From NCBI RefSeq assembly GCF_021531055.1, contig NZ_JADYTL010000006.1:1-64000 (forward strand): a DNA stretch of 64,000 nucleotides. The letters run 5' to 3'. The notes below the pieces were generated by a model. That model made no database searches and was not told where the DNA came from. It was given only the letters and a program-made list of their open reading frames with translations. Positions 1-64,000 of this stretch are shown here, one piece after another. The stretch's first letter is position 1. Each line of letters begins with the position of its first letter. Made by a program: the position numbers and the translations under genes. The DNA is from Collinsella tanakaei. GTDB lineage: Bacteria > Actinomycetota > Coriobacteriia > Coriobacteriales > Coriobacteriaceae.

Positions 1-27
1 ATCCATCCCCACCCGAAAGGAACCACC

Positions 28-597
28 ATGCCCCGCACCACCAACGACACCGCCCGCACCGTCTCCTCCCCCGACCGCGGCACGCTCGACATCAAGGCGC
101 TCGTCCTGCTCGCCATCCTGCTCGCCGCGGGCTTCATCTTGAACATGACCGTCGGCAAGCCCATCTCGAGCATCTCCGGCGGCACCATCGCCCCCGAGTT
201 CATCATCTCGGCGTTCTGCATCACCATCCTCGTCGTGCGCCCGAGCATCGTCCAGGCGCTCATCATCGGCCTCGTCTCGGCCGCCGTCATCCAGCTCACC
301 ACGAGCCTGCCCGGTGCCGACTTCGTCGCCGAGGGTATCGCCGCCATGCTCATGGCCGCGATCGTCAACGCCGGCATGAAGACCGGTGCCCGCGCCGTCA
401 TCCCCGCGCTCGGCACCTTCGTGACGACGTTCGTCTCCGGCTTCATCTTCATGCTCATCCGCATGGCGCTCATGCAGTTCGACATGTCCATCGCCGCCGC
501 CATGCTGCCCGTGGTCGCCCTCACCGCCGTCTTCAACGCCGTGCTCGTCGGCGCGCTGTACGTGCCCATCAAGAAGGCTCTGAAGCTCAACGACTAG
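28..597 (+). CDS. ECF transporter S component, first paralogue
   Basis: Predicted substrate-binding membrane subunit of an energy-coupling-factor importer, 189 residues. After a short polar N-terminus, about six hydrophobic stretches run from residue 25 to 182, the usual S-component topology. The ATG follows AAAGGA six bases upstream. The next three genes are a paralogue, a double ATPase and an EcfT, so this is one importer operon. The pattern around LLAAGFILNM and AVIQLTTSLPG recalls the tryptophan-type (TrpP-like) S family, but that is a resemblance only and the substrate is not assigned. Only 27 bases precede the gene, so its promoter is outside the window or in those bases. Confidence 0.8.
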   Translation: MPRTTNDTARTVSSPDRGTLDIKALVLLAILLAAGFILNMTVGKPISSISGGTIAPEFIISAFCITILVVRPSIVQALIIGLVSAAVIQLTTSLPGADFVAEGIAAMLMAAIVNAGMKTGARAVIPALGTFVTTFVSGFIFMLIRMALMQFDMSIAAAMLPVVALTAVFNAVLVGALYVPIKKALKLND

Positions 598-723
598 CCC
601 ATGAGCCGCCGGCGGGATCGCCGGCGGCCGGCGCCCGCGCGCCCCGTACCACAATCTCGAATCCCGACATCGACCAGCCGTCTTTCCGACGGGTCCATCC
701 CTCATACCGAAAGGACGCCTCCC

Positions 724-1281
724 ATGCGCACGAACGATACCTTCGCCCGCACCGTGAACGCCCCGACCACCCACGTCGGCACGACCGGCATCTCCTCGCT
801 CATCCTGCTCGCCGTGCTGGTCGCCGCCGGCCTCATCCTCAACATGACGCTCGGCAACGCGCTGGCCATGACCGGCATCAAGCCGCAGTTCATCATCGCC
901 GCCTACGCGCTGGCGATCCTGCTTACGCGCAGCACCTTCGCGCAGGCGGCCGTCTTCGGCCTCGTGTCCGCCGCCGTCATCCAGATCAGCACGTCCATCC
1001 CGGGCCTCAACTTCGCCACCGAGGTCGCCGGCGCCCTCACCATGGCCGCCCTCATCCGGCTCGACGTGCGCATCGCCGGCCGCAGCGTGACGCCGCTTGT
1101 CGCGGCCTTCGCAGCCACCCTCGTCTCCGGCGCGCTGTTCGCCGTCGCCGGCACGGTCATCTCGGGCTTCGCCATCGAGGCAGCCCTCGTCAAGGTCCCG
1201 CTCGTGCTCGGCACGGCGGTGTTCAACGCGTTCGTGGTGCAGGCGCTCTATCTGCCGCTTCGCGCCGCGCTCAAGCGTTAG
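724..1281 (+). CDS. ECF transporter S component, second paralogue
   Basis: A 185-residue membrane protein clearly related to the preceding gene: both share N-terminal TxxTxARTV, an AGLILNMTLG/AGFILNMTVG helix, and an SAAVIQ(I/L)(S/T)TS(I/L)PG segment, and both end in a basic LPLRAALKR/VPIKKALKLND tail. The start at 724 is chosen because GAAAGGA lies just before it, as in the first paralogue; an in-frame ATG at 601 would add 41 unrelated Arg/Pro-rich residues. The two genes probably arose by tandem duplication and share the downstream ATPase and EcfT. Having two S proteins may widen substrate range; this is inference. Confidence 0.78.
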   Translation: MRTNDTFARTVNAPTTHVGTTGISSLILLAVLVAAGLILNMTLGNALAMTGIKPQFIIAAYALAILLTRSTFAQAAVFGLVSAAVIQISTSIPGLNFATEVAGALTMAALIRLDVRIAGRSVTPLVAAFAATLVSGALFAVAGTVISGFAIEAALVKVPLVLGTAVFNAFVVQALYLPLRAALKR

Positions 1282-1390
1282 AACTCGGGTATCATGGGAT
1301 GCTGCCGCATCCGGCGGCATCCACGACCCTTACGCGCGCATCGCCTGTACGCAGGCGACGCGCCTGGCGATCGACATCGGAAAGGTTCCC

Positions 1391-3148
1391 ATGGCAGCGA
1401 TTATCGAGATGGAGAACGTCTCGTTCTCATACGGATCGGAGGCCGAGCACGCGCTCGACGACATCTCCCTTCGCGTGGAGGCGGGCGACTTCGTGGGCGT
1501 CATCGGCCCGTCGGGAGCGGGTAAATCCACGCTCGCGGCGTGCCTGTCCGGCGCGATCCCCCACCACTTCACCGGCGAGCTGTTCGGCGCGACGCTCATC
1601 GACGGCATCGACACCTGCGAGGTGACGCTCACCGACATCGCTCGCATCGTGGGCAGCGTCAACCAGGACATCGACGCGCAGATGGTCGCCTCGATCGTCG
1701 AGGACGAGTTGCTGTTCGGCCTGGAGAACTTCGGTGTCGACCACAGCGACATCGAGCGGGTGCTCAGCGAGGCGCTCGACACCGTCGGCATCGCCGATCT
1801 GCGCCATCGCGAGATCGCCACGCTGTCCGGCGGCCAGAAGCAGAAGGTCGCGATCGCCGCCATCCTGGCGCTCGCCCCCCGCGTGCTGGTGCTCGACGAG
1901 CCCACCGCCGCGCTCGACCCGGTAAGCTCGCGCATGGTCTTCGACATCCTGCGCGAGCTCAACCGCACCAAGAAGATCACCGTCGTCGTGATCGAGCAGA
2001 AGGTTGCGCTGCTGTCCGAGTACTGCAGCCGCATCCTGGTGATGAACGCCGGCAAGCTCGAGCTCGAAGGGACGCCGCACGAGGTCTTCGCCCAAGGCGA
2101 CCGCCTGCGCGCCATCGGCGTCGACAGCCCGCGCACGGTCCGCATCTCCAACAGCCTCGCGCGCGACGGGCTCACCGCGCGCACGGAACCCTGTCTGAAC
2201 GTCGAGGAAGCCTACCGGCTCATCGGCGACGTGCTCTCGACGGTGCCCGGCATCGGCGAGCGAGCCGCCGAAGAACCCGAGCCGTCCCCGCATGTGCCCG
2301 CGCGCCCGCACGCCGAAGACGCCGACCCCGTGCTCACCTTGCGCGACGTGGGCTTCACCTACCCCAACGGCGGCGCGAGCGTGCGCAACCTGTCCATGAC
2401 GGTCTACCCCGGCGAGCTCGTGGGCATCGTGGGTCAGAACGGCGCCGGCAAGACCACCCTCACCAAGCTGCTGAACGGCCTGCTGCGTCCCTCGCAGGGC
2501 GCGGTGCGTATCGCCGGGCTCGACACGCGCGACACGCCCGTGTCGACCATCGCCGCGCACGTGGCGACGCTGTTCCAGAACCCCGACCGGCAGATCTGCA
2601 AGAACACCGTGCTCGACGAGGTCGCCTTCGGCCTCGAGCTCACGGGCGTCGACCCGTCCGCGGCGCGCGAGCGCGCCCGCCGCGTGATCAAGCGGTTCGG
2701 GCTGCCCGCCACCGAGGCGCCCTTCTCGCTGTCGCGCGGGCAGCGCCAGATGGTCGCGCTTGCCGGCGTCGTCGTCATGGAACCCGACATCGTCGTGCTC
2801 GATGAGCCCACGAGCGGCTTGGACTACCGCGAGTGCATGACGGTCATGGAGACCGTGCGCGACATGGCCGAACACGGCAGCGCCGTCGTGATGGTCTGCC
2901 ACGACATGGAGGTCGTGAGCGACTTCGCCGAGCGTATCGTCGTCATGGCCGACGGGCGCATCCTGGGCCGCGGGCCCGCCGGCGAGCTGTTCGCCGACCT
3001 CGACCTCATGGCGCGCTCGAGCGTCACGCCTCCGCAGGTCATCGCTCTCGCGCAGCGCCTGACGCGCGACGTCTCCCCCGCGTTTTCGCATATCACCGAG
3101 GTCAGCGATATCGTCCGCACCGTGAAGGAGCTGATGGGCCGTGCTTAA
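1391..3148 (+). CDS. Fused double ECF/ABC ATPase (EcfA-EcfA')
   Basis: A 585-residue protein with two complete ABC ATPase domains that powers the ECF importer from the cytoplasmic face. Domain 1 has Walker A GPSGAGKST at residues 39-47, signature LSGGQKQ near 144 and Walker B VLVLDEPTAALD near 165. A linker of about 60 residues leads to domain 2, with Walker A GQNGAGKTT near 347, Q-loop FQNPDRQ, signature LSRGQRQ near 447 and Walker B IVVLDEPTSGLD. The signature of domain 2 has Arg for the usual first Gly. Most organisms encode EcfA1 and EcfA2 separately, so this is a fused pair. The start follows GGAAAGG. The stop overlaps the next gene by 8 bases, implying translational coupling. Confidence 0.92.
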   Translation: MAAIIEMENVSFSYGSEAEHALDDISLRVEAGDFVGVIGPSGAGKSTLAACLSGAIPHHFTGELFGATLIDGIDTCEVTLTDIARIVGSVNQDIDAQMVASIVEDELLFGLENFGVDHSDIERVLSEALDTVGIADLRHREIATLSGGQKQKVAIAAILALAPRVLVLDEPTAALDPVSSRMVFDILRELNRTKKITVVVIEQKVALLSEYCSRILVMNAGKLELEGTPHEVFAQGDRLRAIGVDSPRTVRISNSLARDGLTARTEPCLNVEEAYRLIGDVLSTVPGIGERAAEEPEPSPHVPARPHAEDADPVLTLRDVGFTYPNGGASVRNLSMTVYPGELVGIVGQNGAGKTTLTKLLNGLLRPSQGAVRIAGLDTRDTPVSTIAAHVATLFQNPDRQICKNTVLDEVAFGLELTGVDPSAARERARRVIKRFGLPATEAPFSLSRGQRQMVALAGVVVMEPDIVVLDEPTSGLDYRECMTVMETVRDMAEHGSAVVMVCHDMEVVSDFAERIVVMADGRILGRGPAGELFADLDLMARSSVTPPQVIALAQRLTRDVSPAFSHITEVSDIVRTVKELMGRA

Positions 3149-3887
3149 CGTGATCGACTACGTACCCGGCGACACCCTGCTGCATCGCCTGAATCCCGTC
3201 ACCAAGCTCGCACTCGCCGCGGCGATCATCATCGCCACGTTCTTGTCCGACACCTTCGCCGCGCTTCTCGGTCTGCTCGCGTTCACGCTGCTGCTCGCCG
3301 TCTACGCCGGCGTGTTCGGACGTCTCGCCCGCCTGCTCAAGCTCCTCGTGCCGGTCGCCCTCATCATGCTGGCGCTCCAGCTCGTCTTCGTGCGCGGCGG
3401 CGAGACGCTGTTCGCCTTCGTGACCGATACGGGCCTCATCACCGGCGGCAAGGCATGCCTGCGCCTGCTCGGCGTGGCGTTGCCGCTCGTGCTCATGCTC
3501 ATGGTCACCAAGCTCAACGACCTTGCCAACGCATGCGTGGAGCAGCTGCACATCCCCTACAAGTACGCCTTCACCTTCACGACGGCCCTGCGCTTCGTAC
3601 CGGTGTTCTCGCAGGAGATGAACGCGATCATCGAGGCGCAGACCGCACGCGGGGTCGCCTACGACACCAACAACCCGTTCAAGAAGATGCAGCTCATGCT
3701 GCCGTTGTGCGTGCCGCTGCTCATCTCGAGCGTGAGCAAGACCGACGCCACGGCGCTCGCCGCCGAGCAGCGCGGCTTCTACCTGCGCACCCGCGAGAGC
3801 TCCTACAAGCGCTACCCCATCGTCGGACGCGATATCGCCGTGCTCATCGTCTGCGTCGCGCTCATCGCACTCGGCTTCGCGCTGTAG
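3141..3887 (+). CDS. ECF transporter transmembrane component EcfT
   Basis: A 248-residue membrane protein of the EcfT/CbiQ family that couples the ATPase to the S components. Features are the N-terminal DTLLHRLNPVTKL, several hydrophobic helices between residues 20 and 120, the cytoplasmic coupling segment with EAQTARGV and a second basic helix AEQRGFYLRTR, and a final membrane helix. These two Ala/Gln-Arg-Gly motifs (QTARGV and EQRGF) are the family's contacts to the ATPase. The start is GTG, 8 bases inside the ATPase gene. No strong terminator is visible in the 194 bases before the next gene. Confidence 0.9.
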   Translation: MLNVIDYVPGDTLLHRLNPVTKLALAAAIIIATFLSDTFAALLGLLAFTLLLAVYAGVFGRLARLLKLLVPVALIMLALQLVFVRGGETLFAFVTDTGLITGGKACLRLLGVALPLVLMLMVTKLNDLANACVEQLHIPYKYAFTFTTALRFVPVFSQEMNAIIEAQTARGVAYDTNNPFKKMQLMLPLCVPLLISSVSKTDATALAAEQRGFYLRTRESSYKRYPIVGRDIAVLIVCVALIALGFAL

Positions 3888-4081
3888 CGCCGCCGCGAAA
3901 GGAACGCGGCAACCGCCTGCAGCCCCCTAGGACACGTCGGCGCTCCAATGTCCCTATATTCTCCCGGCCCCTTGTGGGACATTTGCCGGCAGGCAGCTGC
4001 ACCCCGTCAAGGCTTTGCGCCGACGATGGAAATCGTGGACAATGGGAGGCCGGACCACCCTTTCGCGATCGGGAGCACACC

Positions 4082-5038
4082 ATGGCCGACCAGACAGAGC
4101 AGCGCACCTTGCCGGCGTTCGTCGTCGAGCGCGTCGAGGAATCCTACGACGGTGCCGATGCCGCACGCATCCTTGACGGCCTTCGCGCAGCGGCCGATCG
4201 ACCCGTCACCCTGCGCACCAACACGCTCAAAACCGACGCCGAGCGCATCGGGCAAGCCCTCGATGACGCCGGCATCGCGCATACGCGCGTCCCATGGTAT
4301 CCGGACGCCTTCGTATTGGAAAACGCATGCGAGCGCGACGTCTGGAGCCTCGACATCTACCGAGACGGCGAGGTCTACCTGCAGAGTCTCTCCTCCATGC
4401 TGCCCCCGCTCGCGCTCACCCCGCACACAGGCGTCGATATCCTCGACATGTGCGCCGCACCCGGCGGCAAGACCAGCCAGATGGCGGCGCTCGCGGACGG
4501 CGCGGCCCGCATCACGGCGTGCGAGCTCAACGGCCCGCGCGCGGAGAAGCTCGAATACAACCTGGCCAAACTCGGTGCGAAGAACATCCAGGTCATGCGC
4601 TGCGATGCGCGCAAGCTCGACACGTTCTTCTCCTTCGACCAGATCCTGCTCGACGCCCCCTGCACCGGATCGGGCACCGTGCGCGGCGACGACGGGAAGG
4701 CGGCGCGCCGCATCACCCCTCAGCTCCTCGACAAGGTGACGCGCTCCCAGCGGGCACTCATCGACCGCGCGCTCACCGTCCTCAAGCCGGGCGGTACGCT
4801 CGTGTACTCCACCTGCTCGATCCTACCCGCCGAAAACGAGGACATCGTCGCCGCGGCGCTCAAGCGCCATCGCGACTGCGTCATCGAGCCCATCGCGATC
4901 GCGAACGGCAACACGGGCGAGCTTGCCATCCCCTACCTGCCGAACCAGCTGGAAGGCACGCTCACCGTATGCCCCACGCGTGAATTCGAGGGCTTCTATA
5001 TGGCACGGATCAAGCGCCGCACGCGCAAGCAGCGCTAG
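4082..5038 (+). CDS. RsmB/NOP2-family RNA cytosine-5 methyltransferase
   Basis: A 318-residue SAM-dependent enzyme expected to methylate cytosine in rRNA or tRNA. The SAM-binding motif I is DMCAAPGGKT near residue 121, the DAPCTGSG motif lies near 190 with one catalytic Cys, and YSTCSI near 241 carries the second Cys; both are family hallmarks. It has neither the N-terminal NusB-like domain of RsmB nor the long C-terminal region of RsmF, so it is a minimal catalytic version and its target base cannot be named. The ATG follows CGGGAG. Gene neighbours on either side run in unrelated pathways. Confidence 0.87.
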   Translation: MADQTEQRTLPAFVVERVEESYDGADAARILDGLRAAADRPVTLRTNTLKTDAERIGQALDDAGIAHTRVPWYPDAFVLENACERDVWSLDIYRDGEVYLQSLSSMLPPLALTPHTGVDILDMCAAPGGKTSQMAALADGAARITACELNGPRAEKLEYNLAKLGAKNIQVMRCDARKLDTFFSFDQILLDAPCTGSGTVRGDDGKAARRITPQLLDKVTRSQRALIDRALTVLKPGGTLVYSTCSILPAENEDIVAAALKRHRDCVIEPIAIANGNTGELAIPYLPNQLEGTLTVCPTREFEGFYMARIKRRTRKQR

Positions 5039-5045
5039 TTCGCGG

Positions 5046-5234
5046 CTATCGTCGGGCGGAGCCGTCGCGCGGGCGACCGTCCGTCTCGGAACGGTACTCG
5101 CGCCATGCCGCTTCCTCGCGCTTGGACGCCCTGCGACTCTTCACGGCCACGACGATGCTGTAGACGATCGCGGCGGCGATGATGGCGAGGATGCAGAGCC
5201 CCACGGGAACGGCGATGTCCAGGATGCTTCCCAT
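5046..5234 (-). CDS. Small single-pass membrane protein
   Basis: A predicted 62-residue protein with one hydrophobic helix (about residues 4-28) followed by a basic-acidic tail, KSRRASKREEAAWREYRSE. This looks like a bitopic protein with a cytoplasmic charged tail. Only a weak AAGG lies upstream of the ATG. It sits tail-to-tail with the methyltransferase, 7 bases apart. I do not recognise a family. The transmembrane-plus-charged-tail composition makes a real gene more likely than a chance reading frame, but it is unproven. Confidence 0.5.
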   Translation of the reverse strand: MGSILDIAVPVGLCILAIIAAAIVYSIVVAVKSRRASKREEAAWREYRSETDGRPRDGSARR

Positions 5235-5395
5235 GTTCTCACAGCCTTATCGGATAAACCCGCAACGCGGGTGGTGATATCTGATACCAGCTTACCAAAG
5301 GCGAAACGGGCTCGGCCGCTCCCGCGCAAAAGAACAGGAGCACACCACGGGAACGGAATCCACCGCGCATGGACGGCCCGTGCACCCATACGCAA

Positions 5396-5440
5396 GACGC
5401 CGCCCGCGACCATCGCACATGGATGGTCGCGGGCGGCGTC
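5396..5440 (-). terminator. Strong hairpin terminator downstream of degV
   Basis: A perfect 19-bp inverted repeat (5396-5414 with 5422-5440) with loop GCACATG, 38 bases beyond the DegV stop codon. There is no good T-run on the minus strand, so it may act partly as an RNA-stabilising 3' end. The rest of the 5235-5478 gap shows no gene. Confidence 0.7.
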
Positions 5441-5478
5441 GATGAGCCGTGATGTCGGCGTCGGCGCTTTTGGTGGGA

Positions 5479-6366
5479 TCAGTCGACGCGCGTGTCGCCC
5501 ATGAAGAACAGCGCGACCGTGCCGGGGCCGGTATGCGCACCGATCACGCCGCCGATATCGCTGATCTCGATCTTGTCCTTGAGCGCCGGGATCTTGTCCT
5601 CGATCAGGTGCGCGACCTCGAGCGCATCGTCCAGGCAATCGGAATGCGAGATGGTGCAGCGGCCCGTGTAGGCCGAACCGTTCTCGACATGGGCCATCAT
5701 GGCGTCGACCAGACGGACGATCGCCTTTTTCTTAGTGCGGATCTTCTCGCGCGGGATGAGCTTGCCCTCGAAGTTCACGTTCATGATCGGGCAGATCTTG
5801 AGCGCCGTGGCGATCAGCGCGCTCGTCGCCGACACGCGACCGCCGCGCTTCAGGCAATCGAGGTCGGACACGAAGAACCACTGGTTGACGTTCATCTTGT
5901 TGACCTCGGTCCACGCCACCAACTCGTCGAATCCCATCCCCTCGTCGCGCTTGTCGGCCATGAGCTCGACGAGCAGGCCGAACCCGGCCGATGCGGACAG
6001 CGAGTCGATCACGCGGATCTTGCGGTCGGGGTACTTCGGCGCCAGCGTCTCGGCGGCAAGGCACGCGGAGTTGTACGTGCCCGAGATGCCCGTGGACAGC
6101 GACACGTGGATGATGTCCGTGCCCTCCTTGAGGTAGGGCTCCCAGAAGTCGACGTACTCGCCGGTGCCGACCTGCGAGGTCTTGGCCTGCGCGCCCGCCT
6201 TGAGCTTACCGAAGAACTCCTGCGGCGTCGTGGTCTGGTAGATGTCGTCGGTATAGGTCTCGCCATTCATCTCGTAGTGGAAGCAGACGTAACCGACGTT
6301 GCGCTCGCGGTAGAACGACAGCGGCATATCGGCTGTCGATTCGCAGGAAATCAGGTAATCGCTCAT
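5479..6366 (-). CDS. DegV family lipid-binding protein
   Basis: A 295-residue DegV-fold protein. Family members bind a single fatty acid and, in Gram-positive bacteria, some act as FakB partners of fatty-acid kinase. Visible hallmarks are the N-terminal ISCESTADMP strand-turn, the STGISGTYNSA loop near residue 95 that cradles the lipid carboxylate, and the C-terminal HTGPGTVALFFMGD. The start at 6366 is chosen for AAGGAG seven bases upstream; an ATG 9 codons earlier has a His-rich leader and no site. No fakA kinase gene is in the window, so the FakB role is an inference. Confidence 0.88.
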   Translation of the reverse strand: MSDYLISCESTADMPLSFYRERNVGYVCFHYEMNGETYTDDIYQTTTPQEFFGKLKAGAQAKTSQVGTGEYVDFWEPYLKEGTDIIHVSLSTGISGTYNSACLAAETLAPKYPDRKIRVIDSLSASAGFGLLVELMADKRDEGMGFDELVAWTEVNKMNVNQWFFVSDLDCLKRGGRVSATSALIATALKICPIMNVNFEGKLIPREKIRTKKKAIVRLVDAMMAHVENGSAYTGRCTISHSDCLDDALEVAHLIEDKIPALKDKIEISDIGGVIGAHTGPGTVALFFMGDTRVD

Positions 6367-6464
6367 GTGCTCTCCTTCGTGATGGTGCATCAAATCCCGC
6401 CCCTGCCGGGCGGAACCTTCCCTGCCGTCACTGGATTATCGCACCGACCGGACGATTATCCTAG

Positions 6465-6911
6465 CTAGACTTCGATACTAGATAGGTCGACGTCGAGCTT
6501 GAGCTCGGGGACGCGGGCGAGCTCGGCAAGCGTGACGCCGTCGACGTACTCGTCGATGACGTCCTCGAGCCCCTGCCAGAAGCGCACGGTGGAGCACAGG
6601 TCGGAACGGACGCACGACCCCTCGAGGCCGTCGCAGGCGACCGGAGCCGTCGCGCCCTCCGCGGCGCGCAGGATGTCGCCGGCACGGACCTCGTCGGCGG
6701 GCTTGGCGAGCATGTAGCCGCCGCCCTTGCCGCGCACACTCTTGAGCAGGCCGGCCTGCATGAGCGGACGGACCAGCTGCTCCAGGTACTTGAGCGAGAT
6801 GCTCTCGCGCTCCGCCACCTCGCGCAGGGCGATCTTGCCCTCCTCGTCACCGAAGGCGGCGATGTAGATCATGAGGCGCAGCGCGTAGCGCCCTTTTGAG
6901 GAGATGAGCAT
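6465..6911 (-). CDS. Rrf2-family Fe-S-sensing regulator, divergent from suf
   Basis: A 148-residue winged-helix repressor/activator of the Rrf2/IscR family. The N-terminal half carries the helix-turn-helix (EVAERESISLKYLEQLVRPL) and the family signature RGKGGGY near residue 63. Three cysteines spaced C-x6-C-x5-C (about residues 92-105, CDGLEGSC then DLC) match the cluster-ligating loop of IscR-type sensors. It starts with ATG after GGGAGG. It is divergent from sufC across a 174-base region, so it very likely senses cluster status and controls the suf operon. That regulatory link is inferred from position and family. Confidence 0.88.
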   Translation of the reverse strand: MLISSKGRYALRLMIYIAAFGDEEGKIALREVAERESISLKYLEQLVRPLMQAGLLKSVRGKGGGYMLAKPADEVRAGDILRAAEGATAPVACDGLEGSCVRSDLCSTVRFWQGLEDVIDEYVDGVTLAELARVPELKLDVDLSSIEV

Positions 6912-7004
6912 CGAGGTGCCTCCCGGTATCGAAGCATGCGGCCGAACGGGGTTCGCGAAGCCGCACGCGGCAAGCCTAATCTTAGTGAATTGCTCGGAAT
7001 CGCC

Positions 7005-7032
7005 TTGACTCTTTTCCGCTACATCTTATCCT
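7005..7032 (+). promoter_or_regulatory. Candidate promoter of the suf operon
   Basis: TTGACT (7005-7010) and TATCCT (7027-7032) are spaced by 16 bases, upstream of sufC. Downstream, 7035-7060 contains CCCGAGAGAATTCCTAGGG, a possible regulator site for the divergent Rrf2 protein, but it is not a clean palindrome. Confidence 0.45.
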
Positions 7033-7085
7033 TATCCCGAGAGAATTCCTAGGGTTTACCCGAACAGTTCGAGGAAGGACACCCG

Positions 7086-7859
7086 ATGTCAACAGAAGCG
7101 CTGCTCAGCGTTAATAACCTCACCGCCTCGGTCGATGAGAAGACCATCCTCCACCACGTGGACCTATCGGTGTCCGCCGGCGAGACCCACGTGCTCATGG
7201 GCCCCAACGGCGCGGGCAAGTCGACCATGGGCCACGTCATCATGGGCGACCCCGTCTACACCGTCAACGAGGGCACCATCTCCTTCGATGGCGCCGACAT
7301 CACCGACCTGTCCTGCGACAAGCGCAGCCGCGCGGGCCTGTTCCTGTCGTTCCAGGCGCCGGTCGAGATCCCCGGCGTGCCGCTGTCGAGCTTTTTGCGC
7401 GCGAGCATCGCCGGCCGTCCCGGCCTCGAGATGCGCGGCAAGGAGTTCCGTCGCCGCGTGAAGGAGCTCGCCGCCCAGCTCGATATGGACACCGCCTACC
7501 TCAACCGCGAGCTCGGCGTGGGCTTCTCCGGCGGCGAGAAGAAGAAGGTCGAGATGCTGCAGCTGCTGCTGCTCCAGCCCAAGCTCGCCATCCTCGACGA
7601 GACCGACTCCGGCCTGGACGTCGACGCGCTGTCCGTGGTGTCGCGCGGCATGGACGCCTACCGCGCCAGCTGCGACGGGTCGCTCGTCATCATCACGCAC
7701 AACACGCGCATCCTGGAGCACCTCACCGTCGACCGCGTCCACGTGATGGTCGACGGCCGCATCGTGCGCGAGGACGACGCGAGCCTCATCCCCTGGATCG
7801 ACGAGCACGGCTTCGAGTCGTTCGAGCGCGAGGCGGCCGACGCCGCCGCGGCGCGCTAA
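7086..7859 (+). CDS. sufC: Fe-S assembly ATPase SufC
   Basis: A 257-residue soluble ABC-type ATPase of the SufBCD scaffold complex, which drives conformational change during Fe-S cluster building. Walker A is GPNGAGKST near residue 39, the SufC-type signature is FSGGEKKKVEM near 145, and Walker B is LAILDETDSGLD near 165; the DETDSGLD form is SufC-specific. Preceded by GAGGAAGGA. First gene of a five-gene operon; sufB starts 11 bases after its stop. Confidence 0.97.
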   Translation: MSTEALLSVNNLTASVDEKTILHHVDLSVSAGETHVLMGPNGAGKSTMGHVIMGDPVYTVNEGTISFDGADITDLSCDKRSRAGLFLSFQAPVEIPGVPLSSFLRASIAGRPGLEMRGKEFRRRVKELAAQLDMDTAYLNRELGVGFSGGEKKKVEMLQLLLLQPKLAILDETDSGLDVDALSVVSRGMDAYRASCDGSLVIITHNTRILEHLTVDRVHVMVDGRIVREDDASLIPWIDEHGFESFEREAADAAAAR

Positions 7860-7870
7860 GGAGGCCTGAC

Positions 7871-9283
7871 GTGGCAAAGCAGCGCACCGAGGTCGCGGAT
7901 ATCGACCGCAGCCTCTACGACTTCAAGGACTCCGAGGAGGGCTTCGAGCGGCTCGACGCGGGCCTCACGCCCGAGATCGTGACCGAGATCTCCCAGCGCA
8001 AGGACGAGCCCGACTGGATGCTCGAGTTCCGCCTGAAATCGCTCGAGATCTACCACCGCATGCCCAACCCCACCTGGGGCCCGTCGATCGCCGGGCTGGA
8101 CATGGACCACATCGTCACCTACGTGAAGCCCAACACCGACCAGAAGGCCGACTGGGACTCCGTGCCCGACGACATCAAGAACACCTTCGAGCGCCTGGGC
8201 ATCCCCGAGGCCGAGCGCAGTTATCTGGCCGGCGTGGGCGCCCAGTACGACTCCGAGCTCGTGTACCACAACATGCAGGACACCGCCTCCAAGATGGGCA
8301 TCGTCTACTCGGGTATCGAGGAGGCGCTCCACGAGCCCCGCTGGGAGGCGCTCATCCGCGAGAAGTTCATGACGCTCATCCCGCCCACCGACCATAAGTT
8401 CGCCGCGCTCCACGGCGCGGTGTGGTCGGGCGGTTCGTTCGTCTACGTGCCGAAAGGCGTCAAGCTCGACTTCCCCCTGCAGAGCTACTTCCGCCTGAAC
8501 GCCGCCGGCGCGGGCCAGTTCGAGCACACGCTCATCATCGTCGAGGACGATGCCGACCTGCACTTCATCGAGGGCTGCTCGGCGCCCAAGTACAACGTGG
8601 CCAATCTCCACGCCGGCGCAGTCGAGCTGTTCGTGGGCAAGCGCGCGCATCTGCGCTACTCGACGATCGAGAACTGGTCCAAGAACATGTACAACCTGAA
8701 CACCAAGCGCGCCCGCTGCGACGAGGAAGGCGAGATCGAGTGGATCTCGGGTTCCTTCGGCAGCCACGTGGGCTACCTCTACCCCATGAGCGTGCTGGCC
8801 GGCCGCAAGTCCAAGTCGAGCTTCACCGGCATCACGTTCGCCGGCGCGGGCCAGAATCTCGACACCGGCTGCAAGGTGGTCCTCGGCGCACCGGAGACGA
8901 CGGCGACCGTCGAGACGAAGGGCATCTCCAAGGGCGGCGGCATCCAGACGTTCCGCAGCTCCATCGTGGCGACGCCGGCCGCCGAGGGCTCGGCCGCGAC
9001 CGTGTCCTGCCAGTCGCTCATGCTCGACGACGAGAGCCGATCAGACACCATCCCCTCGATGGACATCCGCGCCAAGAACGTGGACATCGGACACGAGGCC
9101 ACGATCGGCCGCATCGGCGACGACAAGATCTTCTACCTCATGAGCCGCGGCATCTCCGAGGAGGAGGCGCGCACCATGATCGTGAACGGCTTCGCCAACC
9201 CGGTGTCCAAGGAGCTGCCGCTCGAATACGCCGTCGAGATGAACAACCTGATCAAGCTCGAGATGGAAGGGGCGATCGGGTAA
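7871..9283 (+). CDS. sufB: Fe-S scaffold protein SufB
   Basis: A 470-residue scaffold subunit of SufBCD on which nascent clusters form. It begins with GTG after AAGGAGG. Typical SufB segments are visible: PPTDHKFAALHGAVWSGGSF and VYVPKGVKLDFPLQSYFR in the middle, the FIEGCSAPKY segment containing a Cys, and the C-terminal RGISEEEARTMIVNGFANP. Length is normal for SufB (about 465-495). Its TAA stop overlaps the ATG of sufD by one base (TAATG), so the two scaffold subunits are translationally coupled. Confidence 0.97.
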   Translation: MAKQRTEVADIDRSLYDFKDSEEGFERLDAGLTPEIVTEISQRKDEPDWMLEFRLKSLEIYHRMPNPTWGPSIAGLDMDHIVTYVKPNTDQKADWDSVPDDIKNTFERLGIPEAERSYLAGVGAQYDSELVYHNMQDTASKMGIVYSGIEEALHEPRWEALIREKFMTLIPPTDHKFAALHGAVWSGGSFVYVPKGVKLDFPLQSYFRLNAAGAGQFEHTLIIVEDDADLHFIEGCSAPKYNVANLHAGAVELFVGKRAHLRYSTIENWSKNMYNLNTKRARCDEEGEIEWISGSFGSHVGYLYPMSVLAGRKSKSSFTGITFAGAGQNLDTGCKVVLGAPETTATVETKGISKGGGIQTFRSSIVATPAAEGSAATVSCQSLMLDDESRSDTIPSMDIRAKNVDIGHEATIGRIGDDKIFYLMSRGISEEEARTMIVNGFANPVSKELPLEYAVEMNNLIKLEMEGAIG

Positions 9284-10557
9284 TGGAGACCCTGAACGTC
9301 AAGCATGCGAGCGCCATGCCCGCTCCGACGTGGAGCTGGCTGCGCATGAACGATACGACGATCGAGATCCCGTGCGACCTCGCGCGCGACGGTTCCGTGA
9401 CCGTCGAGGCCGACGAGGCCCTCACCGAGACCCATGCGAGCTTCGAGCGCGCCCTGGTCGAGCTGCAGGAGCGTCTGGACGCCGTCCGCGGCGACGCCGC
9501 AGACGAGCGAGCCTGCGTGCGCGCCGCCCAGCGCACCGAGGAGCATCTCGACGACCTCGATACCCCGGCGCTGTCGGCCTATCAGCGCCGCGCCACGCTC
9601 GAGGAGGTCGCCTGCGACGTCGCGGCCGCCTTCGAGACCGGCGTGCACGTCGACGTGCGTTCCTATCTGAACTTCCTCGCGGGCAGCACCGCCGTCCTCG
9701 CCACCGAGGAGGGTGAGGACGCCGCGGCGACCGTGCGCGTCGCCGGGTGCGCGGGCAGTGCCGCCGGCGCGAGCGTCGACGTCGTCGCCGCCCCGCGCTC
9801 CACGGTCGACCTCGTCATCTCGCTCGACGGCGATGCGGACGGACGCGACGCCGCGGGCCTCATCGGCTCGGAGCTGCGCGTGTTCGCCGGCGCCGACGCC
9901 CGCGTGAACGTCACCGTCTACATCACCGCCGACGCGTCCTTCACCGTTATCGATGACGCCGGCTACGTGCTCGACGAGGGCGCCCGCGTGAACGTGCGCC
10001 ATATCGTGCTCGGCGGCGGCCGCACCTACACGGGGCTCGCCAGCGACCTGCGCGGCGACACGGCGCGTATGGATATCGACACGCGCTACCTCGCCTCGGG
10101 TGCCGAGCAGCGCGACTTCAACTACGTCATCCGTCACCGCGGCAAGAAGACCATCTCGAACATGGACGCCAACGGCGTGCTCACCGGCACCTCCAAGAAG
10201 GTCCTGCGCGGCACGATCGACCTCATCCACGGCTGCAAGGGCTCCGAGGGGTCCGAGCGCGAGACGGTGCTGTTGGCGAACCGCGGCGTGGACAACAAGA
10301 CCGTCCCGACCATCCTGTGCGACGAGGACGACGTCGCCGGCAACCACGGCGCGACCATCGGCCATGTGCGCCCCGAGCAGCTGTTCTATCTCGGCTGCCG
10401 CGGTCTTTCGCAAGAGGCCGCCGAGGCGCTGTTCGTGACCGCCAAGCTCGAGGACGCCGCGCTCGGCGCCCCCGACGAGCAGATCCGCGCCAACGTGGTG
10501 CGCCTGGGCTCCGCGCTCGTCGACGACTTCGCCGATTTCGAGGAGGAGATCGCATGA
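9283..10557 (+). CDS. sufD: Fe-S scaffold protein SufD
   Basis: A 424-residue partner of SufB. The divergent N-terminal half is rich in Ala/Glu/Asp, and the conserved C-terminal half has the beta-helix core with KTISNMDANGVL, GCKGSEGSERETVLL, HGATIGHVRPEQLFYL and RGLSQEAAEALFV. The start at 9283 overlaps the sufB stop; no separate ribosome site is needed beyond GAAGGGG within sufB. Its stop overlaps the sufS ATG as ATGA. SufD normally lacks the catalytic Cys set of SufB, which agrees with this sequence. Confidence 0.95.
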   Translation: METLNVKHASAMPAPTWSWLRMNDTTIEIPCDLARDGSVTVEADEALTETHASFERALVELQERLDAVRGDAADERACVRAAQRTEEHLDDLDTPALSAYQRRATLEEVACDVAAAFETGVHVDVRSYLNFLAGSTAVLATEEGEDAAATVRVAGCAGSAAGASVDVVAAPRSTVDLVISLDGDADGRDAAGLIGSELRVFAGADARVNVTVYITADASFTVIDDAGYVLDEGARVNVRHIVLGGGRTYTGLASDLRGDTARMDIDTRYLASGAEQRDFNYVIRHRGKKTISNMDANGVLTGTSKKVLRGTIDLIHGCKGSEGSERETVLLANRGVDNKTVPTILCDEDDVAGNHGATIGHVRPEQLFYLGCRGLSQEAAEALFVTAKLEDAALGAPDEQIRANVVRLGSALVDDFADFEEEIA

Positions 10558-11804
10558 TCGACATCGAGGCGAATCCCTATAAGGCGGACTTCCCGCTGCT
10601 CGCAGGCAAGCCCGAGATCGCGTTTCTGGACAGCGGCGCCACCGCGCAGCGCCCCGCCTGCGCGCTCGACGCGCAGCGCCGCTTCTACGAGACCATGAAC
10701 GCCAACCCGCTGCGCGGGCTGTACTCGCTGTCCGTCGAGGCGACCGAGGCCATCGCGCAGGTGCGCGCCCAGATCGCGCGTCTGCTCGGCGCGGTGGACG
10801 AGCGCGGCCGCGCTGAGGCGCGCGATATCGTGTTCACCCGCAACGCGAGCGAATCGCTGAACCTGGTGGCCAAGTCCTTCGCACCGTGCGTGCTCGAGCC
10901 GGGCGACGAGGTGGCCATCACCATCATGGAACACCACTCCAACCTCATCCCCTGGCAGCAGGCCTGCCGCGCTGCGGGCGCCACGCTCGTGTACCTCTAC
11001 CCCGAGCAGGACGGCACGATCACCGACGACGAGATCGCCGCCAAGGTGGGGCCGCGCACCAAGATCGTCGCCGCGGGCCACGTGTCCAACGTCATGGGCG
11101 TGGAGAACCCCATCGCCAAGCTCGGTGAGGCAGTGCACGCCCAGGGCGGCTACCTCGTGGTCGACGGCGCGCAGGCGGTACCGCACATGACGGTCGACGT
11201 GCGTGCCCTCGGTGCGGACTTCTACGTCTTCTCCGCGCACAAGGCGCTCGGCCCTATGGGCATCGGCGTGCTGTGGGGACGCCACGAGCTGCTCGAGCAG
11301 ATGCCGCCCATGCTCACCGGCGGCGAGATGATCGACTCGGTGACCGAGCAGGATGCCGTCTGGGCGCCCGTGCCCGAGAAGTTCGAGGCGGGCACACAGG
11401 ACGCCGCCGGTATCTACGCCACCGGCGCGGCACTCACCTACCTGACCGAGACCGTCGGCTATGAAGCCGTGGCCGAGCGCGAGGCGGCGCTTGTCGCCTA
11501 TACGATGGAGCGCCTGGCCGAGCCGCCCTACATCGATATCATCGGACCCGCCGAGGCGGCGCGCCATCACGGCGTCATCAGCTTCAACGTCCAAGGTATC
11601 CATCCGCACGACGTGGCGAGCATCCTCGACATGAGCGGCGTGTGCATCCGCGCCGGGCACCACTGCGCCCAGCCGCTGCTCACCTGGCTCGGTGTCGAGA
11701 ACCTCGCCTGCTGCCGCGCGAGCCTGGCGTTCTACAACGACAAGGGCGACGTCGACCGCTTCGTCGACGGACTCGCCGCCGTCTGGTCCACCTTCCACGC
11801 CTGA
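10554..11804 (+). CDS. sufS: Cysteine desulfurase SufS
   Basis: A 416-residue PLP-dependent enzyme that takes sulfur from cysteine for cluster assembly. The PLP lysine is in FSAHKALGPMGIG near residue 227, the substrate-binding region has TRNASESLNLVAKS and EHHSNLIPWQ, and the persulfide Cys is in RAGHHCAQPLL near residue 370, as in group II (SufS) desulfurases. AGGAGGAGAT within the end of sufD is the ribosome site, and the ATG overlaps the sufD stop by 4 bases. The downstream SufU is its usual sulfur acceptor in Gram-positive bacteria. Confidence 0.97.
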   Translation: MIDIEANPYKADFPLLAGKPEIAFLDSGATAQRPACALDAQRRFYETMNANPLRGLYSLSVEATEAIAQVRAQIARLLGAVDERGRAEARDIVFTRNASESLNLVAKSFAPCVLEPGDEVAITIMEHHSNLIPWQQACRAAGATLVYLYPEQDGTITDDEIAAKVGPRTKIVAAGHVSNVMGVENPIAKLGEAVHAQGGYLVVDGAQAVPHMTVDVRALGADFYVFSAHKALGPMGIGVLWGRHELLEQMPPMLTGGEMIDSVTEQDAVWAPVPEKFEAGTQDAAGIYATGAALTYLTETVGYEAVAEREAALVAYTMERLAEPPYIDIIGPAEAARHHGVISFNVQGIHPHDVASILDMSGVCIRAGHHCAQPLLTWLGVENLACCRASLAFYNDKGDVDRFVDGLAAVWSTFHA

Positions 11805-11805
11805 T

Positions 11806-11834
11806 GGGAAAATAGGGACAGGCACTTTTTTCCC
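11806..11834. repeat. Small palindrome in the sufS-sufU gap
   Basis: GGGAAAA (11806-11812) and TTTTCCC (11828-11834) form a short stem around TAGGGACAGGCACTT. It sits directly after the sufS stop and just before the sufU ribosome site, so it could modulate the sufS-sufU transcript. The run TAGGGACAGGCAC resembles short intergenic repeats seen in other bacteria, but I see no second copy in this window. Confidence 0.4.
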
Positions 11835-11857
11835 GCATTCACGAAGGAGCAACTCCT

Positions 11858-12280
11858 ATGGGCAATCTTTACACCTCGACCACCTTCATGGAGCACAACT
11901 CGCACCCCGACTACAAGTACGAGATGGACTCCCCCACCCATGAGCATGATGGCATCAACCCGAGCTGCGGTGACGAGCTGACCCTGCAGCTACGCGTGGA
12001 GGACGGCGTGATCGAGGAGGCGAGCTTCACCGGTCACGGCTGCGCCATCTCGCAGGCGTCGGCCGACATCATGGCCGAGCTCATCACCGGCGAGACCGTC
12101 GAGGAGGCGCGCCGTCTGGCCGGTCTGTTCCTCGCCATGATCCGCGGCGAGGAGCTCTCCGACGAGGACTACGAGGATCTGGACGAGGCCGCGCAGCTGA
12201 AGGACATCTCCCACATGCCCGCTCGCGTGAAGTGCGCCGAGCTCGCCTGGCGCACGCTGGACGGCATACTCGCCCCATAG
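11858..12280 (+). CDS. sufU: Zn-dependent sulfur acceptor SufU
   Basis: A 140-residue NifU-N/IscU-fold protein. The three metal-site cysteines lie in NPSCGDEL (near 39), GHGCAISQASADIM (near 65) and ARVKCAELAW (near 127), and the 18-20 residue insertion between the second and third, typical of SufU rather than IscU, is present (GEELSDEDYEDLDEA). SufU accepts persulfide from SufS in Gram-positive SUF systems. It follows CGAAGGAG. It is the last gene of the operon, 53 bases after sufS and before a strong terminator. Confidence 0.95.
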   Translation: MGNLYTSTTFMEHNSHPDYKYEMDSPTHEHDGINPSCGDELTLQLRVEDGVIEEASFTGHGCAISQASADIMAELITGETVEEARRLAGLFLAMIRGEELSDEDYEDLDEAAQLKDISHMPARVKCAELAWRTLDGILAP

Positions 12281-12324
12281 AGCAGCTCCATAAGATCAGA
12301 GGCATTTCCTCATATCGCATCCCG

Positions 12325-12363
12325 CAACGGAGCCGTCTCGGCCTTGTCGAGACGGCTCCGTTG
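12325..12363 (+). terminator. Terminator after the suf operon
   Basis: A perfect 16-bp stem (12325-12340 with 12348-12363) with a 7-base loop lies 45 bases after sufU, between convergent genes. It can serve both strands, but T-runs are weak. Confidence 0.75.
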
Positions 12364-12402
12364 GGTTATCGGCGCTCCTTTGCGTCTGTCCTCATGTCGC
12401 GA

Positions 12403-13437
12403 TCACGAGTTCACGTATGGCAGGAACAGTCCCGCCAGCATCGCCAAAACGGTGCCCACCATGAGCGGGATGAAGAAGATGCCCAGATCGAGCGCGAGGA
12501 GTACCGCCCCCAGCAAGCCGAAGGCCGCAAGAATCGCGATGCAGACCGCTGCGGTACGCCGCTTCACCCATGCCTGCGCCAATCGCGGCATCTCGGGATT
12601 CGCCGCCACGAGCTCGTGGGTATCGGGAAGGGAAGCATACGCCTCCGCCGCTTCACGCTCATCGATCGATGCGGCATTCCGCTCGTTATAGCGCGCCACG
12701 TTCAAGCGGGCCTGCATAAGCGCCGCCCAGACCGATGACCACGCCGCCACAGCACCCCATGCGAACAGCGAGCACAGCCCACCGCTCACATGGAAGAGCG
12801 GTCCCGCCTTGATGCCGCAGGCGACAAGTGCGATGGCACCCGACACCCCCGCCACGACCCGGGCGCGATGCACGAGCGCCGAGGTCGCCTTACGCTGCTC
12901 ATCGGTATAGAAGTCCTCCACATACGGATAGCGCCCGCGAAAACCCAGATGCCGATAGACCGCAACGGTGGTGAGCAGCAGAGCCGTAAGCAATCCGACC
13001 ACAAGCACGGGCAATCCATAGGTGCACCGCGACAGGAACGAGGGCACGGGCTCCCCGGCATCGATGACGACAAGCGATGTCGGCGAGGTGCCGAAGAACA
13101 CGGCGATCGACAGCAGCGGCACCCCGATCGCACTCGCGACCAGAAGCGCACGTGTGCGCATATGGCGGTCGTATCCGCACACGTCCGTCGGCAAGGCACC
13201 GCCGGGAATCACAAGAGCCGGCCTTACCTCGATCTCCGTCATATCCCCGCGCACCAGATCATTCAGATCGCATTCGAAGATGCCGCACAGGCGCACCAGT
13301 TTGGTCATCTCGGGATACGCTCTCCCCGATTCCCACTTCGAGATCGCCTGCCTGCTCACCCCCATGAGCATCGCGAGCTGCTCCTGTGTCATGTTGCGAC
13401 TCGACCGCAGGTGGTAGAGGTTCTCGGAAAAGCCCAT
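12403..13437 (-). CDS. XRE-family regulator with C-terminal membrane domain
   Basis: A 344-residue protein with an N-terminal Cro/CI helix-turn-helix (residues 5-60, with MTQEQLAMLMGVSRQAISKW) joined to a membrane domain. About five hydrophobic segments lie at residues 95-120, 130-160, 190-240 and 290-340. Such HTH-plus-membrane proteins are widespread in Firmicutes and Coriobacteriia and are assumed to sense the envelope or a small signal. The ATG follows AAAGGAG. It is monocistronic and its own upstream region has two direct repeats that may be its operator. The ligand and targets are unknown. Confidence 0.83.
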   Translation of the reverse strand: MGFSENLYHLRSSRNMTQEQLAMLMGVSRQAISKWESGRAYPEMTKLVRLCGIFECDLNDLVRGDMTEIEVRPALVIPGGALPTDVCGYDRHMRTRALLVASAIGVPLLSIAVFFGTSPTSLVVIDAGEPVPSFLSRCTYGLPVLVVGLLTALLLTTVAVYRHLGFRGRYPYVEDFYTDEQRKATSALVHRARVVAGVSGAIALVACGIKAGPLFHVSGGLCSLFAWGAVAAWSSVWAALMQARLNVARYNERNAASIDEREAAEAYASLPDTHELVAANPEMPRLAQAWVKRRTAAVCIAILAAFGLLGAVLLALDLGIFFIPLMVGTVLAMLAGLFLPYVNS

Positions 13438-13482
13438 GATCGCTCCTTTCGCCTGACGCTTTCCTTATGCCCCCATCCTGCG

Positions 13483-13530
13483 GGTTGCGCCTCGGTAGCG
13501 CCACCACCTTACGGTTGCGCTTCGGTTGCG
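13483..13530. repeat. Direct repeat pair upstream of the XRE gene
   Basis: GGTTGCGCCTCGGTAGCG (13483-13500) recurs as GGTTGCGCTTCGGTTGCG (13513-13530), offset exactly 30 bases, about three helical turns. They precede the XRE gene and could be an operator. Confidence 0.45.
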
Positions 13531-13555
13531 ATGCGTGTTTTTTGCCACGGCCATG

Positions 13556-13593
13556 AAAAAATGGGACGGACCAGGCAGGCTGTTCCGTCCCAT
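13556..13593 (-). terminator. Intrinsic terminator of the LarA-like gene
   Basis: A 10-bp stem (13561-13570 with 13584-13593) is followed on the minus strand by a run of six T (13556-13561). It lies 55 bases past the stop of the LarA-like gene, a classic intrinsic terminator. Confidence 0.75.
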
Positions 13594-13647
13594 GGGTGAA
13601 AGAAGTCTGACGTCCTGCCGCGTGGCGTGCCGTCACGCGACGAGCCG

Positions 13648-14958
13648 TTACAGCGCGACCGGCGTGATCACGTTATCGTCGGCGTCGAACTCGAGGGGCG
13701 CCGGCTCGTCGAGTGCCTCGATTCCGGGGTACTTGCCCGCCTTGACATCCTCGTAGTACGCGGCGGACAGCATGATCTGCCCGATATGCAGGCTGTTGGC
13801 GATGCGCACCATGCGCACCGGTTTGCCCTCGATGCCGTTGCAGGTGCGGATGCACAGCTGGATGGCCTCCTTGTCGGTGGCCACGACGCACGGGATGCAG
13901 GCGCTCTTGAGCACCGTGGAGGTCAGGCAGTTGGGGTACATGGCCTCGATGTCCATGACGTCGAAGATCTTGGAGGTGATGGCACTCGCCAGGCCGACGC
14001 CCAGCGCGTTGCCATGGGAGATCTCGGACAGGTTCAAAAACGCGGTGCGCTGCACCTGGATGCCGCCATGCGCGTACTCGGTCGAGAACGTTCCGGTGAT
14101 GTTGGGGTCCACACCCGTGCCGGAGTAGTTCTTGCCGATCTCGTCGACCACGAGCACGTCGCCCTCGCCCACGATGAGCGACGGCATGTTGGCCTTGGCG
14201 ACTTCGAGCAGTTCCGCCTCGCGCTCGAGGATGTTCTCGGGGAGGATCGCCTCGATCATGGCCGTCTCGTCGTAGGCGTTCTCGATGCAGGGAATCGCGA
14301 ACAGGATCGGCGCCTTCTCGAGCACGACGGCGGCCATGGTCGGGATGTTCTGACCGATCTTGCCCATACCGTCGGAGTGGACGGTCTGCGCGCCCACCTG
14401 CTTGCCCAGACCCACGGTCATCATCTTGCAGGGACCGGACTCGTGCGTGCCGCGGAAGGCGTTATGCGGCTTGAGGCGGCAGGAGACGATGATGCCGTCG
14501 GATTCGTAGGCGTTGCGGTCGAGCACGACGCGCTTGCCGAGGCTCGAGTACCCGAGCTCGACGACCTCCATGGAGCTCTTGATGGGACAGCCCATGGCCT
14601 CCTCGGTGATGCCGAAGCCGGCGAGCATCTCCTTTTGGCCCTCGGCGGTGGCGCCACCGTGGCTGCCCATGGCAGGCACGATGAACGGGTTGGCACCGCG
14701 GCGCTTGACGGCGTCGACGACGGCCTTCGTGATGATATCGACGTTGCGGATGCCGCGGCTACCCGCCGTGATGGCGATGTTCATACCGGGCTTGATCTTC
14801 TCGGAGAACTGGGGCTGGGCGATCTGCTCCTCGACGATCGCGGGGATCTGCTCGGCGGAGATGCTCTTACGCGGGAACGTCTGGCGCGCATGGAACATCT
14901 CGGGAATCTCGACGCCGGCGAGCAGCTTGGATACGGTACCGCCCTTGGTGACCTTCAT
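13648..14958 (-). CDS. LarA-family (lactate racemase-like) enzyme
   Basis: A 436-residue protein that I place in the LarA superfamily, enzymes that use the nickel-pincer nucleotide cofactor for alpha-hydroxy acid racemisation or epimerisation. The N-terminal domain contains AITAGSRGIRNVDII and the central GSHGGATAEGQ, which matches the family's catalytic GSH region; a C-terminal domain follows. The start at 14958 follows AAAGGGG; an ATG 13 codons earlier lacks a site. No larB, larC or larE cofactor genes are nearby. It may be a non-lactate LarA homologue; the substrate is unknown. It is transcribed alone and ends at a good terminator. Confidence 0.7.
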   Translation of the reverse strand: MKVTKGGTVSKLLAGVEIPEMFHARQTFPRKSISAEQIPAIVEEQIAQPQFSEKIKPGMNIAITAGSRGIRNVDIITKAVVDAVKRRGANPFIVPAMGSHGGATAEGQKEMLAGFGITEEAMGCPIKSSMEVVELGYSSLGKRVVLDRNAYESDGIIVSCRLKPHNAFRGTHESGPCKMMTVGLGKQVGAQTVHSDGMGKIGQNIPTMAAVVLEKAPILFAIPCIENAYDETAMIEAILPENILEREAELLEVAKANMPSLIVGEGDVLVVDEIGKNYSGTGVDPNITGTFSTEYAHGGIQVQRTAFLNLSEISHGNALGVGLASAITSKIFDVMDIEAMYPNCLTSTVLKSACIPCVVATDKEAIQLCIRTCNGIEGKPVRMVRIANSLHIGQIMLSAAYYEDVKAGKYPGIEALDEPAPLEFDADDNVITPVAL

Positions 14959-15081
14959 GGAAAACCCCTTTCTCCAAGGATAATGAACCAGTTTCATACT
15001 AACCGTGGAGAGAGGGCGGCCCCCATGGTACGGATGCCAAGGTTATCGCGCTTGCCGTCCCGCAAAACCTTCCTGCAGACC

Positions 15082-15112
15082 ATGTAGAAAAACCCCAGGG
15101 GTTATTTTACAT
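15082..15112. repeat. Palindromic repeat copy 1 (contains transposase stop)
   Basis: A 31-base imperfect palindrome with core AACCCCAGGGGTT and A/T-rich arms ending ATGTA/TACAT. Its right half supplies the last codon (ATG) and the TAA stop of the neighbouring transposase. Confidence 0.85.
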
Positions 15113-15862
15113 GACACGGGCGATGATGCCGCTGCCCACCCCCGTTGCGCGCTCGACCTGCTTGATGGTAAGGCCGTTTCCGCGCATCGCCGCCAAGATG
15201 ACGTTGCGTCGTGAGATCGGCAGCACTTTCACGGCGGCAGCGTCCGCGCAGTCGAATGCCCGTGCGATGTCGTCGGCGATTCTCAGGGCCTCGTCGCTTC
15301 CAAGCCTCACGACGCCCTCGAACCCCACATCCCTCGGCGACGCGCCGGCGCACAGCTCGACGAAGCCCGTCGGCCCATCGAGCATGCCAAGCACGAGCTC
15401 CGTCGCGCACAAACCGTCACCATCGCCTTCGGCGTATTCGCGGTAGCTGCTCCAACGATAGGCGGAAGCGGCGCACATGCCCGCCTTCTCCGGGTTGATG
15501 TGCACATAGCGCACCGATGCGAGCAGATAGCCATCGTCCTCGATCGGCTCGCTGAAAAACCTCGGCTGGAACACGCTACCCACATGGCCGGTTATCCGGT
15601 TGAAGTATTTCGCGTACGCGCCCAACAAACCGCCGACCGCATGGGCAAGCTGCCGCGAGTCATCTTGAACCACCAGATGGACATGGTTGTCCATGAGGCA
15701 CCACGCGATGACGGACAATCCGTCCTCGCTCGCAAAGCGCGCGAGGTACGAGCGGAATATCTCCCTATCGGCATCGTCGGTGAAGATGAGCTGTTTGCCA
15801 TTTCCCCGCGCGACCACGTGGTACAGCCCGGATTCCGATATACGGCGAGGCGCAGTCGGCAT
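15107..15862 (-). CDS. REP-associated tyrosine transposase (Y1_Tnp, TnpA_REP type)
   Basis: A 251-residue single-stranded DNA transposase of the IS200-like Y1 family. The HUH-type motif is H60-V-H62 in MDNHVHLVV, and the candidate catalytic tyrosine lies in GAYAKYFNR (Y83/Y86). The conserved FQPRFFSEPIEDDGYLLASVRYVHINPEKAG segment (shown in parts elsewhere) is typical. The C-terminus (NVILAAMRGNGLTIKQ) resembles a DnaA-type helix-turn-helix found in some members. AGGAGGGTTC precedes the ATG. A repeat copy starts just upstream of this site and another overlaps the stop, so the gene is bracketed by its likely substrate sequence. TnpA_REP proteins are usually domesticated and mobilise REP elements rather than themselves. 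Confidence 0.88.
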   Translation of the reverse strand: MPTAPRRISESGLYHVVARGNGKQLIFTDDADREIFRSYLARFASEDGLSVIAWCLMDNHVHLVVQDDSRQLAHAVGGLLGAYAKYFNRITGHVGSVFQPRFFSEPIEDDGYLLASVRYVHINPEKAGMCAASAYRWSSYREYAEGDGDGLCATELVLGMLDGPTGFVELCAGASPRDVGFEGVVRLGSDEALRIADDIARAFDCADAAAVKVLPISRRNVILAAMRGNGLTIKQVERATGVGSGIIARVM

Positions 15863-15872
15863 GAACCCTCCT

Positions 15873-15902
15873 ATGTAACAAAACCCCTGGGGTTATTATA
15901 CA
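15873..15902. repeat. Palindromic repeat copy 2
   Basis: A 30-base copy with core AACCCCTGGGGTT, starting two bases from the transposase ribosome-binding site. The arms diverge slightly (TAACAAA on the left, TTATACA on the right). Confidence 0.85.
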
Positions 15903-15903
15903 A

Positions 15904-15936
15904 AGCTGCCGCCCAGATCGACTCTGAGCGGCAGCT
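15904..15936. repeat. Hairpin between repeat copies 2 and 3
   Basis: AGCTGCCGC (15904-15912) and GCGGCAGCT (15928-15936) form a 9-bp stem. With copies 2 and 3 this gives a repeat-hairpin-repeat unit of about 100 bp, the layout of a BIME-like mosaic. Confidence 0.6.
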
Positions 15937-15947
15937 ACCTGCACTAT

Positions 15948-15974
15948 GTAAAATAACCCCTGGGGTTATTTTAC
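15948..15974. repeat. Palindromic repeat copy 3, perfect 27-base form
   Basis: GTAAAATAACCCC and GGGGTTATTTTAC flank a single central T: a perfect palindrome five bases past the stop of the GGGtGRT gene. As RNA it would make a strong 3'-end hairpin for that operon. Confidence 0.88.
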
Positions 15975-15978
15975 GCGG

Positions 15979-16983
15979 CTACTCGTTGAGCGCGGCGTTG
16001 ACGGCGACGGCGCACGCGACGGTGCAGCCGACCATGGGGTTGTTGCCCATGCCGATGAGGCCCATCATGTCGACGTGCGCAGGCACCGAGGAGGAGCCGG
16101 CGAACTGGGCGCTGGAGTGCATGCGGCCCATGGTGTCGGTCATGCCATAGGAGGCGGGGCCGGCAGCCATGTTATCCGGATGTAGGGTACGGCCGGTGCC
16201 GCCACCGGAGGCGACGGAGAAGTACTTCTTGCCGGCCAGGACGCGCTCCTTGAAGTAGGTGCCCGCGACGGGGTGCTGGAAGCGCGTGGGGTTGGTGGAG
16301 TTACCGGTGATCGAGATGTCGACGTTCTCGTGCCACATGATGGCGACACCCTCGCGGACGTCGTCGGCGCCGTAGCAGTTGACCTCGGCGCGCGGGCCGT
16401 CGGAGTACGGGATCTTCTCGACGATCTTGAGCTCGCTGGTGAAGTAATCGAACTGGGTCTTCACGTAGGTGAAGCCGTTGATACGGGCGATGATCTGGGC
16501 GGCGTCCTTGCCGAGACCGTTGAGGATGACGCGCAGCGGCTTCTTGCGGGCCTTGTTGGCGTTCATCGCGATGCCGATGGCGCCTTCGGCGGCCGCGAAG
16601 GACTCGTGACCGGCCAGGAACGCGAAGCACTCGGTGTCGTCGCCGAGCAGCATGGCGCCCAGGTTGCCGTGGCCCAGACCGACCTTGCGGTCCTCGGCGA
16701 CGGAGCCGGGGACGCAGAAGGCCTGCAGGCCCTCGCCGATGATAGCGGCGGCCTCAGAGGCGCTCTTGGCACCCTTCTTGATGGCGAGCGCGCAGCCGAG
16801 GGTGTAGGCCCACTTGGCGTTCTCGAACGCGATGGACTGGACGTCCTCGGTGATCGCGCGCGGGTCGATACCCTTATCCTGGCAGATCTGCAGGGCCTCC
16901 TCGAGGGAGGAGATGCCGTTCTCGGCGAGGCACGCGTTGATCTTGTCGATGCGGCGCTCGTAACCTTCGAAGCTAACAGCCAT
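15979..16983 (-). CDS. GGGtGRT-family protein
   Basis: A 334-residue protein of the family named for its conserved motif, here SVASGGGTGRTLHP near residue 263. Other conserved-looking segments are KVGLGHGNLGAMLLGDDTE, GNSTNPTRFQHPVAGTY and GLIGMGNNPMVGCTVA. The biochemical function of the family is not established. It has a good site (GGGAGGG) and follows its NifU-like partner by 18 bases, so the two form an operon. The partner's Fe-S scaffold relation suggests a role in metal-cluster or sulfur chemistry, but this is inference from context only. I see no clear cluster-binding cysteine pattern in it. Confidence 0.82.
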   Translation of the reverse strand: MAVSFEGYERRIDKINACLAENGISSLEEALQICQDKGIDPRAITEDVQSIAFENAKWAYTLGCALAIKKGAKSASEAAAIIGEGLQAFCVPGSVAEDRKVGLGHGNLGAMLLGDDTECFAFLAGHESFAAAEGAIGIAMNANKARKKPLRVILNGLGKDAAQIIARINGFTYVKTQFDYFTSELKIVEKIPYSDGPRAEVNCYGADDVREGVAIMWHENVDISITGNSTNPTRFQHPVAGTYFKERVLAGKKYFSVASGGGTGRTLHPDNMAAGPASYGMTDTMGRMHSSAQFAGSSSVPAHVDMMGLIGMGNNPMVGCTVACAVAVNAALNE

Positions 16984-17001
16984 TGTTCTTTCCCTCCCTT
17001 T

Positions 17002-17736
17002 CTACTCGTGAACCGGGAACACGGACTCGACGGTGTGGGTCTCCTCGTCGGTACGAGGATCGATGTACTTGGCAGCGGCCTCCCACTGACCATAGTGACC
17101 CATGGCGCCGGCGATGGCGTCCTCAGGGGTGGCACCCTTCTTGAGGGCGTCGGTGAACTTGCCGAGGTTCAGGAACTCGAACGCGATGATCTCGTTCTTG
17201 TCGTTCAGAGCCATACGGGTGACGTAACCCTGGGAGAGCTCGAGATAGCGAGCACCCTTGGCCTTGGTGCCGAACATGGTGCCGACCTGGGAGCGCAGGC
17301 CCTTGCCGAGGTCGTCAAGGGAGGCGCCGACGGGCAGGCCGCCCTCGGAGAACGCGGTCTGGCTGCGGCCGTACACGATCTGCAGGAAGATCTCGCGCAT
17401 GGCGACGTTGATGGCGTCGCAGACGAGGTCGGTGTTCAGGGCCTCGAGGATGGTCTTGCCGGGAAGAATCTCGGAAGCCATGGCCGCGGAGTGGGTCATA
17501 CCGGAGCAACCGAGGGTCTCGACGAGGCACTCCTCGATGATGCCGTTCTTGACGTTAAGCGTCAGCTTGGAAGCGCCCTGCTGCGGAGCGCACCAACCGA
17601 CACCGTGCGTGAGGCCGGAGATGTCGGAGATCTCCTTGGCCTGGATCCACTGACCCTCCTCGGGGATGGGCGCGGGGCCGTGGTATGCGCCCTTGGCGAC
17701 GGGGCACATGTTCTCCACTTCTGCTGTGTACTGCAT
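17002..17736 (-). CDS. NifU-N-like Fe-S scaffold homologue
   Basis: A 244-residue protein whose first half resembles the NifU/IscU N-terminal fold: candidate ligand cysteines in GWCAPQQG (near residue 49) and TLGCSGMTHSAAMASEIL (near 75), the latter parallel to GCAISQASADIMAEL in SufU of this same window, plus NMCPVAKG near residue 10. The second half is specific to this family. AGAGGAG precedes the ATG at 17736, which is preferred to an upstream in-frame ATG at 17829. It is the first gene of a pair with the GGGtGRT protein. It is distinct from SufU and is not part of the suf operon, so the cell has a second scaffold-like system of unknown client. Confidence 0.75.
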   Translation of the reverse strand: MQYTAEVENMCPVAKGAYHGPAPIPEEGQWIQAKEISDISGLTHGVGWCAPQQGASKLTLNVKNGIIEECLVETLGCSGMTHSAAMASEILPGKTILEALNTDLVCDAINVAMREIFLQIVYGRSQTAFSEGGLPVGASLDDLGKGLRSQVGTMFGTKAKGARYLELSQGYVTRMALNDKNEIIAFEFLNLGKFTDALKKGATPEDAIAGAMGHYGQWEAAAKYIDPRTDEETHTVESVFPVHE

Positions 17737-17923
17737 GCCTCTCCTCTCTTTCGTGATCAATCCCGAACGTGCGCCGGCGAAGCACACATTTCGGACACTG
17801 ACATGCGTGTCCATTTTAGCGCGAAACATCCGCCGGTGATTCGGCGAACGGCTGAGATTGATGTGAAATCACGTCAGATTTTTTTCAAATGGGAAAAGCC
17901 CCGTTGCCGAGGCGATGGTTTGG

Positions 17924-17954
17924 ATGTAGAAAAACCCCTGGGGTTATTTTGCAT
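17924..17954. repeat. Palindromic repeat copy 4
   Basis: A 31-base copy with core AACCCCTGGGGTT and ends ATGTAGAAA/TTTTGCAT, one base different from copy 1 at the right end. It lies in the gap between the NifU-like gene and the tRNA cluster. Confidence 0.85.
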
Positions 17955-17966
17955 TATGCATTCCTG

Positions 17967-17997
17967 ATGTAGAAAAACCCCTGGGTTTATTTTACAT
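17967..17997. repeat. Palindromic repeat copy 5
   Basis: A 31-base copy in the same orientation as copy 4, offset by 43 bases, with one core change (CCCCTGGGTTT). Together the two form a direct pair separated by 12 bases. The 17737-18064 gap otherwise holds the NifU-like gene's upstream region and terminators. Confidence 0.85.
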
Positions 17998-18026
17998 TCG
18001 AATCCCGTGCACCGCAGGCAGATATG

Positions 18027-18048
18027 AAAAAAGCCCCGTTGCCGGGGC
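18027..18048 (-). terminator. Terminator of the tRNA cluster
   Basis: GCCCCG-TTGC-CGGGGC (18033-18048) with a T6 run on the minus strand (18027-18032). A degenerate second copy (GCCCCGTTGCCGAGGC with A4) sits at 17894-17914, so the terminator was duplicated. Confidence 0.75.
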
Positions 18049-18064
18049 GATGGTTCGAAATGGG

Positions 18065-18138
18065 TGGACCGTCAGGGATTCGAACCCTGGACCTTGGGAT
18101 TAAGAGTCCCCTGCTCTAGCCAGCTGAGCTAACGGTCC
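18065..18138 (-). tRNA. tRNA-Lys (CTT), copy 1
   Basis: A full cloverleaf reads on the minus strand: acceptor GGACCGT pairs with ACGGTCC, D-arm GCTCAGCTGGCTAGAGC, anticodon loop ACTCTTAAT giving CTT, T-loop GTTCGAATC. CCA is not encoded. Identical to the next tRNA. Confidence 0.95.
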
Positions 18139-18174
18139 ATGTAAAAGCCTCCGGAGGAGGCGAGGAAGCGATGG

Positions 18175-18248
18175 TGGACCGTCAGGGATTCGAACCCTGG
18201 ACCTTGGGATTAAGAGTCCCCTGCTCTAGCCAGCTGAGCTAACGGTCC
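18175..18248 (-). tRNA. tRNA-Lys (CTT), copy 2
   Basis: Identical in sequence to copy 1 across the mature region, 36 bases away, a recent tandem duplication. The anticodon is CTT and no CCA is encoded. Confidence 0.95.
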
Positions 18249-18276
18249 AAACTATCAAGCACGCAAGAGAGGATGG

Positions 18277-18351
18277 GGTGGGTAAAGGGACTCGAACCCT
18301 CGACCTACGGGACCACAACCCGTCGCTCTAGCCAACTGAGCTACACCCACC
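18277..18351 (-). tRNA. tRNA-His (GTG)
   Basis: Acceptor GTGGGTG pairs with TACCCAC, the extra G at position -1 faces discriminator C73, which are histidine identity elements, and the anticodon loop TTGTGGT gives GTG. The T-loop is GTTCGAGTC. It is transcribed first in the three-tRNA cluster; its promoter is probably in 18352-18420. Confidence 0.95.
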
Positions 18352-18522
18352 ATGTGCCCTCTTGCAAAGCGCGTTGTATATTATGCACGCGACATGCCTG
18401 CCGTGCAAGCATTTTCTTGGAAAAAGTTTCGCCTGTGAAAAAAGCGCGTTCGACGGAGCCCTGCACACCGCAAAGACCCTTCCATAGTCGAAGACGCCCA
18501 AAGCGCGCAAGGCGTCGATAGG

Positions 18523-18996
18523 CTACCCCGCGCACCGAAGTCGCCGCAGATGCGCCGCGAGCGTGCGCACGAGCACGCCGGTCGCCGCGCCGCAGCAATC
18601 GAGCAGCACATCGGTCACCTGGCCGGACCTTCCGTCCACGAACAGCTGGATCCCTTCATCGATGGAAGGCACGAGCACGAGCACCGCACCTATCACGAGC
18701 AGGCGGCGACGCCACGCTCCCCCATCCGGGTCAAGCGCCTGCGCGACGAGGATGCCGAGCAGCGCGTACTCGCTGAAATGCGCCGTCTTGCGTATGAGGA
18801 AATTGGTGACCCAAAACGACGGGATCGACAGCGCATCGAGTGCGGAGCGGACCGCCGACACGACACCGAAGCTCATCGAGGAGCTTCCCTCGCCTGGAAT
18901 CAGCGAGTTGCCCCAGATGACCATGATCATGCACACCGCGGCGACAAGCCACGGCACCGACACCGTCCGTCGTATGCGTTCGAACGTCGAGCCCAA
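18523..18996 (-). CDS. VanZ-like membrane protein
   Basis: A 157-residue membrane protein of the VanZ-like family. Signatures are WGNSLIPG after helix 1, IRKTAHFSEYALLG, and DEGIQLFVDGRSGQVTDVLLDCCGAATG in the last third. About four helices. The start is TTG, four bases after the stop of the upstream gene with which it is co-transcribed. VanZ confers low-level teicoplanin resistance in enterococci, but most VanZ-like proteins have no known role, and nothing here links it to glycopeptides. Confidence 0.8.
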   Translation of the reverse strand: MGSTFERIRRTVSVPWLVAAVCMIMVIWGNSLIPGEGSSSMSFGVVSAVRSALDALSIPSFWVTNFLIRKTAHFSEYALLGILVAQALDPDGGAWRRRLLVIGAVLVLVPSIDEGIQLFVDGRSGQVTDVLLDCCGAATGVLVRTLAAHLRRLRCAG

Positions 18997-19002
18997 CCGG
19001 TA

Positions 19003-20139
19003 TTACGCCTCGACCGTCATGCGCGGCAGCGTCTGCGTACCGCCCTGGATGACCCGCAGGTACTCATGGCTCGTGCGACGCATGCCCTGCGAGGGGACAC
19101 GGTCGAACTCCTCTTCCAGCATCTGGTTGACTCGGGTATGGCGCCCGGTCTGCTCGGCACCTTCGGCGACGGCACTCATCCGCTCGGCGTCGACGGCATC
19201 GGTATCGCCCAGATCGACCGGCGCGGCAACCGTCGTGACGTCATCGTCCTCGGCGAGAATCGCCAGGGCAGCGGCCCACATGTCCTCGTGTCCGGAGTAG
19301 TCGACCATCTCGATCTGCGTGAACTCGCCATCGTATCCCGCATCGAATTCCGGCTCATCGATATCGAGCATATCGGCGGACATGGCATCATCGTATCCGT
19401 TGACGGCGGACACGGCCTGCACGGGCACCGCCGGCTGCGGCGCGACCACCGGCATGTCGGCGAACGGGACGGCAGGACGGGGCGCCGCATACGGTTCCTG
19501 CACGGGAATCTGCGCCGTGACGGACGCCTGCGACGAGGAAGGCGCATCCCAGGCGAGCAGCGTGTCGTCGGGCTGCGGGATGTAGGCGAACGGATCGATG
19601 ACGTCGGAGGCGGCCTGCGTCGGAGTCGGGACGACGGGGGCGACCGGACGGGGCACATAGGCGGTCGTCGAACGCTCGGAGCCGCGTGCCATCTCCTCGA
19701 GCGCGATCTCGTAGATGTCCTTCGAGCGAGTCGGATCGCAGCTCACCGGTGAGTCGGCGGAAAGCAGAGCATCGATGTCGGCCCATGCCTCCTCCTCGGA
19801 CAGCGCATCGGATGCGCGGGCGATGACCGGCACGCCCTTGGGCGTCGCCTGGCGACGGTACGTACTCTGGCCCACCGCGCGCTGCGTGGCCGAAGCCTCC
19901 TTGCGTGCCGTGCGATCGTGCTCACGGGAGGCATACGTGTCGGCGATCCCCAACCCGATCGCGAACAGCCCCACACCCGCAACGGACCCGACCGCGAACG
20001 GCACGGCCGATGCGCCCAGCGCCTCATGGACCTGTTCGAAAGGAATGGTCGCCGCAAACGCCGCGGCGGTGATCGCCAGACCCGCTCCCGCGGAAAGTCC
20101 CGCAGTCAAAGCGCGATGCGAATGCACGGAAGCCTCCAT
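19003..20139 (-). CDS. Hypothetical membrane-anchored protein
   Basis: A 378-residue protein that I do not recognise. Two hydrophobic segments at about residues 12-35 and 42-65 give a membrane hairpin; the rest is a long, mostly low-complexity cytoplasmic or external domain rich in Pro, Ala, Asp and Ser, with an ordered-looking C-terminus (RVNQMLEEEFDRVPSQ, then EYLRVIQGGTQTLPR). GAAGGAG precedes the ATG at 20139. It lies upstream of the VanZ-like gene by four bases, so they form a pair. Composition suggests an intrinsically disordered scaffold or tether; no function can be assigned. Confidence 0.72.
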   Translation of the reverse strand: MEASVHSHRALTAGLSAGAGLAITAAAFAATIPFEQVHEALGASAVPFAVGSVAGVGLFAIGLGIADTYASREHDRTARKEASATQRAVGQSTYRRQATPKGVPVIARASDALSEEEAWADIDALLSADSPVSCDPTRSKDIYEIALEEMARGSERSTTAYVPRPVAPVVPTPTQAASDVIDPFAYIPQPDDTLLAWDAPSSSQASVTAQIPVQEPYAAPRPAVPFADMPVVAPQPAVPVQAVSAVNGYDDAMSADMLDIDEPEFDAGYDGEFTQIEMVDYSGHEDMWAAALAILAEDDDVTTVAAPVDLGDTDAVDAERMSAVAEGAEQTGRHTRVNQMLEEEFDRVPSQGMRRTSHEYLRVIQGGTQTLPRMTVEA

Positions 20140-20472
20140 TGCCGTCTCCTTCGTGGTATCGAGCACACCAAACCCCCGACGCGCCCGGAGCAACCGGACG
20201 CATCGTTTGCGCGTTCGCGGGAAACGTTGATTGTGAAGCTTTATGAACCGAGGTTCCAAGCAACGGATGTGGTTTGATTCATCTGCGTTTACCGTCGCGA
20301 CCGTTAGCCGCTATTATGCGAGAACAACTCGGCAAATGCAAGGTCGGGTCAAATGTGCCTTGAAGAACGCGAATTACCCGAACGACCGACATTCAAGGAT
20401 TCGATCTGTCATTCGGGGGTCGTTTTGGGAACAACTGGGGTATGGCTTCAACCACGACCTTGAGGAGCACCC
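20140..20472. other. Intergenic region between divergent genes
   Basis: A 333-base divergent region between the hypothetical protein and the short-chain dehydrogenase. It is locally richer in A/T than the coding sequence around it and must hold both promoters, but I cannot pick -10/-35 boxes with confidence. No RNA gene or long inverted repeat is visible. Confidence 0.5.
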
Positions 20473-21249
20473 ATGCCATCCATCGCCATCGTCACCGGCG
20501 CATCTTCCGGTCTGGGCAGGGAATTCGTCCGCCGCATCGATGCGGGCGAGGCGGGCGCCATCGACGAGATCTGGGTGATCGCCCGTCGCGCCGAGCGCCT
20601 CGAATCCCTCGTGAGGACCACATCGCACGTCGTTCGCCCGTTCTGCATGGATCTCACCGACCCCGTATCGTACGACATCCTCGAATCCGCCCTGTCCGAA
20701 ACCCCGACTGCGCGCGTCGCGCTGCTCGTCAACAACGCCGGCGCCGGCACGTTCGGCTCGTTCGCGCGCGGATCGCGCGACGACGTGAAGCTCATGCTCT
20801 CCCTGCTCGTGCGAGCACCCGTCGAGCTCATCTATCGGACGTTGCCGTTTATGCGCCAAGGTTCGCGCATCATCAACGTCGCGAGCGTCGCGGCGTTCAT
20901 GCCCCAGCCGCACCTCGCTGTGTATTCGGCCTGCAAGCGCTTCGTGCTCGACATCTCGCGCTCGCTTGACGCCGAACTCGGCGACGTGGGGATCCATGTG
21001 ACCGCCGTCTGCCCCAAATTCATGAGCACCGAGTTCCTCGACCACCCCGGGGACGCCGGCGCGGCGACGCGTATGACGGCCATCGGGTTCGAGCGGGTCG
21101 GCGACGTCGCCCGAGCCGCGCTGCGCGCCTCGCGCGCCGGCCGCGACCTGTGCATCCCCTCGCTCGACATGAAGGCGCTCTACGGCGCCTCGCGCCTGCT
21201 CCCCTACCGGGCCGTCCTCGCCTGTGAGCGGATATTGGGCATCATCTAG
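20473..21249 (+). CDS. Short-chain dehydrogenase/reductase
   Basis: A 258-residue SDR-fold oxidoreductase. The cofactor-binding TGASSGLG motif (residues 8-15), NNAGAG (near 86), a catalytic Ser in VASVAA (near 138) and the Tyr-x-x-x-Lys pair YSACKRF (near 151) are all present. The arrangement TGxxxGxG with a basic stretch IARRAERL after strand 2 suggests NADP(H). TTGAGGAGC precedes the ATG. It is monocistronic and the substrate is unknown; similar proteins are often annotated as ketoacyl-reductase-like. Confidence 0.85.
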   Translation: MPSIAIVTGASSGLGREFVRRIDAGEAGAIDEIWVIARRAERLESLVRTTSHVVRPFCMDLTDPVSYDILESALSETPTARVALLVNNAGAGTFGSFARGSRDDVKLMLSLLVRAPVELIYRTLPFMRQGSRIINVASVAAFMPQPHLAVYSACKRFVLDISRSLDAELGDVGIHVTAVCPKFMSTEFLDHPGDAGAATRMTAIGFERVGDVARAALRASRAGRDLCIPSLDMKALYGASRLLPYRAVLACERILGII

Positions 21250-21315
21250 CCGATCGCTGCGACCGGGATCGGGGCCATGCGAAACATCCGCATGTCGCCC
21301 CATCCGCATACAGTT

Positions 21316-21352
21316 CGGGGCCTCCGAGAGCTACGGACTCTCGGAGGCCCCG
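21316..21352. terminator. Bidirectional terminator, SDR/rho
   Basis: A perfect 15-bp stem (21316-21330 with 21338-21352) with loop CTACGGA between the convergent SDR and rho genes. It can end transcripts from both sides. Confidence 0.75.
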
Positions 21353-21405
21353 TTCGCGTTGCACGCCTGTCACGCAGCACGCCGGTACCGGCGACGAAAC
21401 GCGGG

Positions 21406-23664
21406 TTAGAGCGCCTCGGGATGATCGGCGGCCTTCTTGGCCGTGCGGATCAGGAACTCCTCGTTGGAATTCGTGCCCTTGAGACCCTTGATGAACGACG
21501 CGGCCGCGCGCTCGGTGTTGTTCATGTTGGCGAGGATGCGGCGGATACCCCACACGAAGGGGCGCATGTTCTCGTCGATGAGCAGGTCCTCGTTGCGCGT
21601 GCCGGACGCCACTGGATCGATCGCGGGGAAGATGCGGCGGTCGGCGAGGTCGCGGTCGAGCTTGAGTTCCATGTTGCCCGTGCCCTTGAACTCCTCGAAG
21701 ATCACCTCGTCCATCTTGGAACCGGTGTCGATGAGCGCCGATGCCAGGATGGTGAGCGATCCGCCGTTCTCGATGTTGCGGGCGGCGCCGAGGAAGCGCT
21801 TGGGCGGATAGAGCGCCGCGGAATCCACACCGCCGGACAGGATGCGACCGGACGCGGGAGCCGCGAGGTTATAGGCGCGCGCCAGACGGGTGATGGAATC
21901 GAGGACCACCACGACGTCGCCGCCCATCTCGACGATGCGCTTCGCGCGCTCGATGACCAGCTCCGACACGCGCGTGTGGTTGTCGGCCGGCATATCGAAG
22001 GTCGACGCGACCACCTCGCCGTGGATGGAGCGCTCCATATCGGTGACTTCCTCGGGGCGCTCGTCGACCAGCAGGCAGATGAGGTGCACCTCGGGGTTGT
22101 TGACGGCGATCGACTGGCAGATGTGCTTGAGCACGGTCGTCTTGCCCGCCTTGGGAGGCGAGACGATCAGGCCGCGCTGCCCCTTGCCGATCGGCGAGAC
22201 GATGTCGATCGCACGGCCCGTGATCGAGTCGCGACCATGCTCCATGCGCAGGCGCTCGTTCGGGTAGATCGGCGTCAGCTCGGCGAACTTCGGACGCAGG
22301 CGGATCTGCTCGGGATCGACCCCGTTGACGCTCGCGATCTTGGCGAGACCCGGGAACTTGTCGTTGGCGCGTGAGGGGCGCAGCGTACCGACGATGTAGT
22401 CGCCCGTGCGGAGACGAGCGGCGCGGATGAGGTTCACCGGGACGAACGCGTCATCCTTGCTCGGCATGTAGCCGTGCGCGCGGATGTAGCCGAAACCCTC
22501 GTTGGTGATCTCGAGAATGCCCTCGATGTCGCGGAATCCCTCGGCGCGGGCAGCGGCGGCATAGACCTCCTCGACGAGCTCCGCCTTCTTTTTGCCCGTC
22601 GTGTCCAAATCCAGCTCATGCGCCTTCTCGCGCAGCTCGGCGACCTTGTAGGACGCGAGTTCCTCGCGGCTGAGGCTCGGCTCGGTCGGCGCATTGGCAT
22701 AGCGGTTGTTGCGCTTGCCGCCACGGCCGCCTCGCTCGGCGCGATTGTTGCCACGACGATCGCCGCGATCCTGGTTTTGGTTCCTACCGCCTCGGTCGCC
22801 ATGGCGCGACGCATGCGTGCGACGCTCCTTGGCGCCGCCCTCCGTCCGCGGCTGGTCTTCGGCAGCAGCCTGCTTGTGGGATTTCGCGTCCTCGGATGCG
22901 GGCTTCTCCCCCGCATCTCGAACGTTGACGTCCGTGGCGCTCTGGGCATCCGCCTGAGTCGCGACACCGTCCTTGGCATCCTTGCGCGAACGGCGACCGC
23001 GCGCGGCACGCGGCGCCTTGGATGCGCCCTCGGCGTCCTCGGACCCGTGCGCATCGGTCGACGGGTGTGCGGCGCCATCGTCCGCCGCGTCCTTTTTCGA
23101 CGCCTCTTCCATGAGCTGGCGCTGGGCTTCCAGCGCCGCCGCGGCAGCGCGCTCAGCCTCCACATACGCCTTGGGCTTACGGCCGCGGCGATGAGGGCGA
23201 AGGGCCGGATCGACGAAGGGGATCTCGATTCCCGGCTGCGCGTCGTCGGCTTTCGGCGTCTCCGCCGGGGATTCGGCGGCCGCCGCTTTAGCAGCCGTCT
23301 TCCGTTTACGGGTCTTCGGTGCGGGAGCGTCCGCAGCGGCTACGAGCTCGGCTGCGGCATCGGCCTCCTTACGCTGCTGACGGGCGACCTGCGCCTGCGA
23401 GATCTGGGCGAGCATGCGCGCCTGCGCGACCTCCGCCGAAACGGCGTCGGACGAATCGGTCGGCCCGGCCGCCGCGCGCTTGGCACGGGTGCGGCGGGCC
23501 GGCTTGGCGGGAGCGTCCCCGGAAGCGGGGGCGGCGTCAGCCGCCTCCGCCTTCGGCTTGCGACCGCGACGACGGGGCGCGGCGGGCTCCTGCGGGGAGA
23601 CCGCCTCGGATGCCGAGGCGGTCTGGGGTTCTTGAGAGGGGGACTCGTTACGTTCGTCTGACAC
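21406..23664 (-). CDS. rho: Transcription termination factor Rho, extended
   Basis: A 752-residue Rho hexamer subunit, against about 420 in Escherichia coli. The first 330 residues are low complexity: Ala/Lys/Glu-rich, two RGRKPK AT-hook-like motifs at about 33-38 and 156-161, and an Arg/Gly/Asn-rich stretch around 280-320. The ordered part has the Rho N-domain, the RNA-binding GFGYIRAHGYMPSKDDAFV segment, Walker A PPKAGKTT near residue 510 and VVVVLDSITRLARAYN. Long N-terminal insertions are known in actinobacterial Rho. The start is GTG and overlaps the stop of the upstream aldolase gene by one base (TAGTG). No separate strong ribosome site is seen, so reinitiation is likely. Confidence 0.95.
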   Translation of the reverse strand: MSDERNESPSQEPQTASASEAVSPQEPAAPRRRGRKPKAEAADAAPASGDAPAKPARRTRAKRAAAGPTDSSDAVSAEVAQARMLAQISQAQVARQQRKEADAAAELVAAADAPAPKTRKRKTAAKAAAAESPAETPKADDAQPGIEIPFVDPALRPHRRGRKPKAYVEAERAAAAALEAQRQLMEEASKKDAADDGAAHPSTDAHGSEDAEGASKAPRAARGRRSRKDAKDGVATQADAQSATDVNVRDAGEKPASEDAKSHKQAAAEDQPRTEGGAKERRTHASRHGDRGGRNQNQDRGDRRGNNRAERGGRGGKRNNRYANAPTEPSLSREELASYKVAELREKAHELDLDTTGKKKAELVEEVYAAAARAEGFRDIEGILEITNEGFGYIRAHGYMPSKDDAFVPVNLIRAARLRTGDYIVGTLRPSRANDKFPGLAKIASVNGVDPEQIRLRPKFAELTPIYPNERLRMEHGRDSITGRAIDIVSPIGKGQRGLIVSPPKAGKTTVLKHICQSIAVNNPEVHLICLLVDERPEEVTDMERSIHGEVVASTFDMPADNHTRVSELVIERAKRIVEMGGDVVVVLDSITRLARAYNLAAPASGRILSGGVDSAALYPPKRFLGAARNIENGGSLTILASALIDTGSKMDEVIFEEFKGTGNMELKLDRDLADRRIFPAIDPVASGTRNEDLLIDENMRPFVWGIRRILANMNNTERAAASFIKGLKGTNSNEEFLIRTAKKAADHPEAL

Positions 23665-24347
23665 TATGCCTGCTCAACTACTTTCTTCCAGTCGGCCTCG
23701 AAGGAAGCGAGGCCCTGATCGGTCAGGGGATGCTTGACGCACTTCTTGAGCGCGCCGAACGGGACGGTCGCGATGTCGGCGCCGAGCAGCGCGGCCTGGG
23801 TCACGTGGTTGGGGGTACGCACCGAGGCGGTGATGATCTCGACCTGGTCGTCGACGTTCTTGCCGGTCCAGTCGTAGTTCTTGATGCAGGCGATCACGTC
23901 GGCGAGCTGCGAGATGCCGTCCTCGGCGATATCGTCGAAACGGCCCACGAACGGCGAGATGTAGCGGGCGCCGGCGTTGGCGGCCAGGAGCGCCTGGGGC
24001 GCGGAGAACACGAGCGTCATGTTGATGCGGACGCCCTCATCGGCGAGCGCGCGGCACGCGGCGAGGCCGGCTTCGCACACGGGAAGCTTGACGACGATGT
24101 TCGGGGCGAGGCCGGCAAGACGACGGCCCTCCTCGATCATGCCCTCGGCCGTGGTCGCCGTGGACTCGGCGGACACAGGAAGGCCCTCGCACAGCTCGGC
24201 GATCTTGAGCATATGCGGCTCGAAGTCGGCGAGCTTGCCGCCCGTACGGGCGTACAGCGACGGGTTGGTCGTCACGCCGGCAAGGCAGCCCCAGCTTTTG
24301 GCCTCGGCGATCTCGTCAAGATCAGCGGTGTCGATGAAGAACTTCAT
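23664..24347 (-). CDS. Transaldolase-like fructose-6-phosphate aldolase family protein
   Basis: A 227-residue class I aldolase of the FSA/TalC family. Signature parts are TTNPSL near residue 27, the Schiff-base lysine in IVVKLPV near 84, and INMTLVFSAPQA and YISPFVGRFDD. The small size and sequence fit the MipB/TalC subgroup, which has transaldolase or fructose-6-phosphate aldolase activity. AAGGAGGT precedes the ATG. It is the first gene of an operon whose second gene is rho, an uncommon pairing. It most likely feeds the non-oxidative pentose phosphate pathway. Confidence 0.9.
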   Translation of the reverse strand: MKFFIDTADLDEIAEAKSWGCLAGVTTNPSLYARTGGKLADFEPHMLKIAELCEGLPVSAESTATTAEGMIEEGRRLAGLAPNIVVKLPVCEAGLAACRALADEGVRINMTLVFSAPQALLAANAGARYISPFVGRFDDIAEDGISQLADVIACIKNYDWTGKNVDDQVEIITASVRTPNHVTQAALLGADIATVPFGALKKCVKHPLTDQGLASFEADWKKVVEQA

Positions 24348-24708
24348 TCCTGTACCTCCTTATATGCTGCCGCACTGCGGCATGTACCAACGAAATGGGG
24401 AGGAAAACCCACGCGTACCGTCATGGGGAAAATTCGCCCGCAGGATACCGGGCGACCGGATGCATACAGTGTGTGGATGGATGTTCGAACCACGTTCCGT
24501 GCCACTATACCACATCGACGATGGCGCACGGCTTCGCGCAGGAAAATCGGTGCTACGACGCCGGTGGGCGCATCCGATCACGTGCGAAAAGGCGTCTGGT
24601 CCGATTTCACGCCGACCTCATCTCATGCCGGCGACCGCGAACGCAAAAGAAGGGACCCCGCGCATGCGAGGTCCCTTGATAGTCGATATGTCGTCGCGGG
24701 ATGCGCGC
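24348..24708. other. Intergenic region, argS to aldolase
   Basis: A 361-base gap. It holds the argS terminator (24651-24678) and the promoter region of the aldolase-rho pair. I see no plausible small gene or structured RNA in the remainder. Confidence 0.6.
24651..24678 (-). terminator. Terminator of argS
   Basis: AAGGGACC (24651-24658) and GGTCCCTT (24671-24678) form the stem, with an inner CGC-GCAT-GCG hairpin; CTTTTG follows on the minus strand. It lies 30 bases past the argS stop. Confidence 0.75.
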
Positions 24709-26553
24709 TTACATCTGCGTCGGCGCGGAGACGCCGATAAGCGACAGGCACAGCGCGATCACCGAACGCACGGCATCGCACGCGGCGAGACGGGCGCGGA
24801 CGAGCTCGGGCGCGACGGGACGGCCTTCGCTCGGGAGCACCTGGCAGGCGGCGTAGAAGCTGTGGAACGCGGCCGCGAGCTCCTCGACGTAGTGCGTGAT
24901 GCGGAACGGCGCGCGGTCGCGGGCGCAGCCGGCGATAAGATCCTGCAGCTCGGAGAGCTTACGGGACAGCGCGAGCTCGGTGGGATCGGTGAGCAGCGAG
25001 TAGTCCACGTCGCCGTAGATGGCCTTGATGGCGACGTTCTCCATACCCATGAGATCGGCCTGCTCGGGCGTGACGCCGGCGGCCTTGCGCAGGATGGAGC
25101 AGATGCGCGCGTGCGCGTACTGCACGTAGTACACGGGGTTGGACTGGCTCTTCTCCTTGACGGCGTCGATGTCGAAGTCGATCGTCTGGTTGGAGGAGCG
25201 GGAAACGAGCGTGTAGCGGGTGGCGTCGGCGCCGACCTCGTCGATGAGCTCGCGGAACGTGATCATCGTGCCCTTGCGCTTGGACATACGCACCGGCTTG
25301 CCGGAGCGCAGCAGGTTCACGAACTGGCCCAGCGGCACCTCGAACTGGCCGGGGTAGCCGAGTGCGTCGCAGACGGCCTTCACGCGGGCGATGTAGCCGT
25401 GGTGATCGGCGCCCCAGATATCGAGAACCAGATCGACGCGCTGGAACTTGTTCCAGTGGTAGGCGATGTCGGACGAGAAGTAGGTGTAGTCGCCGTTGGA
25501 CTTCTGGATGACGCGGTCCTTGTCGTCGCCGAACTCGGTGGACTTGAACCACAGCGCCCCGTCGTCGGTGCGGTAGAGGTAGCCCATGTCGTCGAGCTTC
25601 TTGTAGGCGCGCTCGACCGGGCTGGTGCCCGTCCAGTCCTTCTGGTACATGGTACGCTCGCTCATCCACACGTCGAAGTCGCAGCGCACGTCGTGGCAGG
25701 TCTCCTTCATGTCCTTGAGCATCTTCTGGTAGCCGCGCTCACGGAAGGAGAGCATACGCTCGGACGGGTCGGCGTCGACCCACTTGTCGCCGTCGGACTT
25801 CCAGAAGGCAGCGGCCTCGTCGATGATGTAGGTGCCGCCGTAGGAGTCCTTGCCGAGGTCGGCGGTGAACTCGTCCATGTAGGGGTGGCTATCGGGATGC
25901 TCGTCGGCCTCGTCCTGCACGTAGTTGTCGCGATCCTGCGCCAGGTAATCGCGGGCGGCGTCGATATCGCAGCCCTGCTTGGCCATGATGTCGGCGAGCT
26001 GCATGTAGCGCTTGGAGATGGAGTTGCCGAACGTGTTCATCTGGTTGCCGTGATCGTTGATCCAGAACTCACGCTCGATGTCGTAGCCGGCGTGCTCCAT
26101 CACGCGGCACATGGAATCGCCGAGCGCCGCCCAGCGGCCGTGACCCACGTGCATGGGGCCGACGGGGTTGGCGGACACGAACTCGATCTGGGTCTTGATG
26201 CCCTTGCCCACGTTGGAGCGGGCGAAGTCCATCCCCTGCTCGCGCGCCTCGGCGAACACGGCGTTCTTGGCGGCGACGGACAGGTAGAAGTTGATGAAGC
26301 CGGGGCCGGCGATCTCGACATGGTCGACGATGTCGCTTTCGGGCAGGTACTTGGCCACGGCGTCCGCGATCTTGCGCGGGGCGCAGTGGGCGAGCTTGGC
26401 GGACTTCAGCGCCATCGTGGAGGTCCACTCACCGTGAGAAGTGTCCGCAGGTCGCTCGATGCCGCAGTCCTCCAACTCGAACGCGGGCAGCTCGCCCGCC
26501 TCAACCGCTGCGGCGAGGGCAGCGCGCACCAGCTCTTCGATCTTCTCGGGCAT
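24709..26553 (-). CDS. argS: Arginyl-tRNA synthetase
   Basis: A 614-residue class I aminoacyl-tRNA synthetase. The HIGH signature appears as VGPMHVGHGR near residue 130 and the KMSKS-type loop as VRMSKRKGTM near 425. The N-terminal Arg-tRNA synthetase domain and the C-terminal DALR anticodon-binding region (ILRKAAG to the end) are present. GAGGAGG precedes the ATG. The length is slightly above the usual 550-580. It is transcribed alone. Confidence 0.96.
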   Translation of the reverse strand: MPEKIEELVRAALAAAVEAGELPAFELEDCGIERPADTSHGEWTSTMALKSAKLAHCAPRKIADAVAKYLPESDIVDHVEIAGPGFINFYLSVAAKNAVFAEAREQGMDFARSNVGKGIKTQIEFVSANPVGPMHVGHGRWAALGDSMCRVMEHAGYDIEREFWINDHGNQMNTFGNSISKRYMQLADIMAKQGCDIDAARDYLAQDRDNYVQDEADEHPDSHPYMDEFTADLGKDSYGGTYIIDEAAAFWKSDGDKWVDADPSERMLSFRERGYQKMLKDMKETCHDVRCDFDVWMSERTMYQKDWTGTSPVERAYKKLDDMGYLYRTDDGALWFKSTEFGDDKDRVIQKSNGDYTYFSSDIAYHWNKFQRVDLVLDIWGADHHGYIARVKAVCDALGYPGQFEVPLGQFVNLLRSGKPVRMSKRKGTMITFRELIDEVGADATRYTLVSRSSNQTIDFDIDAVKEKSQSNPVYYVQYAHARICSILRKAAGVTPEQADLMGMENVAIKAIYGDVDYSLLTDPTELALSRKLSELQDLIAGCARDRAPFRITHYVEELAAAFHSFYAACQVLPSEGRPVAPELVRARLAACDAVRSVIALCLSLIGVSAPTQM

Positions 26554-26998
26554 AGATCCTCCTCAATGCATAGCCCCGCCGTTCGTCCACACGACGGGAT
26601 ATAGGCCCAAACGTGGCATAACTCTAGCACAATGGCATCGTTTCCGCCGATGCGCCGCTGTTAAAAGTGAATAAACCCGCCACGTCTCGACAGCGGATGC
26701 GACATACGGCTTTATCCGACGTCCGCTTTGTCCGGCGGGAATCGAAAGGCCTGTTCCGCAAAATGCGGAACCCGTTTGCACGCATACGCTTGATACGCTG
26801 GGAATATGTCCTCTAACGCCAACATGGCGCCCCGGTCTCCGTCGCGCGGGGCAGCTCGTCTCCAAGCGCGCGGACGCACCCCCGGCTAGCTGCGCAAATG
26901 TGCCGCTTTTGTGACGATAATCCACAAAAGCCCACGTAAACGTGCTATTCTTATAGTACGTGAGAATTCAGAGTGACAGCTTGAGCGTTGGAGGAAGC
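26554..26998. other. Intergenic region upstream of argS and carD
   Basis: A 445-base divergent gap that serves both promoters. One small hairpin, GTTCCGC (26753-26759) with GCGGAAC (26765-26771), is visible, and a TATAGT box at 26952-26957 may be the -10 of the CarD gene. There is no ORF with a convincing ribosome site and no RNA I can name. Confidence 0.5.
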
Positions 26999-27502
26999 AT
27001 GTTCGATATCGGAACGCACGTTATCCACCCCGGACAGGGCGTATGCACCGTGATGGGCTACGAGGACGCCCCATCCCCGATGATCATCTTGGAAGCACGA
27101 TCGGGCCACGCCAAAACCCGCCTGCTCTACCCCGTCTCCCAGCTCGACCGCCTGCATGCCTGTATCGGTAAAGAGCAGGCAGAGGCCTTGATCGCCGACT
27201 ACGCCTCCCTCGAATGCGACCCCTATACCGAGCGCAACAGCTCGCTTGAGGAGAGCTACTTCAAACAGCAGATCAAGCTCGGGGCGCCCGAGACCCTGCG
27301 TGTCGCCAAGACCATGCGCCGCCGCATCCGCGACGCCGAGGCGCACGCGAAAAAGCCCAGCAGCTACTACACGCGCATCCTCAAGGAGGCGCGTCGGCGC
27401 TCCATCGAGGAACTCGCGGTCGCCCTCGACGTCAGCGAGGAAGACGCCGACGGCCGACTGCACGCCGCCGCCGTCGAGGCCGGTGAGATTCCGGAGAACT
27501 GA
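26999..27502 (+). CDS. CarD/CdnL-family RNA polymerase-binding regulator
   Basis: A 167-residue protein. The N-terminal RNA polymerase interaction domain begins FDIGTHVIHPGQGVCTVMGY, as in CarD and the TRCF RNAP-binding module, and the rest is helical (residues 80-165), as expected for the DNA-binding C-terminus. CarD stabilises open complexes at rRNA and other promoters in actinobacteria. Start 26999 follows TTGGAGGAA; an in-frame ATG-like start 13 codons earlier lacks a site. The next gene is an unrelated HD hydrolase with its own promoter. Confidence 0.85.
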   Translation: MFDIGTHVIHPGQGVCTVMGYEDAPSPMIILEARSGHAKTRLLYPVSQLDRLHACIGKEQAEALIADYASLECDPYTERNSSLEESYFKQQIKLGAPETLRVAKTMRRRIRDAEAHAKKPSSYYTRILKEARRRSIEELAVALDVSEEDADGRLHAAAVEAGEIPEN

Positions 27503-27587
27503 CCCCCATTCCATAAGGCGGTGCGGGCAGACGTTCGCCATGCGGAAACCGTGCGCCGAAAGCCGACGCGGCGCGTACTCGCAGGCG

Positions 27588-27616
27588 TTGACCGCGGACC
27601 CGCTGCGTGGTATACC
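27588..27616 (+). promoter_or_regulatory. Strong sigma70-type promoter of the leader RNA
   Basis: TTGACC (27588-27593) and TATACC (27611-27616) with a 17-base spacer. Transcription should begin near 27622. Confidence 0.7.
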
Positions 27617-27621
27617 ATCAT

Positions 27622-27724
27622 CAGTTTTCGCCTCCCCCGACACCGGTTGGGGGAATCAAGGTGCCCGATTCTGACCGCAGGTACGGCGCATAGCGCTATA
27701 AGGCAGGGTCGCGGCACCTTTTTG
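27622..27724 (+). ncRNA. Structured leader RNA with intrinsic terminator
   Basis: About 100 bases between a strong promoter and a terminator. Two adjacent hairpins, CCCCC/GGGGG (27634-27638, 27649-27653) and GAATC/GATTC (27653-27657, 27667-27671), carry complementary loop sequences CACC (27641-27644) and GGTG (27660-27663). The second loop also contains AAGGTGCC (27658-27665), which pairs perfectly with GGCACCTT (27713-27720) to make a terminator followed by TTTTT. The two pairings are mutually exclusive. This could be a riboswitch, an attenuator or a free small RNA. It does not contain the conserved SRP RNA core. Confidence 0.6.
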
Positions 27725-27768
27725 TTTATCGGACGCGCGGCGGCGCGACGCGACGACAGGAGGGACCC

Positions 27769-28374
27769 ATGGCAACGAACCTTTCGGCAGGCATGACGCG
27801 CGAGCAGGCGTTCGAGCTGCTCTGCGAGCACAACAAGGACCCGTTCCACATCGAGCACGGCGAGACCGTCGAGCAGACCATGCGCTACTTCGCCCGCGAG
27901 TTCGATCCCGAGAACGAGGAATTCTGGGGCATCGTCGGCCTGCTGCACGACCTCGATTGGGAGGAGCACTCGGACGACCCCGACAACCATACCGTCTACG
28001 CCGCGAAGGACATCGAGGCCGCCGGGGGCACGCCCGAGCTCATCCGCGCCATCCAGAGCCACACGAGCGACTGGAACACCTCGCTGCCCGCGCCGGAGCA
28101 CCAGATGGAGAAGATCCTGTTCGCCACCGAGGAGCTCACCGGACTCATCGGCGCCGCCGTGGTGATGCGCCCTTCCAAGAGCGTCATGGACTTCAACGTG
28201 AAATCGCTCAAGAAGAAGTTCAAGGACAAGCGCTTCGCCGCCGGCGTCTCGCGCGACGTGATCCGCTCCGGCGCCGAGAAACTCGGTTGGGAGCTCGACG
28301 AGCTGTTCGCCCGCACGATCGAGGCCATGCAGAGCTTCGCGCCCGACCGCGACACCTTCGGCAAGGACGCGTGA
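27769..28374 (+). CDS. HD-domain phosphohydrolase
   Basis: A 201-residue protein with the metal-dependent HD fold. The metal motif is LLHDLDWEEH near residue 63, with supporting histidines in DPFHIEHGET near 25 and SHTSDW near 99. HD hydrolases of this size cleave nucleotides or other phosphomonoesters or cyclic nucleotides; the substrate is unknown. GACAGGAGG precedes the ATG. It is downstream of the structured leader, whose terminator lies 45 bases before the start codon, so its expression is probably set by read-through. Confidence 0.82.
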   Translation: MATNLSAGMTREQAFELLCEHNKDPFHIEHGETVEQTMRYFAREFDPENEEFWGIVGLLHDLDWEEHSDDPDNHTVYAAKDIEAAGGTPELIRAIQSHTSDWNTSLPAPEHQMEKILFATEELTGLIGAAVVMRPSKSVMDFNVKSLKKKFKDKRFAAGVSRDVIRSGAEKLGWELDELFARTIEAMQSFAPDRDTFGKDA

Positions 28375-28385
28375 AAAAACGACAC

Positions 28386-28466
28386 ACGTGATTTCCCATG
28401 GGTACGCCCTGGTCGACGACGATGCCGACCAGGGCGTACCTTCATGCGAGACGCATGAAATCACGT
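28386..28466. terminator. Three-arm bidirectional terminator
   Basis: An outer stem (28386-28395 with 28457-28466) encloses a perfect 15-bp hairpin (28401-28415 with 28426-28440) and a 6-bp hairpin (CATGCG-AGA-CGCATG, 28443-28457). It sits between convergent HD and sugar-kinase genes. Confidence 0.7.
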
Positions 28467-28486
28467 CGGACGTTTTCTCACGCGAT

Positions 28487-29437
28487 TCACGCGAGCAGCT
28501 CCATGACCGCCTCGCGTGAAGGCATCGACGGGATGCCGCCACGACCGCGCACGCACAGCGATGCCACGGCGTTCCCCATGCGGGCGAACCCGGCGGCATC
28601 CTCGACGGTTACCGACTCCGGCGCAAGTCCGCTCTCGACGAACGCCGCCAGAAAGCCTCCCCAGAACGAATCACCGGCACCCGTGGTGTCCACGACGTCG
28701 GCGGGAAAGCCGGGGACCTCGCGTATGCCGTCGGCGCAGGCAACCAGGGCGCCGGAGCCACCGAGCGTCACCGCGACGACCTTCGGACCCTGCGCGAGCA
28801 ACGCCGATGCCGCCTCGGCGGGATCGGCATGCCCGGTCATGAGCTCGCATTCCTCGTCGGAGACCTTCATGAGGTCCATGAGGGGCACGATGCTGCGCAT
28901 CTGCTCTGCGGCCGCCTCCGCGGACGGCCAGAGATTCGCGCGATAGTTGGGATCGTACGACAGCGTGCAGCCATGATCGCGGGCAAACGAGAGGGCGGCA
29001 TGCGTTGCCGAGCGTGCGGGCTCGTCGGTGAGCGACAGCGACCCCACGTGGAACACCTTGGAATCCGCGATCACATCGTAGGCCAGATCATCGGGGGCGA
29101 TCTGCGTGTCGGCACCGGGTTTGCGTGCGAACGAGAACGTGCGCTCGCCCGTGGGAGCAAGCGCCACGAAGGCGAGCGTGGTGAAGACGTCCGGATCGGC
29201 GATCAGGCCGGTGCAGTCGATACCCTCGCCCTCGAGCACACCGCGCAGGAACTCGCCGTGCATATCGGTGCCGACCTTGCCCAAAAACGCCGTCGAATGC
29301 CCCAGGTGCTCGAGCGCCACCAGCACGTTCGCCGGTGCCCCGCCGGGGTTTCGCTCGAACAGGGACATACCGCCATCCGAGGTCCCCGCCTCGGTGAAAT
29401 CGATCAGAACCTCGCCGAGCGTCGTCACGTCGACCAT
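28487..29437 (-). CDS. PfkB-family sugar kinase, probable fructokinase
   Basis: A 316-residue ribokinase-fold enzyme. PfkB signature 1 is RNPGGAPANVLVALEHLG near residue 30, and signature 2 near 250 is DTTGAGDSFWGGFLAA with the catalytic Asp. The order and length are those of bacterial fructokinases. The ATG follows GGGAGG. It is monocistronic. The sugar is not certain. Confidence 0.86.
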   Translation of the reverse strand: MVDVTTLGEVLIDFTEAGTSDGGMSLFERNPGGAPANVLVALEHLGHSTAFLGKVGTDMHGEFLRGVLEGEGIDCTGLIADPDVFTTLAFVALAPTGERTFSFARKPGADTQIAPDDLAYDVIADSKVFHVGSLSLTDEPARSATHAALSFARDHGCTLSYDPNYRANLWPSAEAAAEQMRSIVPLMDLMKVSDEECELMTGHADPAEAASALLAQGPKVVAVTLGGSGALVACADGIREVPGFPADVVDTTGAGDSFWGGFLAAFVESGLAPESVTVEDAAGFARMGNAVASLCVRGRGGIPSMPSREAVMELLA

Positions 29438-29573
29438 GGTGCCCGCCTCCCGAATCAGATGTGATATCGATACCACCCCATGATAGCCCTCCATCGCATA
29501 TTCGGATATATGCAGATGCGACCTCTCGGCGAGCTGCCGGGAGGCCGCATGGGCAAAGCGATATGGATGTGCG

Positions 29574-30860
29574 CTACGGACGAACCTGTCCGGTGCCGCG
29601 GATCTCGTACTTGTAGGTGGTGAGCGCCTCGGCGGCAAACGGGCCGCGCGCATGCAGCTTCTGCGTGGAGATGCCGATCTCGGCGCCCAGGCCGAACTCG
29701 GCGCCGTCGGTGAACCGCGTGCTCGCGTTGGCGTACACCGAGCTCGCATCGACCTCGCGCAGGAAGCGCTCGCACGCCTGCGGATCCTCGGCCACGATGG
29801 CCTCCGAATGCATGGTGCCGTAGCGGTTGATGTGCGCGATCGCCTCGTCGAGCCCGCTCACGCACTTCACCGAGATCTCCATGGCGAGGTACTCGCGGCC
29901 CCAGTCCTCCTCAGTCGCGGGCACGAAGGCCTCGCCCTGTACCAGGCCGAGCTCGTGGCACACCCCACAGGCCGTCTCGTCGCCATGGATGAGCACGCCC
30001 GCATCCGAAAGCTCGCGAAGCATATCGGGCAGGAAGACCTCGGCGACCGTGGCGTCCACGAGCAGCGACTCGCAGGCGTTGCACACGCCCACGCGCTGCG
30101 TCTTGGCGTTCATCACGATGCGACGCGCTTTGGCGAAATCGGCGCTCGCATGCACATAGATATGGCAGTTGCCCGTACCCGTCTCGATGACCGGCACGAG
30201 CGACTCGCGCACGCATCGCTGGATGAGACCGGCGCCTCCACGGGGAATGAGCACGTCCACAATGCCGCGCAGGCTCATGAGGGCGCCCGTGGCCTCGCGG
30301 TCGGTCGTCTCGATGATGGTCACGGCATCGCGCGGGAAACCGGAGGCCTCCACCGCGTCGGCGAGCGCGTGCGCGATGGCCACGCAGGAGCGCTGGGCAA
30401 GCGAACCGCCGCGCAGGATACAGGCGTTACCGGTACGGATGCAGATGCCCGCCGCGTCGGCGGTCACGTTGGGACGCGCCTCGTACACCATGGCAACCAG
30501 ACCCAGCGGTACGCTCACTTTTTGCAGGTCGAGCCCCTGATCGATGGTGCGGTGCTCGAGCACGCGCCCCACGGGGTCGGGCAGCTCGGCGAGCTTCTCC
30601 AGGCCTGCAGCCATCCCCTCGATGCGCTCGTCGGTGAGCAGCAGACGATCGAGCAGGCCCTCGGTCGTACCCGCCTTGCGTGCGGCGGCCATATCCTGCG
30701 CGTTGGCGTCCAAGATCCGGGATGCGTTCTCGCGCAGCGCCGCCGCCATGGCGCGGACCGCCGTCTGACGCGCCTCGTCGGAGGCGAACCCGAGCGGTCG
30801 CGACGCCTCCTTGGCGGCACGCGCCAGCTCCTCAACATATGCCCTGATATCCTGCGCCAT
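29574..30860 (-). CDS. proA: Gamma-glutamyl phosphate reductase ProA
   Basis: A 428-residue aldehyde dehydrogenase-fold enzyme of proline synthesis, reducing glutamyl-5-phosphate to glutamate-5-semialdehyde. The catalytic Cys is in QRVGVCNACESLLV near residue 254, and YEARPNVT and RGGSLAQRS are family-specific. AGGAGGTG precedes the ATG. The usual partner proB lies 1.8 kb upstream on the same strand, but a gene on the opposite strand is inserted between them, so this is not a simple proBA operon. Confidence 0.96.
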   Translation of the reverse strand: MAQDIRAYVEELARAAKEASRPLGFASDEARQTAVRAMAAALRENASRILDANAQDMAAARKAGTTEGLLDRLLLTDERIEGMAAGLEKLAELPDPVGRVLEHRTIDQGLDLQKVSVPLGLVAMVYEARPNVTADAAGICIRTGNACILRGGSLAQRSCVAIAHALADAVEASGFPRDAVTIIETTDREATGALMSLRGIVDVLIPRGGAGLIQRCVRESLVPVIETGTGNCHIYVHASADFAKARRIVMNAKTQRVGVCNACESLLVDATVAEVFLPDMLRELSDAGVLIHGDETACGVCHELGLVQGEAFVPATEEDWGREYLAMEISVKCVSGLDEAIAHINRYGTMHSEAIVAEDPQACERFLREVDASSVYANASTRFTDGAEFGLGAEIGISTQKLHARGPFAAEALTTYKYEIRGTGQVRP

Positions 30861-30964
30861 TCGGCACCTCCTCGCGTGGAATCTCCCCTGTCACCATGCT
30901 ACCCGAATATGCGGCTCGTGCCGGCGCGACGTTCCCACGTTGCCGGGACATTACCGACAAGTTT

Positions 30965-31037
30965 GCGACAAGATGGTGCCAGGTACAAACTTGTCGGCAT
31001 CTTGCCGACAAGTTTGTACCTGGCACCATCTTGTCGC
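30965..31037. repeat. Perfect 34-bp inverted repeat between proA and iminopeptidase
   Basis: Arms 30965-30998 and 31004-31037 match over all 34 bases, with a 5-base loop. Each arm contains one 31-base repeat unit beginning CGACAAG and ending CTTGTCG, with the core TGGTGCCAGG. The related units near 32551 have core TGGGGCCGGG. It would form a very stable RNA or cruciform hairpin in the divergent promoter region. Confidence 0.9.
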
Positions 31038-31090
31038 TACTCTGTTGTGCAAGACGTGACGAATCCCGAACCGATTCCAAGGAGTCCCTC

Positions 31091-32509
31091 ATGGCCAAGC
31101 TCGCAAGCTATTTCATCCCCGGTCTGTACGTCGAGGACCACTCGATCGACGTGCCGCTCGATTGGCGCGGGTTGGAGCCTGCCCTGCTCGCCTGCGGCCT
31201 CACCATGCGGGCGGGCGCCTTCCCCGACCCCATCCCCGGCGCACCGGAATCCATCAAGCTGTTCTACCGCGTGATATGCGCGCCCGAGCACGTGAACGAC
31301 GACCTGCCACTGCTCGTCTTTCTCCAAGGCGGTCCGGGCGGCGCCTGCCCGCGCCCGGTCTCCCCCACCGATGACGGCTGGATCGCCGAGGCGGTGCGGC
31401 ACTATCGCGTGATCCTTCCCGACCAGCGCGGTGTGGGCCGCAGTTCTCGGGTGAGCGGACGCACCATGGACGTCCTCGCCGAGCGCGCCCGGGCCGCCGG
31501 GGCGGACCCCGTGCGCGCCCAGGCCGACCTCCTCAAGCGCCTGCTCGCCCCCTCGATCGTGCGCGACCTCGAGTACCTGCGTCTCACGCAGTTCGGCGGC
31601 CGTCCGTGGACCACGCTCGGCCAAAGCTACGGCGGATTCATCACGTTGAGCTACCTGTCGAGCTATCCGTCTGGCATCACGGCGGCGTTCACCTGCGGCG
31701 GCATCCCGCACGTGCCGGCCAACGCCGCGGAGGTCTACGCGCACACCTTCCCGCGCATGGCGGCCAAGACCAACGCCTATTACGACCGCTACCCGGACGA
31801 CGTCGCACGCGTCGCCGCCGTCGCCGATGCGCTCGCCACGGGAGGTATCGTCCTTCCCGACGGCGGCCCGCTCACGGTGGAGCGCCTGCAGCTGCTCGGC
31901 AGCGACTTTGGCATGAAGCCGAGCTTCGAGCGCATGCACTGGTTGTTCGACACCGCATTCGAGCAGGCGGACGGCGGCATCCCCTCGCATCCGGACCCCT
32001 CCGACCTCACGGACGCCTTCCTCATGGGCGTGCTCGACCGCACGAACACGCGCGCGAACCCCCTGTACTGGACGCTTCAGGAATTCATCTATGCCGACGG
32101 CACGACGGCGCCCATCCGCTGGGCCGCAGATGCCGAGAAGGCGCGCCGTCCCGCGTTCGACGGCGACGCCCGTCCGCTCCTGTTCACGGGTGAGGCGTGC
32201 TTCCCGTGGATGTTCGAGCAGATGCCCGAGCTCGCACCGTTCGGGCCGGCGGTCCATATGCTCATGGAGGATATCGAGTTCGACCAGGTCTACGATCCGA
32301 TCCGCCTGGCCGCCAACGAGGTGCCGCTGCACGCGGCGGTGTACTTCGACGACATGTACGTCGACGCCGGTCTGCAGCTCGACACGCTCTCGCGCATCGG
32401 CAACGCGCATCCCTGGGTCACCAACGAGTTCGAGCACGACGGCGTGCACGGCGACGCGGTGTTCCGGCATCTGTACGCGGAGGCACTCGCCGCCGGCCAC
32501 CTCACCTAA
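31091..32509 (+). CDS. Proline iminopeptidase-like alpha/beta hydrolase
   Basis: A 472-residue S33-family protein. The oxyanion region is QGGPGGACPRP near residue 80, DQRGVGRSS follows, and the nucleophile is in GQSYGGFITL near 178; the length suits S33 aminopeptidases that release N-terminal proline. AAGGAGTC precedes the ATG. It stands alone on the plus strand within the proB-proA region and is flanked on both sides by related palindromic repeats, suggesting a cassette insertion. Peptide-derived proline would fit the neighbouring biosynthesis genes. Confidence 0.82.
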   Translation: MAKLASYFIPGLYVEDHSIDVPLDWRGLEPALLACGLTMRAGAFPDPIPGAPESIKLFYRVICAPEHVNDDLPLLVFLQGGPGGACPRPVSPTDDGWIAEAVRHYRVILPDQRGVGRSSRVSGRTMDVLAERARAAGADPVRAQADLLKRLLAPSIVRDLEYLRLTQFGGRPWTTLGQSYGGFITLSYLSSYPSGITAAFTCGGIPHVPANAAEVYAHTFPRMAAKTNAYYDRYPDDVARVAAVADALATGGIVLPDGGPLTVERLQLLGSDFGMKPSFERMHWLFDTAFEQADGGIPSHPDPSDLTDAFLMGVLDRTNTRANPLYWTLQEFIYADGTTAPIRWAADAEKARRPAFDGDARPLLFTGEACFPWMFEQMPELAPFGPAVHMLMEDIEFDQVYDPIRLAANEVPLHAAVYFDDMYVDAGLQLDTLSRIGNAHPWVTNEFEHDGVHGDAVFRHLYAEALAAGHLT

Positions 32510-32525
32510 GATCCATCGACACGAC

Positions 32526-32610
32526 GAACCCGGCCCCATCTTACCAACGGCGACAAGATGGGGCCGGGTTCAAACTTGTCGACAAGGTGGGGCCGGGTTC
32601 AAACTTGTCG
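32526..32610. repeat. Repeat units downstream of the iminopeptidase
   Basis: Two 31-base direct units (32551-32581 and 32580-32610) share the CGACAAG...CTTGTCG ends of the upstream inverted repeat, with core TGGGGCCGGG. A 17-bp stem (32526-32542 with 32555-32571) also forms. These belong to the same family as 30965-31037. Confidence 0.8.
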
Positions 32611-32657
32611 GGCTCACCTTGGAGCCAAACGACGATCCGGCGTTATAACCGCCTGAA

Positions 32658-33782
32658 TCAGGCGAAGACGATGAGCTCGTCGCGATGGATGGCGGGTTTT
32701 CCGGCCAGCGCGGACAGCAGACGGTTGGAGGCGATCTCGTCCTGATGGCGGCCGGCGGCGAGCTTGAGCTCGTCGGATCCCGCCTGCGCGAGGCCGCGCG
32801 CGATGGCAAGGCCGTCCGGATCGTGCACATCGAGCGTATCCCCGGCGGAGAACTCCCCTTCCACCCGCGTGATGCCCACGGGCAAAAGCGACGACCCGCG
32901 GCGGATGAGCGCGTCGGCGGCACCCGCATCGACCGTCACCGTGCCGTGCGCCGCATCTCCGAGCGCGATCCACAACTTGCGCGGGGCGATCTCCAGCCGT
33001 CCCGTCGGCGGCACGAACAGGGTGCCCACCGACTCGCCACGCGCGAGGCGGACGAGCGCGTCGTCCTCGGCGCCCGAGCAGATCACGCTCGCGATCCCCG
33101 CCGTCATGAGAATGCGGCTGGCGCGGATCTTGGTGATCATGCCGCCGGTACCCACCGAGGTCGACGAATCGCCCGCCGACGCGATGATCGCGGCGTCGAT
33201 CTTCTCGACGCGCGGGATGAAGCGCGCCGCGGGGTCTTCCATGGGGTTGGCGGTGTAGAGCCCGTCGATATCGGAGAGCGTAACGCACAGGTCTGCCGAG
33301 ACCAGGCAGCTCACCAGCGCCGCGAGCGTGTCGTTGTCGCCGAAGCGGATCTCGTCGACGGTCACCGTGTCGTTCTCGTTCACGATGGGGACGACGCCGA
33401 GCTCGACCAGGCGCGTGAGTGTGTCGCGCGCGTGCAGGTACGACGTGCGGCGCGCCGTGTCGTGGCGCGTGAGCAGCACGAGCGAGGTGAGCAGGTCGCG
33501 GGCGCGGAACTCCTCGTCGTAGACGGCCGAGAGCACGCACTGCCCCACCGAGGCGCACGCCTGCAGACTCGGCATGTCGGTCGGACGCGCCTCGAAACCG
33601 AGGACTGGCGCGCCGGCGGCGATGGCACCCGAGCTCACCACCACGAGCGACCAGCCGAGCTCGGAAAGCTCACGCGCCTGCCGGGCGAGATCGGCGATGA
33701 AGTCGCGACGCAGCGCGCGGTCGGGCCCCACGAGCGTCGAGGAGCCGATCTTCACGACCATGGTTTTACGATCGCCGGTCAT
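32658..33782 (-). CDS. proB: Glutamate 5-kinase ProB
   Basis: A 374-residue enzyme catalysing the first step of proline synthesis. The amino-acid kinase domain has VVKIGSSTLV near residue 9, SSGAIAAGAPVLG near 50, and NENDTVTVDEIRFGDND near 143; the C-terminal 100 residues form the PUA domain, as in E. coli ProB. It is downstream of pncB with an 81-base gap and the same orientation. Feedback inhibition by proline is expected of the family, not seen in the sequence. Confidence 0.96.
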   Translation of the reverse strand: MTGDRKTMVVKIGSSTLVGPDRALRRDFIADLARQARELSELGWSLVVVSSGAIAAGAPVLGFEARPTDMPSLQACASVGQCVLSAVYDEEFRARDLLTSLVLLTRHDTARRTSYLHARDTLTRLVELGVVPIVNENDTVTVDEIRFGDNDTLAALVSCLVSADLCVTLSDIDGLYTANPMEDPAARFIPRVEKIDAAIIASAGDSSTSVGTGGMITKIRASRILMTAGIASVICSGAEDDALVRLARGESVGTLFVPPTGRLEIAPRKLWIALGDAAHGTVTVDAGAADALIRRGSSLLPVGITRVEGEFSAGDTLDVHDPDGLAIARGLAQAGSDELKLAAGRHQDEIASNRLLSALAGKPAIHRDELIVFA

Positions 33783-33863
33783 AGGGTATGTGCGCCTTTC
33801 GTCGTGCGGAAACGTATCGGGTGCCGGCGCGGCGAGCCGCGGCCAGGCGATGTCGAGGGGGCG

Positions 33864-35375
33864 TTAGATGCGACGCCACGGAATCGCGGTGCTGCTTTCG
33901 GCCATGCGCTCACGCACGAGCTCGTCGCGCACGCGCGCCAAGCCGACCTCCATGCCCACCATATAGGACTGCGGGTACAGGAAGCGCTTGTACACCGGAT
34001 CGAGCGCATCGAGCGCCGCCTTGCAGCGGGCGCGGGCATCCTCGATCGACTCGCGCGGCGCCACGGCGGCGCCGTCGCGCACGACCGGGACGAGCAGCTC
34101 GCGATAGGACATGCCCGCCACGCTCGTGACGAGCGCCGCGTCGTTCACAGCGACGAGCGTGGTGCCGCGATCGTCGCCGTCACCCTCGAGATACGCCTCG
34201 TCGTAGATCATGTCGCACACCGGGCAACCCGTCTCGTCGACGTAGCGACGCACCTGCTGGATGCCGGGGATCGTACGCTTATAGGGCTGCTCGGAGAGCT
34301 TGAGGACCGGCGTCCAGGGCTCGTCGGCCGACGCGCGATGCGCCGCGAGCTTGTACACGCAGCCGAGTGCCGGCTGGTCGTAGCAAGTGGCGAGCTTGGT
34401 GCCCACGCCGAAGCTGTCGACCGGGGCGCCCTGGTTCAGCAGCGACTGGATCGTGTACTCATCGAGGTCGTTGGACACGACGATCTTGACGTAGTCGAGC
34501 CCCTCCTCGTCGAAGCGGCCGCGCACGTACGTGGAAAGCTTGGCCAGGTCGCCCGAATCGATGCGGATGCCCGCGAGGCGCTCGCCGCGCGTCTCCATCT
34601 CCTTGGCGACGGTGATCGCGTTCTCCACGCCCTCGCGCACGTCGTAGGTATCGATGAGCAGGGTGCAGTTCTTGGGGCTCGAGCTCGCGAACGCACGGAA
34701 CGCCTCGAGCTCGGTATCGAACGACATGACCCAGCTGTGCGCATGCGTGCCCGAGACGGGAATGCCGTACTTGCGGCCCGCCAGCACGTTGGAGGTCGAC
34801 GCGCAGCCGGCGACGTAGCTCGCACGGGCGACGGCCATGCCGCCGTCGGGGCCCTGCGCGCGACGCAGACCGAACTCCGCGACGGGACGCCCCTTGGCGG
34901 CGGCCACCACGCGGGCGGTCTTGGTCGCCACGAGCGACTGGAACCCGATGATGTTGAGCAGCGCGGTCTCGAGCAGCTGACAGGCGAGGATGGATCCGGT
35001 CACGCGCACCATGGGCTCGCGTGGGAACACGAGCTCGCCCTCCGGCACCGCGTCGATATCCACGTGCGGGCGGAAATTGCGTAGGTAGTCCAAAAACGCC
35101 GGGCTGAAGAGGCTACCGCCCGCGGGCGCCGACAAACCGGCCAGATACGCGATGTCCTCGTCGGTGAAGCGCATGTTCTCGACGAGCTCGGCGAGCTCGG
35201 CGGTGCCGCACATGACGGCGTACTCGCTGCCGAAGGGATGGTCGCGGTAGAACGCCGTGAAGCACGCCTGCTCGTCCTGCTTCTCGTTTTCCCACAGCCC
35301 CTGGGCCATCGTCAGCTCATACAGATCGGTGAGCATGGCGATGTCCGTCGGGCGCGATACATCTGTCAAAGCCAT
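33864..35375 (-). CDS. pncB: Nicotinate phosphoribosyltransferase
   Basis: A 503-residue enzyme of NAD salvage that converts nicotinate and PRPP to nicotinate mononucleotide. Key parts are TDLYELTMAQG at the N-terminus, FGLRRAQGPDGG near residue 170, the GTHAHSWVMSF motif near 210 that carries the phosphorylated His, and LLIDTYD and SGDLAKL downstream. GTAAGGAGC precedes the ATG. It is probably co-transcribed with proB. A length just over 500 is normal for the long (Gram-positive) type. Confidence 0.94.
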   Translation of the reverse strand: MALTDVSRPTDIAMLTDLYELTMAQGLWENEKQDEQACFTAFYRDHPFGSEYAVMCGTAELAELVENMRFTDEDIAYLAGLSAPAGGSLFSPAFLDYLRNFRPHVDIDAVPEGELVFPREPMVRVTGSILACQLLETALLNIIGFQSLVATKTARVVAAAKGRPVAEFGLRRAQGPDGGMAVARASYVAGCASTSNVLAGRKYGIPVSGTHAHSWVMSFDTELEAFRAFASSSPKNCTLLIDTYDVREGVENAITVAKEMETRGERLAGIRIDSGDLAKLSTYVRGRFDEEGLDYVKIVVSNDLDEYTIQSLLNQGAPVDSFGVGTKLATCYDQPALGCVYKLAAHRASADEPWTPVLKLSEQPYKRTIPGIQQVRRYVDETGCPVCDMIYDEAYLEGDGDDRGTTLVAVNDAALVTSVAGMSYRELLVPVVRDGAAVAPRESIEDARARCKAALDALDPVYKRFLYPQSYMVGMEVGLARVRDELVRERMAESSTAIPWRRI

Positions 35376-35462
35376 GGTTGCTCCTTACCTGGTCTCGCGG
35401 CGTCGGTGCTGACTCAGGGCGCTGGCGCCAACCTTTCGATCGTGGGATCTACGAAATGGAAC

Positions 35463-35861
35463 CTACAAAATCCCCGCGTTGGTGAGCGCGATCCAGACAC
35501 CGCCGCCGAGTGCGCACAGCAACCCGATGGCGATGATGATCTTCTGGGCGGGCGGCATCGCGGGGATACCGTCCTCGTCGGTGGTATCGGGGGTCATGAC
35601 CATGCGCTGACCGAAGGTGAGGTTGTCCGGATCGACGACCGGCGGGCGGTCATCCGTGCGACGGGTGCGCGCAGCGGGAACCGCGGCAGGCTGCTCGGGA
35701 GCGGGCGCCTCGGCGGCGCGCTGCTCGGCGCGCAGGGCCTCGAGTTCGGCACGTTCGCGACGCGCCCGCTCCGCCTGTTCGCGGGCGGCTTTCTCGGCAC
35801 GCAGGGCCTCGAGCTCAGCGCGCTCCTCGTCGGTTAGCGGCGCGGTCTGCTGGTCTGCCAT
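35463..35861 (-). CDS. Coiled-coil, tail-anchored small protein
   Basis: A 132-residue protein with a charged coiled coil (residues 10-55, repeated ELEALRAE units), a Pro/Ala linker, and a C-terminal transmembrane helix (about 106-130, IIIAIGLLCALGGGVWIAL). The topology suggests a tail-anchored cytoplasmic protein. GGAGG precedes the ATG. I do not recognise a family. It resembles in layout the larger protein at 44390, but I see no direct homology. Confidence 0.68.
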   Translation of the reverse strand: MADQQTAPLTDEERAELEALRAEKAAREQAERARRERAELEALRAEQRAAEAPAPEQPAAVPAARTRRTDDRPPVVDPDNLTFGQRMVMTPDTTDEDGIPAMPPAQKIIIAIGLLCALGGGVWIALTNAGIL

Positions 35862-36018
35862 CGATGCCTCCGATCGTGTGCGCCGGGACAGGCCCGACGC
35901 ATGGGATTTTCGCATGACCAGCAGTATACCTGTTTGACCATGGGCAGGTGCGCGGGTGCGATATTTTACCGAATCGCACCGGCAACGGCCCGAAGCGCAC
36001 CGGGTGCCGGACGGGGAC

Positions 36019-37587
36019 TCAAGCGCGCGGGAGGATCGGGCCATCTGCCGCCGCGAGCACGCCCGTGGTGTCGAATGCCGGCGTGAAGCTCTCGTCGACC
36101 GCGCCGCCCTCCTGCCAGTACATCGTGGTGAACCCGAGAGCGTCCGCATGATCGAGCACCCGCTCGTACTCCTCGTCGCTCACCGGGCCGGCAAGCCGTC
36201 CGCCGGCCGTGCGCATCGCCGCGTTGGGGGTGTACTGGTTCATGACCGAGATGGGCACGTCGCCGGCGATCTCCCAGATGGCGTCGAGCACCCGACAGGA
36301 ATCGCCCGCATGTCCCGGCAGCACCAGGTGCCGCACGATCAGCCCCTGGCGCATGATGCCCTCGTCGTCGAACACGATGCCGCCGCGCGCATCGATCTGC
36401 CTTACCATCTGCGCCAACGCGGACGCTGCGAACTCGGGGTAGTCCGGCACGTGCGACAGCGTTCTCGCGAGGGTCGCATCGGCGTACTTGAAGTCCGTGA
36501 GCCAGATGTCCACGATGCCGTCGAGTTCGCGCACAGCCTCCACGCGCTCGTAGCCACTCGTGTTGTACACGATCGGGATGGTGAGTCCGCGCGCTCGCGC
36601 CTCGCCGACCGCATGCGGCAGCAGGTACGCATAGTGCGTCGCCGTCACGAGGTTGATGTTCAAAGCGCCCTGCCCCTGCAGCTCGAGCATGATCTCCACG
36701 AGGCGCGCGGGAGGAACCTCGATGCCGAAGTTCCCGGTCGAGATCTCGTGATTTTGACAGTAGACGCACTTGAGGGGGCATCCGCTGAAAAAGATCGTCC
36801 CCGAACCGGCCTTGCCCGAGATGGGCGGCTCTTCCCACAGGTGAAGCGCCGCGCGAGCGAGCTTGAGCGATGCGGCGGCACCGCACGCACCGCGCTCACC
36901 CTGCAGACGAGCCGCGCCGCACCGCCGGGGGCAAAGCTCGCAGGCGGCAAGCGATTCTCCCCGCAGCAGGTTGCGCTGGCAGGGCGCCTCGGCATCCGAC
37001 ACCACCTCGGTCGCCGGCGCGGGTGCGGACGATGGACGATCGACGGCATGCAGCAGGTCGAACTCCATCAAGTGCGCAGCAACCGCAAGATCCCCGCCAT
37101 ACACGAGTGGGTAGACGCCCAGATCCACCAAGCCCGCACGAAGGTACAGCGCGACCGCTGGCTCGTTACTCGCCAAAACATCGAGTCGCAGCGAGGCGGC
37201 ACCGCGCGCGCGGGCGACCGATTTCGCATGCTCGACCAGCGCGTCACCGACCCCTGCGCCACGCGTCTGCAAAGACACGGCCAGCAGGTGCACGACGGCG
37301 ACCCTGCCGTCGGGGATGGCGACATGCCAGGAAGCCTGGTCATATCCCTCACCTTGCCGATCATCGAGCACGAACGCGCCCAAGACGCGCGCACGGTCCG
37401 ACGAATCGAACGCGGCGAACAGATTGCCCGCGTCGATCGCGTCGCGCAGCGCAGCCTCGGTCGGATGGAACTCCATATCCCAATATGCGTCATAGGGTGT
37501 GCCGTGCATCGCCTCGACGACGCTGCGATAGAAGGAGACGACAGCGGGGAAATCTGTCGGCACGGCGGGCAAAACGACCATGGCCAT
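36019..37587 (-). CDS. GNAT acetyltransferase fused to PflX-like radical SAM domain
   Basis: A 522-residue two-domain protein. Residues 1-185 are a GNAT domain, with the acetyl-CoA motif QTRGAGVGDALVEHAK near 115. Residues 220-522 are a radical SAM enzyme of the PflX/COG1313 type: an upstream Cys set CELCPRRCG near 225, then the cluster motif SGCPLKCVYCQNHE near 280, where CxxxCxxC binds the 4Fe-4S cluster. PflX-like proteins are annotated as putative glycyl-radical activases, but function is not established. GAAAGG precedes the chosen ATG at 37587, with a second ATG two codons later. The fusion is unusual, and what the GNAT part acylates is unknown. Confidence 0.82.
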   Translation of the reverse strand: MAMVVLPAVPTDFPAVVSFYRSVVEAMHGTPYDAYWDMEFHPTEAALRDAIDAGNLFAAFDSSDRARVLGAFVLDDRQGEGYDQASWHVAIPDGRVAVVHLLAVSLQTRGAGVGDALVEHAKSVARARGAASLRLDVLASNEPAVALYLRAGLVDLGVYPLVYGGDLAVAAHLMEFDLLHAVDRPSSAPAPATEVVSDAEAPCQRNLLRGESLAACELCPRRCGAARLQGERGACGAAASLKLARAALHLWEEPPISGKAGSGTIFFSGCPLKCVYCQNHEISTGNFGIEVPPARLVEIMLELQGQGALNINLVTATHYAYLLPHAVGEARARGLTIPIVYNTSGYERVEAVRELDGIVDIWLTDFKYADATLARTLSHVPDYPEFAASALAQMVRQIDARGGIVFDDEGIMRQGLIVRHLVLPGHAGDSCRVLDAIWEIAGDVPISVMNQYTPNAAMRTAGGRLAGPVSDEEYERVLDHADALGFTTMYWQEGGAVDESFTPAFDTTGVLAAADGPILPRA

Positions 37588-37719
37588 GAGCCTTTCATAT
37601 GAAAAAAGCGCCGGTGAGGCGCTTATGCTGACGAAGTTCAGGCGTGTGCTTCCATCTTCCACCACACTCCGATACAAGTCAAGACTGGTATTGCGAACGG
37701 CGTGCTCTATGATAAAGAT

Positions 37720-37888
37720 GTTCCTCCCCACACGGAGCAACTGGGTGAACCGTCGATTTTTTCTTGGGAGCCCACACAGTCGTTTCTAGTACAGGTATCC
37801 TTCGTTGTTAAGGACGCTGGAGGGAGCGATGAGGGCACCCACCTTGTAGAGGTGGGTTCATTATCGTGAAGTGTGGGGAGGCCTCTTT
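37720..37888 (+). ncRNA. ssrS: Probable 6S RNA (SsrS)
   Basis: The ends of a roughly 165-base segment pair perfectly over 11 bases: CCTCCCCACAC (37723-37733) with GTGTGGGGAGG (37871-37881). Inside, TGAACC (37746-37751) pairs with GGTTCA (37855-37860), and a local hairpin CACCCACCT/AGGTGGGT lies on the 3' side of a large central loop. This long imperfect hairpin with a central bubble is the 6S architecture, and the 3' segment resembles Gram-positive 6S RNAs. TCTTTTT follows as terminator. A TATGAT box is at 37708-37713. 6S sequesters RNA polymerase holoenzyme in stationary phase. The call rests on structure, not alignment. Confidence 0.7.
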
Positions 37889-37903
37889 TTGTCCATTTTC
37901 CCG

Positions 37904-37931
37904 TTGACAGTCGGCGCAAGCCTGCTATCAT
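37904..37931 (+). promoter_or_regulatory. Promoter of tRNA-Ala
   Basis: Consensus TTGACA (37904-37909) and TATCAT (37926-37931) with a 16-base spacer, ending 13 bases before the tRNA gene. Confidence 0.75.
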
Positions 37932-37944
37932 AATCTCTCGTCTT

Positions 37945-38020
37945 GGGGACGTAGCTCAGCTGGGAGAGCGCTGCCGTCGCATGGCAGAGGCCGAGGGTTC
38001 GATTCCCTTCGTCTCCACCA
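37945..38020 (+). tRNA. tRNA-Ala (CGC)
   Basis: Acceptor GGGGACG/CGTCTCC contains the G3:U70 wobble that identifies alanine. The anticodon arm CTGCC-GTCGCAT-GGCAG gives anticodon CGC, and CCA is encoded at the 3' end. The 3' terminal 18 bases recur 189 bases downstream. Confidence 0.95.
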
Positions 38021-38113
38021 AGGACTTCGAAAGAGCTTCTACGCAGGTAGGAGCTCTTTTTCGTTTGCGCGCCGGGGAATCGAGCCCGCAGGGCCCCGCG
38101 CTGCGCCGAACGC
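38003..38113 (+). repeat. 111-bp direct repeat, copy 1 (tRNA 3' end and terminator)
   Basis: Starts in the T-arm of tRNA-Ala and runs through the tRNA 3' end, its terminator and the following 50 bases. Copy 2 is 189 bp downstream with two mismatches. Confidence 0.9.
38031..38061 (+). terminator. Terminator of tRNA-Ala
   Basis: AAGAGCT and AGCTCTT with inner CTAC/GTAG form a hairpin (38031-38058) ending in T5, 10 bases past the tRNA. Duplicated at 38220-38250. Confidence 0.88.
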
Positions 38114-38191
38114 GCGAGCGTTCGCCAGCACGGGTCGCAAGGAGGCCGCGAGGCCTCCGCAGCGGGAGGTCGCCGCGAAGCGGCGGCCGAC

Positions 38192-38302
38192 TTCCCTTCG
38201 TCTCCACCAATGACTTCGAAAGAGCTTCTACGCAGGTAGGAGCTCTTTTTCGTTTGCGCGCCGGGGAATCGAGCCCGCAGGGCCCCGTGCTGCGCCGAAC
38301 GC
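38192..38302 (+). repeat. 111-bp direct repeat, copy 2
   Basis: Repeats the last 18 bases of tRNA-Ala including CCA (38192-38209) and the adjacent terminator (38220-38250). The rest of a tRNA is absent. This is the footprint expected of an element that integrates at a tRNA 3' end, though no integrase is present. Confidence 0.88.
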
Positions 38303-38341
38303 AATGGGCCCCATTTGCTAGCAACGAGAGACGGGGCTGGG

Positions 38342-38526
38342 CAATTTGTTCAGATATGAAGGTTTCCCGAGGCGCTGAGCCGGTCAATCAAGTTGAAAGC
38401 GCGAAAAATGAGGAACAAGACGGCCGATTTGGCCGTCTTGCAACCTGGCGAAAGGGCCGTCTGTGCGAAAGACAATATCAAACGATATCTCGTTGCCAGC
38501 CGAAACCTTCATATCTGAACAAATTG
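38342..38526. mobile_element. MITE-like element with 25-bp terminal inverted repeats
   Basis: Perfect 25-base inverted ends (38342-38366 and 38502-38526), beginning CAATTTGTTCAGATATGAAG, flank 135 bases with no coding capacity. Inside is a terminator-like hairpin CAAGACGGCC/GGCCGTCTTG (38416-38425, 38431-38440). Lower GC than surroundings. The 3-base GGG outside each end may be part of a target site. No transposase with matching ends is in the window. Confidence 0.7.
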
Positions 38527-38685
38527 TCCCAAACGAAGCGTCCGCGCCCTCAGTGACGCGCTCTGTAAGCGGCGGATGACCCGTCAACCCCGGATCGACG
38601 ACGCATGACGGCTGGAACCGGCGTGAACTTGCCGGCCTTGTTCGATATGGGACTCCCCCTCTCACGCTGGCGGAGAAAACGCGTG

Positions 38686-39492
38686 TCACCCCCGTGCGAT
38701 GCCCGACAGCGCGATGGAAACGGCTTCCTCGACGTCATCGGTGATATGCACGAGTTCCGGATCGAGCTTGGAGATGTTGCCCGACTCGAGAACCGTCCCG
38801 CCGACCCAGTCGAACAGTCCCTGCCAGTAGTCGGCACCCATGAGCGCCACGGGCATACGCTTGACCTTGTGCGTCTGCACGAGCGTGAGGAGCTCGAACA
38901 GCTCATCGAGCGTGCCGAAACCTCCCGGGAAGACGATAGCGCCCGAAGAATACTTGACGAACATCGTCTTGCGCACGAAGAAATACCGAAACGTCATGCC
39001 GAGGTTGACCCACGGATTGATGCCCTGCTCATGCGGCAGCTCGATACCGAGACCGACCGACGTGCCGCCACCCACCGCGGCACCGCGGTTCGCGGCTTCC
39101 ATGATGCCGGGCCCACCGCCGGTGATAACCGCGACGCCCTGTTTGGCGATCAGCTTGCCGGCGCGCCGCGCGGCCTTGTACATAGGGTCCGTGCGGTCCG
39201 TGCGCGCCGAACCGAAGATCGACACCGCGGGGCCCAACTCGGCCAAGGCGCCGAATCCATCGACGAACTCCGCCTGGATGCGCATGACGCGCCATGGATC
39301 CATATGGAGCCAGTCGGTCGAATCCTCACTGGCCAGCAGGTTCTCGGTCGTCGTCTGCTCGGGAATAAGCGATCCGCGCAGGATGACGGGGCCCTTATGA
39401 TAGGTGGACTCGTAGGTGCGCTTGACGTGCTCATCCGCCTCGTCGATATGGTTGGTGTCGGGCGCCTCCGCGTCGAAGGGCTGTTGGGTCAT
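38686..39492 (-). CDS. LOG-family (TIGR00730-like) Rossmann protein
   Basis: A 268-residue protein of the lysine decarboxylase-like/LOG fold. The signature PGGFGTLDE is near residue 185 and GGGPGIMEAANRGA near 120. In plants and some bacteria LOG proteins release cytokinin bases from their nucleotides; in most bacteria they act as nucleotide 5'-monophosphate phosphoribohydrolases. The first 80 residues extend beyond the core. AGGAG precedes the ATG at 39492; an earlier in-frame ATG lacks one. Function here is not tested. Confidence 0.83.
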   Translation of the reverse strand: MTQQPFDAEAPDTNHIDEADEHVKRTYESTYHKGPVILRGSLIPEQTTTENLLASEDSTDWLHMDPWRVMRIQAEFVDGFGALAELGPAVSIFGSARTDRTDPMYKAARRAGKLIAKQGVAVITGGGPGIMEAANRGAAVGGGTSVGLGIELPHEQGINPWVNLGMTFRYFFVRKTMFVKYSSGAIVFPGGFGTLDELFELLTLVQTHKVKRMPVALMGADYWQGLFDWVGGTVLESGNISKLDPELVHITDDVEEAVSIALSGIARG

Positions 39493-39621
39493 GGAAATCT
39501 CCTCGTTGAGCGTTTCGATATCCTGCCGGCGAAGCCCGGCATCGTGACCATTATTCCCCCGCAACCGTATGGTTCAGACAAGCCCGCGGTACGGAGCCTG
39601 TAAGGCTGCGATGCGAATCGG

Positions 39622-41055
39622 CTACGCACGGGGGATGCCGCAGCGCTCCGCCATGTCGGCATCGCAGGTGACAAGGTCATCCAAGCTCAGATCGGCGATG
39701 CGGCGATGGCCCGTCACGCGGCAGAACATGCGCAGGTCGTCGAAGGTCGCACGGTAGAAGTTCCCCACGCGCCGCGCGCCGCGCTCGACATCGAGCCGAG
39801 CCCGCAGCTCGGGATCCTGCGTGGCGATACCCATGGGACACAAGCCGCTTCCGCAGATACGATACTGCTGACAGCCGAGCGCCATGAGCGAGGCGCTGGC
39901 GAGCGCCACGGCGTCGGCGCCCATGGCGAGGGCCTTGACGATATCGGATGCCACGCGCAGGCCGCCGGTGACGATCAGGCTGGCATCGGAACCCATGGCA
40001 TCCATGCAGCGACGGGCACGGGCGAGCGCGTAGATCGTCGGCACCGACGAGGCGTCGCGCAGCATGACCGGTGAGGCGCCCGTCGCTCCCCCGCGGCCAT
40101 CGATGGTGATGAAGTCGGCCCCAGCGGTGAGCGCCGCCGCCACATCGCGTTCGACATGGCCGGCAGCGAGTTTGACACCGATCGGCGCCCCGGCGCTGCG
40201 CTTGCGCAGCTCGTCGATGAGCTCGGCAAGATCGCTTACGCACTCGATGCCGGGAATGGTCGACGGCGAGATGATGTCCTCCCCCGCCTTCCGCCCACGG
40301 ATGCGCGCGATCTCCTCGGTGACCTTCTCGCCGGGAAGATGCCCGCCCATGCCGGGCTTGGTGCCCTGCCCGATCTTGATCTCGACCGCCCCCGCGGCGC
40401 GCAGGTTCGCATCGGTCACCGAATAGCGCAGCGGCGCGAATTCGAAGATGTAGCGGCTCCCCGCCTCCGCGAGCTCCTCGGGAAGGACGCCGCCCTCCCC
40501 CGAGCATGTCGCGGTCCCCGCCGCTGCGGCGCCGCGTGCCAGGGCGACCTTGGCCTCACGGGACAGGGCGCCGAGCGACATATGCGACACGAAAGCGGGG
40601 CCCTTCAACACAAGCGGCCGCGCAGCCCGCGGACCGATCGTGCAGGAAATGTCCACGTCGGCGTCGGAGGCGAGCGGCATCGGGTCGAGCTGGGCGCCGA
40701 GCACGAGGATGTCGTCCCAACTGGGCAGCGGCAGCGTCGTCGCCATGGCGCCATCGGGTATCGAGCCGTGCTCCGCCAGACGGTGGATGGTGTCCATATG
40801 GCGGATCGAGGGATCGAGGCGTCGCAGCTCGGAAGGCACGGACAGATCGTCCGACCCCGATTCGGACGGCGCGCCGTCCGCCACGCTCGAAGCTGCGCCC
40901 CCTTGCTCGACCGGCGTCACGCCGTCCTCGGCAACGGGATAGAACTCGGCTGCGGGCACGCCGCACATCGGACAGCGCTCGAGCTCGGAGAACGGAGCGC
41001 CCTCCTGCTCCTCATCGTAGATCCAACCGCACATCGGGCACCGGTACGTTGCCAT
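39622..41055 (-). CDS. Rubredoxin fused to glutamate synthase-type FMN domain
   Basis: A 477-residue protein. Residues 1-40 are a rubredoxin: CPMCGWIYDEEQEGAPFSELERCPMCG has the paired CxxC iron ligands, quoted in shortened form as CPMCGW and CPMCGV. Residues 130-450 match the FMN-binding domain of glutamate synthase, including GQGTKPGMGGHLPGEKV near 275 and the 3Fe-4S-type Cys set CQQYRICGSGLCPMG near 415. Such stand-alone GltS-like proteins lack the glutaminase part and their reaction is unknown. The rubredoxin could pass electrons directly to the flavin/Fe-S unit. GAGAGGAC precedes the ATG. Confidence 0.82.
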   Translation of the reverse strand: MATYRCPMCGWIYDEEQEGAPFSELERCPMCGVPAAEFYPVAEDGVTPVEQGGAASSVADGAPSESGSDDLSVPSELRRLDPSIRHMDTIHRLAEHGSIPDGAMATTLPLPSWDDILVLGAQLDPMPLASDADVDISCTIGPRAARPLVLKGPAFVSHMSLGALSREAKVALARGAAAAGTATCSGEGGVLPEELAEAGSRYIFEFAPLRYSVTDANLRAAGAVEIKIGQGTKPGMGGHLPGEKVTEEIARIRGRKAGEDIISPSTIPGIECVSDLAELIDELRKRSAGAPIGVKLAAGHVERDVAAALTAGADFITIDGRGGATGASPVMLRDASSVPTIYALARARRCMDAMGSDASLIVTGGLRVASDIVKALAMGADAVALASASLMALGCQQYRICGSGLCPMGIATQDPELRARLDVERGARRVGNFYRATFDDLRMFCRVTGHRRIADLSLDDLVTCDADMAERCGIPRA

Positions 41056-41226
41056 GACGCGTCCTCTCGTCGTGGGGAATCCGCTGGTCTCCATCGTATC
41101 AAATCGAGAATCGTTATCGGCAAGGACCGCCGCCGGCGGTTGCTGCGAGCCGCGCAATGGAAAACGAGGACCTTCCACGAAGCGGGGGAATTACCCATAA
41201 TGAGGGACACCTACGGAAGGAGCACG

Positions 41227-42678
41227 ATGTCCAACGGTACGTCGAAGCATTCGTCACACGACGTCACACCCGACCGGCGCACGCGAGGCGACGACCTCTC
41301 GCGCCGCGAGCGCGGACGCGCGGCACGCGCGGCATGCCCGAGGTCGGCGCTCGGCGCATGGACCGTACGTGAGGGACGCGAGGACGCCATCGCGCTGCTC
41401 GAGGAGCAGTCGGCCGAGCGCATTCCCGAACTGATCGGTCTGCGCTATGCGCGTATGGCGGTCTCGCCGTTCACGTTCTACCGCGGCACCGCCATCATCA
41501 TGGCGCGCGACCTCGCGCGAACGCCGATCACGGACATCGAGGTCCAATGCGTGGGCGATGCGCATATCGCCAACTTCGGCATCTTCGCGAGTCCCACGCG
41601 ACATCTGGTGTTCGACATTAACGATTTCGACGAGACCGCACCGGGACCGTGGGAATGGGATATCAAGCGCCTCTCCGTGAGCGTGGAGATCTGCGGGCGC
41701 GATCGCGGGTTCAAAACGGGCGCACGGGAGCGCGCGGTGCGCGCATGCGTCAAAGCGTACCGCAAGAGCATGGCCCGCTTTGCCGAGATGGGCGAGCTGG
41801 ACGTTTGGCACGCGCACTTGGATGTCGAGCAGACGATCGAAGGGTTTGAGGGCGAACTCGGCGGCAAGCAGAGCAAGACGCTCCGGCGCGCGCTCGAGAA
41901 GGCCCGCGCCAAAGACAGCGTGCGCGCGGCGGACAAACTCGCGTACCGCGAGACAGACGGCAGCATACGGTTCAAGTATGAACCGCCCGCACTCGTGCCG
42001 CTCGACAGGATCGACGGATTCGAGGGCACGCCCGTTTCCGAGCTTTCACGACGCATCGGCGCGCTGTACGCGTTGTACGTGGACAACCTTTCCTACGATA
42101 AGCGTTGCCTGGTGAATCGTTACCATCTGGACGACACCGCGCGAAAGGTCGTGGGCGTGGGAAGCGTGGGGACACGCGCCTGGGTGGCGCTTCTGCACGG
42201 CAAGAACGAAAACGACCCGCTCGTGATGCAGATGAAGGAGGCGGGCACCTCGGTCGTCGAGCGCTTCTACCGCACGGCGCCCTTCGCTTCCCACGGCGAA
42301 CGTGTGGTGCAGGGCCAGCGGCTCATCCAGACCACGAGCGACATCCTGCTCGGCTGGACGAGTATCGAGCTGCCGGGCGGCGGCACGCGCGACTACTACG
42401 TGCGCCAGTTGTGGAACGGCAAGGGCTCGATCGATCTGGAGAACGTCGGCGAAGAGGGGCTCGCCAACACTGCCAGGCTGTGCGCCTGGGCGCTCGCCCA
42501 CGCGCATGCACGCACCGGCGACGGCGTGGCGATCGCGGCCTATCTGGGTGACGGCGACACCTTCGACGACGCCCTCTGGGAGTTTTCGCAAGCTTACGCC
42601 GATCAGAATGATGCCGATTACAGGCTGTTTCGCACAAAAATCGAGCACGACGAGCTCCCCTGCTCGATATTCGCATAG
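41227..42678 (+). CDS. DUF2252 family protein
   Basis: A 483-residue protein of uncharacterised family DUF2252. The motif VGDAHIANFGIF near residue 110 and FDINDFDET near 132 recall the catalytic loop and metal motif of aminoglycoside-phosphotransferase-like kinases, so a kinase-like fold is plausible. GGAAGGAGC precedes the ATG. The N-terminal 40 residues are polar and variable. A CATAAT box at 41196-41201 may be its -10. It is monocistronic; no substrate can be named. Confidence 0.78.
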   Translation: MSNGTSKHSSHDVTPDRRTRGDDLSRRERGRAARAACPRSALGAWTVREGREDAIALLEEQSAERIPELIGLRYARMAVSPFTFYRGTAIIMARDLARTPITDIEVQCVGDAHIANFGIFASPTRHLVFDINDFDETAPGPWEWDIKRLSVSVEICGRDRGFKTGARERAVRACVKAYRKSMARFAEMGELDVWHAHLDVEQTIEGFEGELGGKQSKTLRRALEKARAKDSVRAADKLAYRETDGSIRFKYEPPALVPLDRIDGFEGTPVSELSRRIGALYALYVDNLSYDKRCLVNRYHLDDTARKVVGVGSVGTRAWVALLHGKNENDPLVMQMKEAGTSVVERFYRTAPFASHGERVVQGQRLIQTTSDILLGWTSIELPGGGTRDYYVRQLWNGKGSIDLENVGEEGLANTARLCAWALAHAHARTGDGVAIAAYLGDGDTFDDALWEFSQAYADQNDADYRLFRTKIEHDELPCSIFA

Positions 42679-43029
42679 CCGCGCGCTCGGCACCTGCCCC
42701 AAACGTGCAAGCGGCAGACCGGTGCCCCTTTGTTGCAGTTTTTTCCCGGTTGTGTACAGCTGATTTTTGAGCTCCTGCGAAACGGCACTCATTTGAAGCT
42801 TGGCGATCGGAAAATAGCAGGTCACAATCTGTCCGTTTGTGCCGTTTTGTGGTAGCTCCAAAATCACCCGTACACAACGCGGAAAAATCTGCAAAAATCC
42901 GATCGCCTTTTGACGCTAGCGCCTCCCTGTCCTCGATACGGACGAAAGTTGTCCGTTCTCATGCCGATGGACACGAAAAGAGCCCCGTGGCATCAAAAGC
43001 GGCGGCGCTCGACGGTCGCGACAACGTGC
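42679..43029. other. Gene-free region with a long imperfect inverted repeat
   Basis: A 351-base gap between convergent genes, richer in A/T than its neighbours. Most of it (42733-42894) is an imperfect inverted repeat with 56-base arms; no protein gene is visible. Confidence 0.7.
42733..42894. repeat. Long imperfect inverted repeat, 56-base arms
   Basis: Arms 42733-42788 and 42839-42894 align as reverse complements with about ten mismatches, sharing runs such as TTGTGTAC, TGATTTT and AAACGGCAC. The 50-base loop contains GGCGATCGG, which also occurs in reverse just outside the right arm. Mismatches are scattered, as in an old palindromic element. Confidence 0.72.
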
Positions 43030-44169
43030 TTAGTAGTCCTTCGCGGCGGGGCTGTCCATCCACGCCCGCTGGAACTCGGCGTAGCGGCCCTCGATGATCG
43101 CGGTGCGCGCCTGGCGCATAAGGTCGAGCAGGAAGTAGATGTTGTGCATGGACAACAGGATGCCACCGAGCATCTCCTTCTGCGTGACCATGTGGCGGAT
43201 GAGCGCACGACTGTAGCCGCCCGTGCACACCGGGCAGGTGCACTGCGGGTCGATCGGCCCCGCATCGCGGGCGAAACGCGCGTTGCGGAAGTTCAGGCGC
43301 CCCTCGTGGGAAAACGCCGTACCCATGCGGCCGGTGCGCGTGGGCAGCACGCAGTCGAACATATCGACGCCGATGCCGACGGCGCGCACGAGCGTCGTGG
43401 GATTGCCCACGCCCATGAGGTAGCGAGGTTTATGGCGCGGCATATGCTCGGACACGAGCGGGGTCAGCGACTCGAACATCGTCTCGTGGTCCTCGCCCAC
43501 CGAGTAGCCGCCGATGCCGTAGCCCGGGAAGTCGCCGCACTCCTCCAGATGACGCAGGCTGCGCAGGCGCAGGTCGAGATGCATGCCGCCCTGCACGATG
43601 CCGAACAGCGCCTGGTCGGGACGGGTGTGCGCCGCGTAGCAGCGCTCGGCCCACATACTCGAGAGCTCGACGGCGCGCTCCACGTAGGCGCGCGTGGCCG
43701 GGTAGCCCGGGCACTGATCGAGCTGCATGCAGATGTCGGAGCCCAGCTTCTGCGCGATGGCCATGTTGTCCTCGGGAGTCCAGAACACATGGCTGCCGTC
43801 GTAGTCGGTCGCGATGAAGCGGACGCCCTCGTCGGTGAGCTTGACGGCATCGTTGTGGGAAAAGACCTGGAAACCACCGGAATCGGTGAGGATGGGGCCA
43901 TGCCAGTTCATGAACGTGTGCAAACCGCCGAGCTCGTCGATGAGATCGGCGCCCGGGCGCATGGCCAAGTGATACGTGTTGGCGAGCACGATCTGCGCAC
44001 CCAGCTCCTTCACCGTCTCGGTGGGAATGCCCTTGACGTTGGCTTTCGTACCCACCGGCATGAAGATCGGCGTCTCGATATCGCCATGCGGCGTGTGCAG
44101 GATGCCCGCACGGGCATGCGTCTTGGGGTCCTCGGCGACGATGTCGTAGGTGAAGAGCTTCTGGTCCAT
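43030..44169 (-). CDS. tgt: Queuine tRNA-ribosyltransferase
   Basis: A 379-residue tRNA-guanine transglycosylase, inserting the queuosine precursor at position 34 of GUN-anticodon tRNAs. Motifs are LTDSGGFQVFS near residue 95, IVQGGMHLDLR near 200, GVDMFDCVLPTR near 263, and the Zn site CTCPVC near 305 with a later His. Start 44169 is chosen at ATG; a GTG 7 codons earlier is possible. No queA or queuosine synthesis gene is in the window. Confidence 0.96.
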   Translation of the reverse strand: MDQKLFTYDIVAEDPKTHARAGILHTPHGDIETPIFMPVGTKANVKGIPTETVKELGAQIVLANTYHLAMRPGADLIDELGGLHTFMNWHGPILTDSGGFQVFSHNDAVKLTDEGVRFIATDYDGSHVFWTPEDNMAIAQKLGSDICMQLDQCPGYPATRAYVERAVELSSMWAERCYAAHTRPDQALFGIVQGGMHLDLRLRSLRHLEECGDFPGYGIGGYSVGEDHETMFESLTPLVSEHMPRHKPRYLMGVGNPTTLVRAVGIGVDMFDCVLPTRTGRMGTAFSHEGRLNFRNARFARDAGPIDPQCTCPVCTGGYSRALIRHMVTQKEMLGGILLSMHNIYFLLDLMRQARTAIIEGRYAEFQRAWMDSPAAKDY

Positions 44170-44389
44170 TGCCTGTCGTATCCTTTGCACTCACGTCGGT
44201 CTCACGAGCATCCAGTATAGCGGCGCGAAGAAGCGGTCGCCAGAAATGCAGAAAGCACGAAGAAGCAGGACAGGGCGAGGTGCGAGCGCGACTCGGACGG
44301 CGCGGCGAAAAACGGGCCCGCGGCAAGCGCCGGCGTCCGCGCGAGGGTATATCATTGACGATGGATCGACACATGAGACAGGAGCCGCC

Positions 44390-46039
44390 ATGAGCGACGA
44401 AACCTATATCGATAAGAAGCATGAGGATGAGGCCGTTGTAAGCCCGCAGGACGCCGCGGCCGAGGTCGAAGAGACGGGCATGGCCACGACGCAGGAGGGT
44501 GACGACGGCGTCGACGAAAACGCTCCCGCACCCGACGAGCCTGCGGACGCCGTCGAGGACGTCATCGAAACCGCCGTCGAGGACGAGCCGGTCGCCGACG
44601 CCTCGACCGAGGACGAACCGGCCGCCGCCGTCACCGAAGACGATGAGGCGTACGGAACCATGCCGGGTTTCCTCACGCGCGACGAATACGAGCAGGTGGG
44701 AGACGACCCCGCGCCGCTTCCGGAGGGCTTCGAGGTCATCGACGGCGGTGCGAATGCGGAGCCCATCGCGTCCACCGAGGTGCAGCCCCCGCTTTCCCCG
44801 CTCGCGGAGCGCCAACATGCGACCCAGGAGCCCGCACGCGTAGACGAGCTCAAGGCGGCGGGCAAGCGCATCGCCCATGCCACCGCCGAGGCGGCGGGCA
44901 ACGTAGGCACCTTCATCACGCAGGGCGTGGGCGCCGTGCGCGAGATGAGCGCCGCCAAACGCGCCCACAGCGAGGCGCGCGAAATGCTCGACGAGCTCGA
45001 TCGCCGCATCAAGGAGCAAACCGAGGAGCTGCTGCACCGCCAGGATGTGACGGGCCGCTTCGAGGAGATCATCGCCGAGCAGACCACGCGCAAGAACAGC
45101 GCACTGAGCGCCATCAAGGCGTCGCAGGCGCTCCAAAAGACCATCCAGGAGCGTATCGACGCCATGAAGGCGCAGCTCAACGAGATGAAAGAGCAGGACG
45201 CCGAGACCGAAAAGCAGCTCAAGGCCGCCCTTGAGTCCGCCGAGAGCAAGGAGGAGAGCGCGCGCGACGCTGCGAACCGCATGAAGCGCCGTCTCGCGGA
45301 TTCCCAGCGAGCGCTCGAGAAGGCAAGGGAGACGACGGTCGAGCGCGTCGAGGAGGCGAAGCGCGCCGTCGATACCGCCGAGGAACGGTTGGAGAAGCTT
45401 CGCAGCGAGTACGCCGAGATCCAGCGCAACCCCTCGGCGAACTCCGCCGCCTACAGCGTACGCGACACCGAGCTGGCGGCCGATATCTCCGACGCCACCG
45501 AGGCACTGCGCCGCGCGAAGGACGAGCTCCCCCGTGTCACGGCAGACGCCCAGGCGACGCTCGCCGCTTCCCAGGCAGCGGTCCACGAGGCCGAAAAGCC
45601 CGTTGCCGACGCCAAGGAATCGTTCCGTGCGATCAGCGATGCCACCGCGGACGCGCGTGACGCCCTGGACGCCGCCCGCAAGGACGCCGCGACGCGGCAA
45701 AAGCAGATCAAGGGCAAGATCGCCGAGCAGGAAAAGGACCTGAAGGAAGAGCAGCGCTCGCAAGCCGAAGCCGAGCAGGAGGTCACCGCCGCGGATCAGC
45801 AGATCGCCGCCGCGACCGACATCCACGACCATCCCGAGATCACCGAGCGCATCGCCGCCGCCTGCGCCGCCGACCGCGCCGAGCGCGAGGAGCTGCTCGA
45901 ACAGGTCGACGCCCTCGCCGAGGCGGAGGCGAACGTCCGCGAGCGGACGCGCGGCTCGCGCATGCGCCTTATCGCCGTCATCGCCGCTGTCATCGTGGTG
46001 ATCGCCGTGATCGTGGCCCTGTGGCTCGCGCTTTCGTAA
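44390..46039 (+). CDS. Large coiled-coil, tail-anchored protein
   Basis: A 549-residue protein. Residues 1-130 are acidic and low complexity, residues 180-510 are predicted coiled coil with heptads rich in Glu, Lys, Ala and Arg, and a C-terminal hydrophobic helix (about 525-548) should anchor it in the membrane with the bulk in the cytoplasm. AGGAGCC precedes the ATG. I do not recognise a family; the layout suggests a structural or tethering role. It precedes a sugar-kinase-like gene by 68 bases on the same strand. Confidence 0.72.
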   Translation: MSDETYIDKKHEDEAVVSPQDAAAEVEETGMATTQEGDDGVDENAPAPDEPADAVEDVIETAVEDEPVADASTEDEPAAAVTEDDEAYGTMPGFLTRDEYEQVGDDPAPLPEGFEVIDGGANAEPIASTEVQPPLSPLAERQHATQEPARVDELKAAGKRIAHATAEAAGNVGTFITQGVGAVREMSAAKRAHSEAREMLDELDRRIKEQTEELLHRQDVTGRFEEIIAEQTTRKNSALSAIKASQALQKTIQERIDAMKAQLNEMKEQDAETEKQLKAALESAESKEESARDAANRMKRRLADSQRALEKARETTVERVEEAKRAVDTAEERLEKLRSEYAEIQRNPSANSAAYSVRDTELAADISDATEALRRAKDELPRVTADAQATLAASQAAVHEAEKPVADAKESFRAISDATADARDALDAARKDAATRQKQIKGKIAEQEKDLKEEQRSQAEAEQEVTAADQQIAAATDIHDHPEITERIAAACAADRAEREELLEQVDALAEAEANVRERTRGSRMRLIAVIAAVIVVIAVIVALWLALS

Positions 46040-46107
46040 CAGCGCCCCTCCATATCGTCCGCCCCGTCGCACAGCCGACGGGCCACACCCCTTGCGAAAG
46101 GAACCCT

Positions 46108-47031
46108 ATGCGCTGGCTCGGCATCGACGGGGGCGGCACCAAGACCGCCTGCTCCGTCTACGATGAGAACCTCGATCGACTCGATCGGACCGTGCTGACG
46201 ACCTGCCACTACGCACAGGTCGGGCTGGACGGCATGGAGCGCGTCCTGCGCGACGGCATCGCGTGGGCGCAGACAAGCGGGCATCTGGACGATGCGTTCG
46301 GAATCGGCTTGTCACTGTGCGGCTACGGCGAGGACGCCCGCGCCGACGCCGCGATCCGCGACATCGTGGCCGCGCTTGCCGGACAAAACCCCTATGCGCT
46401 GGTCAACGATGTCGAGGCGGCATGGGCGGCGGGGCTCGATATGGCAGACGGCATCGCGCTGATCGCCGGCACCGGATCGATCGCCTACGGCGTCTGCCGC
46501 GGACGGACCATGCGCTGCGGCGGTTGGGACTACGAGATCGGCGACGAGGGCAGCGGAGGCTGGATGGGCAAGGAGCTGTTGCGCGCCTTTACGCGCCAAG
46601 CCGACGGCCGCGATGCGCGCGGCCCGCTCTACGAGCTCGTCCGCCGCGAACTCGACCTGCACGACGACTTCGATATCATCCCGTTCGCACGGCGCGCCAT
46701 CGCTGACCGCACGCGTATCGCCGCACTCAGCCGCTTGGTGACCGACGCCGCCGGTGCGGGAGACGCGAGTGCACACGCGATCATGGCCGCCGCAGCACGC
46801 GAGGAGGCGGATATGGCCCGCGCCATCGTCGAGGGAATCTTCGACGATGCGGGCGGCACCGTCGGCACCATCCCCGTCGCGCTTATCGGCGGGACGTTCA
46901 ACGCCGGCGAGCTGATCCTCGAGCCGCTGCGTGCGGCGCTTCCCGCAACGTGCCGCCTGGTCGCCCCTGCGCACGAACCCGACCTGGGCGCCGTCCTCAT
47001 CCTGCGCGCCCGCATGGAGCGTACGGCGTAG
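46108..47031 (+). CDS. BadF/BadG-type ATPase, probable N-acetylglucosamine kinase
   Basis: A 307-residue ASKHA-fold ATPase. The phosphate motif GIDGGGTKTACSVYD near residue 5, LIAGTGSIAYG near 118, and EIGDEGSGGWMGK near 148 are those of the BadF/BadG/BcrA/BcrD family, whose small members often act as N-acetylglucosamine or glucosamine kinases. GAAAGGAAC precedes the ATG. The small size excludes a dehydratase activase with its Fe-S Cys pair; I see no such Cys motif. Confidence 0.82.
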   Translation: MRWLGIDGGGTKTACSVYDENLDRLDRTVLTTCHYAQVGLDGMERVLRDGIAWAQTSGHLDDAFGIGLSLCGYGEDARADAAIRDIVAALAGQNPYALVNDVEAAWAAGLDMADGIALIAGTGSIAYGVCRGRTMRCGGWDYEIGDEGSGGWMGKELLRAFTRQADGRDARGPLYELVRRELDLHDDFDIIPFARRAIADRTRIAALSRLVTDAAGAGDASAHAIMAAAAREEADMARAIVEGIFDDAGGTVGTIPVALIGGTFNAGELILEPLRAALPATCRLVAPAHEPDLGAVLILRARMERTA

Positions 47032-47136
47032 ACGTTGCGTGGAGCGCGTAGGGGATGCGCGGTGCCGGGTACCATGAGGGCAAGGCGGCAGGTATGCCGT
47101 CTTATAGGTACGCATTACGACCGAACGGAGCCGCAC

Positions 47137-47463
47137 ATGATCATCACGACCACACCGTCCGTCGACGGCTATCGCATCAGCGGGTACTATGGCATCGTCT
47201 TCGGCGAGGTCATCACCGGTATCGACTTCATCAAGGATATCGGCGCCAGCCTGCGCAACTTCGTCGGTGGGCGCAGCAAGGGATATGAGGATGAGCTTAT
47301 CGAGGCGCGCCGCGAGGCCCTCGCCGAGCTCGAGCAGCGGGCATCCGAGCTGGGCGCGCACGCCGTGGTGGGCGTCGACATGGACTACGAGGTCCTCGGC
47401 CAGGGCGGCATGCTCATGGTGACCGCCAGCGGCACCGCCGTCACGCTCGAGGCGATCCGCTGA
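47137..47463 (+). CDS. YbjQ-family protein
   Basis: A 108-residue protein of the YbjQ (heavy-metal-binding-like, pentameric) family. [21 protein letters not shown] near residue 12 and the region [30 protein letters not shown] (seen here as [18 protein letters not shown]) are typical. Function unknown. CGGAGC precedes the ATG. It stands between a kinase gene and the convergent large membrane protein. Confidence 0.85.
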
Positions 47464-47528
47464 CGGAACCGGCCGGGGCATCGCGGATTCCTGCCGATGA
47501 GCCCCGGTCGACAAGCGCATGGCACGCC

Positions 47529-49421
47529 CTATTCCAGCGACATGACGGTGAAGACCGTCTCGGAAGCACCGGTTTCGGGCGTCTCCTCCCCGCCATCGGG
47601 TGTCTCCCCCTCCATATAGCTGAAGGCGATCTCATCGCCCACGCGATAGCGTACGATGCCGAGCAGATCGGGCAAGGCGAAATCGTAAATGGCAGCGGAA
47701 TCCTCGAGCGTCACGTAAAAGTGGGAATCCCCCTCGACCACCGCCTGCGCGATCGTCGCGATCTTGCCCGAGACCTGTCGCTGCGCACCAGATGCGACCG
47801 CCTCCTCGTCAGACAGCGTCCCGTCGGCCGCCAGCATGGCAAGATAGCTGTCCTGGCACCCCGCGACCGTCGAACCGGTAGCCACGTTCTGATAATGCTC
47901 GACGTTGATCATGGCGAACATCTTGACGAGGCCGGCATCGTCCTTCATGGACATGAAGTAGGTCGGTTGACCGGCGACGTTAAGCAGCAACGGGAAGGTC
48001 GCCTGATAGCGAAGGTTCTGCAGCTCGCCCTCCGCGCTCGCCATCGCCGAATCCTCCGTAGCACCTGCCACGGGATAGAAGTGCGACTCACCCGTACGCT
48101 GATTCACGAGGATGAACCCGATACTCGAGCTGTCGGCCGTCACGCTGGAGACACCGGAATACAGATAGATATCCTCACCTTGGGCGAGATAGTTGTATCC
48201 GAGCTCGCCATCGGTTCCCTTGGTCGTACGCACCACATCACGTTGCCCCAGCCATGAATTGAGCCAGCCGTTCGCATAGGCACCGCTCCAGTTGTACTGC
48301 TCGATGATCAGATCGCTCGGATAGGCACGGTCGACCCACGTGGGCACATCCTCGACCGCATAGTCGAGCGTCTCGCCGGTGCAGGCGTTCACGAGCACGA
48401 CGCGCTGGATCGTCGTGCCCTCGAACAGGCCGATCGTACGCCGCTGCACCGGAAATACCCACCAGGGCGTGCCGTCCTCATCGAGCTCGAAGGACTTCTG
48501 ATCGAACATGTACGTCGGATACGTCAGCTGCACATAACGGTCGATATTGCGCGCCAGCGGCTCCGATTCGCTGTACTTGATGGGCTGATCGAGTCGAACG
48601 ACCTCGGCTTCCTGCGTGACCATGTCGACCAGCACGTACGCAGGGATACCGGCATCGCGATTGGAGAACCACTTGAACAGATCGGCATAGGTGAGCGGGC
48701 TCACACGGACGGGTCGCCCATGGTAGTTGATCTGGCTGTAGGCATCCGAAATCTCGAACTGGCTCACGTATTCGGGGATGGACCCCATCGCGCGGTCGCC
48801 GAGCAGGATCGCCGAAGCGCGATCGATGACGGGCACCTCGGAGTAATCGACCTCCTCGATATCCTCCGCGAACACGCCGTCGGTCGTGGTGAGCACCGTG
48901 GCGTAGCGCTCGGCGTTGCCCGGAATGATCGGCATGCCCGCCACAACGCCCACGATGAAGGCGACGATGACGGCGGCGGGAAGCAGGGTCAGACGTTTGA
49001 AAAGCCGGGCGCGATGGGCGAAGCGCAACGAAGCGATCCACAGCGCGCAGGCCACGATGGCGGCGATCATGATGAGCCAGCTCCAAACCTGGGGGCTGTG
49101 CAGATTGAGCGCCGGATGGAACCACCAGTAGCATGCCGCGAGCGCCAGCAGGAGCACGACGGCGGCGATAATGAGCGCACGACGGCTCCATCGAACGATC
49201 CGATCGATTAGATCGTTGCCGGACCGTGGGGCACGCGAGGCGTGCTTGCCCGACGCACCACGACCGGAAGCACGCGATGCCCCCGCTTCACCGGCATCGC
49301 CATCCGCATCTCCGACCACGGCGTCGACCGGAATGGCATCACGCTCCCCCTCGTCGGGATCGGGCACCGGCACGCCCATCATTCGAAGCATCCTGAACAG
49401 ATCGTCGCGGTCACCCGACAT
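47529..49421 (-). CDS. Large membrane protein of unknown function
   Basis: A 630-residue protein. A 75-residue acidic, Ala/Gly-rich N-terminus is followed by three hydrophobic helices (about residues 78-98, 112-135 and 145-168), and then about 440 residues that should lie outside the membrane. That domain has many aromatic-rich stretches (SQINYHGRPVRVSPLTYADL, WWVFPVQRRTIG, WLNSWLGQRD) but no motif I recognise. AGGAG precedes the ATG at 49421. It is monocistronic, convergent with the YbjQ gene. Likely a cell-envelope protein conserved in this group, but that is inference. Confidence 0.7.
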   Translation of the reverse strand: MSGDRDDLFRMLRMMGVPVPDPDEGERDAIPVDAVVGDADGDAGEAGASRASGRGASGKHASRAPRSGNDLIDRIVRWSRRALIIAAVVLLLALAACYWWFHPALNLHSPQVWSWLIMIAAIVACALWIASLRFAHRARLFKRLTLLPAAVIVAFIVGVVAGMPIIPGNAERYATVLTTTDGVFAEDIEEVDYSEVPVIDRASAILLGDRAMGSIPEYVSQFEISDAYSQINYHGRPVRVSPLTYADLFKWFSNRDAGIPAYVLVDMVTQEAEVVRLDQPIKYSESEPLARNIDRYVQLTYPTYMFDQKSFELDEDGTPWWVFPVQRRTIGLFEGTTIQRVVLVNACTGETLDYAVEDVPTWVDRAYPSDLIIEQYNWSGAYANGWLNSWLGQRDVVRTTKGTDGELGYNYLAQGEDIYLYSGVSSVTADSSSIGFILVNQRTGESHFYPVAGATEDSAMASAEGELQNLRYQATFPLLLNVAGQPTYFMSMKDDAGLVKMFAMINVEHYQNVATGSTVAGCQDSYLAMLAADGTLSDEEAVASGAQRQVSGKIATIAQAVVEGDSHFYVTLEDSAAIYDFALPDLLGIVRYRVGDEIAFSYMEGETPDGGEETPETGASETVFTVMSLE

Positions 49422-49574
49422 GGTGGCTCCTATCCACATGAGATCCGAACCGTTCGGGTGCGGATCGAGCATTTGACATGTGCTTCATGATACCCGACGG
49501 AGATCCCGCCTTACAGGAATGGAAAGGAATGTCCCACGCACGGCGGATCCCATCCGTCACGCACCGCATCCCAT

Positions 49575-50759
49575 CTAGCGAGGACGGATCAGTTTGAGCA
49601 CGGTGTTGACGGGACCGGGCTGGAACCTACGGCGGACATCGGCCATGCGCGCCGGGATGTCGATATGCTGCGGGCAATGGCGAGCGCAGGCCCCGCACGA
49701 CACGCAGTTGCTCGCCAAGCGCGGCGATGACGTTCGCACCGCGCTCGCCGTGAAGTACTGCTGCATGCCGGCGAACCACCCATGGGCGAAACTCGCGTTG
49801 TACGCCGCGAAGCACCCGGGGATGTTGATGCCGTGCGGACAGGGCATGCAGTAGTTGCAACCCGTGCACGGCACGCGATTCGCCCGCTCGAACAGCTCGA
49901 CCACACGACCGATCGTCGCGAGCTGCGCCTCGGTCATCGTGTCCGGAAGGGCGCGCTCGGCAACCGCCGCGTTCGCGTCGACCATCGCGGGCGAGGTCAT
50001 GCCGGACAGCAGCATGGTCACCTCGGGATGGTTCCACACCCAGCTCAAGCCCCAATCGGCGGGCGTCTGCAGCCCACCCTCCCCCGCCTGCGCGAGCAGG
50101 CGCGCCGCAGGCGCCGGCAGCTTGTCGGCAAGACGGCCACCCAGCAACGGCTCCATGACGAACACCGCCATGCCGCGCGCCGCGGCCGCATGCAGACCGA
50201 CCGTACCCGCCTGGTAGCGCTCGTTGGCGTAGTTGTACTGGATCTGGCAGAAATCCCAATCGTAGGCGTCGAGCAGCACGGGAAAGTCGTCCGTGCTGCC
50301 GTGGAACGAAAAGCCGATGCTCCGGATCGCACCGCATGCCTTCTTGCGCGCGATCCAGTCCTCGATCCCCAGCTCGCGCACACGCTCCCATTGCGCCGGG
50401 CTCGTGATGTTGTGCAGCAGGTAGTAGTCGATATGGTCCGTGCGCAGCCGACGCAGCTGCTCGGAGAAGAAGCGATCGAAGTCCTCGGTGCGCTTGCAGG
50501 ACGCATGGGGCAGTTTGGTCGCCACGAAAACCCGATCGCGCAAGCCGTCACGCGCAAGCGCGGTGCCGACCGCGACCTCGTTGCCCGGATACAGATAGGC
50601 GGTGTCCAGATAGTTGATGCCCCGCTCGATCGCCCGCTCGATGATGTCCCGCGTGGTGCGTGGGTCGGGTTTGCCGATCGCGAACCCGGGGATGCGCATG
50701 CAGCCCAGACCGAGCGCCGAGATGCGGTTGCCTGATTTCGGGTCTATACGGTACTGCAT
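49575..50759 (-). CDS. Aldo/keto reductase with C-terminal 4Fe-4S clusters
   Basis: A 394-residue protein of the COG1453 type. The aldo/keto reductase barrel carries Asp/Tyr in LDTAYLYPGNE near residue 50, Lys in ATKLPH near 78 and His in YYLLHNI near 110. The C-terminal 110 residues hold two ferredoxin-type Cys sets, CTGCNYCMPCPHG and CVSCGACARHCPQHIDIP, for two 4Fe-4S clusters. AGGAG precedes the ATG. The clusters imply coupling of the reductase to an electron chain or flavodoxin, a common anaerobic variant. Substrate unknown. Confidence 0.9.
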   Translation of the reverse strand: MQYRIDPKSGNRISALGLGCMRIPGFAIGKPDPRTTRDIIERAIERGINYLDTAYLYPGNEVAVGTALARDGLRDRVFVATKLPHASCKRTEDFDRFFSEQLRRLRTDHIDYYLLHNITSPAQWERVRELGIEDWIARKKACGAIRSIGFSFHGSTDDFPVLLDAYDWDFCQIQYNYANERYQAGTVGLHAAAARGMAVFVMEPLLGGRLADKLPAPAARLLAQAGEGGLQTPADWGLSWVWNHPEVTMLLSGMTSPAMVDANAAVAERALPDTMTEAQLATIGRVVELFERANRVPCTGCNYCMPCPHGINIPGCFAAYNASFAHGWFAGMQQYFTASAVRTSSPRLASNCVSCGACARHCPQHIDIPARMADVRRRFQPGPVNTVLKLIRPR

Positions 50760-50849
50760 GGAAGCTCCTGGACACACGGGGACACCGAACCCCATTGTAG
50801 CGTTACCGCGCACGGGCGCACGGGCACGGGCGCACCGGCACGCCGGGCA

Positions 50850-51071
50850 CTACGCCACGGCATCCTTGATCTTGGCGATCAGGTCCTTTTTGGACGAGGC
50901 GACCACGAGCCTGCCGTCGATGCGCGCGAACACCCGCTCAGCCTTGTCCGACTTCTTGACGCAGGCGTGGACGCAGCCTTCCTTCCAAGCGTCTTTGGGA
51001 AGGATGCCCTTGAGATCCTTGGATTTGATACCCGAGCACTTCTTGCAGAACTTGACGACCGGCTTGCCCAT
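50850..51071 (-). CDS. Small Cys-containing protein
   Basis: A 73-residue protein with four cysteines as FCKKCSG and GCVHACVK, spaced to bind a metal or an Fe-S cluster, and a Lys-rich composition. GAAGGGGAG precedes the ATG. The spacing C-x2-C...C-x3-C suggests a redox or metal role. I do not recognise a family. Short GCACGGGC repeats lie just downstream (50808-50836). Confidence 0.65.
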   Translation of the reverse strand: MGKPVVKFCKKCSGIKSKDLKGILPKDAWKEGCVHACVKKSDKAERVFARIDGRLVVASSKKDLIAKIKDAVA

Positions 51072-51261
51072 GGTCTCCCCTTCTCGGTTCTAATTGCTAC
51101 CGAAATTGTTACATATGTCTAACCGATCGGACCTCGTGTACCGACCCACCACGCACATTCCATAAGGCGGGGTGGACAAGGACGGAGACGGACGGAGCCG
51201 CCACGCGAGGACATCCGAGACATGGCGGGCGAAGTGCCCCGCCCGCTGCGCCGCGCACCGC

Positions 51262-51429
51262 TCAGTGGCGCTCGCGATACCAACGGACGAACACGGCGAT
51301 CGCCAACGCGACGAACACCACCGGCAGCAGCCTGAGCGCACCGACGAGCACGGTGCCCACAAACGACAGCGCAATCGAGATAACCGCAGCGATGACCAGC
51401 AGGATCGCCAGATACACCAAGAACTCCAC
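51262..51429 (-). CDS. Small membrane protein, likely 55 residues
   Basis: With GTG start at 51429 (GGGGGA eight bases upstream) this encodes 55 residues with two hydrophobic segments (about 4-22 and 28-48) and a short basic tail. A longer reading from an upstream ATG is possible but has a poor site. Unknown family. Confidence 0.5.
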   Translation of the reverse strand: MEFLVYLAILLVIAAVISIALSFVGTVLVGALRLLPVVFVALAIAVFVRWYRERH

Positions 51430-51545
51430 GACGCATTCCCCCAACGTTCGATCTCGTATGCAAGCATTATGCCCGAAAGCTCGAACCCGGCGCCCCACAA
51501 TCGGGTATACAACCTTCAAGGCGAACACGGGAGGAGCACGGGCGT

Positions 51546-51968
51546 ATGGGATTGTTCGACCGATTCAGGGCATCGACGCCGCACGACGGCGAGCCGACGA
51601 TGCGCAGCCCGCTTGAGGAATCGCTTATCAAGCGGCTGCAGACCATGCTGTCCGACGGGCGCGGGGCGGCACCGATCCGCCTCCACATGCGCTTTACCGG
51701 CATGGTCCAAGGCGTGGGCTTTCGCTGGACCAATCGCGGATTCGCACGCGAGGAGCATCTCACCGGCTGGGTCATGAACCGCTCCGACGGGTCGGTGGAG
51801 ATGGAGATCCAGGGCACGCCGGCACAGCTCATCGGCCATCTCGATAAGCTGCACGCGTATTACCGCCGCTACGGCAACCGCATCTGGCTCGACGAGGAGC
51901 ACGAACTCGAACCCCGCGACGACGAGGAGAGCTTCGACGCGCGCTACGAACCCGGCGTCATCATATAA
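51546..51968 (+). CDS. Acylphosphatase-domain protein
   Basis: A 140-residue protein. Residues 44-130 are an acylphosphatase fold, with [15 protein letters not shown] carrying the catalytic Arg and [17 protein letters not shown] carrying the catalytic Asn. The first 43 residues are an extra N-terminal segment. Acylphosphatases hydrolyse carboxyl-phosphate bonds. GGGAGGAGC precedes the ATG. The gene directly precedes rnhA by 41 bases on the same strand. Confidence 0.88.
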
Positions 51969-52009
51969 TAGGGCGCGCACTACACGGCACGCTCGAAAGG
52001 ACCTGCGAT

Positions 52010-52498
52010 TTGAACGTCACCATCTACACCGATGGCTCCGCGCGCGGCAACCCCGGCCCGGGCGGATACGGCGCCGTGCTGCGCTACACCGCGCCCTCGG
52101 GGAAGGAGCACGTCCTCGAGCTCTCGCGCGGCTACGAGCGCACCACCAACAACCGCATGGAGCTCATGGCGGTCATCGCCGCGCTCGAGGTCCTCAACCG
52201 GCCCTGCACCGTCGAGCTGCACTCCGATTCCCAATACGTGGTCAACGCGTTCAACAAGCATTGGATCGAGGGGTGGATCAAACGCGGGTGGAAGACGGCG
52301 GGCAAAAAGCCGGTCAAGAACCCGGACCTCTGGAAACGCCTGCTCGAAGCAAAACAGGCCCACGACGTCACCTTCGTCTGGGTCAAGGGCCATGCCGGCA
52401 ACACGTTCAACGAGCGCTGCGACCAGCTCGCCACCTCGGCCGCCGACAACGGCCCGCTCTACCCCGACGAGGGCTTTCGCGAGGGTGACGCGGACTGA
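52010..52498 (+). CDS. rnhA: Ribonuclease HI
   Basis: A 162-residue type I RNase H that removes RNA from RNA:DNA hybrids. The catalytic carboxylates are in [12 protein letters not shown] (D8), NNRMELMAV (E48), HSDSQYVVN (D72) and the later Asp in CDQLATSAA. The start is TTG, preceded by GAAAGGAC. Length is usual (about 155). Confidence 0.95.
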
Positions 52499-52633
52499 CG
52501 CGGTACCCGCCGGACACTGACATCGCGCTCGCCCCCCCGTGGCCTTTATGGAGACGGATTCCGCGCGCTTGATTCCCCGATGCGCTTTTGGTGAAATGCT
52601 GTTAGTAACCGTTCACGATAAGGGAGGCGCGTC

Positions 52634-53032
52634 ATGCCGGTTCAGCGCAGGAACACCAAACAGCGAACCCTCGTCCTCGACGCGGTCCGCAACCGTTGCG
52701 ACCATCCGACCGCCGAGGAGATCTACCTCGACGTGCGCTCCCGCGACGACAAGATCAGCCGCGCCACGGTCTACCGTAACCTGCGCCTGCTCGAGCAAAC
52801 GCATGCCATCACCTGCGTCAAGGCGCCCGGCGGCGACCGGTTCGACCTTCGTCTCGACGCGCACTGCCACGTGGTCTGCACCGAGTGCGGCGCCGTCATC
52901 GACGCGACGGTGCCCTACGACGCCGAGGCGGACGCATCGGTCGCGCAGGCGACGGGTTACGCCATCGCGTCGCATAGCACGATCTTCGAGGGACTCTGCC
53001 CCGCGTGCCAAGCCGAAGCGCACGCGAAGTAG
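52634..53032 (+). CDS. Fur-family regulator, PerR-like
   Basis: A 132-residue metalloregulator. The N-terminal winged helix includes RRNTKQRTLVLDAV and SRATVYRNLRLLEQ; the dimer-zinc cysteines are CTEC near residue 88 and CPAC near 123. Size and Cys pairs fit PerR/Fur-type proteins that sense peroxide or iron. GGGAGGCG precedes the ATG. Target genes are not obvious locally. Which metal it senses cannot be read from sequence alone. Confidence 0.87.
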   Translation: MPVQRRNTKQRTLVLDAVRNRCDHPTAEEIYLDVRSRDDKISRATVYRNLRLLEQTHAITCVKAPGGDRFDLRLDAHCHVVCTECGAVIDATVPYDAEADASVAQATGYAIASHSTIFEGLCPACQAEAHAK

Positions 53033-53041
53033 ATGAAAAAC

Positions 53042-53076
53042 GCGCGCCGCCAGAAGCGCTCCTTCCCGCGGCGCGC
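53042..53076 (+). terminator. Terminator after the Fur-like gene
   Basis: GCGCGCCGC (53042-53050) with GCGGCGCGC (53068-53076) makes a GC-only stem followed by CTGTTT. It lies between convergent genes. Confidence 0.7.
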
Positions 53077-53088
53077 CTGTTTCCCACC

Positions 53089-53580
53089 CTAAGCGGCGTC
53101 GTCGAACAACGGCTGGATCAGCCGCTTGTACGTCTCGTCGAGCTCGCGCAGCGCCCGATCCGACGCCTTCCAAGCATACGTGCCGTCGATGAGGACGTAA
53201 TTCTCGAACAAGCCGAGCCGTACCACGTTGATATCGACCCGTTTACCATCGCGCAGCGTCAAACGGAACATCTTGGGGAAGCCACCGGTAAAATCGGGCA
53301 CCTCGTCGATCGACATCCGGGCTCCCTGGGGCTCGAGACCCATCGCGGCATCGACCACGGTATCGAAGTCGTCGCCGGTCAGCTGCTGGATATACTCTTG
53401 ATACTCCTCGTCGTACAGATACACGTCCGCGCGCACAACCTGGGAGAAATCAGGGAATCCCGACTCGATGGCAAGGTGGCGCCCATATGCCCTGACCGCG
53501 AAAACCGCAGCGACTGCCACGAGCGCGACCGCGGCAAGAACCATACCGACCGTCCGCTTGGAACCGTGCGTCTTCGCCAT
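53089..53580 (-). CDS. Exported or membrane-anchored hypothetical protein
   Basis: A 163-residue protein with a Lys/Arg start, one hydrophobic helix at about residues 11-33 as a signal anchor, and a 130-residue domain outside. I do not recognise the domain; it begins VRADVYLYDEEYQEYIQQL. GAGGTGATC precedes the chosen ATG. It is convergent with the Fur-like gene. Confidence 0.68.
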   Translation of the reverse strand: MAKTHGSKRTVGMVLAAVALVAVAAVFAVRAYGRHLAIESGFPDFSQVVRADVYLYDEEYQEYIQQLTGDDFDTVVDAAMGLEPQGARMSIDEVPDFTGGFPKMFRLTLRDGKRVDINVVRLGLFENYVLIDGTYAWKASDRALRELDETYKRLIQPLFDDAA

Positions 53581-53663
53581 GCCGATCACCTCATATGCGG
53601 ATGGGATTTTGCAACGAGACTAGCAAAAAACGATACGGGTGAAGGGCGCCCACGCGAACGGCA

Positions 53664-54113
53664 TCAGTCGCGCGAGATGTCCTTGAGCTTGTCGTAGATG
53701 AGGTTGAGCGAGCGGTACATCTGGACGCGCTGGATATCGCCCAGCTCCTCGCCGATGTCATTGACGACCGCGCGGATGATCTCGTTGGCCTCGGCGGTCA
53801 CGCTGCGGCCCCGCTCGGTAAGGCGCACCGGAGCCCGATAGCGCGACCCGGTCCCCTGCTCCTCGTCGACCTCGACGAACCCCTCCTCCTCGAGGTGGGC
53901 GATCGTACGTGATACCGCCGCTCGCGTCACATCGGCCTCGCGGGCGAGTTCGGAGCCGGTCAGACCCTCGTCATGCTGACCCAAGTAGTACAGGCACATG
54001 ATATCGGAACCCTTGAGGCCGAGCTTCGCCGCCTCCACCGCCTTGATGCGCTGGATCTCCTTCGAGATGAGCGTGATGAGCCCGACGAAATCCTCGAAAC
54101 GCGACGCCTCCAT
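53664..54113 (-). CDS. MarR-family transcriptional regulator
   Basis: A 149-residue winged helix-turn-helix protein. The DNA-binding region GLTGSELAREADVTRAAVSR near residue 55 and the wing GTGSRYRAPVRLTERG near 95 are characteristic, with helices on both sides for dimerisation. GGGGAGGC precedes the ATG. MarR proteins sense phenolics, oxidants or antibiotics; targets are unknown. A divergent promoter region of 140 bases separates it from the B3/4 gene on the same strand. Confidence 0.86.
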   Translation of the reverse strand: MEASRFEDFVGLITLISKEIQRIKAVEAAKLGLKGSDIMCLYYLGQHDEGLTGSELAREADVTRAAVSRTIAHLEEEGFVEVDEEQGTGSRYRAPVRLTERGRSVTAEANEIIRAVVNDIGEELGDIQRVQMYRSLNLIYDKLKDISRD

Positions 54114-54254
54114 ATCGCCTCCCCGCACGTGCCGATGTTGATAGGTTAACAATTATCAGTATGCCGCAGCCCCGCGGCATGTCAACCGACGGGGCCGCCA
54201 TCCATGCAACACATCCATCATCCGCACGACGTTGCGAGCGCAGGTGGAGGGATA

Positions 54255-54983
54255 TTACGGTTCGATCACGACCTCGCGCACCGGTCCGCACAACAGCTGC
54301 TTGGCCTCGATCGTGGCACCAAGATAGCGCTCCACGAGCTCCGCCAGCTCATCGATGGCCTCGACGCACTGCTCGATCCGCTCCGGCTCCACGCACTCGA
54401 TGATCAGAAACGCGTTGCGCGAGTCATCGCGAAGCGCCGTGCGCACGCCGTCGCGCCAGTTCCAGCATCGGCACACCGCGCCCGCATCGTCCAGGTAGCA
54501 CAGCTCGCCGGGAAGCGTCGAATCCTCGCTCTCGTCGGAACCGAGCGGCAGGAAGGCGTCGCCGCCCTCCGTGACGGTCAGGCGCAGGTCGCCCTGGAAG
54601 GTGTCGATGTCCTCGCCGCCGACCGGCAGCGCGTACGTGAGCGAGATGGTGTTGTAGATGTCCACCGCGGGCGTGATGGTGCCCACCGGCTTGCCCTTGA
54701 GCACGCGCTTGAGCAGGTTCTCGATCGAGCAGCGCGCACCCTTCTTCGTCTTGAACCTGCGATACGCCTCGCGCCACGCCTTCACCGGCGCGTTCTCGGA
54801 GATCGTGTCGCTCGTCAGATGACGCTCGGCCATCATGTTGGCGCGGACGAGCAGGCGCTCGATCTCGGCCTTGTCCTCGTCGGACACCTCGTCGGCGGTC
54901 TTCATGCCGCGCGCGACGACGACGCCGATCGCGGCATCGGGGAACAGCTCCCAAAACGAATCCTCGGTCACGAACTTCTTCAT
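54255..54983 (-). CDS. Stand-alone B3/B4 domain protein
   Basis: A 242-residue protein that matches the B3/B4 editing domain of phenylalanyl-tRNA synthetase beta subunit: AYRRFKTKKGARCSIENLLKRVLKGKPVG, seen in parts as GARCSIENLL and PAVDIYNTISLTYALPVGG. Free-standing B3/B4 proteins may edit misacylated tRNA or act on other aminoacyl esters. GGAGGC precedes the ATG. A stable hairpin lies immediately upstream in its leader. Function here is unproven. Confidence 0.83.
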   Translation of the reverse strand: MKKFVTEDSFWELFPDAAIGVVVARGMKTADEVSDEDKAEIERLLVRANMMAERHLTSDTISENAPVKAWREAYRRFKTKKGARCSIENLLKRVLKGKPVGTITPAVDIYNTISLTYALPVGGEDIDTFQGDLRLTVTEGGDAFLPLGSDESEDSTLPGELCYLDDAGAVCRCWNWRDGVRTALRDDSRNAFLIIECVEPERIEQCVEAIDELAELVERYLGATIEAKQLLCGPVREVVIEP

Positions 54984-55003
54984 GTCGGTGCCTCCTTATG
55001 CGA

Positions 55004-55058
55004 AAGCGCCCACTGCCGGCCACCTTCCAAGTCCTACGGTGCCGGCGCGTGGGCGCTT
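55004..55058 (-). terminator. Hairpin between pckA and B3/4 gene
   Basis: AAGCGCCCAC (55004-55013) with GTGGGCGCTT (55049-55058), plus inner GCCGGC/GCCGGC. It lies 20 bases before the ribosome site of the B3/4 gene. It can be the pckA terminator or an attenuator for the downstream gene. Confidence 0.65.
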
Positions 55059-55136
55059 GCGCGTCGTCCGCATCCGGAGACGCGGACTCTATCTATCGGT
55101 ACCCTATCCTACCATCGGATAGGGCGGTCGCTCAAC

Positions 55137-56726
55137 CTAACGGCGAGCCTTGGCGAGGTCCTCCAACTGCACGCCCGGATAGCGCTTGTTGAAGTTGTCG
55201 CGGAACTTCTGTGCCAGGTCGGCGGCGCAGCGATCGTACTCCTCGCCATCGGCCCACGTGGAGCGCGGGGTGAGCAGGTCGGTCGGGACGCCGGGGCACG
55301 CCAGCGGCACGTCGACGTCGAACACGTCGTCGTGACGATAGCCGGCCACGTCGAGCTCACCGGTCTGGGCGGCCTTGACGAGCGCGCGGGTGTGGAACAG
55401 CGCGATGCGGTGACCCACGCCGTAGGGACCGCCGGTCCAGCCGGTGTTGACCAGATAGACGCGCGTGTTGTTCTGCGCGATCTTCTCTCCCAGCAGGTAG
55501 GCGTAGGTCATGTGGTCGAGCGGCATGAACGGCTCGCCGAACAGCGCGGAGAACGTGGGCTGCGGCTCCTTGACGCCCAGCTCGGTGCCGGCGACCTTGG
55601 CGGTGTAGCCGGTGAGGAAGTGGAACATCGCCTGCTCGCGGGAGAGCTTGGAGATCGGGGGCAGCACACCGTAGGCGTCGGCGGTCAGGAACAGCACGAC
55701 GCTCGGGATCTCGCCGGTGCCGGACTCGACCACGCGCTCGATGTGCTCGAGCGGATAGGCGGCGCGGCCGTTCTCGGTGATGGAGCTGTCGGAGTAGATG
55801 GCGGCGCGGGTGCGGCGGTCGAGCTTGACGTTCTCGGACACGCTGCCGAAGCGGATGGCGTCGAAGATGTCCGGCTCGCGCTCACGCGTGAGGTCGATGG
55901 TCTTGGCGTAGCAGCCGCCCTCGATGTTGAAGACGCCGCGCGGGCTCCAGCCGTGCTCGTCGTCGCCGATCAGCAGGCGGTCGGGGTCGGCGGACAGCGT
56001 GGTCTTGCCGGTGCCGGACAGGCCGAACAGGATGCAGGTCTTGCCGGTGGCGGGATCGACGTTGGCGGAGCAGTGCATGGGCAGCACGCCGTCCTCGATG
56101 GGAAGCAGGTAGTTCATCATCGTGAAGACGGCCTTCTTGATCTCGCCGCAATAGCCGGTGCCGGCGACGACGATCTTCTTCTTGTTCATGTCGAGGATGA
56201 CGGCGGCGGGCTCGACACCGTCACGGTCGCGCGAGCACACGTAGGACGGCGCGGCGAAGACCAGGATGTCGGGGCGGCCGAAGACCTCGAGCTCGTCGGC
56301 CGTGGGGCGCACGAGCATGTTCTGGATGAACAGGGCCTGATGGGCGCGCTCGCACACGACCATGACCTTGCGCGCGTACTGACGGTCGGCGCCCGCGTAG
56401 CCGCGGATGACGAACAGGTGACGGCGCTGGGACATATAGCGCGTGACGTTCTTGCGGACGCGCTTGTAGGTCTTCTCGTCGATGGGCTTGTTGGTGGAGC
56501 TGTTCCAGTTGATGTTCTTCTCGGCGTCGCCGGTATCGACGATGTAGCGGTTCTCGGGAGAGCGGCCGGTGAAGGCGCCCGTGCTCACGGACAGCGAACC
56601 GGTCGAGGTGAGGTAACCCTCGTGGTGGGAGATGGCGTGCTCGATGAGCTTGGCGGGACTCCAGTCAACGTGCACGCGGTCGATATCGCAGTCGATACCC
56701 GACTCCAGAAGGATAGTCTCGATCAT
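55137..56726 (-). CDS. pckA: Phosphoenolpyruvate carboxykinase (ATP)
   Basis: A 529-residue enzyme interconverting oxaloacetate and PEP. The P-loop GLSGTGKTTLSADP lies near residue 238, the metal and substrate region GDDEHGW and IEGGCYAKTIDL near 260, and TRAAIYSDSSITENGRAAYPL later; these define the ATP type. AAAGGG precedes ATG 56726; a GTG three codons earlier is also possible. In anaerobes it often runs in the direction of oxaloacetate formation from PEP. Its leader (56727-56830) is unusually long and has a TATTAT box on the minus strand. Confidence 0.97.
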   Translation of the reverse strand: MIETILLESGIDCDIDRVHVDWSPAKLIEHAISHHEGYLTSTGSLSVSTGAFTGRSPENRYIVDTGDAEKNINWNSSTNKPIDEKTYKRVRKNVTRYMSQRRHLFVIRGYAGADRQYARKVMVVCERAHQALFIQNMLVRPTADELEVFGRPDILVFAAPSYVCSRDRDGVEPAAVILDMNKKKIVVAGTGYCGEIKKAVFTMMNYLLPIEDGVLPMHCSANVDPATGKTCILFGLSGTGKTTLSADPDRLLIGDDEHGWSPRGVFNIEGGCYAKTIDLTREREPDIFDAIRFGSVSENVKLDRRTRAAIYSDSSITENGRAAYPLEHIERVVESGTGEIPSVVLFLTADAYGVLPPISKLSREQAMFHFLTGYTAKVAGTELGVKEPQPTFSALFGEPFMPLDHMTYAYLLGEKIAQNNTRVYLVNTGWTGGPYGVGHRIALFHTRALVKAAQTGELDVAGYRHDDVFDVDVPLACPGVPTDLLTPRSTWADGEEYDRCAADLAQKFRDNFNKRYPGVQLEDLAKARR

Positions 56727-57030
56727 AGACAGCACCCTTTCCTACGCTGGCGCGCAGCACGCGGCGGCACGCCCCGATTGATACCGCAGATTCCGGACGT
56801 ACGTCGCAAATATGGAGAAATGGCGACGCACCTCATTGATAATAGCCGCTTCGACTGCACCTCGTATACCAAAATCGGGGCAAAAAACAGTGAAAGGACC
56901 TCACCAAGGCGTGCACGGCGCACCTTGACAAGACGTGCGATCCGTGCTTTGCGCGGGCGCACGGCGGCGTCTTTCGACCACATGTCCACGGAGAAGGCCT
57001 GCGCGCCGACGCGCTCACGCAGGCGCGCCG
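56727..57030. other. Intergenic region, lctP to pckA
   Basis: A 304-base gap that ends lctP transcription and starts pckA. A stem GCGCGCC/GGCGCGC near 57001-57030 may be the lctP terminator, and TATTAT near 56840 (minus strand) may be the -10 for pckA, giving a leader of about 110 bases. No other gene is visible. Confidence 0.5.
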
Positions 57031-58581
57031 TTACGCGAATGCGAAGGCGATCGCCGACATGGCGAGCAGGAACCCGAGCACGTAGGGCAACACGGCGCGC
57101 AGCAGCTCGGCGTCCTTGCCCACCACGCGCACGGAAGCGAGACCGATGGCGAGCGTCTGGGGCGACAGCATCTTGCCCGCCGCCACGCCGAGCTCGTTCA
57201 GGGCGACCATCCAATACGGATCGGCGCCGAGGGCCTCGGCCGCCTGACTCTGGATAAGACCGAACAGCATCGCCGAACTCGTGCCGGAGCCCGTGACGAA
57301 GGCGCCGACCATGCCGATCCAAGGCGCCACGAGCGGATAGAGCGATCCGGTCACGGCGATGCAGAACGAGGAGATGGACGAGATCATGCCCGCGTAGCCC
57401 ATGACCTTGGAGCATCCGAGCACGGCGAGCATGGTGACGACCGTCGGCATCATCTGGCGCACGGTGGCGGCAAACACCCGACCCATCTGCGCCGCGCCCG
57501 CGCCCTGGATACGCCCGCCGACGAGCGCCGCGATAAGGATCCACACACCGGGCGTGTTCACCCAGGCAAACGACAGCGAGCCGGGGTCGTCACCCGTATA
57601 CAGCGTGACCGTCGAGGAGAAGCGCGCGAGCCACGCGTTGACGGGCGGGACGAGCTTCGAGGAGCCCATGAGCAGGATGAAGATCAAGATGAACGTCGAC
57701 CAGGCGACCAGCGCGCCCCGCGGGTCGACGGGCTCGCCCGCCTCGGTCGCCAGATGGAAGCGCGCATCGAGGCCGCCGGCGCGCTCGACGCGCATGCTGA
57801 CGAGAGCCGTCAGCGCGAGCGAGCAGATGCTGCCCACCACGACGGAGAGCTCGGGACCCACGAACGCCGCCACGACGGCCGTGGGCACGACGAACGATAC
57901 TCCGGAGACCAGAGCGACCAAGCCGACGCCGGACAGGCGCGTGCGCACCGGGACGTTTTGGGAATCGCCCACCCCTGCGACGAGCACGATCAGAAACGGC
58001 GCGGCCATGAAGAACGGGGCGAGCTGAAGCACCTCGACGAACGCAAGGCGCGCCGGATCGAGCCCCACGAGGCCCGCCAGCGACACCGTGGGGATGCCGA
58101 TGGAACCGAAGGGCGTGGGCACGCCGTTGGCGAGCAGGCACATGAGCACTGCCGCCAGCGGGCGGTAGCCCAAGCCTGCGAGCATGCCGGCAGGGATGGC
58201 GACCGCGGTCCCGAAGCCCGCCATGCCTTCCATGAAGCCGCCGAAACACCAGGCGACCAGCAGCGCGAGGATCCGTCGGTCGCTCGAGATGGAGCAGATC
58301 ATACGGCTGATGACACCCATGGCGCCCGTGCTCACGCACAGGTTGTACGCGAAGACCGCGGCGATGATGACGAGCACGATCGGCCACAGCGCCATGCAGA
58401 AGCCCTCGAGGCTCGCCGTGGCGACCTCGCGCGCCGGCAGATGCCACACGAACAGGGCCAGGACGCACGCGATGGCGAACGAGCCGATGGCGGCCTTCCA
58501 GGCCGGAAACCTGAATACGAGCAAGACGACGACCAGCCACAGGATGGGAACGAGCGCCAACACGAACGCGAGCGGATCCAT
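57031..58581 (-). CDS. L-lactate permease family transporter
   Basis: A 516-residue LctP-type membrane permease with about 12-14 hydrophobic helices. Characteristic segments are CFGGFMEGMAGFGTAVAIPAGML near residue 125 and VGAFVTGSGTSSAMLFG near 425. Members move lactate or glycolate with protons. AGGAGGGG precedes the ATG. It is in the same orientation as pckA and likely serves lactate uptake or release. Substrate specificity is inferred from family. Confidence 0.9.
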   Translation of the reverse strand: MDPLAFVLALVPILWLVVVLLVFRFPAWKAAIGSFAIACVLALFVWHLPAREVATASLEGFCMALWPIVLVIIAAVFAYNLCVSTGAMGVISRMICSISSDRRILALLVAWCFGGFMEGMAGFGTAVAIPAGMLAGLGYRPLAAVLMCLLANGVPTPFGSIGIPTVSLAGLVGLDPARLAFVEVLQLAPFFMAAPFLIVLVAGVGDSQNVPVRTRLSGVGLVALVSGVSFVVPTAVVAAFVGPELSVVVGSICSLALTALVSMRVERAGGLDARFHLATEAGEPVDPRGALVAWSTFILIFILLMGSSKLVPPVNAWLARFSSTVTLYTGDDPGSLSFAWVNTPGVWILIAALVGGRIQGAGAAQMGRVFAATVRQMMPTVVTMLAVLGCSKVMGYAGMISSISSFCIAVTGSLYPLVAPWIGMVGAFVTGSGTSSAMLFGLIQSQAAEALGADPYWMVALNELGVAAGKMLSPQTLAIGLASVRVVGKDAELLRAVLPYVLGFLLAMSAIAFAFA

Positions 58582-58783
58582 AGGACCCCTCCTATCGGAT
58601 ATCGAAACGAGGAAAATCGGAATGGAAAATTATTTTCCTCCCCTGTGGGAGCATACCGCGATACGGCGTCGAGAGCACCGCGAACCCCATGGATTACCGG
58701 CATGTTTCGTTGTTCCTTCGGCGAATGGCCCGGCCGTGCTACCCTCGTATAGGTCAACTCGATCCGCAGCATCCAGGAGGCAC

Positions 58784-60274
58784 ATGGCGCTCTCACCGCT
58801 CGACAAGATACGCGTTCGCAAGGAAGCACGCGACGCTGCGCGAGCCGTGGGCAGGCCGCGGTACCGTCAGGCCCCCGAGGGCTCCGTTCCTGTCGGCACA
58901 GCTCGGCGCGCGCCCTCGTCCGCGCGCACGCCCGGCCCGGTCGCCCGCCTGGTCAATCGTTGGTGGACCCGACTGCTCCAGGCGGTGTACGCCGGCTCGC
59001 TCTCCGAGCAGGAGGCGCGCTACGAGGAGGGCAGCGCCGGGCGCGACTATCTCTGGAACACGCTCGGCACGGCGATCTGGGGATGCTCCTTCCCCGTCCT
59101 GACCGTCATCGCCACCCAGCTCGCCGGCGCCGAGGGCGCGGGCATGTTCTCCATGGCCTTCGTGGTGGGCACCCTGCTCATGATCGCGGCGAACTTCGGC
59201 GTGCGCAACTACCAGGTATCCGATATCGACGAGGCGAGCTCGTTCTCCTCCTATCAGGCGCACCGCTGGATGACCGGCATCCTGGCGCTCGTCGCGGGCG
59301 TGCTCTACTGCAGCCTACGCTCCTACGATGCCTCGATGACGACCATCTGCCTGGGCGTCTTCGTGTACAAGATCGTCGACGGTATCGCCGACGTGTACGA
59401 GGGCAGGCTCCAACAGGCAGACAAACTCTATCTAGCCGGCATCAGCCAGGCGCTGCGCTCCGTCGCGGTCATCGTCGCCTTCGCCGCGTTGCTGTTCGTC
59501 ACGCGCAGCCTCGAGGTCGCCGCGATCGGCATGGGTGTCATCGCCGTGGCGTCGCTCGTTCTCGTGAGCATCCCGCTCACGCTGTTCGAGACCGACAAGA
59601 GCCGACGTATGGACACACGCGAGGTGATGCGGCTGTTCCGACAGGGCACGCCGCTGTTCGCCGCCCTGTTCGTGTTCAACCTCATCGAGAGCATGCCGAA
59701 GTTCGCCATGGAGGGCACCTTGCCCTACGAGAACCAGCTGTACTTCAACGCGCTGTACTTCCCCGCCCAAGGCATCCTGCTGACCATAGGTTTCATCTAC
59801 AAGCCCCAGCTCGTGCGCCTGGCGGGCATCTGGGCCAACCCCCGCAAGCGTGCGCGGTTCGACCTCGTGGTCGCGGCGGTCATGGCCGTCATCGTCGTGC
59901 TGTCGCTGGCGGTGGGCGTCCTCATGGGCACGGTCGGCATCCCGTTCATGAGCTTCATGTACGGCCTCGATTTCGAGCAGTTCCGCCCGCTGTCGTATCT
60001 GATAGTCGCGGCGGGCGGCGTCACGGCGGCGATCGACTTCCTCTACGCCATCGTCACCGTGTTGCGCCGGCAGGGCGACGTCATGCGCCTCTACCTCATC
60101 TCGTTCGCGGCGGCGATCGTGTTGCCGTGGGCGCTCGTCAACCTGTTCGGGCTCACCGGCGCGGTGGTGAGCTATCTCGTGGTCATGACGCTGCTGCTCG
60201 GCTTGCTGATCTGGCAGTACACCCTGATCCGCCGGCAGATCGCCCGCGACCGCGATCCCTTCGCGACGATGTGA
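58784..60274 (+). CDS. Wzx-like polysaccharide flippase
   Basis: A 496-residue membrane protein with a basic 65-residue N-terminus and about 12-14 helices. SMAFVVGTLLMIAANFGVRNYQVSDI and DGIADVYEGRLQQADKLYLAG belong to the oligosaccharide flippase/MATE-like group. AGGAGGC precedes the ATG. It probably moves a lipid-linked glycan across the membrane, but there are no glycosyltransferases in this window. Its stop codon lies inside the following terminator stem. Confidence 0.8.
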   Translation: MALSPLDKIRVRKEARDAARAVGRPRYRQAPEGSVPVGTARRAPSSARTPGPVARLVNRWWTRLLQAVYAGSLSEQEARYEEGSAGRDYLWNTLGTAIWGCSFPVLTVIATQLAGAEGAGMFSMAFVVGTLLMIAANFGVRNYQVSDIDEASSFSSYQAHRWMTGILALVAGVLYCSLRSYDASMTTICLGVFVYKIVDGIADVYEGRLQQADKLYLAGISQALRSVAVIVAFAALLFVTRSLEVAAIGMGVIAVASLVLVSIPLTLFETDKSRRMDTREVMRLFRQGTPLFAALFVFNLIESMPKFAMEGTLPYENQLYFNALYFPAQGILLTIGFIYKPQLVRLAGIWANPRKRARFDLVVAAVMAVIVVLSLAVGVLMGTVGIPFMSFMYGLDFEQFRPLSYLIVAAGGVTAAIDFLYAIVTVLRRQGDVMRLYLISFAAAIVLPWALVNLFGLTGAVVSYLVVMTLLLGLLIWQYTLIRRQIARDRDPFATM

Positions 60275-60309
60275 GACGGGGCCGGATATCACATCCGGCC
60301 CCGTCTCAC
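60271..60309 (+). terminator. Terminator overlapping the flippase stop
   Basis: A perfect 17-bp stem (60271-60287 with 60293-60309) with loop ATCAC. It contains the TGA stop of the flippase gene and lies four bases from the convergent phosphoesterase stop. Confidence 0.8.
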
Positions 60310-60313
60310 TCGG

Positions 60314-61147
60314 TCATTCGCCGTCTTCGATGGTCCCGTAGAACATCCGGCGGTCGTCCAGGCGCATGACGCCCACGCGCCCCACGGGTGCACCCGCCGC
60401 GGCGGAGCAGTCGATATCCACGCGGTCGGCGACACCGCCGGTATCCCAACATGCCCCGACCTCGACCGCGCAGGCGCGCTCATCGGCGTAGAGCACCGGT
60501 TGGCTCAGCAAACTCGCATAGCGGTAGAGCAGCACCGACGGCGTATGGCCCGCGATGACCACCGGACCGGAGCCATCGCGCGAGACCAGCCCCGTGGGTT
60601 CGCCCCAGAATTCCCCACGGGTCCACAGCAGGTCCTCGGCGGTCTGCTGCTCCATGGCATCGCGGTACAGCTCGAGCGGAACGCGCGCGTAGCCCTCGTC
60701 CGGCCCGTATCCGGCACTCGCCAGATATCCGCGCAGGGCGAGCGCATCGATGCCCGCATGGCACAGCAGATACTTCCGGCCGCCCACCTCGACGACGTCG
60801 AACAGCGGCAGTTGCTCGATCCATTCGACCAGCTCGACGTACTCCTCGCGCGGAAGCGCATCGAGCCCCGCGGCAGTCGACGACCCGCCGTTCATCTCCC
60901 AGGTCAGCAGGTCCAGCTGCTCCCCGGTGGCAAGGGCGGTGAGCAGCATATCCTCGTGGTTGCCCAACAGCACGCGGGCGTTGGGCAGGCCGTGCACCAG
61001 ACGGAGCACACCGACGGGGTCCGGCCCGCGATCGACCATGTCGCCCAGCACGTAGACGGTATCGTCCGAACCGGGGGCGGCGAGTTCGAGCGCCCGGTCG
61101 AGCGCCCGCAGGTGCCCGTGCGCATCCGAGGTCACGAATATCGCCAT
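60314..61147 (-). CDS. Metallophosphoesterase, PPP-like
   Basis: A 277-residue calcineurin-like phosphoesterase. The metal motifs SDAHGHLRALD (residue 7), LGDMVDRGPD (34), LLGNHEDML (60) and a later His-containing IAGHTPSVL are those of bacterial serine/threonine phosphatases or Ap4A hydrolases. The start lacks a strong site. It is monocistronic. Confidence 0.88.
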   Translation of the reverse strand: MAIFVTSDAHGHLRALDRALELAAPGSDDTVYVLGDMVDRGPDPVGVLRLVHGLPNARVLLGNHEDMLLTALATGEQLDLLTWEMNGGSSTAAGLDALPREEYVELVEWIEQLPLFDVVEVGGRKYLLCHAGIDALALRGYLASAGYGPDEGYARVPLELYRDAMEQQTAEDLLWTRGEFWGEPTGLVSRDGSGPVVIAGHTPSVLLYRYASLLSQPVLYADERACAVEVGACWDTGGVADRVDIDCSAAAGAPVGRVGVMRLDDRRMFYGTIEDGE

Positions 61148-61352
61148 GCGTCGCCCCTTACCTTAACCTTCAACTTGAACGTTATTGTAGCGCGACGGGA
61201 CACCGCGCGCGAATCTGCACGCCCCATCCACGCCCCCATCATGCGATGCATAGGATCGGCGTCATTTCGTATACGTTAACGAACCACGACGGCACACTCC
61301 ACTATGATAGAGTAGTTCGAACCGATTCCCGTCTTTTGGAGGTTCACCCCGC

Positions 61353-62462
61353 ATGGCGCGCGTGCATAACTTCTCCGCCGGACCCGCTGCGCTGCCCGCA
61401 AGCGTCCTGTCCAAGATCGCCGCAGAGCTGCCCGACTACCGCGGCTGCGGCATGTCGGTTTTGGAGATGAGCCATCGGTCAGCCACCTACCAGCAGATCT
61501 TCGACGAGACCGAAGCCTGCCTGCGCCGGGTGCTGAACATACCCGATACCTACGCGGTGCTGTTCCTGCAGGGCGGCGCCACGCTCGAGTTCGCCGCGAT
61601 TCCGCTGAACCTCATGCGCACGGGACGCGCCGGCTACGTCGTGTCCGGCCACTTCTCCAAGAAGGCTTGGCAGGAAGCGGCCAAGTACGGCGACGCCGTC
61701 CTGCTGGCGAGCAGCGAGGGCACCGGCTTCGACCGCATCCCCGACCTGGCACCCGTCGATGCGCGCTGCCGCGAGGAGCAGCTCGACTACGTCCACATCT
61801 GCCAGAACAACACGATCTTCGGCACGATGTACCACGAGCTGCCCGATACCGGCGACATCCCGCTCGTGGCGGACGTCTCGAGCTGTTTTCTGTCCTTCCC
61901 GCTCGACGTCGAGCGCTACGGGTTGATCTACGCCGGCGCGCAAAAGAACGCGGGCCCCGCGGGCGTGACCGTCGTGATCATCCGGCGCGACCTGCTAGAG
62001 GACCCGGCGCTCGACATATGCCCCTCCTATCTCGACTACCGCACGCAGGACGCCAAGGGTTCCATGCTCAACACGCCCAACACGTTCGGCATCTACACCT
62101 GCGGCAAGGTGTTCGCCTGGATCGAGCAGACCGGCGGACTCGCCGCCATGGAGCGGCGCAACCGCGCCAAGGCCGATGCGCTCTACCGCGCGCTCGACGA
62201 AAGCGAGCTGTTCGGTGGCACCGCGCACCCCGATTCCCGCTCGATCGCCAACGTCACGTTCCGCACACCGGCGCCCGAGCTCGACGCCGCCTTCGTCGCC
62301 GGCGCCCGCGCCCGCGGCATCGAGGGCATCGGCGGCCACCGTCTGGTCGGCGGCATGCGCGCGAGCATCTACAACGCCGTCACCATGGATTCCGTCGAGA
62401 CGCTCATCGACTACATGCACGAGTTCGAGGCGCAGCACGCCCCGTCGGCACGATCGCGCTAG
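61353..62462 (+). CDS. serC: Phosphoserine aminotransferase
   Basis: A 369-residue PLP enzyme of serine (and pyridoxal) synthesis. It starts MARVHNFSAGPAALP, typical of SerC, and the PLP lysine is in YAGAQKNAGPAGVTVV near residue 198. TTTTGGAGG precedes the ATG. A TATGAT box is at 61303-61308. It is followed by serA on the same strand after 134 bases that contain hairpins, so the pair may be a serine operon with a processed or attenuated junction. Confidence 0.96.
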   Translation: MARVHNFSAGPAALPASVLSKIAAELPDYRGCGMSVLEMSHRSATYQQIFDETEACLRRVLNIPDTYAVLFLQGGATLEFAAIPLNLMRTGRAGYVVSGHFSKKAWQEAAKYGDAVLLASSEGTGFDRIPDLAPVDARCREEQLDYVHICQNNTIFGTMYHELPDTGDIPLVADVSSCFLSFPLDVERYGLIYAGAQKNAGPAGVTVVIIRRDLLEDPALDICPSYLDYRTQDAKGSMLNTPNTFGIYTCGKVFAWIEQTGGLAAMERRNRAKADALYRALDESELFGGTAHPDSRSIANVTFRTPAPELDAAFVAGARARGIEGIGGHRLVGGMRASIYNAVTMDSVETLIDYMHEFEAQHAPSARSR

Positions 62463-62487
62463 CCCGCATCCGCGGGCCCCAAGCCGC

Positions 62488-62557
62488 ACATGGCAAAGGC
62501 GGTGCACCCCCTTTGCCATGTCGCGCCGGATCTCGCAAAGGGGACGCGCCCCTTTGC
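62488..62557. repeat. Paired hairpins between serC and serA
   Basis: ACATGGCAAAGG/CCTTTGCCATGT (62488-62499, 62510-62521) and GCAAAGGGG/CCCCTTTGC (62535-62543, 62549-62557) share a CAAAGG/CCTTTG stem end. They lie after serC and before the serA ribosome site. Confidence 0.75.
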
Positions 62558-62596
62558 CACACTCGTAACGCGTTGAAGAACGAAGGAGCTCATCCC

Positions 62597-63760
62597 ATGC
62601 GCTATATCAAGACCATCGACGACATCACCAAAGAGGGCGACGTCGAGTTCGGCGACGGCTACGAATTCGTGGAGGAGACGGCGGACGCCGACGCCATCCT
62701 CATGCGTTCCACCGATCTGCACGGCTACGACCTCCCCGACTCCATCCGCGCCATCGCGCGCTGCGGCGCCGGCGTGAACAACATCCCGGTCGAGGAGTAC
62801 GCGAAGCGCGGCGTCGTCGTGTTCAACTCCCCCGGCGCGAACGCCAACGCCGTGAAGGAGATCGTCCTCGCCATGATGATCATGTCCAGCCGCGGCATCG
62901 TGCAGTCCATGGCATGGGTGCGCGACCATGCCGACGACCCCGACATCCTCGTGAACGCCGAGAAGGCCAAGAAGGCCTTCGTCGGGCACGAGCTCAAAGG
63001 CAAGCGCGTCGGCGTGATCGGCCTCGGCAACGTGGGATCCAAGGTCGCCAACGCCTGCGTCCACCTGGGCATGGACGTCTACGGCTACGATCCGTTCATC
63101 TCCGTCGAGCACGCGTGGGCCCTGTCCCAGGAGGTCCAGCGTGTGGGCACGCTCGAGGACCTCTGCCGCAACTGCGACTACCTCACTCTGCACGTCCCCT
63201 CCAAGGCCGACACCGTCGGCATGATCTCCACCGAGCAGCTCGATCTGCTCGCACCCGGCGCCGTGCTCGTGAACTTCGCGCGCGAGACCATCGTGGACGA
63301 GGACGCGGTCGACACCGCCCTGCACAGCGGACGCCTGTCCTGGTTCGCCACCGACTTCGCCACGCCCAAGACCGTGCTCATGCCCAACACGTTCATCACC
63401 ACGCACTCCGGCGCGGGCACCGGCGAGGCGGAGGCCAACTGCGCCGACATGGCCATCTCCGAGCTCAAGGACTACCTGGAAAACGGCAACATCGCGCACT
63501 CCGTGAACTATCCGGCGTGCTCCATGGGCAAGGCGCGCGCGGCATCCCGCATCGCCTGCCTGCACGCCAACGTGCCCAACATGATCGGCCAGATCACGCG
63601 CATCCTCGCCGACGACAACGCCAACGTCCAGCGCATGGTCAACGAGAGCGCCGGCGAGAACGCCTACACGATGTTCGACACCGACGAGCATCTCGACGAC
63701 TCCACGATCGAGGCGCTCAAGCGCATTCCCGCCGTCTACCGCGTGCGCGTGATCAAGTAA
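62597..63760 (+). CDS. serA: D-3-phosphoglycerate dehydrogenase with ACT domain
   Basis: A 387-residue 2-hydroxyacid dehydrogenase, the first step of serine synthesis. The NAD fold has GVIGLGNVGSKVAN near residue 140; the active-site Arg, Glu and His are in ARETIVDED and THSGAGTGEAE; an ACT domain (about 310-387, NVPNMIGQITRIL) should bind serine for feedback control. It is the short type without the extra ASB domain. The active-site segment reads ARET where ARGG/ARGT is usual, a small departure. GAAGGAG precedes the ATG. Confidence 0.92.
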   Translation: MRYIKTIDDITKEGDVEFGDGYEFVEETADADAILMRSTDLHGYDLPDSIRAIARCGAGVNNIPVEEYAKRGVVVFNSPGANANAVKEIVLAMMIMSSRGIVQSMAWVRDHADDPDILVNAEKAKKAFVGHELKGKRVGVIGLGNVGSKVANACVHLGMDVYGYDPFISVEHAWALSQEVQRVGTLEDLCRNCDYLTLHVPSKADTVGMISTEQLDLLAPGAVLVNFARETIVDEDAVDTALHSGRLSWFATDFATPKTVLMPNTFITTHSGAGTGEAEANCADMAISELKDYLENGNIAHSVNYPACSMGKARAASRIACLHANVPNMIGQITRILADDNANVQRMVNESAGENAYTMFDTDEHLDDSTIEALKRIPAVYRVRVIK

Positions 63761-63789
63761 CCGGCACGTCGACATCTATCGATACGACC

Positions 63790-63832
63790 GCGATCGGGCC
63801 TTGTCCTACAATGTGGGGCAAGGCCCGATCGC
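63790..63832 (+). terminator. Terminator after serA
   Basis: A 14-bp stem (63790-63803 with 63819-63832) around a 15-base loop, 30 bases past serA. The loop has TACAAT, which could also be a -10 for the next gene. Confidence 0.75.
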
Positions 63833-63867
63833 ATGACTCGGGCGCCTTTCAGGGCAAGGAGGTATCC

Positions 63868-64000
63868 CGTGGACGCATGGGAACTGACCGGACAGCTGGT
63901 GCGCATAGACAGCTCGGATCCGGGTGCTTATGAGCACGATATCGAGCGATTCATACGGCAGCTCGTCGAGGCGCGCGTGGCCGCGATGCCCGACGCGCTC
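63868..64000 (+). CDS. M20-family peptidase, N-terminal fragment
   Basis: The window ends 44 codons into this gene. It starts GTG after a near-perfect AAGGAGGT site. The visible start, LVRIDSSDPGAYE, matches the N-terminus of M20-type metallopeptidases/deacylases (ArgE/DapE-like). The metal-binding residues lie beyond the window. Confidence 0.65.

Follow-up and report, generated by a model that had tools for sequence, protein, structure and literature searches.

What kind of RNA precedes an HD-domain hydrolase gene of Collinsella tanakaei, and how might it govern that gene? The window that we analyzed is a stretch of 64,000 nucleotides from contig NZ_JADYTL010000006.1, and a first-pass annotation had described the region at 27588-27724 as a leader RNA that chooses between a kissing loop and a terminator. 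That observation is sound apart from one wrong base-pairing. We consider it very probable that the leader is a riboswitch of the Gd4v type, in which the choice between a ligand-favored pseudoknot and a terminator governs the HD gene.

Promoter, fold and distribution of the leader

As the first-pass annotation had proposed, a promoter-like sequence precedes an RNA of about 100 nucleotides. The -35 box, TTGACC (27588-27593, forward strand), and the -10 box, TATACC (27611-27616, forward strand), are separated by a 17-nt spacer and form the best box pair by sequence, with a score of 9/12. A strict promoter scan of the window, the rule of which demands a T at the sixth -10 position, returned nothing at 27588-27616. 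Among 15 other leaders, TTGACC with a 17-nt spacer and either TATACC or TACATT is found in two, and the best -35 match is poor in several; four leaders from genus g42 have TTGACG-18-TACAAT.

The whole leader RNA (27621-27726, forward strand) scores 101.7 bits with model R3, which was built from 12 HD leaders only (8 from the genus of the window species and 4 from genus g42), the window copy being one of them. Its fold has a free energy of -50.4 kcal/mol (z -4.6), and none of 200 shuffled sequences did as well. The fold contains both hairpins that had been reported. P1 (27633-27654, forward strand) has the stem UCCCCCGAC/GUUGGGGGA and the loop ACCG. P2 (27658-27723, forward strand) is a Rho-independent terminator with arms at 27658-27673 and 27702-27720 and five T at 27719-27723; its distance of 45 nt to the ATG at 27769 agrees with the earlier description. 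When 12 leaders were aligned, 97.1% of the cells in the common structure were paired, as compared with 94.4% in shuffled alignments, and none of 500 shuffles reached as high a value. In this alignment, P1 has changes on both sides in 3 of 8 pairs, with 99.0% of cells paired, and the lower stem of P2 has them in 2 of 11 pairs, with 93.9% of cells paired. An extra hairpin of five pairs, GGCGC/GCGCU (27685-27697, forward strand), sits on top of P2; 100% of its cells are paired in the 12 sequences, and its changes are one-sided only. A terminator scan of the window, restricted by rule to loops of 3-8, did not list the HD-leader terminator because the apical part is larger than this and interrupted. 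The T-run comprises at least five T in the 8 leaders from the genus and just three T in the 4 from genus g42.

A local 5' antiterminator, in which the 5' segment at 27629-27632 pairs with the terminator arm at 27660-27663, was also considered and is not supported. This helix is present in the minimum-energy fold of the unfinished transcript (to 27712), and the three pairs adjoining it are kept in all 12 leaders of the alignment, a result equalled by 325 of 500 shuffles. Across 16 leaders, such 5'-segment helices average 8.81, as against 8.79 with shuffled 5' segments, and 1000 of 2000 shuffles were as high.

Model R1, built from seven leaders, gave a strong match (96-124 bits) in 9 of the 43 genomes of the genus, the seven being drawn from among these nine. 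A search of 395 genomes of the order with R1 yielded five more leaders at 40-83 bits, all in genus g42 and all preceding the same HD gene; four g42 species carry an intact leader, and the weakest match is L158. The HD gene lies behind all 14 leaders found in the Coriobacteriales. Inspection by eye of the upstream regions of 30 HD homologues, 29 of them from the genus, found a leader in 8 and none in 22, indicating that the leader is patchy and the gene old. With R3, 296 genomes sampled evenly from the phylum gave four matches, all in the genus of the window species and including the window genome, and none beyond it. A loose sequence pattern was of little use as a census, with matches in 147 of 297 genomes and a reversed control that also matched widely; from this search, only matches that read as this RNA were used.

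Loop-loop pseudoknot and a second leader

The P1 loop of the HD leader pairs with the apical loop of P2: ACC at 27642-27644 with GGU at 27680-27682 (both forward strand). The variable pair joins the base N of the P1 loop (CNCCG) to the base N' that follows AGG in the P2 loop. We compared this pair with that of a sister type of RNA, one example of which lies in the window itself at 55099-54998 (feature 54998-55099, reverse strand). This second leader is of the guanidine-IV type, has no D2 hairpin, and scores 93.3 bits with model R2, which was made from 14 sister-type sequences that include it. Its pseudoknot joins UCC at 55078-55076 to GGA at 55034-55032 (reverse strand), and it does not carry the extra hairpin, whereas the HD leader does. 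By regular expression, the apical part measures 17-25 nt in the HD-leader type versus 2-5 nt in the sister type. Behind the second leader lies the gene for a stand-alone B3/4-domain protein of 242 amino acids (54255-54983, reverse strand; Pfam B3_4, 88.1 bits against a cut-off of 29.3). The second leader has compensating changes in its P1 stem (CCGC/GCGG) and a short T-run.

Across the two types, the loop pair occurs as all four Watson-Crick combinations and is intact in 54 of the 55 RNAs listed. It is A-U in 17 of the 18 HD-type leaders listed (one row is a duplicate, and the eighteenth is L158), and U-A in 12, C-G in 12 and G-C in 13 of the 37 sister-type RNAs. Each pair type is common to one lineage, so that the independent changes are fewer than these counts, and the row for the base before AAG in the underlying regular-expression table contains a few misreads. 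Among the HD leaders alone the pair is invariant (A-U in 12/12), and the covariation of the pseudoknot thus rests on the sister type. An alignment of the 14 sister-type sequences, with the pseudoknot included in the structure, has 97.8% of cells paired and changes on both sides in 11 of 29 pairs, and 0/500 shuffles matched it. The compensatory loop changes that had been named as a check are accordingly seen for the P1/P2-apical pair, across the HD and sister types together, and not for the pair originally put forward.

In L158 (G291:C10:21894-22003), the AGG kissing partner is gone from the P2 loop and the P1 loop base is G; this leader is perhaps a decayed switch. The P2 loop also varies just ahead of the pseudoknot strand, reading GCAGG in 4 of 9 genus copies, that of the window (27677-27682) included, and GUAGG in the others. 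In a published Gd4v RNA a U58A change impaired guanidine binding, and the variable position may be the equivalent of U58.

Relation to guanidine-IV and Gd4v riboswitches

The gene neighborhoods of the sister RNA pointed to a class. Weaker R1 matches in the genus (33-38 bits) are the sister RNA upstream of a stand-alone B3/4-domain gene, and among 20 further sister-RNA regions 16 are followed by a B3/4 start as judged by eye, two by other ORFs, one by the contig end and one by an SMR exporter. In the two with other ORFs, L134 and L136, the ORF is by eye neither B3/4 nor a known exporter. The exporter, from an uncultured Enterorhabdus, scores 103.3 bits with the NCBIfam SugE model, below its cut-off of 126, and 75.6 bits with Pfam Multi_Drug_Res, above the cut-off. 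It was this sugE-like SMR exporter behind a sister RNA that led to the guanidine-IV riboswitch; a glutamine riboswitch and a T-box, both weighed from a reading of the loops, were dropped once the sugE leader appeared.

The 18-nt loop found in the sister RNA of the Eggerthellaceae occurs in 89 stretches in a collection of 84,980 species. The genes behind them encode MATE proteins (34), B3/4 proteins (20), SMR proteins (17), PnuC-like proteins (7) and PNPOx proteins (2), 80 being assignable; these counts and those of the P1 loop take in all 89 stretches, and representatives were checked. The P1 loop carries a G in 87/89 loci, the partner C being fixed by the pattern, and in 74/80 with a stricter regular expression; the two loci without it, L222 and L225, look like chance matches. 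Two of the 20 B3/4 loci are closest to a Bacillota representative (L197). Raoultibacter timonensis is presumably a relative of the window species. Guanidine binding was shown for its emrE leader, and the exporters described for guanidine-IV are SugE, MATE and PnuC (PMC7736828). The guanidine-IV paper, in the sections consulted, makes no mention of a connection between B3/4 and guanidine. The second leader fits the guanidine-IV class.

Is the HD leader, then, also a guanidine-IV riboswitch in the strict sense, one that responds to free guanidine and activates the HD gene as part of a guanidine response? We regard this as improbable. The HD leader does share with guanidine-IV (GGAM-1 or mepA motif; PMC7736828) its architecture of two hairpins, loop-loop pseudoknot and terminator, the same genome carries a guanidine-IV-type leader, and R2 recognizes 8 HD leaders of the genus, albeit weakly (20.9-37.8 bits, the window copy at 20.9). 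It differs in having A-U at the kissing position and in its extra hairpin, a feature that guanidine-IV leaders of the sugE-linked subset are described as always lacking (PMC9788692). Nor is the sugE/MATE/PnuC context found behind it: the gene is the HD gene for all Coriobacteriales leaders found, sugE follows 0/18 of the HD-type leaders listed, as in the Gd4v motif, and its distant relatives mostly stand before Gd4v-type genes.

These distant relatives were found by running R3 on genomes that carry the guanidine-IV loop, 50 of the 54 first chosen (L220, L235, L238 and L240 were left out). Four strong matches were obtained, at 53.9-74.6 bits, in a Dethiosulfovibrio (74.6), a Bacillota MAG (63.4), another bacterium (60.7) and a Lachnospiraceae MAG (53.9); a fifth match, at 27.6 bits, is not credible. 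All four (L251-L254) keep A-U at the kissing position and have an apical hairpin by eye. Two precede genes for PRK07324 aminotransferases (515.6 and 539.9 bits, cut-off 476), one precedes a gene for another aminotransferase and one a MATE ORF (MatE, 28.9 bits, cut-off 24.9); GNAT genes were found behind none. The remaining aminotransferase is not PRK07324, and no cut-off was exceeded among the matches listed for it. In the Dethiosulfovibrio the PRK07324 gene is followed by a cyclodeaminase-like ORF, which is cut by the locus end and falls under all cut-offs. The next-best models for the PRK07324 proteins of L251 and L252 are GntC (guanitoxin) and VioD (capreomycidine), at 235.6-288.6 bits and under the cut-offs; this closeness hints at an arginine-derived cyclic guanidine chemistry.

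Gd4v is a guanidine-IV variant described as an orphan riboswitch candidate that is enriched in gut samples, with a ligand that was not found in a screen (PMC9788692). It bound guanidine just weakly, and the published work takes its ligand to be a guanidine-like amine (PMC9788692). Its reported gene contexts are PRK07324 aminotransferase, GNAT and MATE, with COG2423 enzymes in the PRK07324 operon, and position D1, invariably G in the subset of guanidine-IV that is linked to sugE, is never G in the PRK07324 Gd4v subset (PMC9788692). The HD leader resembles Gd4v in its two hairpins, its loop-loop pseudoknot, a 3' hairpin that is the terminator and an extra hairpin on top, and its R3 relatives stand before PRK07324 in two cases, another aminotransferase in one and MATE in one; PRK07324 and MATE, as well as COG2423 enzymes like the cyclodeaminase-like ORF, are named in the Gd4v paper, the third aminotransferase is not. 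It is unlike Gd4v in that the target here is an HD-domain hydrolase and in that the window copy reads GCAGG where most read GUAGG. Structure and kin thus place the HD leader with Gd4v as far as sequence comparison can tell. Where the first-pass annotation recognized no known class, the leader groups with a described motif (PMC9788692).

The PRK07324 enzyme itself shows no link to the HD leader in the genus: it is over the cut-off in 28 of 43 genomes, comprising 6 of the 9 that carry the leader and 22 of the 34 that lack it, and no Gd4v leader was found at eight loci holding PRK07324 genes of the genus. The term "HD domain" does not occur in the main text on Gd4v (PMC9788692), and in a collection of open-licence PubMed Central papers none was found that brings Collinsella together with guanidine and a riboswitch, or an HD domain together with a guanidine riboswitch. 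Judged from that main text, an HD target of a Gd4v-type leader may be new, and the paper's alignment of 395 may include HD leaders. A search of Rfam (4227 families) gave no score over a gathering threshold for the leaders and nothing relevant at permissive thresholds. As a control, seven loci with guanidine-IV or Gd4v-type leaders likewise gave no match at the gathering threshold, which suggests that the two classes are missing from Rfam 15; if so, annotation that relies on Rfam will miss both.

Proposed switching mechanism and the HD gene

Sequence comparison shows P1 and P2, the loop-loop pair, the terminator with the extra hairpin on top of it, and the kinship with leaders of PRK07324, another aminotransferase and MATE genes. 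For the direction of switching, the pocket and the steric mechanism we draw on the published class. In guanidine-IV, ligand favors the kissing loop and the full terminator stem is hindered, making an ON switch, and the hindrance is proposed to act through a shortened linker (PMC11611296; PMC12186494). For Gd4v, no full-length product was seen without ligand, and its authors proposed an ON switch (PMC9788692). By analogy, without ligand the long P2 stem of the HD leader would be completed, and transcription would end in the T-run (27719-27723), leaving the HD gene silent. With ligand, ACC of the P1 loop would dock on GGU of the P2 apical loop, and the conserved loop bases would make up the ligand pocket. 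Docking would keep the lowest P2 pairs open, allowing polymerase to read into the HD gene.

The choice originally proposed, pseudoknot against terminator, is therefore right in kind, being the published guanidine-IV mechanism, and wrong in its partner, which is the P2 apical loop and not the 5' arm of the terminator. With the kissing partner located in that apical loop, pseudoknot and terminator stem draw on different bases. The alternative, that CACC of the P1 loop and GGTG of the terminator arm make a direct antiterminator, we hold to be very unlikely. The two are complementary in the window copy, where they lie at 27641-27644 and 27660-27663, and 8 of the 12 leaders in the alignment have this complementarity; the other 4 read GGCG in place of GGTG, which breaks the pair. 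In those leaders the terminator partner changes with it, from U-A to C-G, indicating that the changing base follows the terminator and not the P1 loop. A GGTG-arm partner of the P1 loop is also absent in 7/17 RNAs of the HD type and in 36/37 sister RNAs; the segment that separates P1 from the apical loop of P2 contains an exact complement of the P1 loop in 10 of 17 HD-type and 1 of 37 sister-type leaders. An ordinary constitutive terminator that yields a small stand-alone RNA and has no ligand would be in keeping with the many HD homologues without a leader (22 of the 30 upstream regions), but there is scarcely any chance of it: conserved loops, a covarying pseudoknot and an occurrence ahead of genes that are unrelated to one another, here in the Coriobacteriales, in Bacillota and in a Dethiosulfovibrio, are riboswitch traits.

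Under the Gd4v-type reading, this orphan class gains a target of another kind, one conserved enzyme that stands alone behind the switch, and this narrows the search for the Gd4v ligand. We offer, tentatively, the idea that the HD hydrolase acts on the ligand or its product; paired with the PRK07324 enzyme, it would then identify the ligand. If this were true, an HD enzyme beside a PRK07324 enzyme that resembles GntC and VioD, and hence arginine-derived guanidines, would lead to the ligand of an orphan riboswitch. In addition, the guanidine-IV-type and Gd4v-type leaders, 27 kb apart in one genome, make a natural pair in which to look for the bases that change the ligand.

The HD-domain hydrolase itself (27769-28374, forward strand; 201 amino acids) scores 27.7 bits with the Pfam HD model, the cut-off being 22. 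A single-sequence search of solved structures found no relatives at E 10, a profile search gave three matches that are not credible (the best, a homeodomain protein, at E 0.056), and no relatives were found in viral contigs. A structure prediction from the single sequence had a mean pLDDT of 47, and no fold search was based on it. A homologue is present in 34 of 35 genomes of the genus. Just 19 of the 30 aligned homologues reach the Pfam HD model at E 0.001, and H30, H60, D61 and D141 are kept in all 30. The next gene after the HD gene, on the opposite strand, encodes a pfkB-type kinase.
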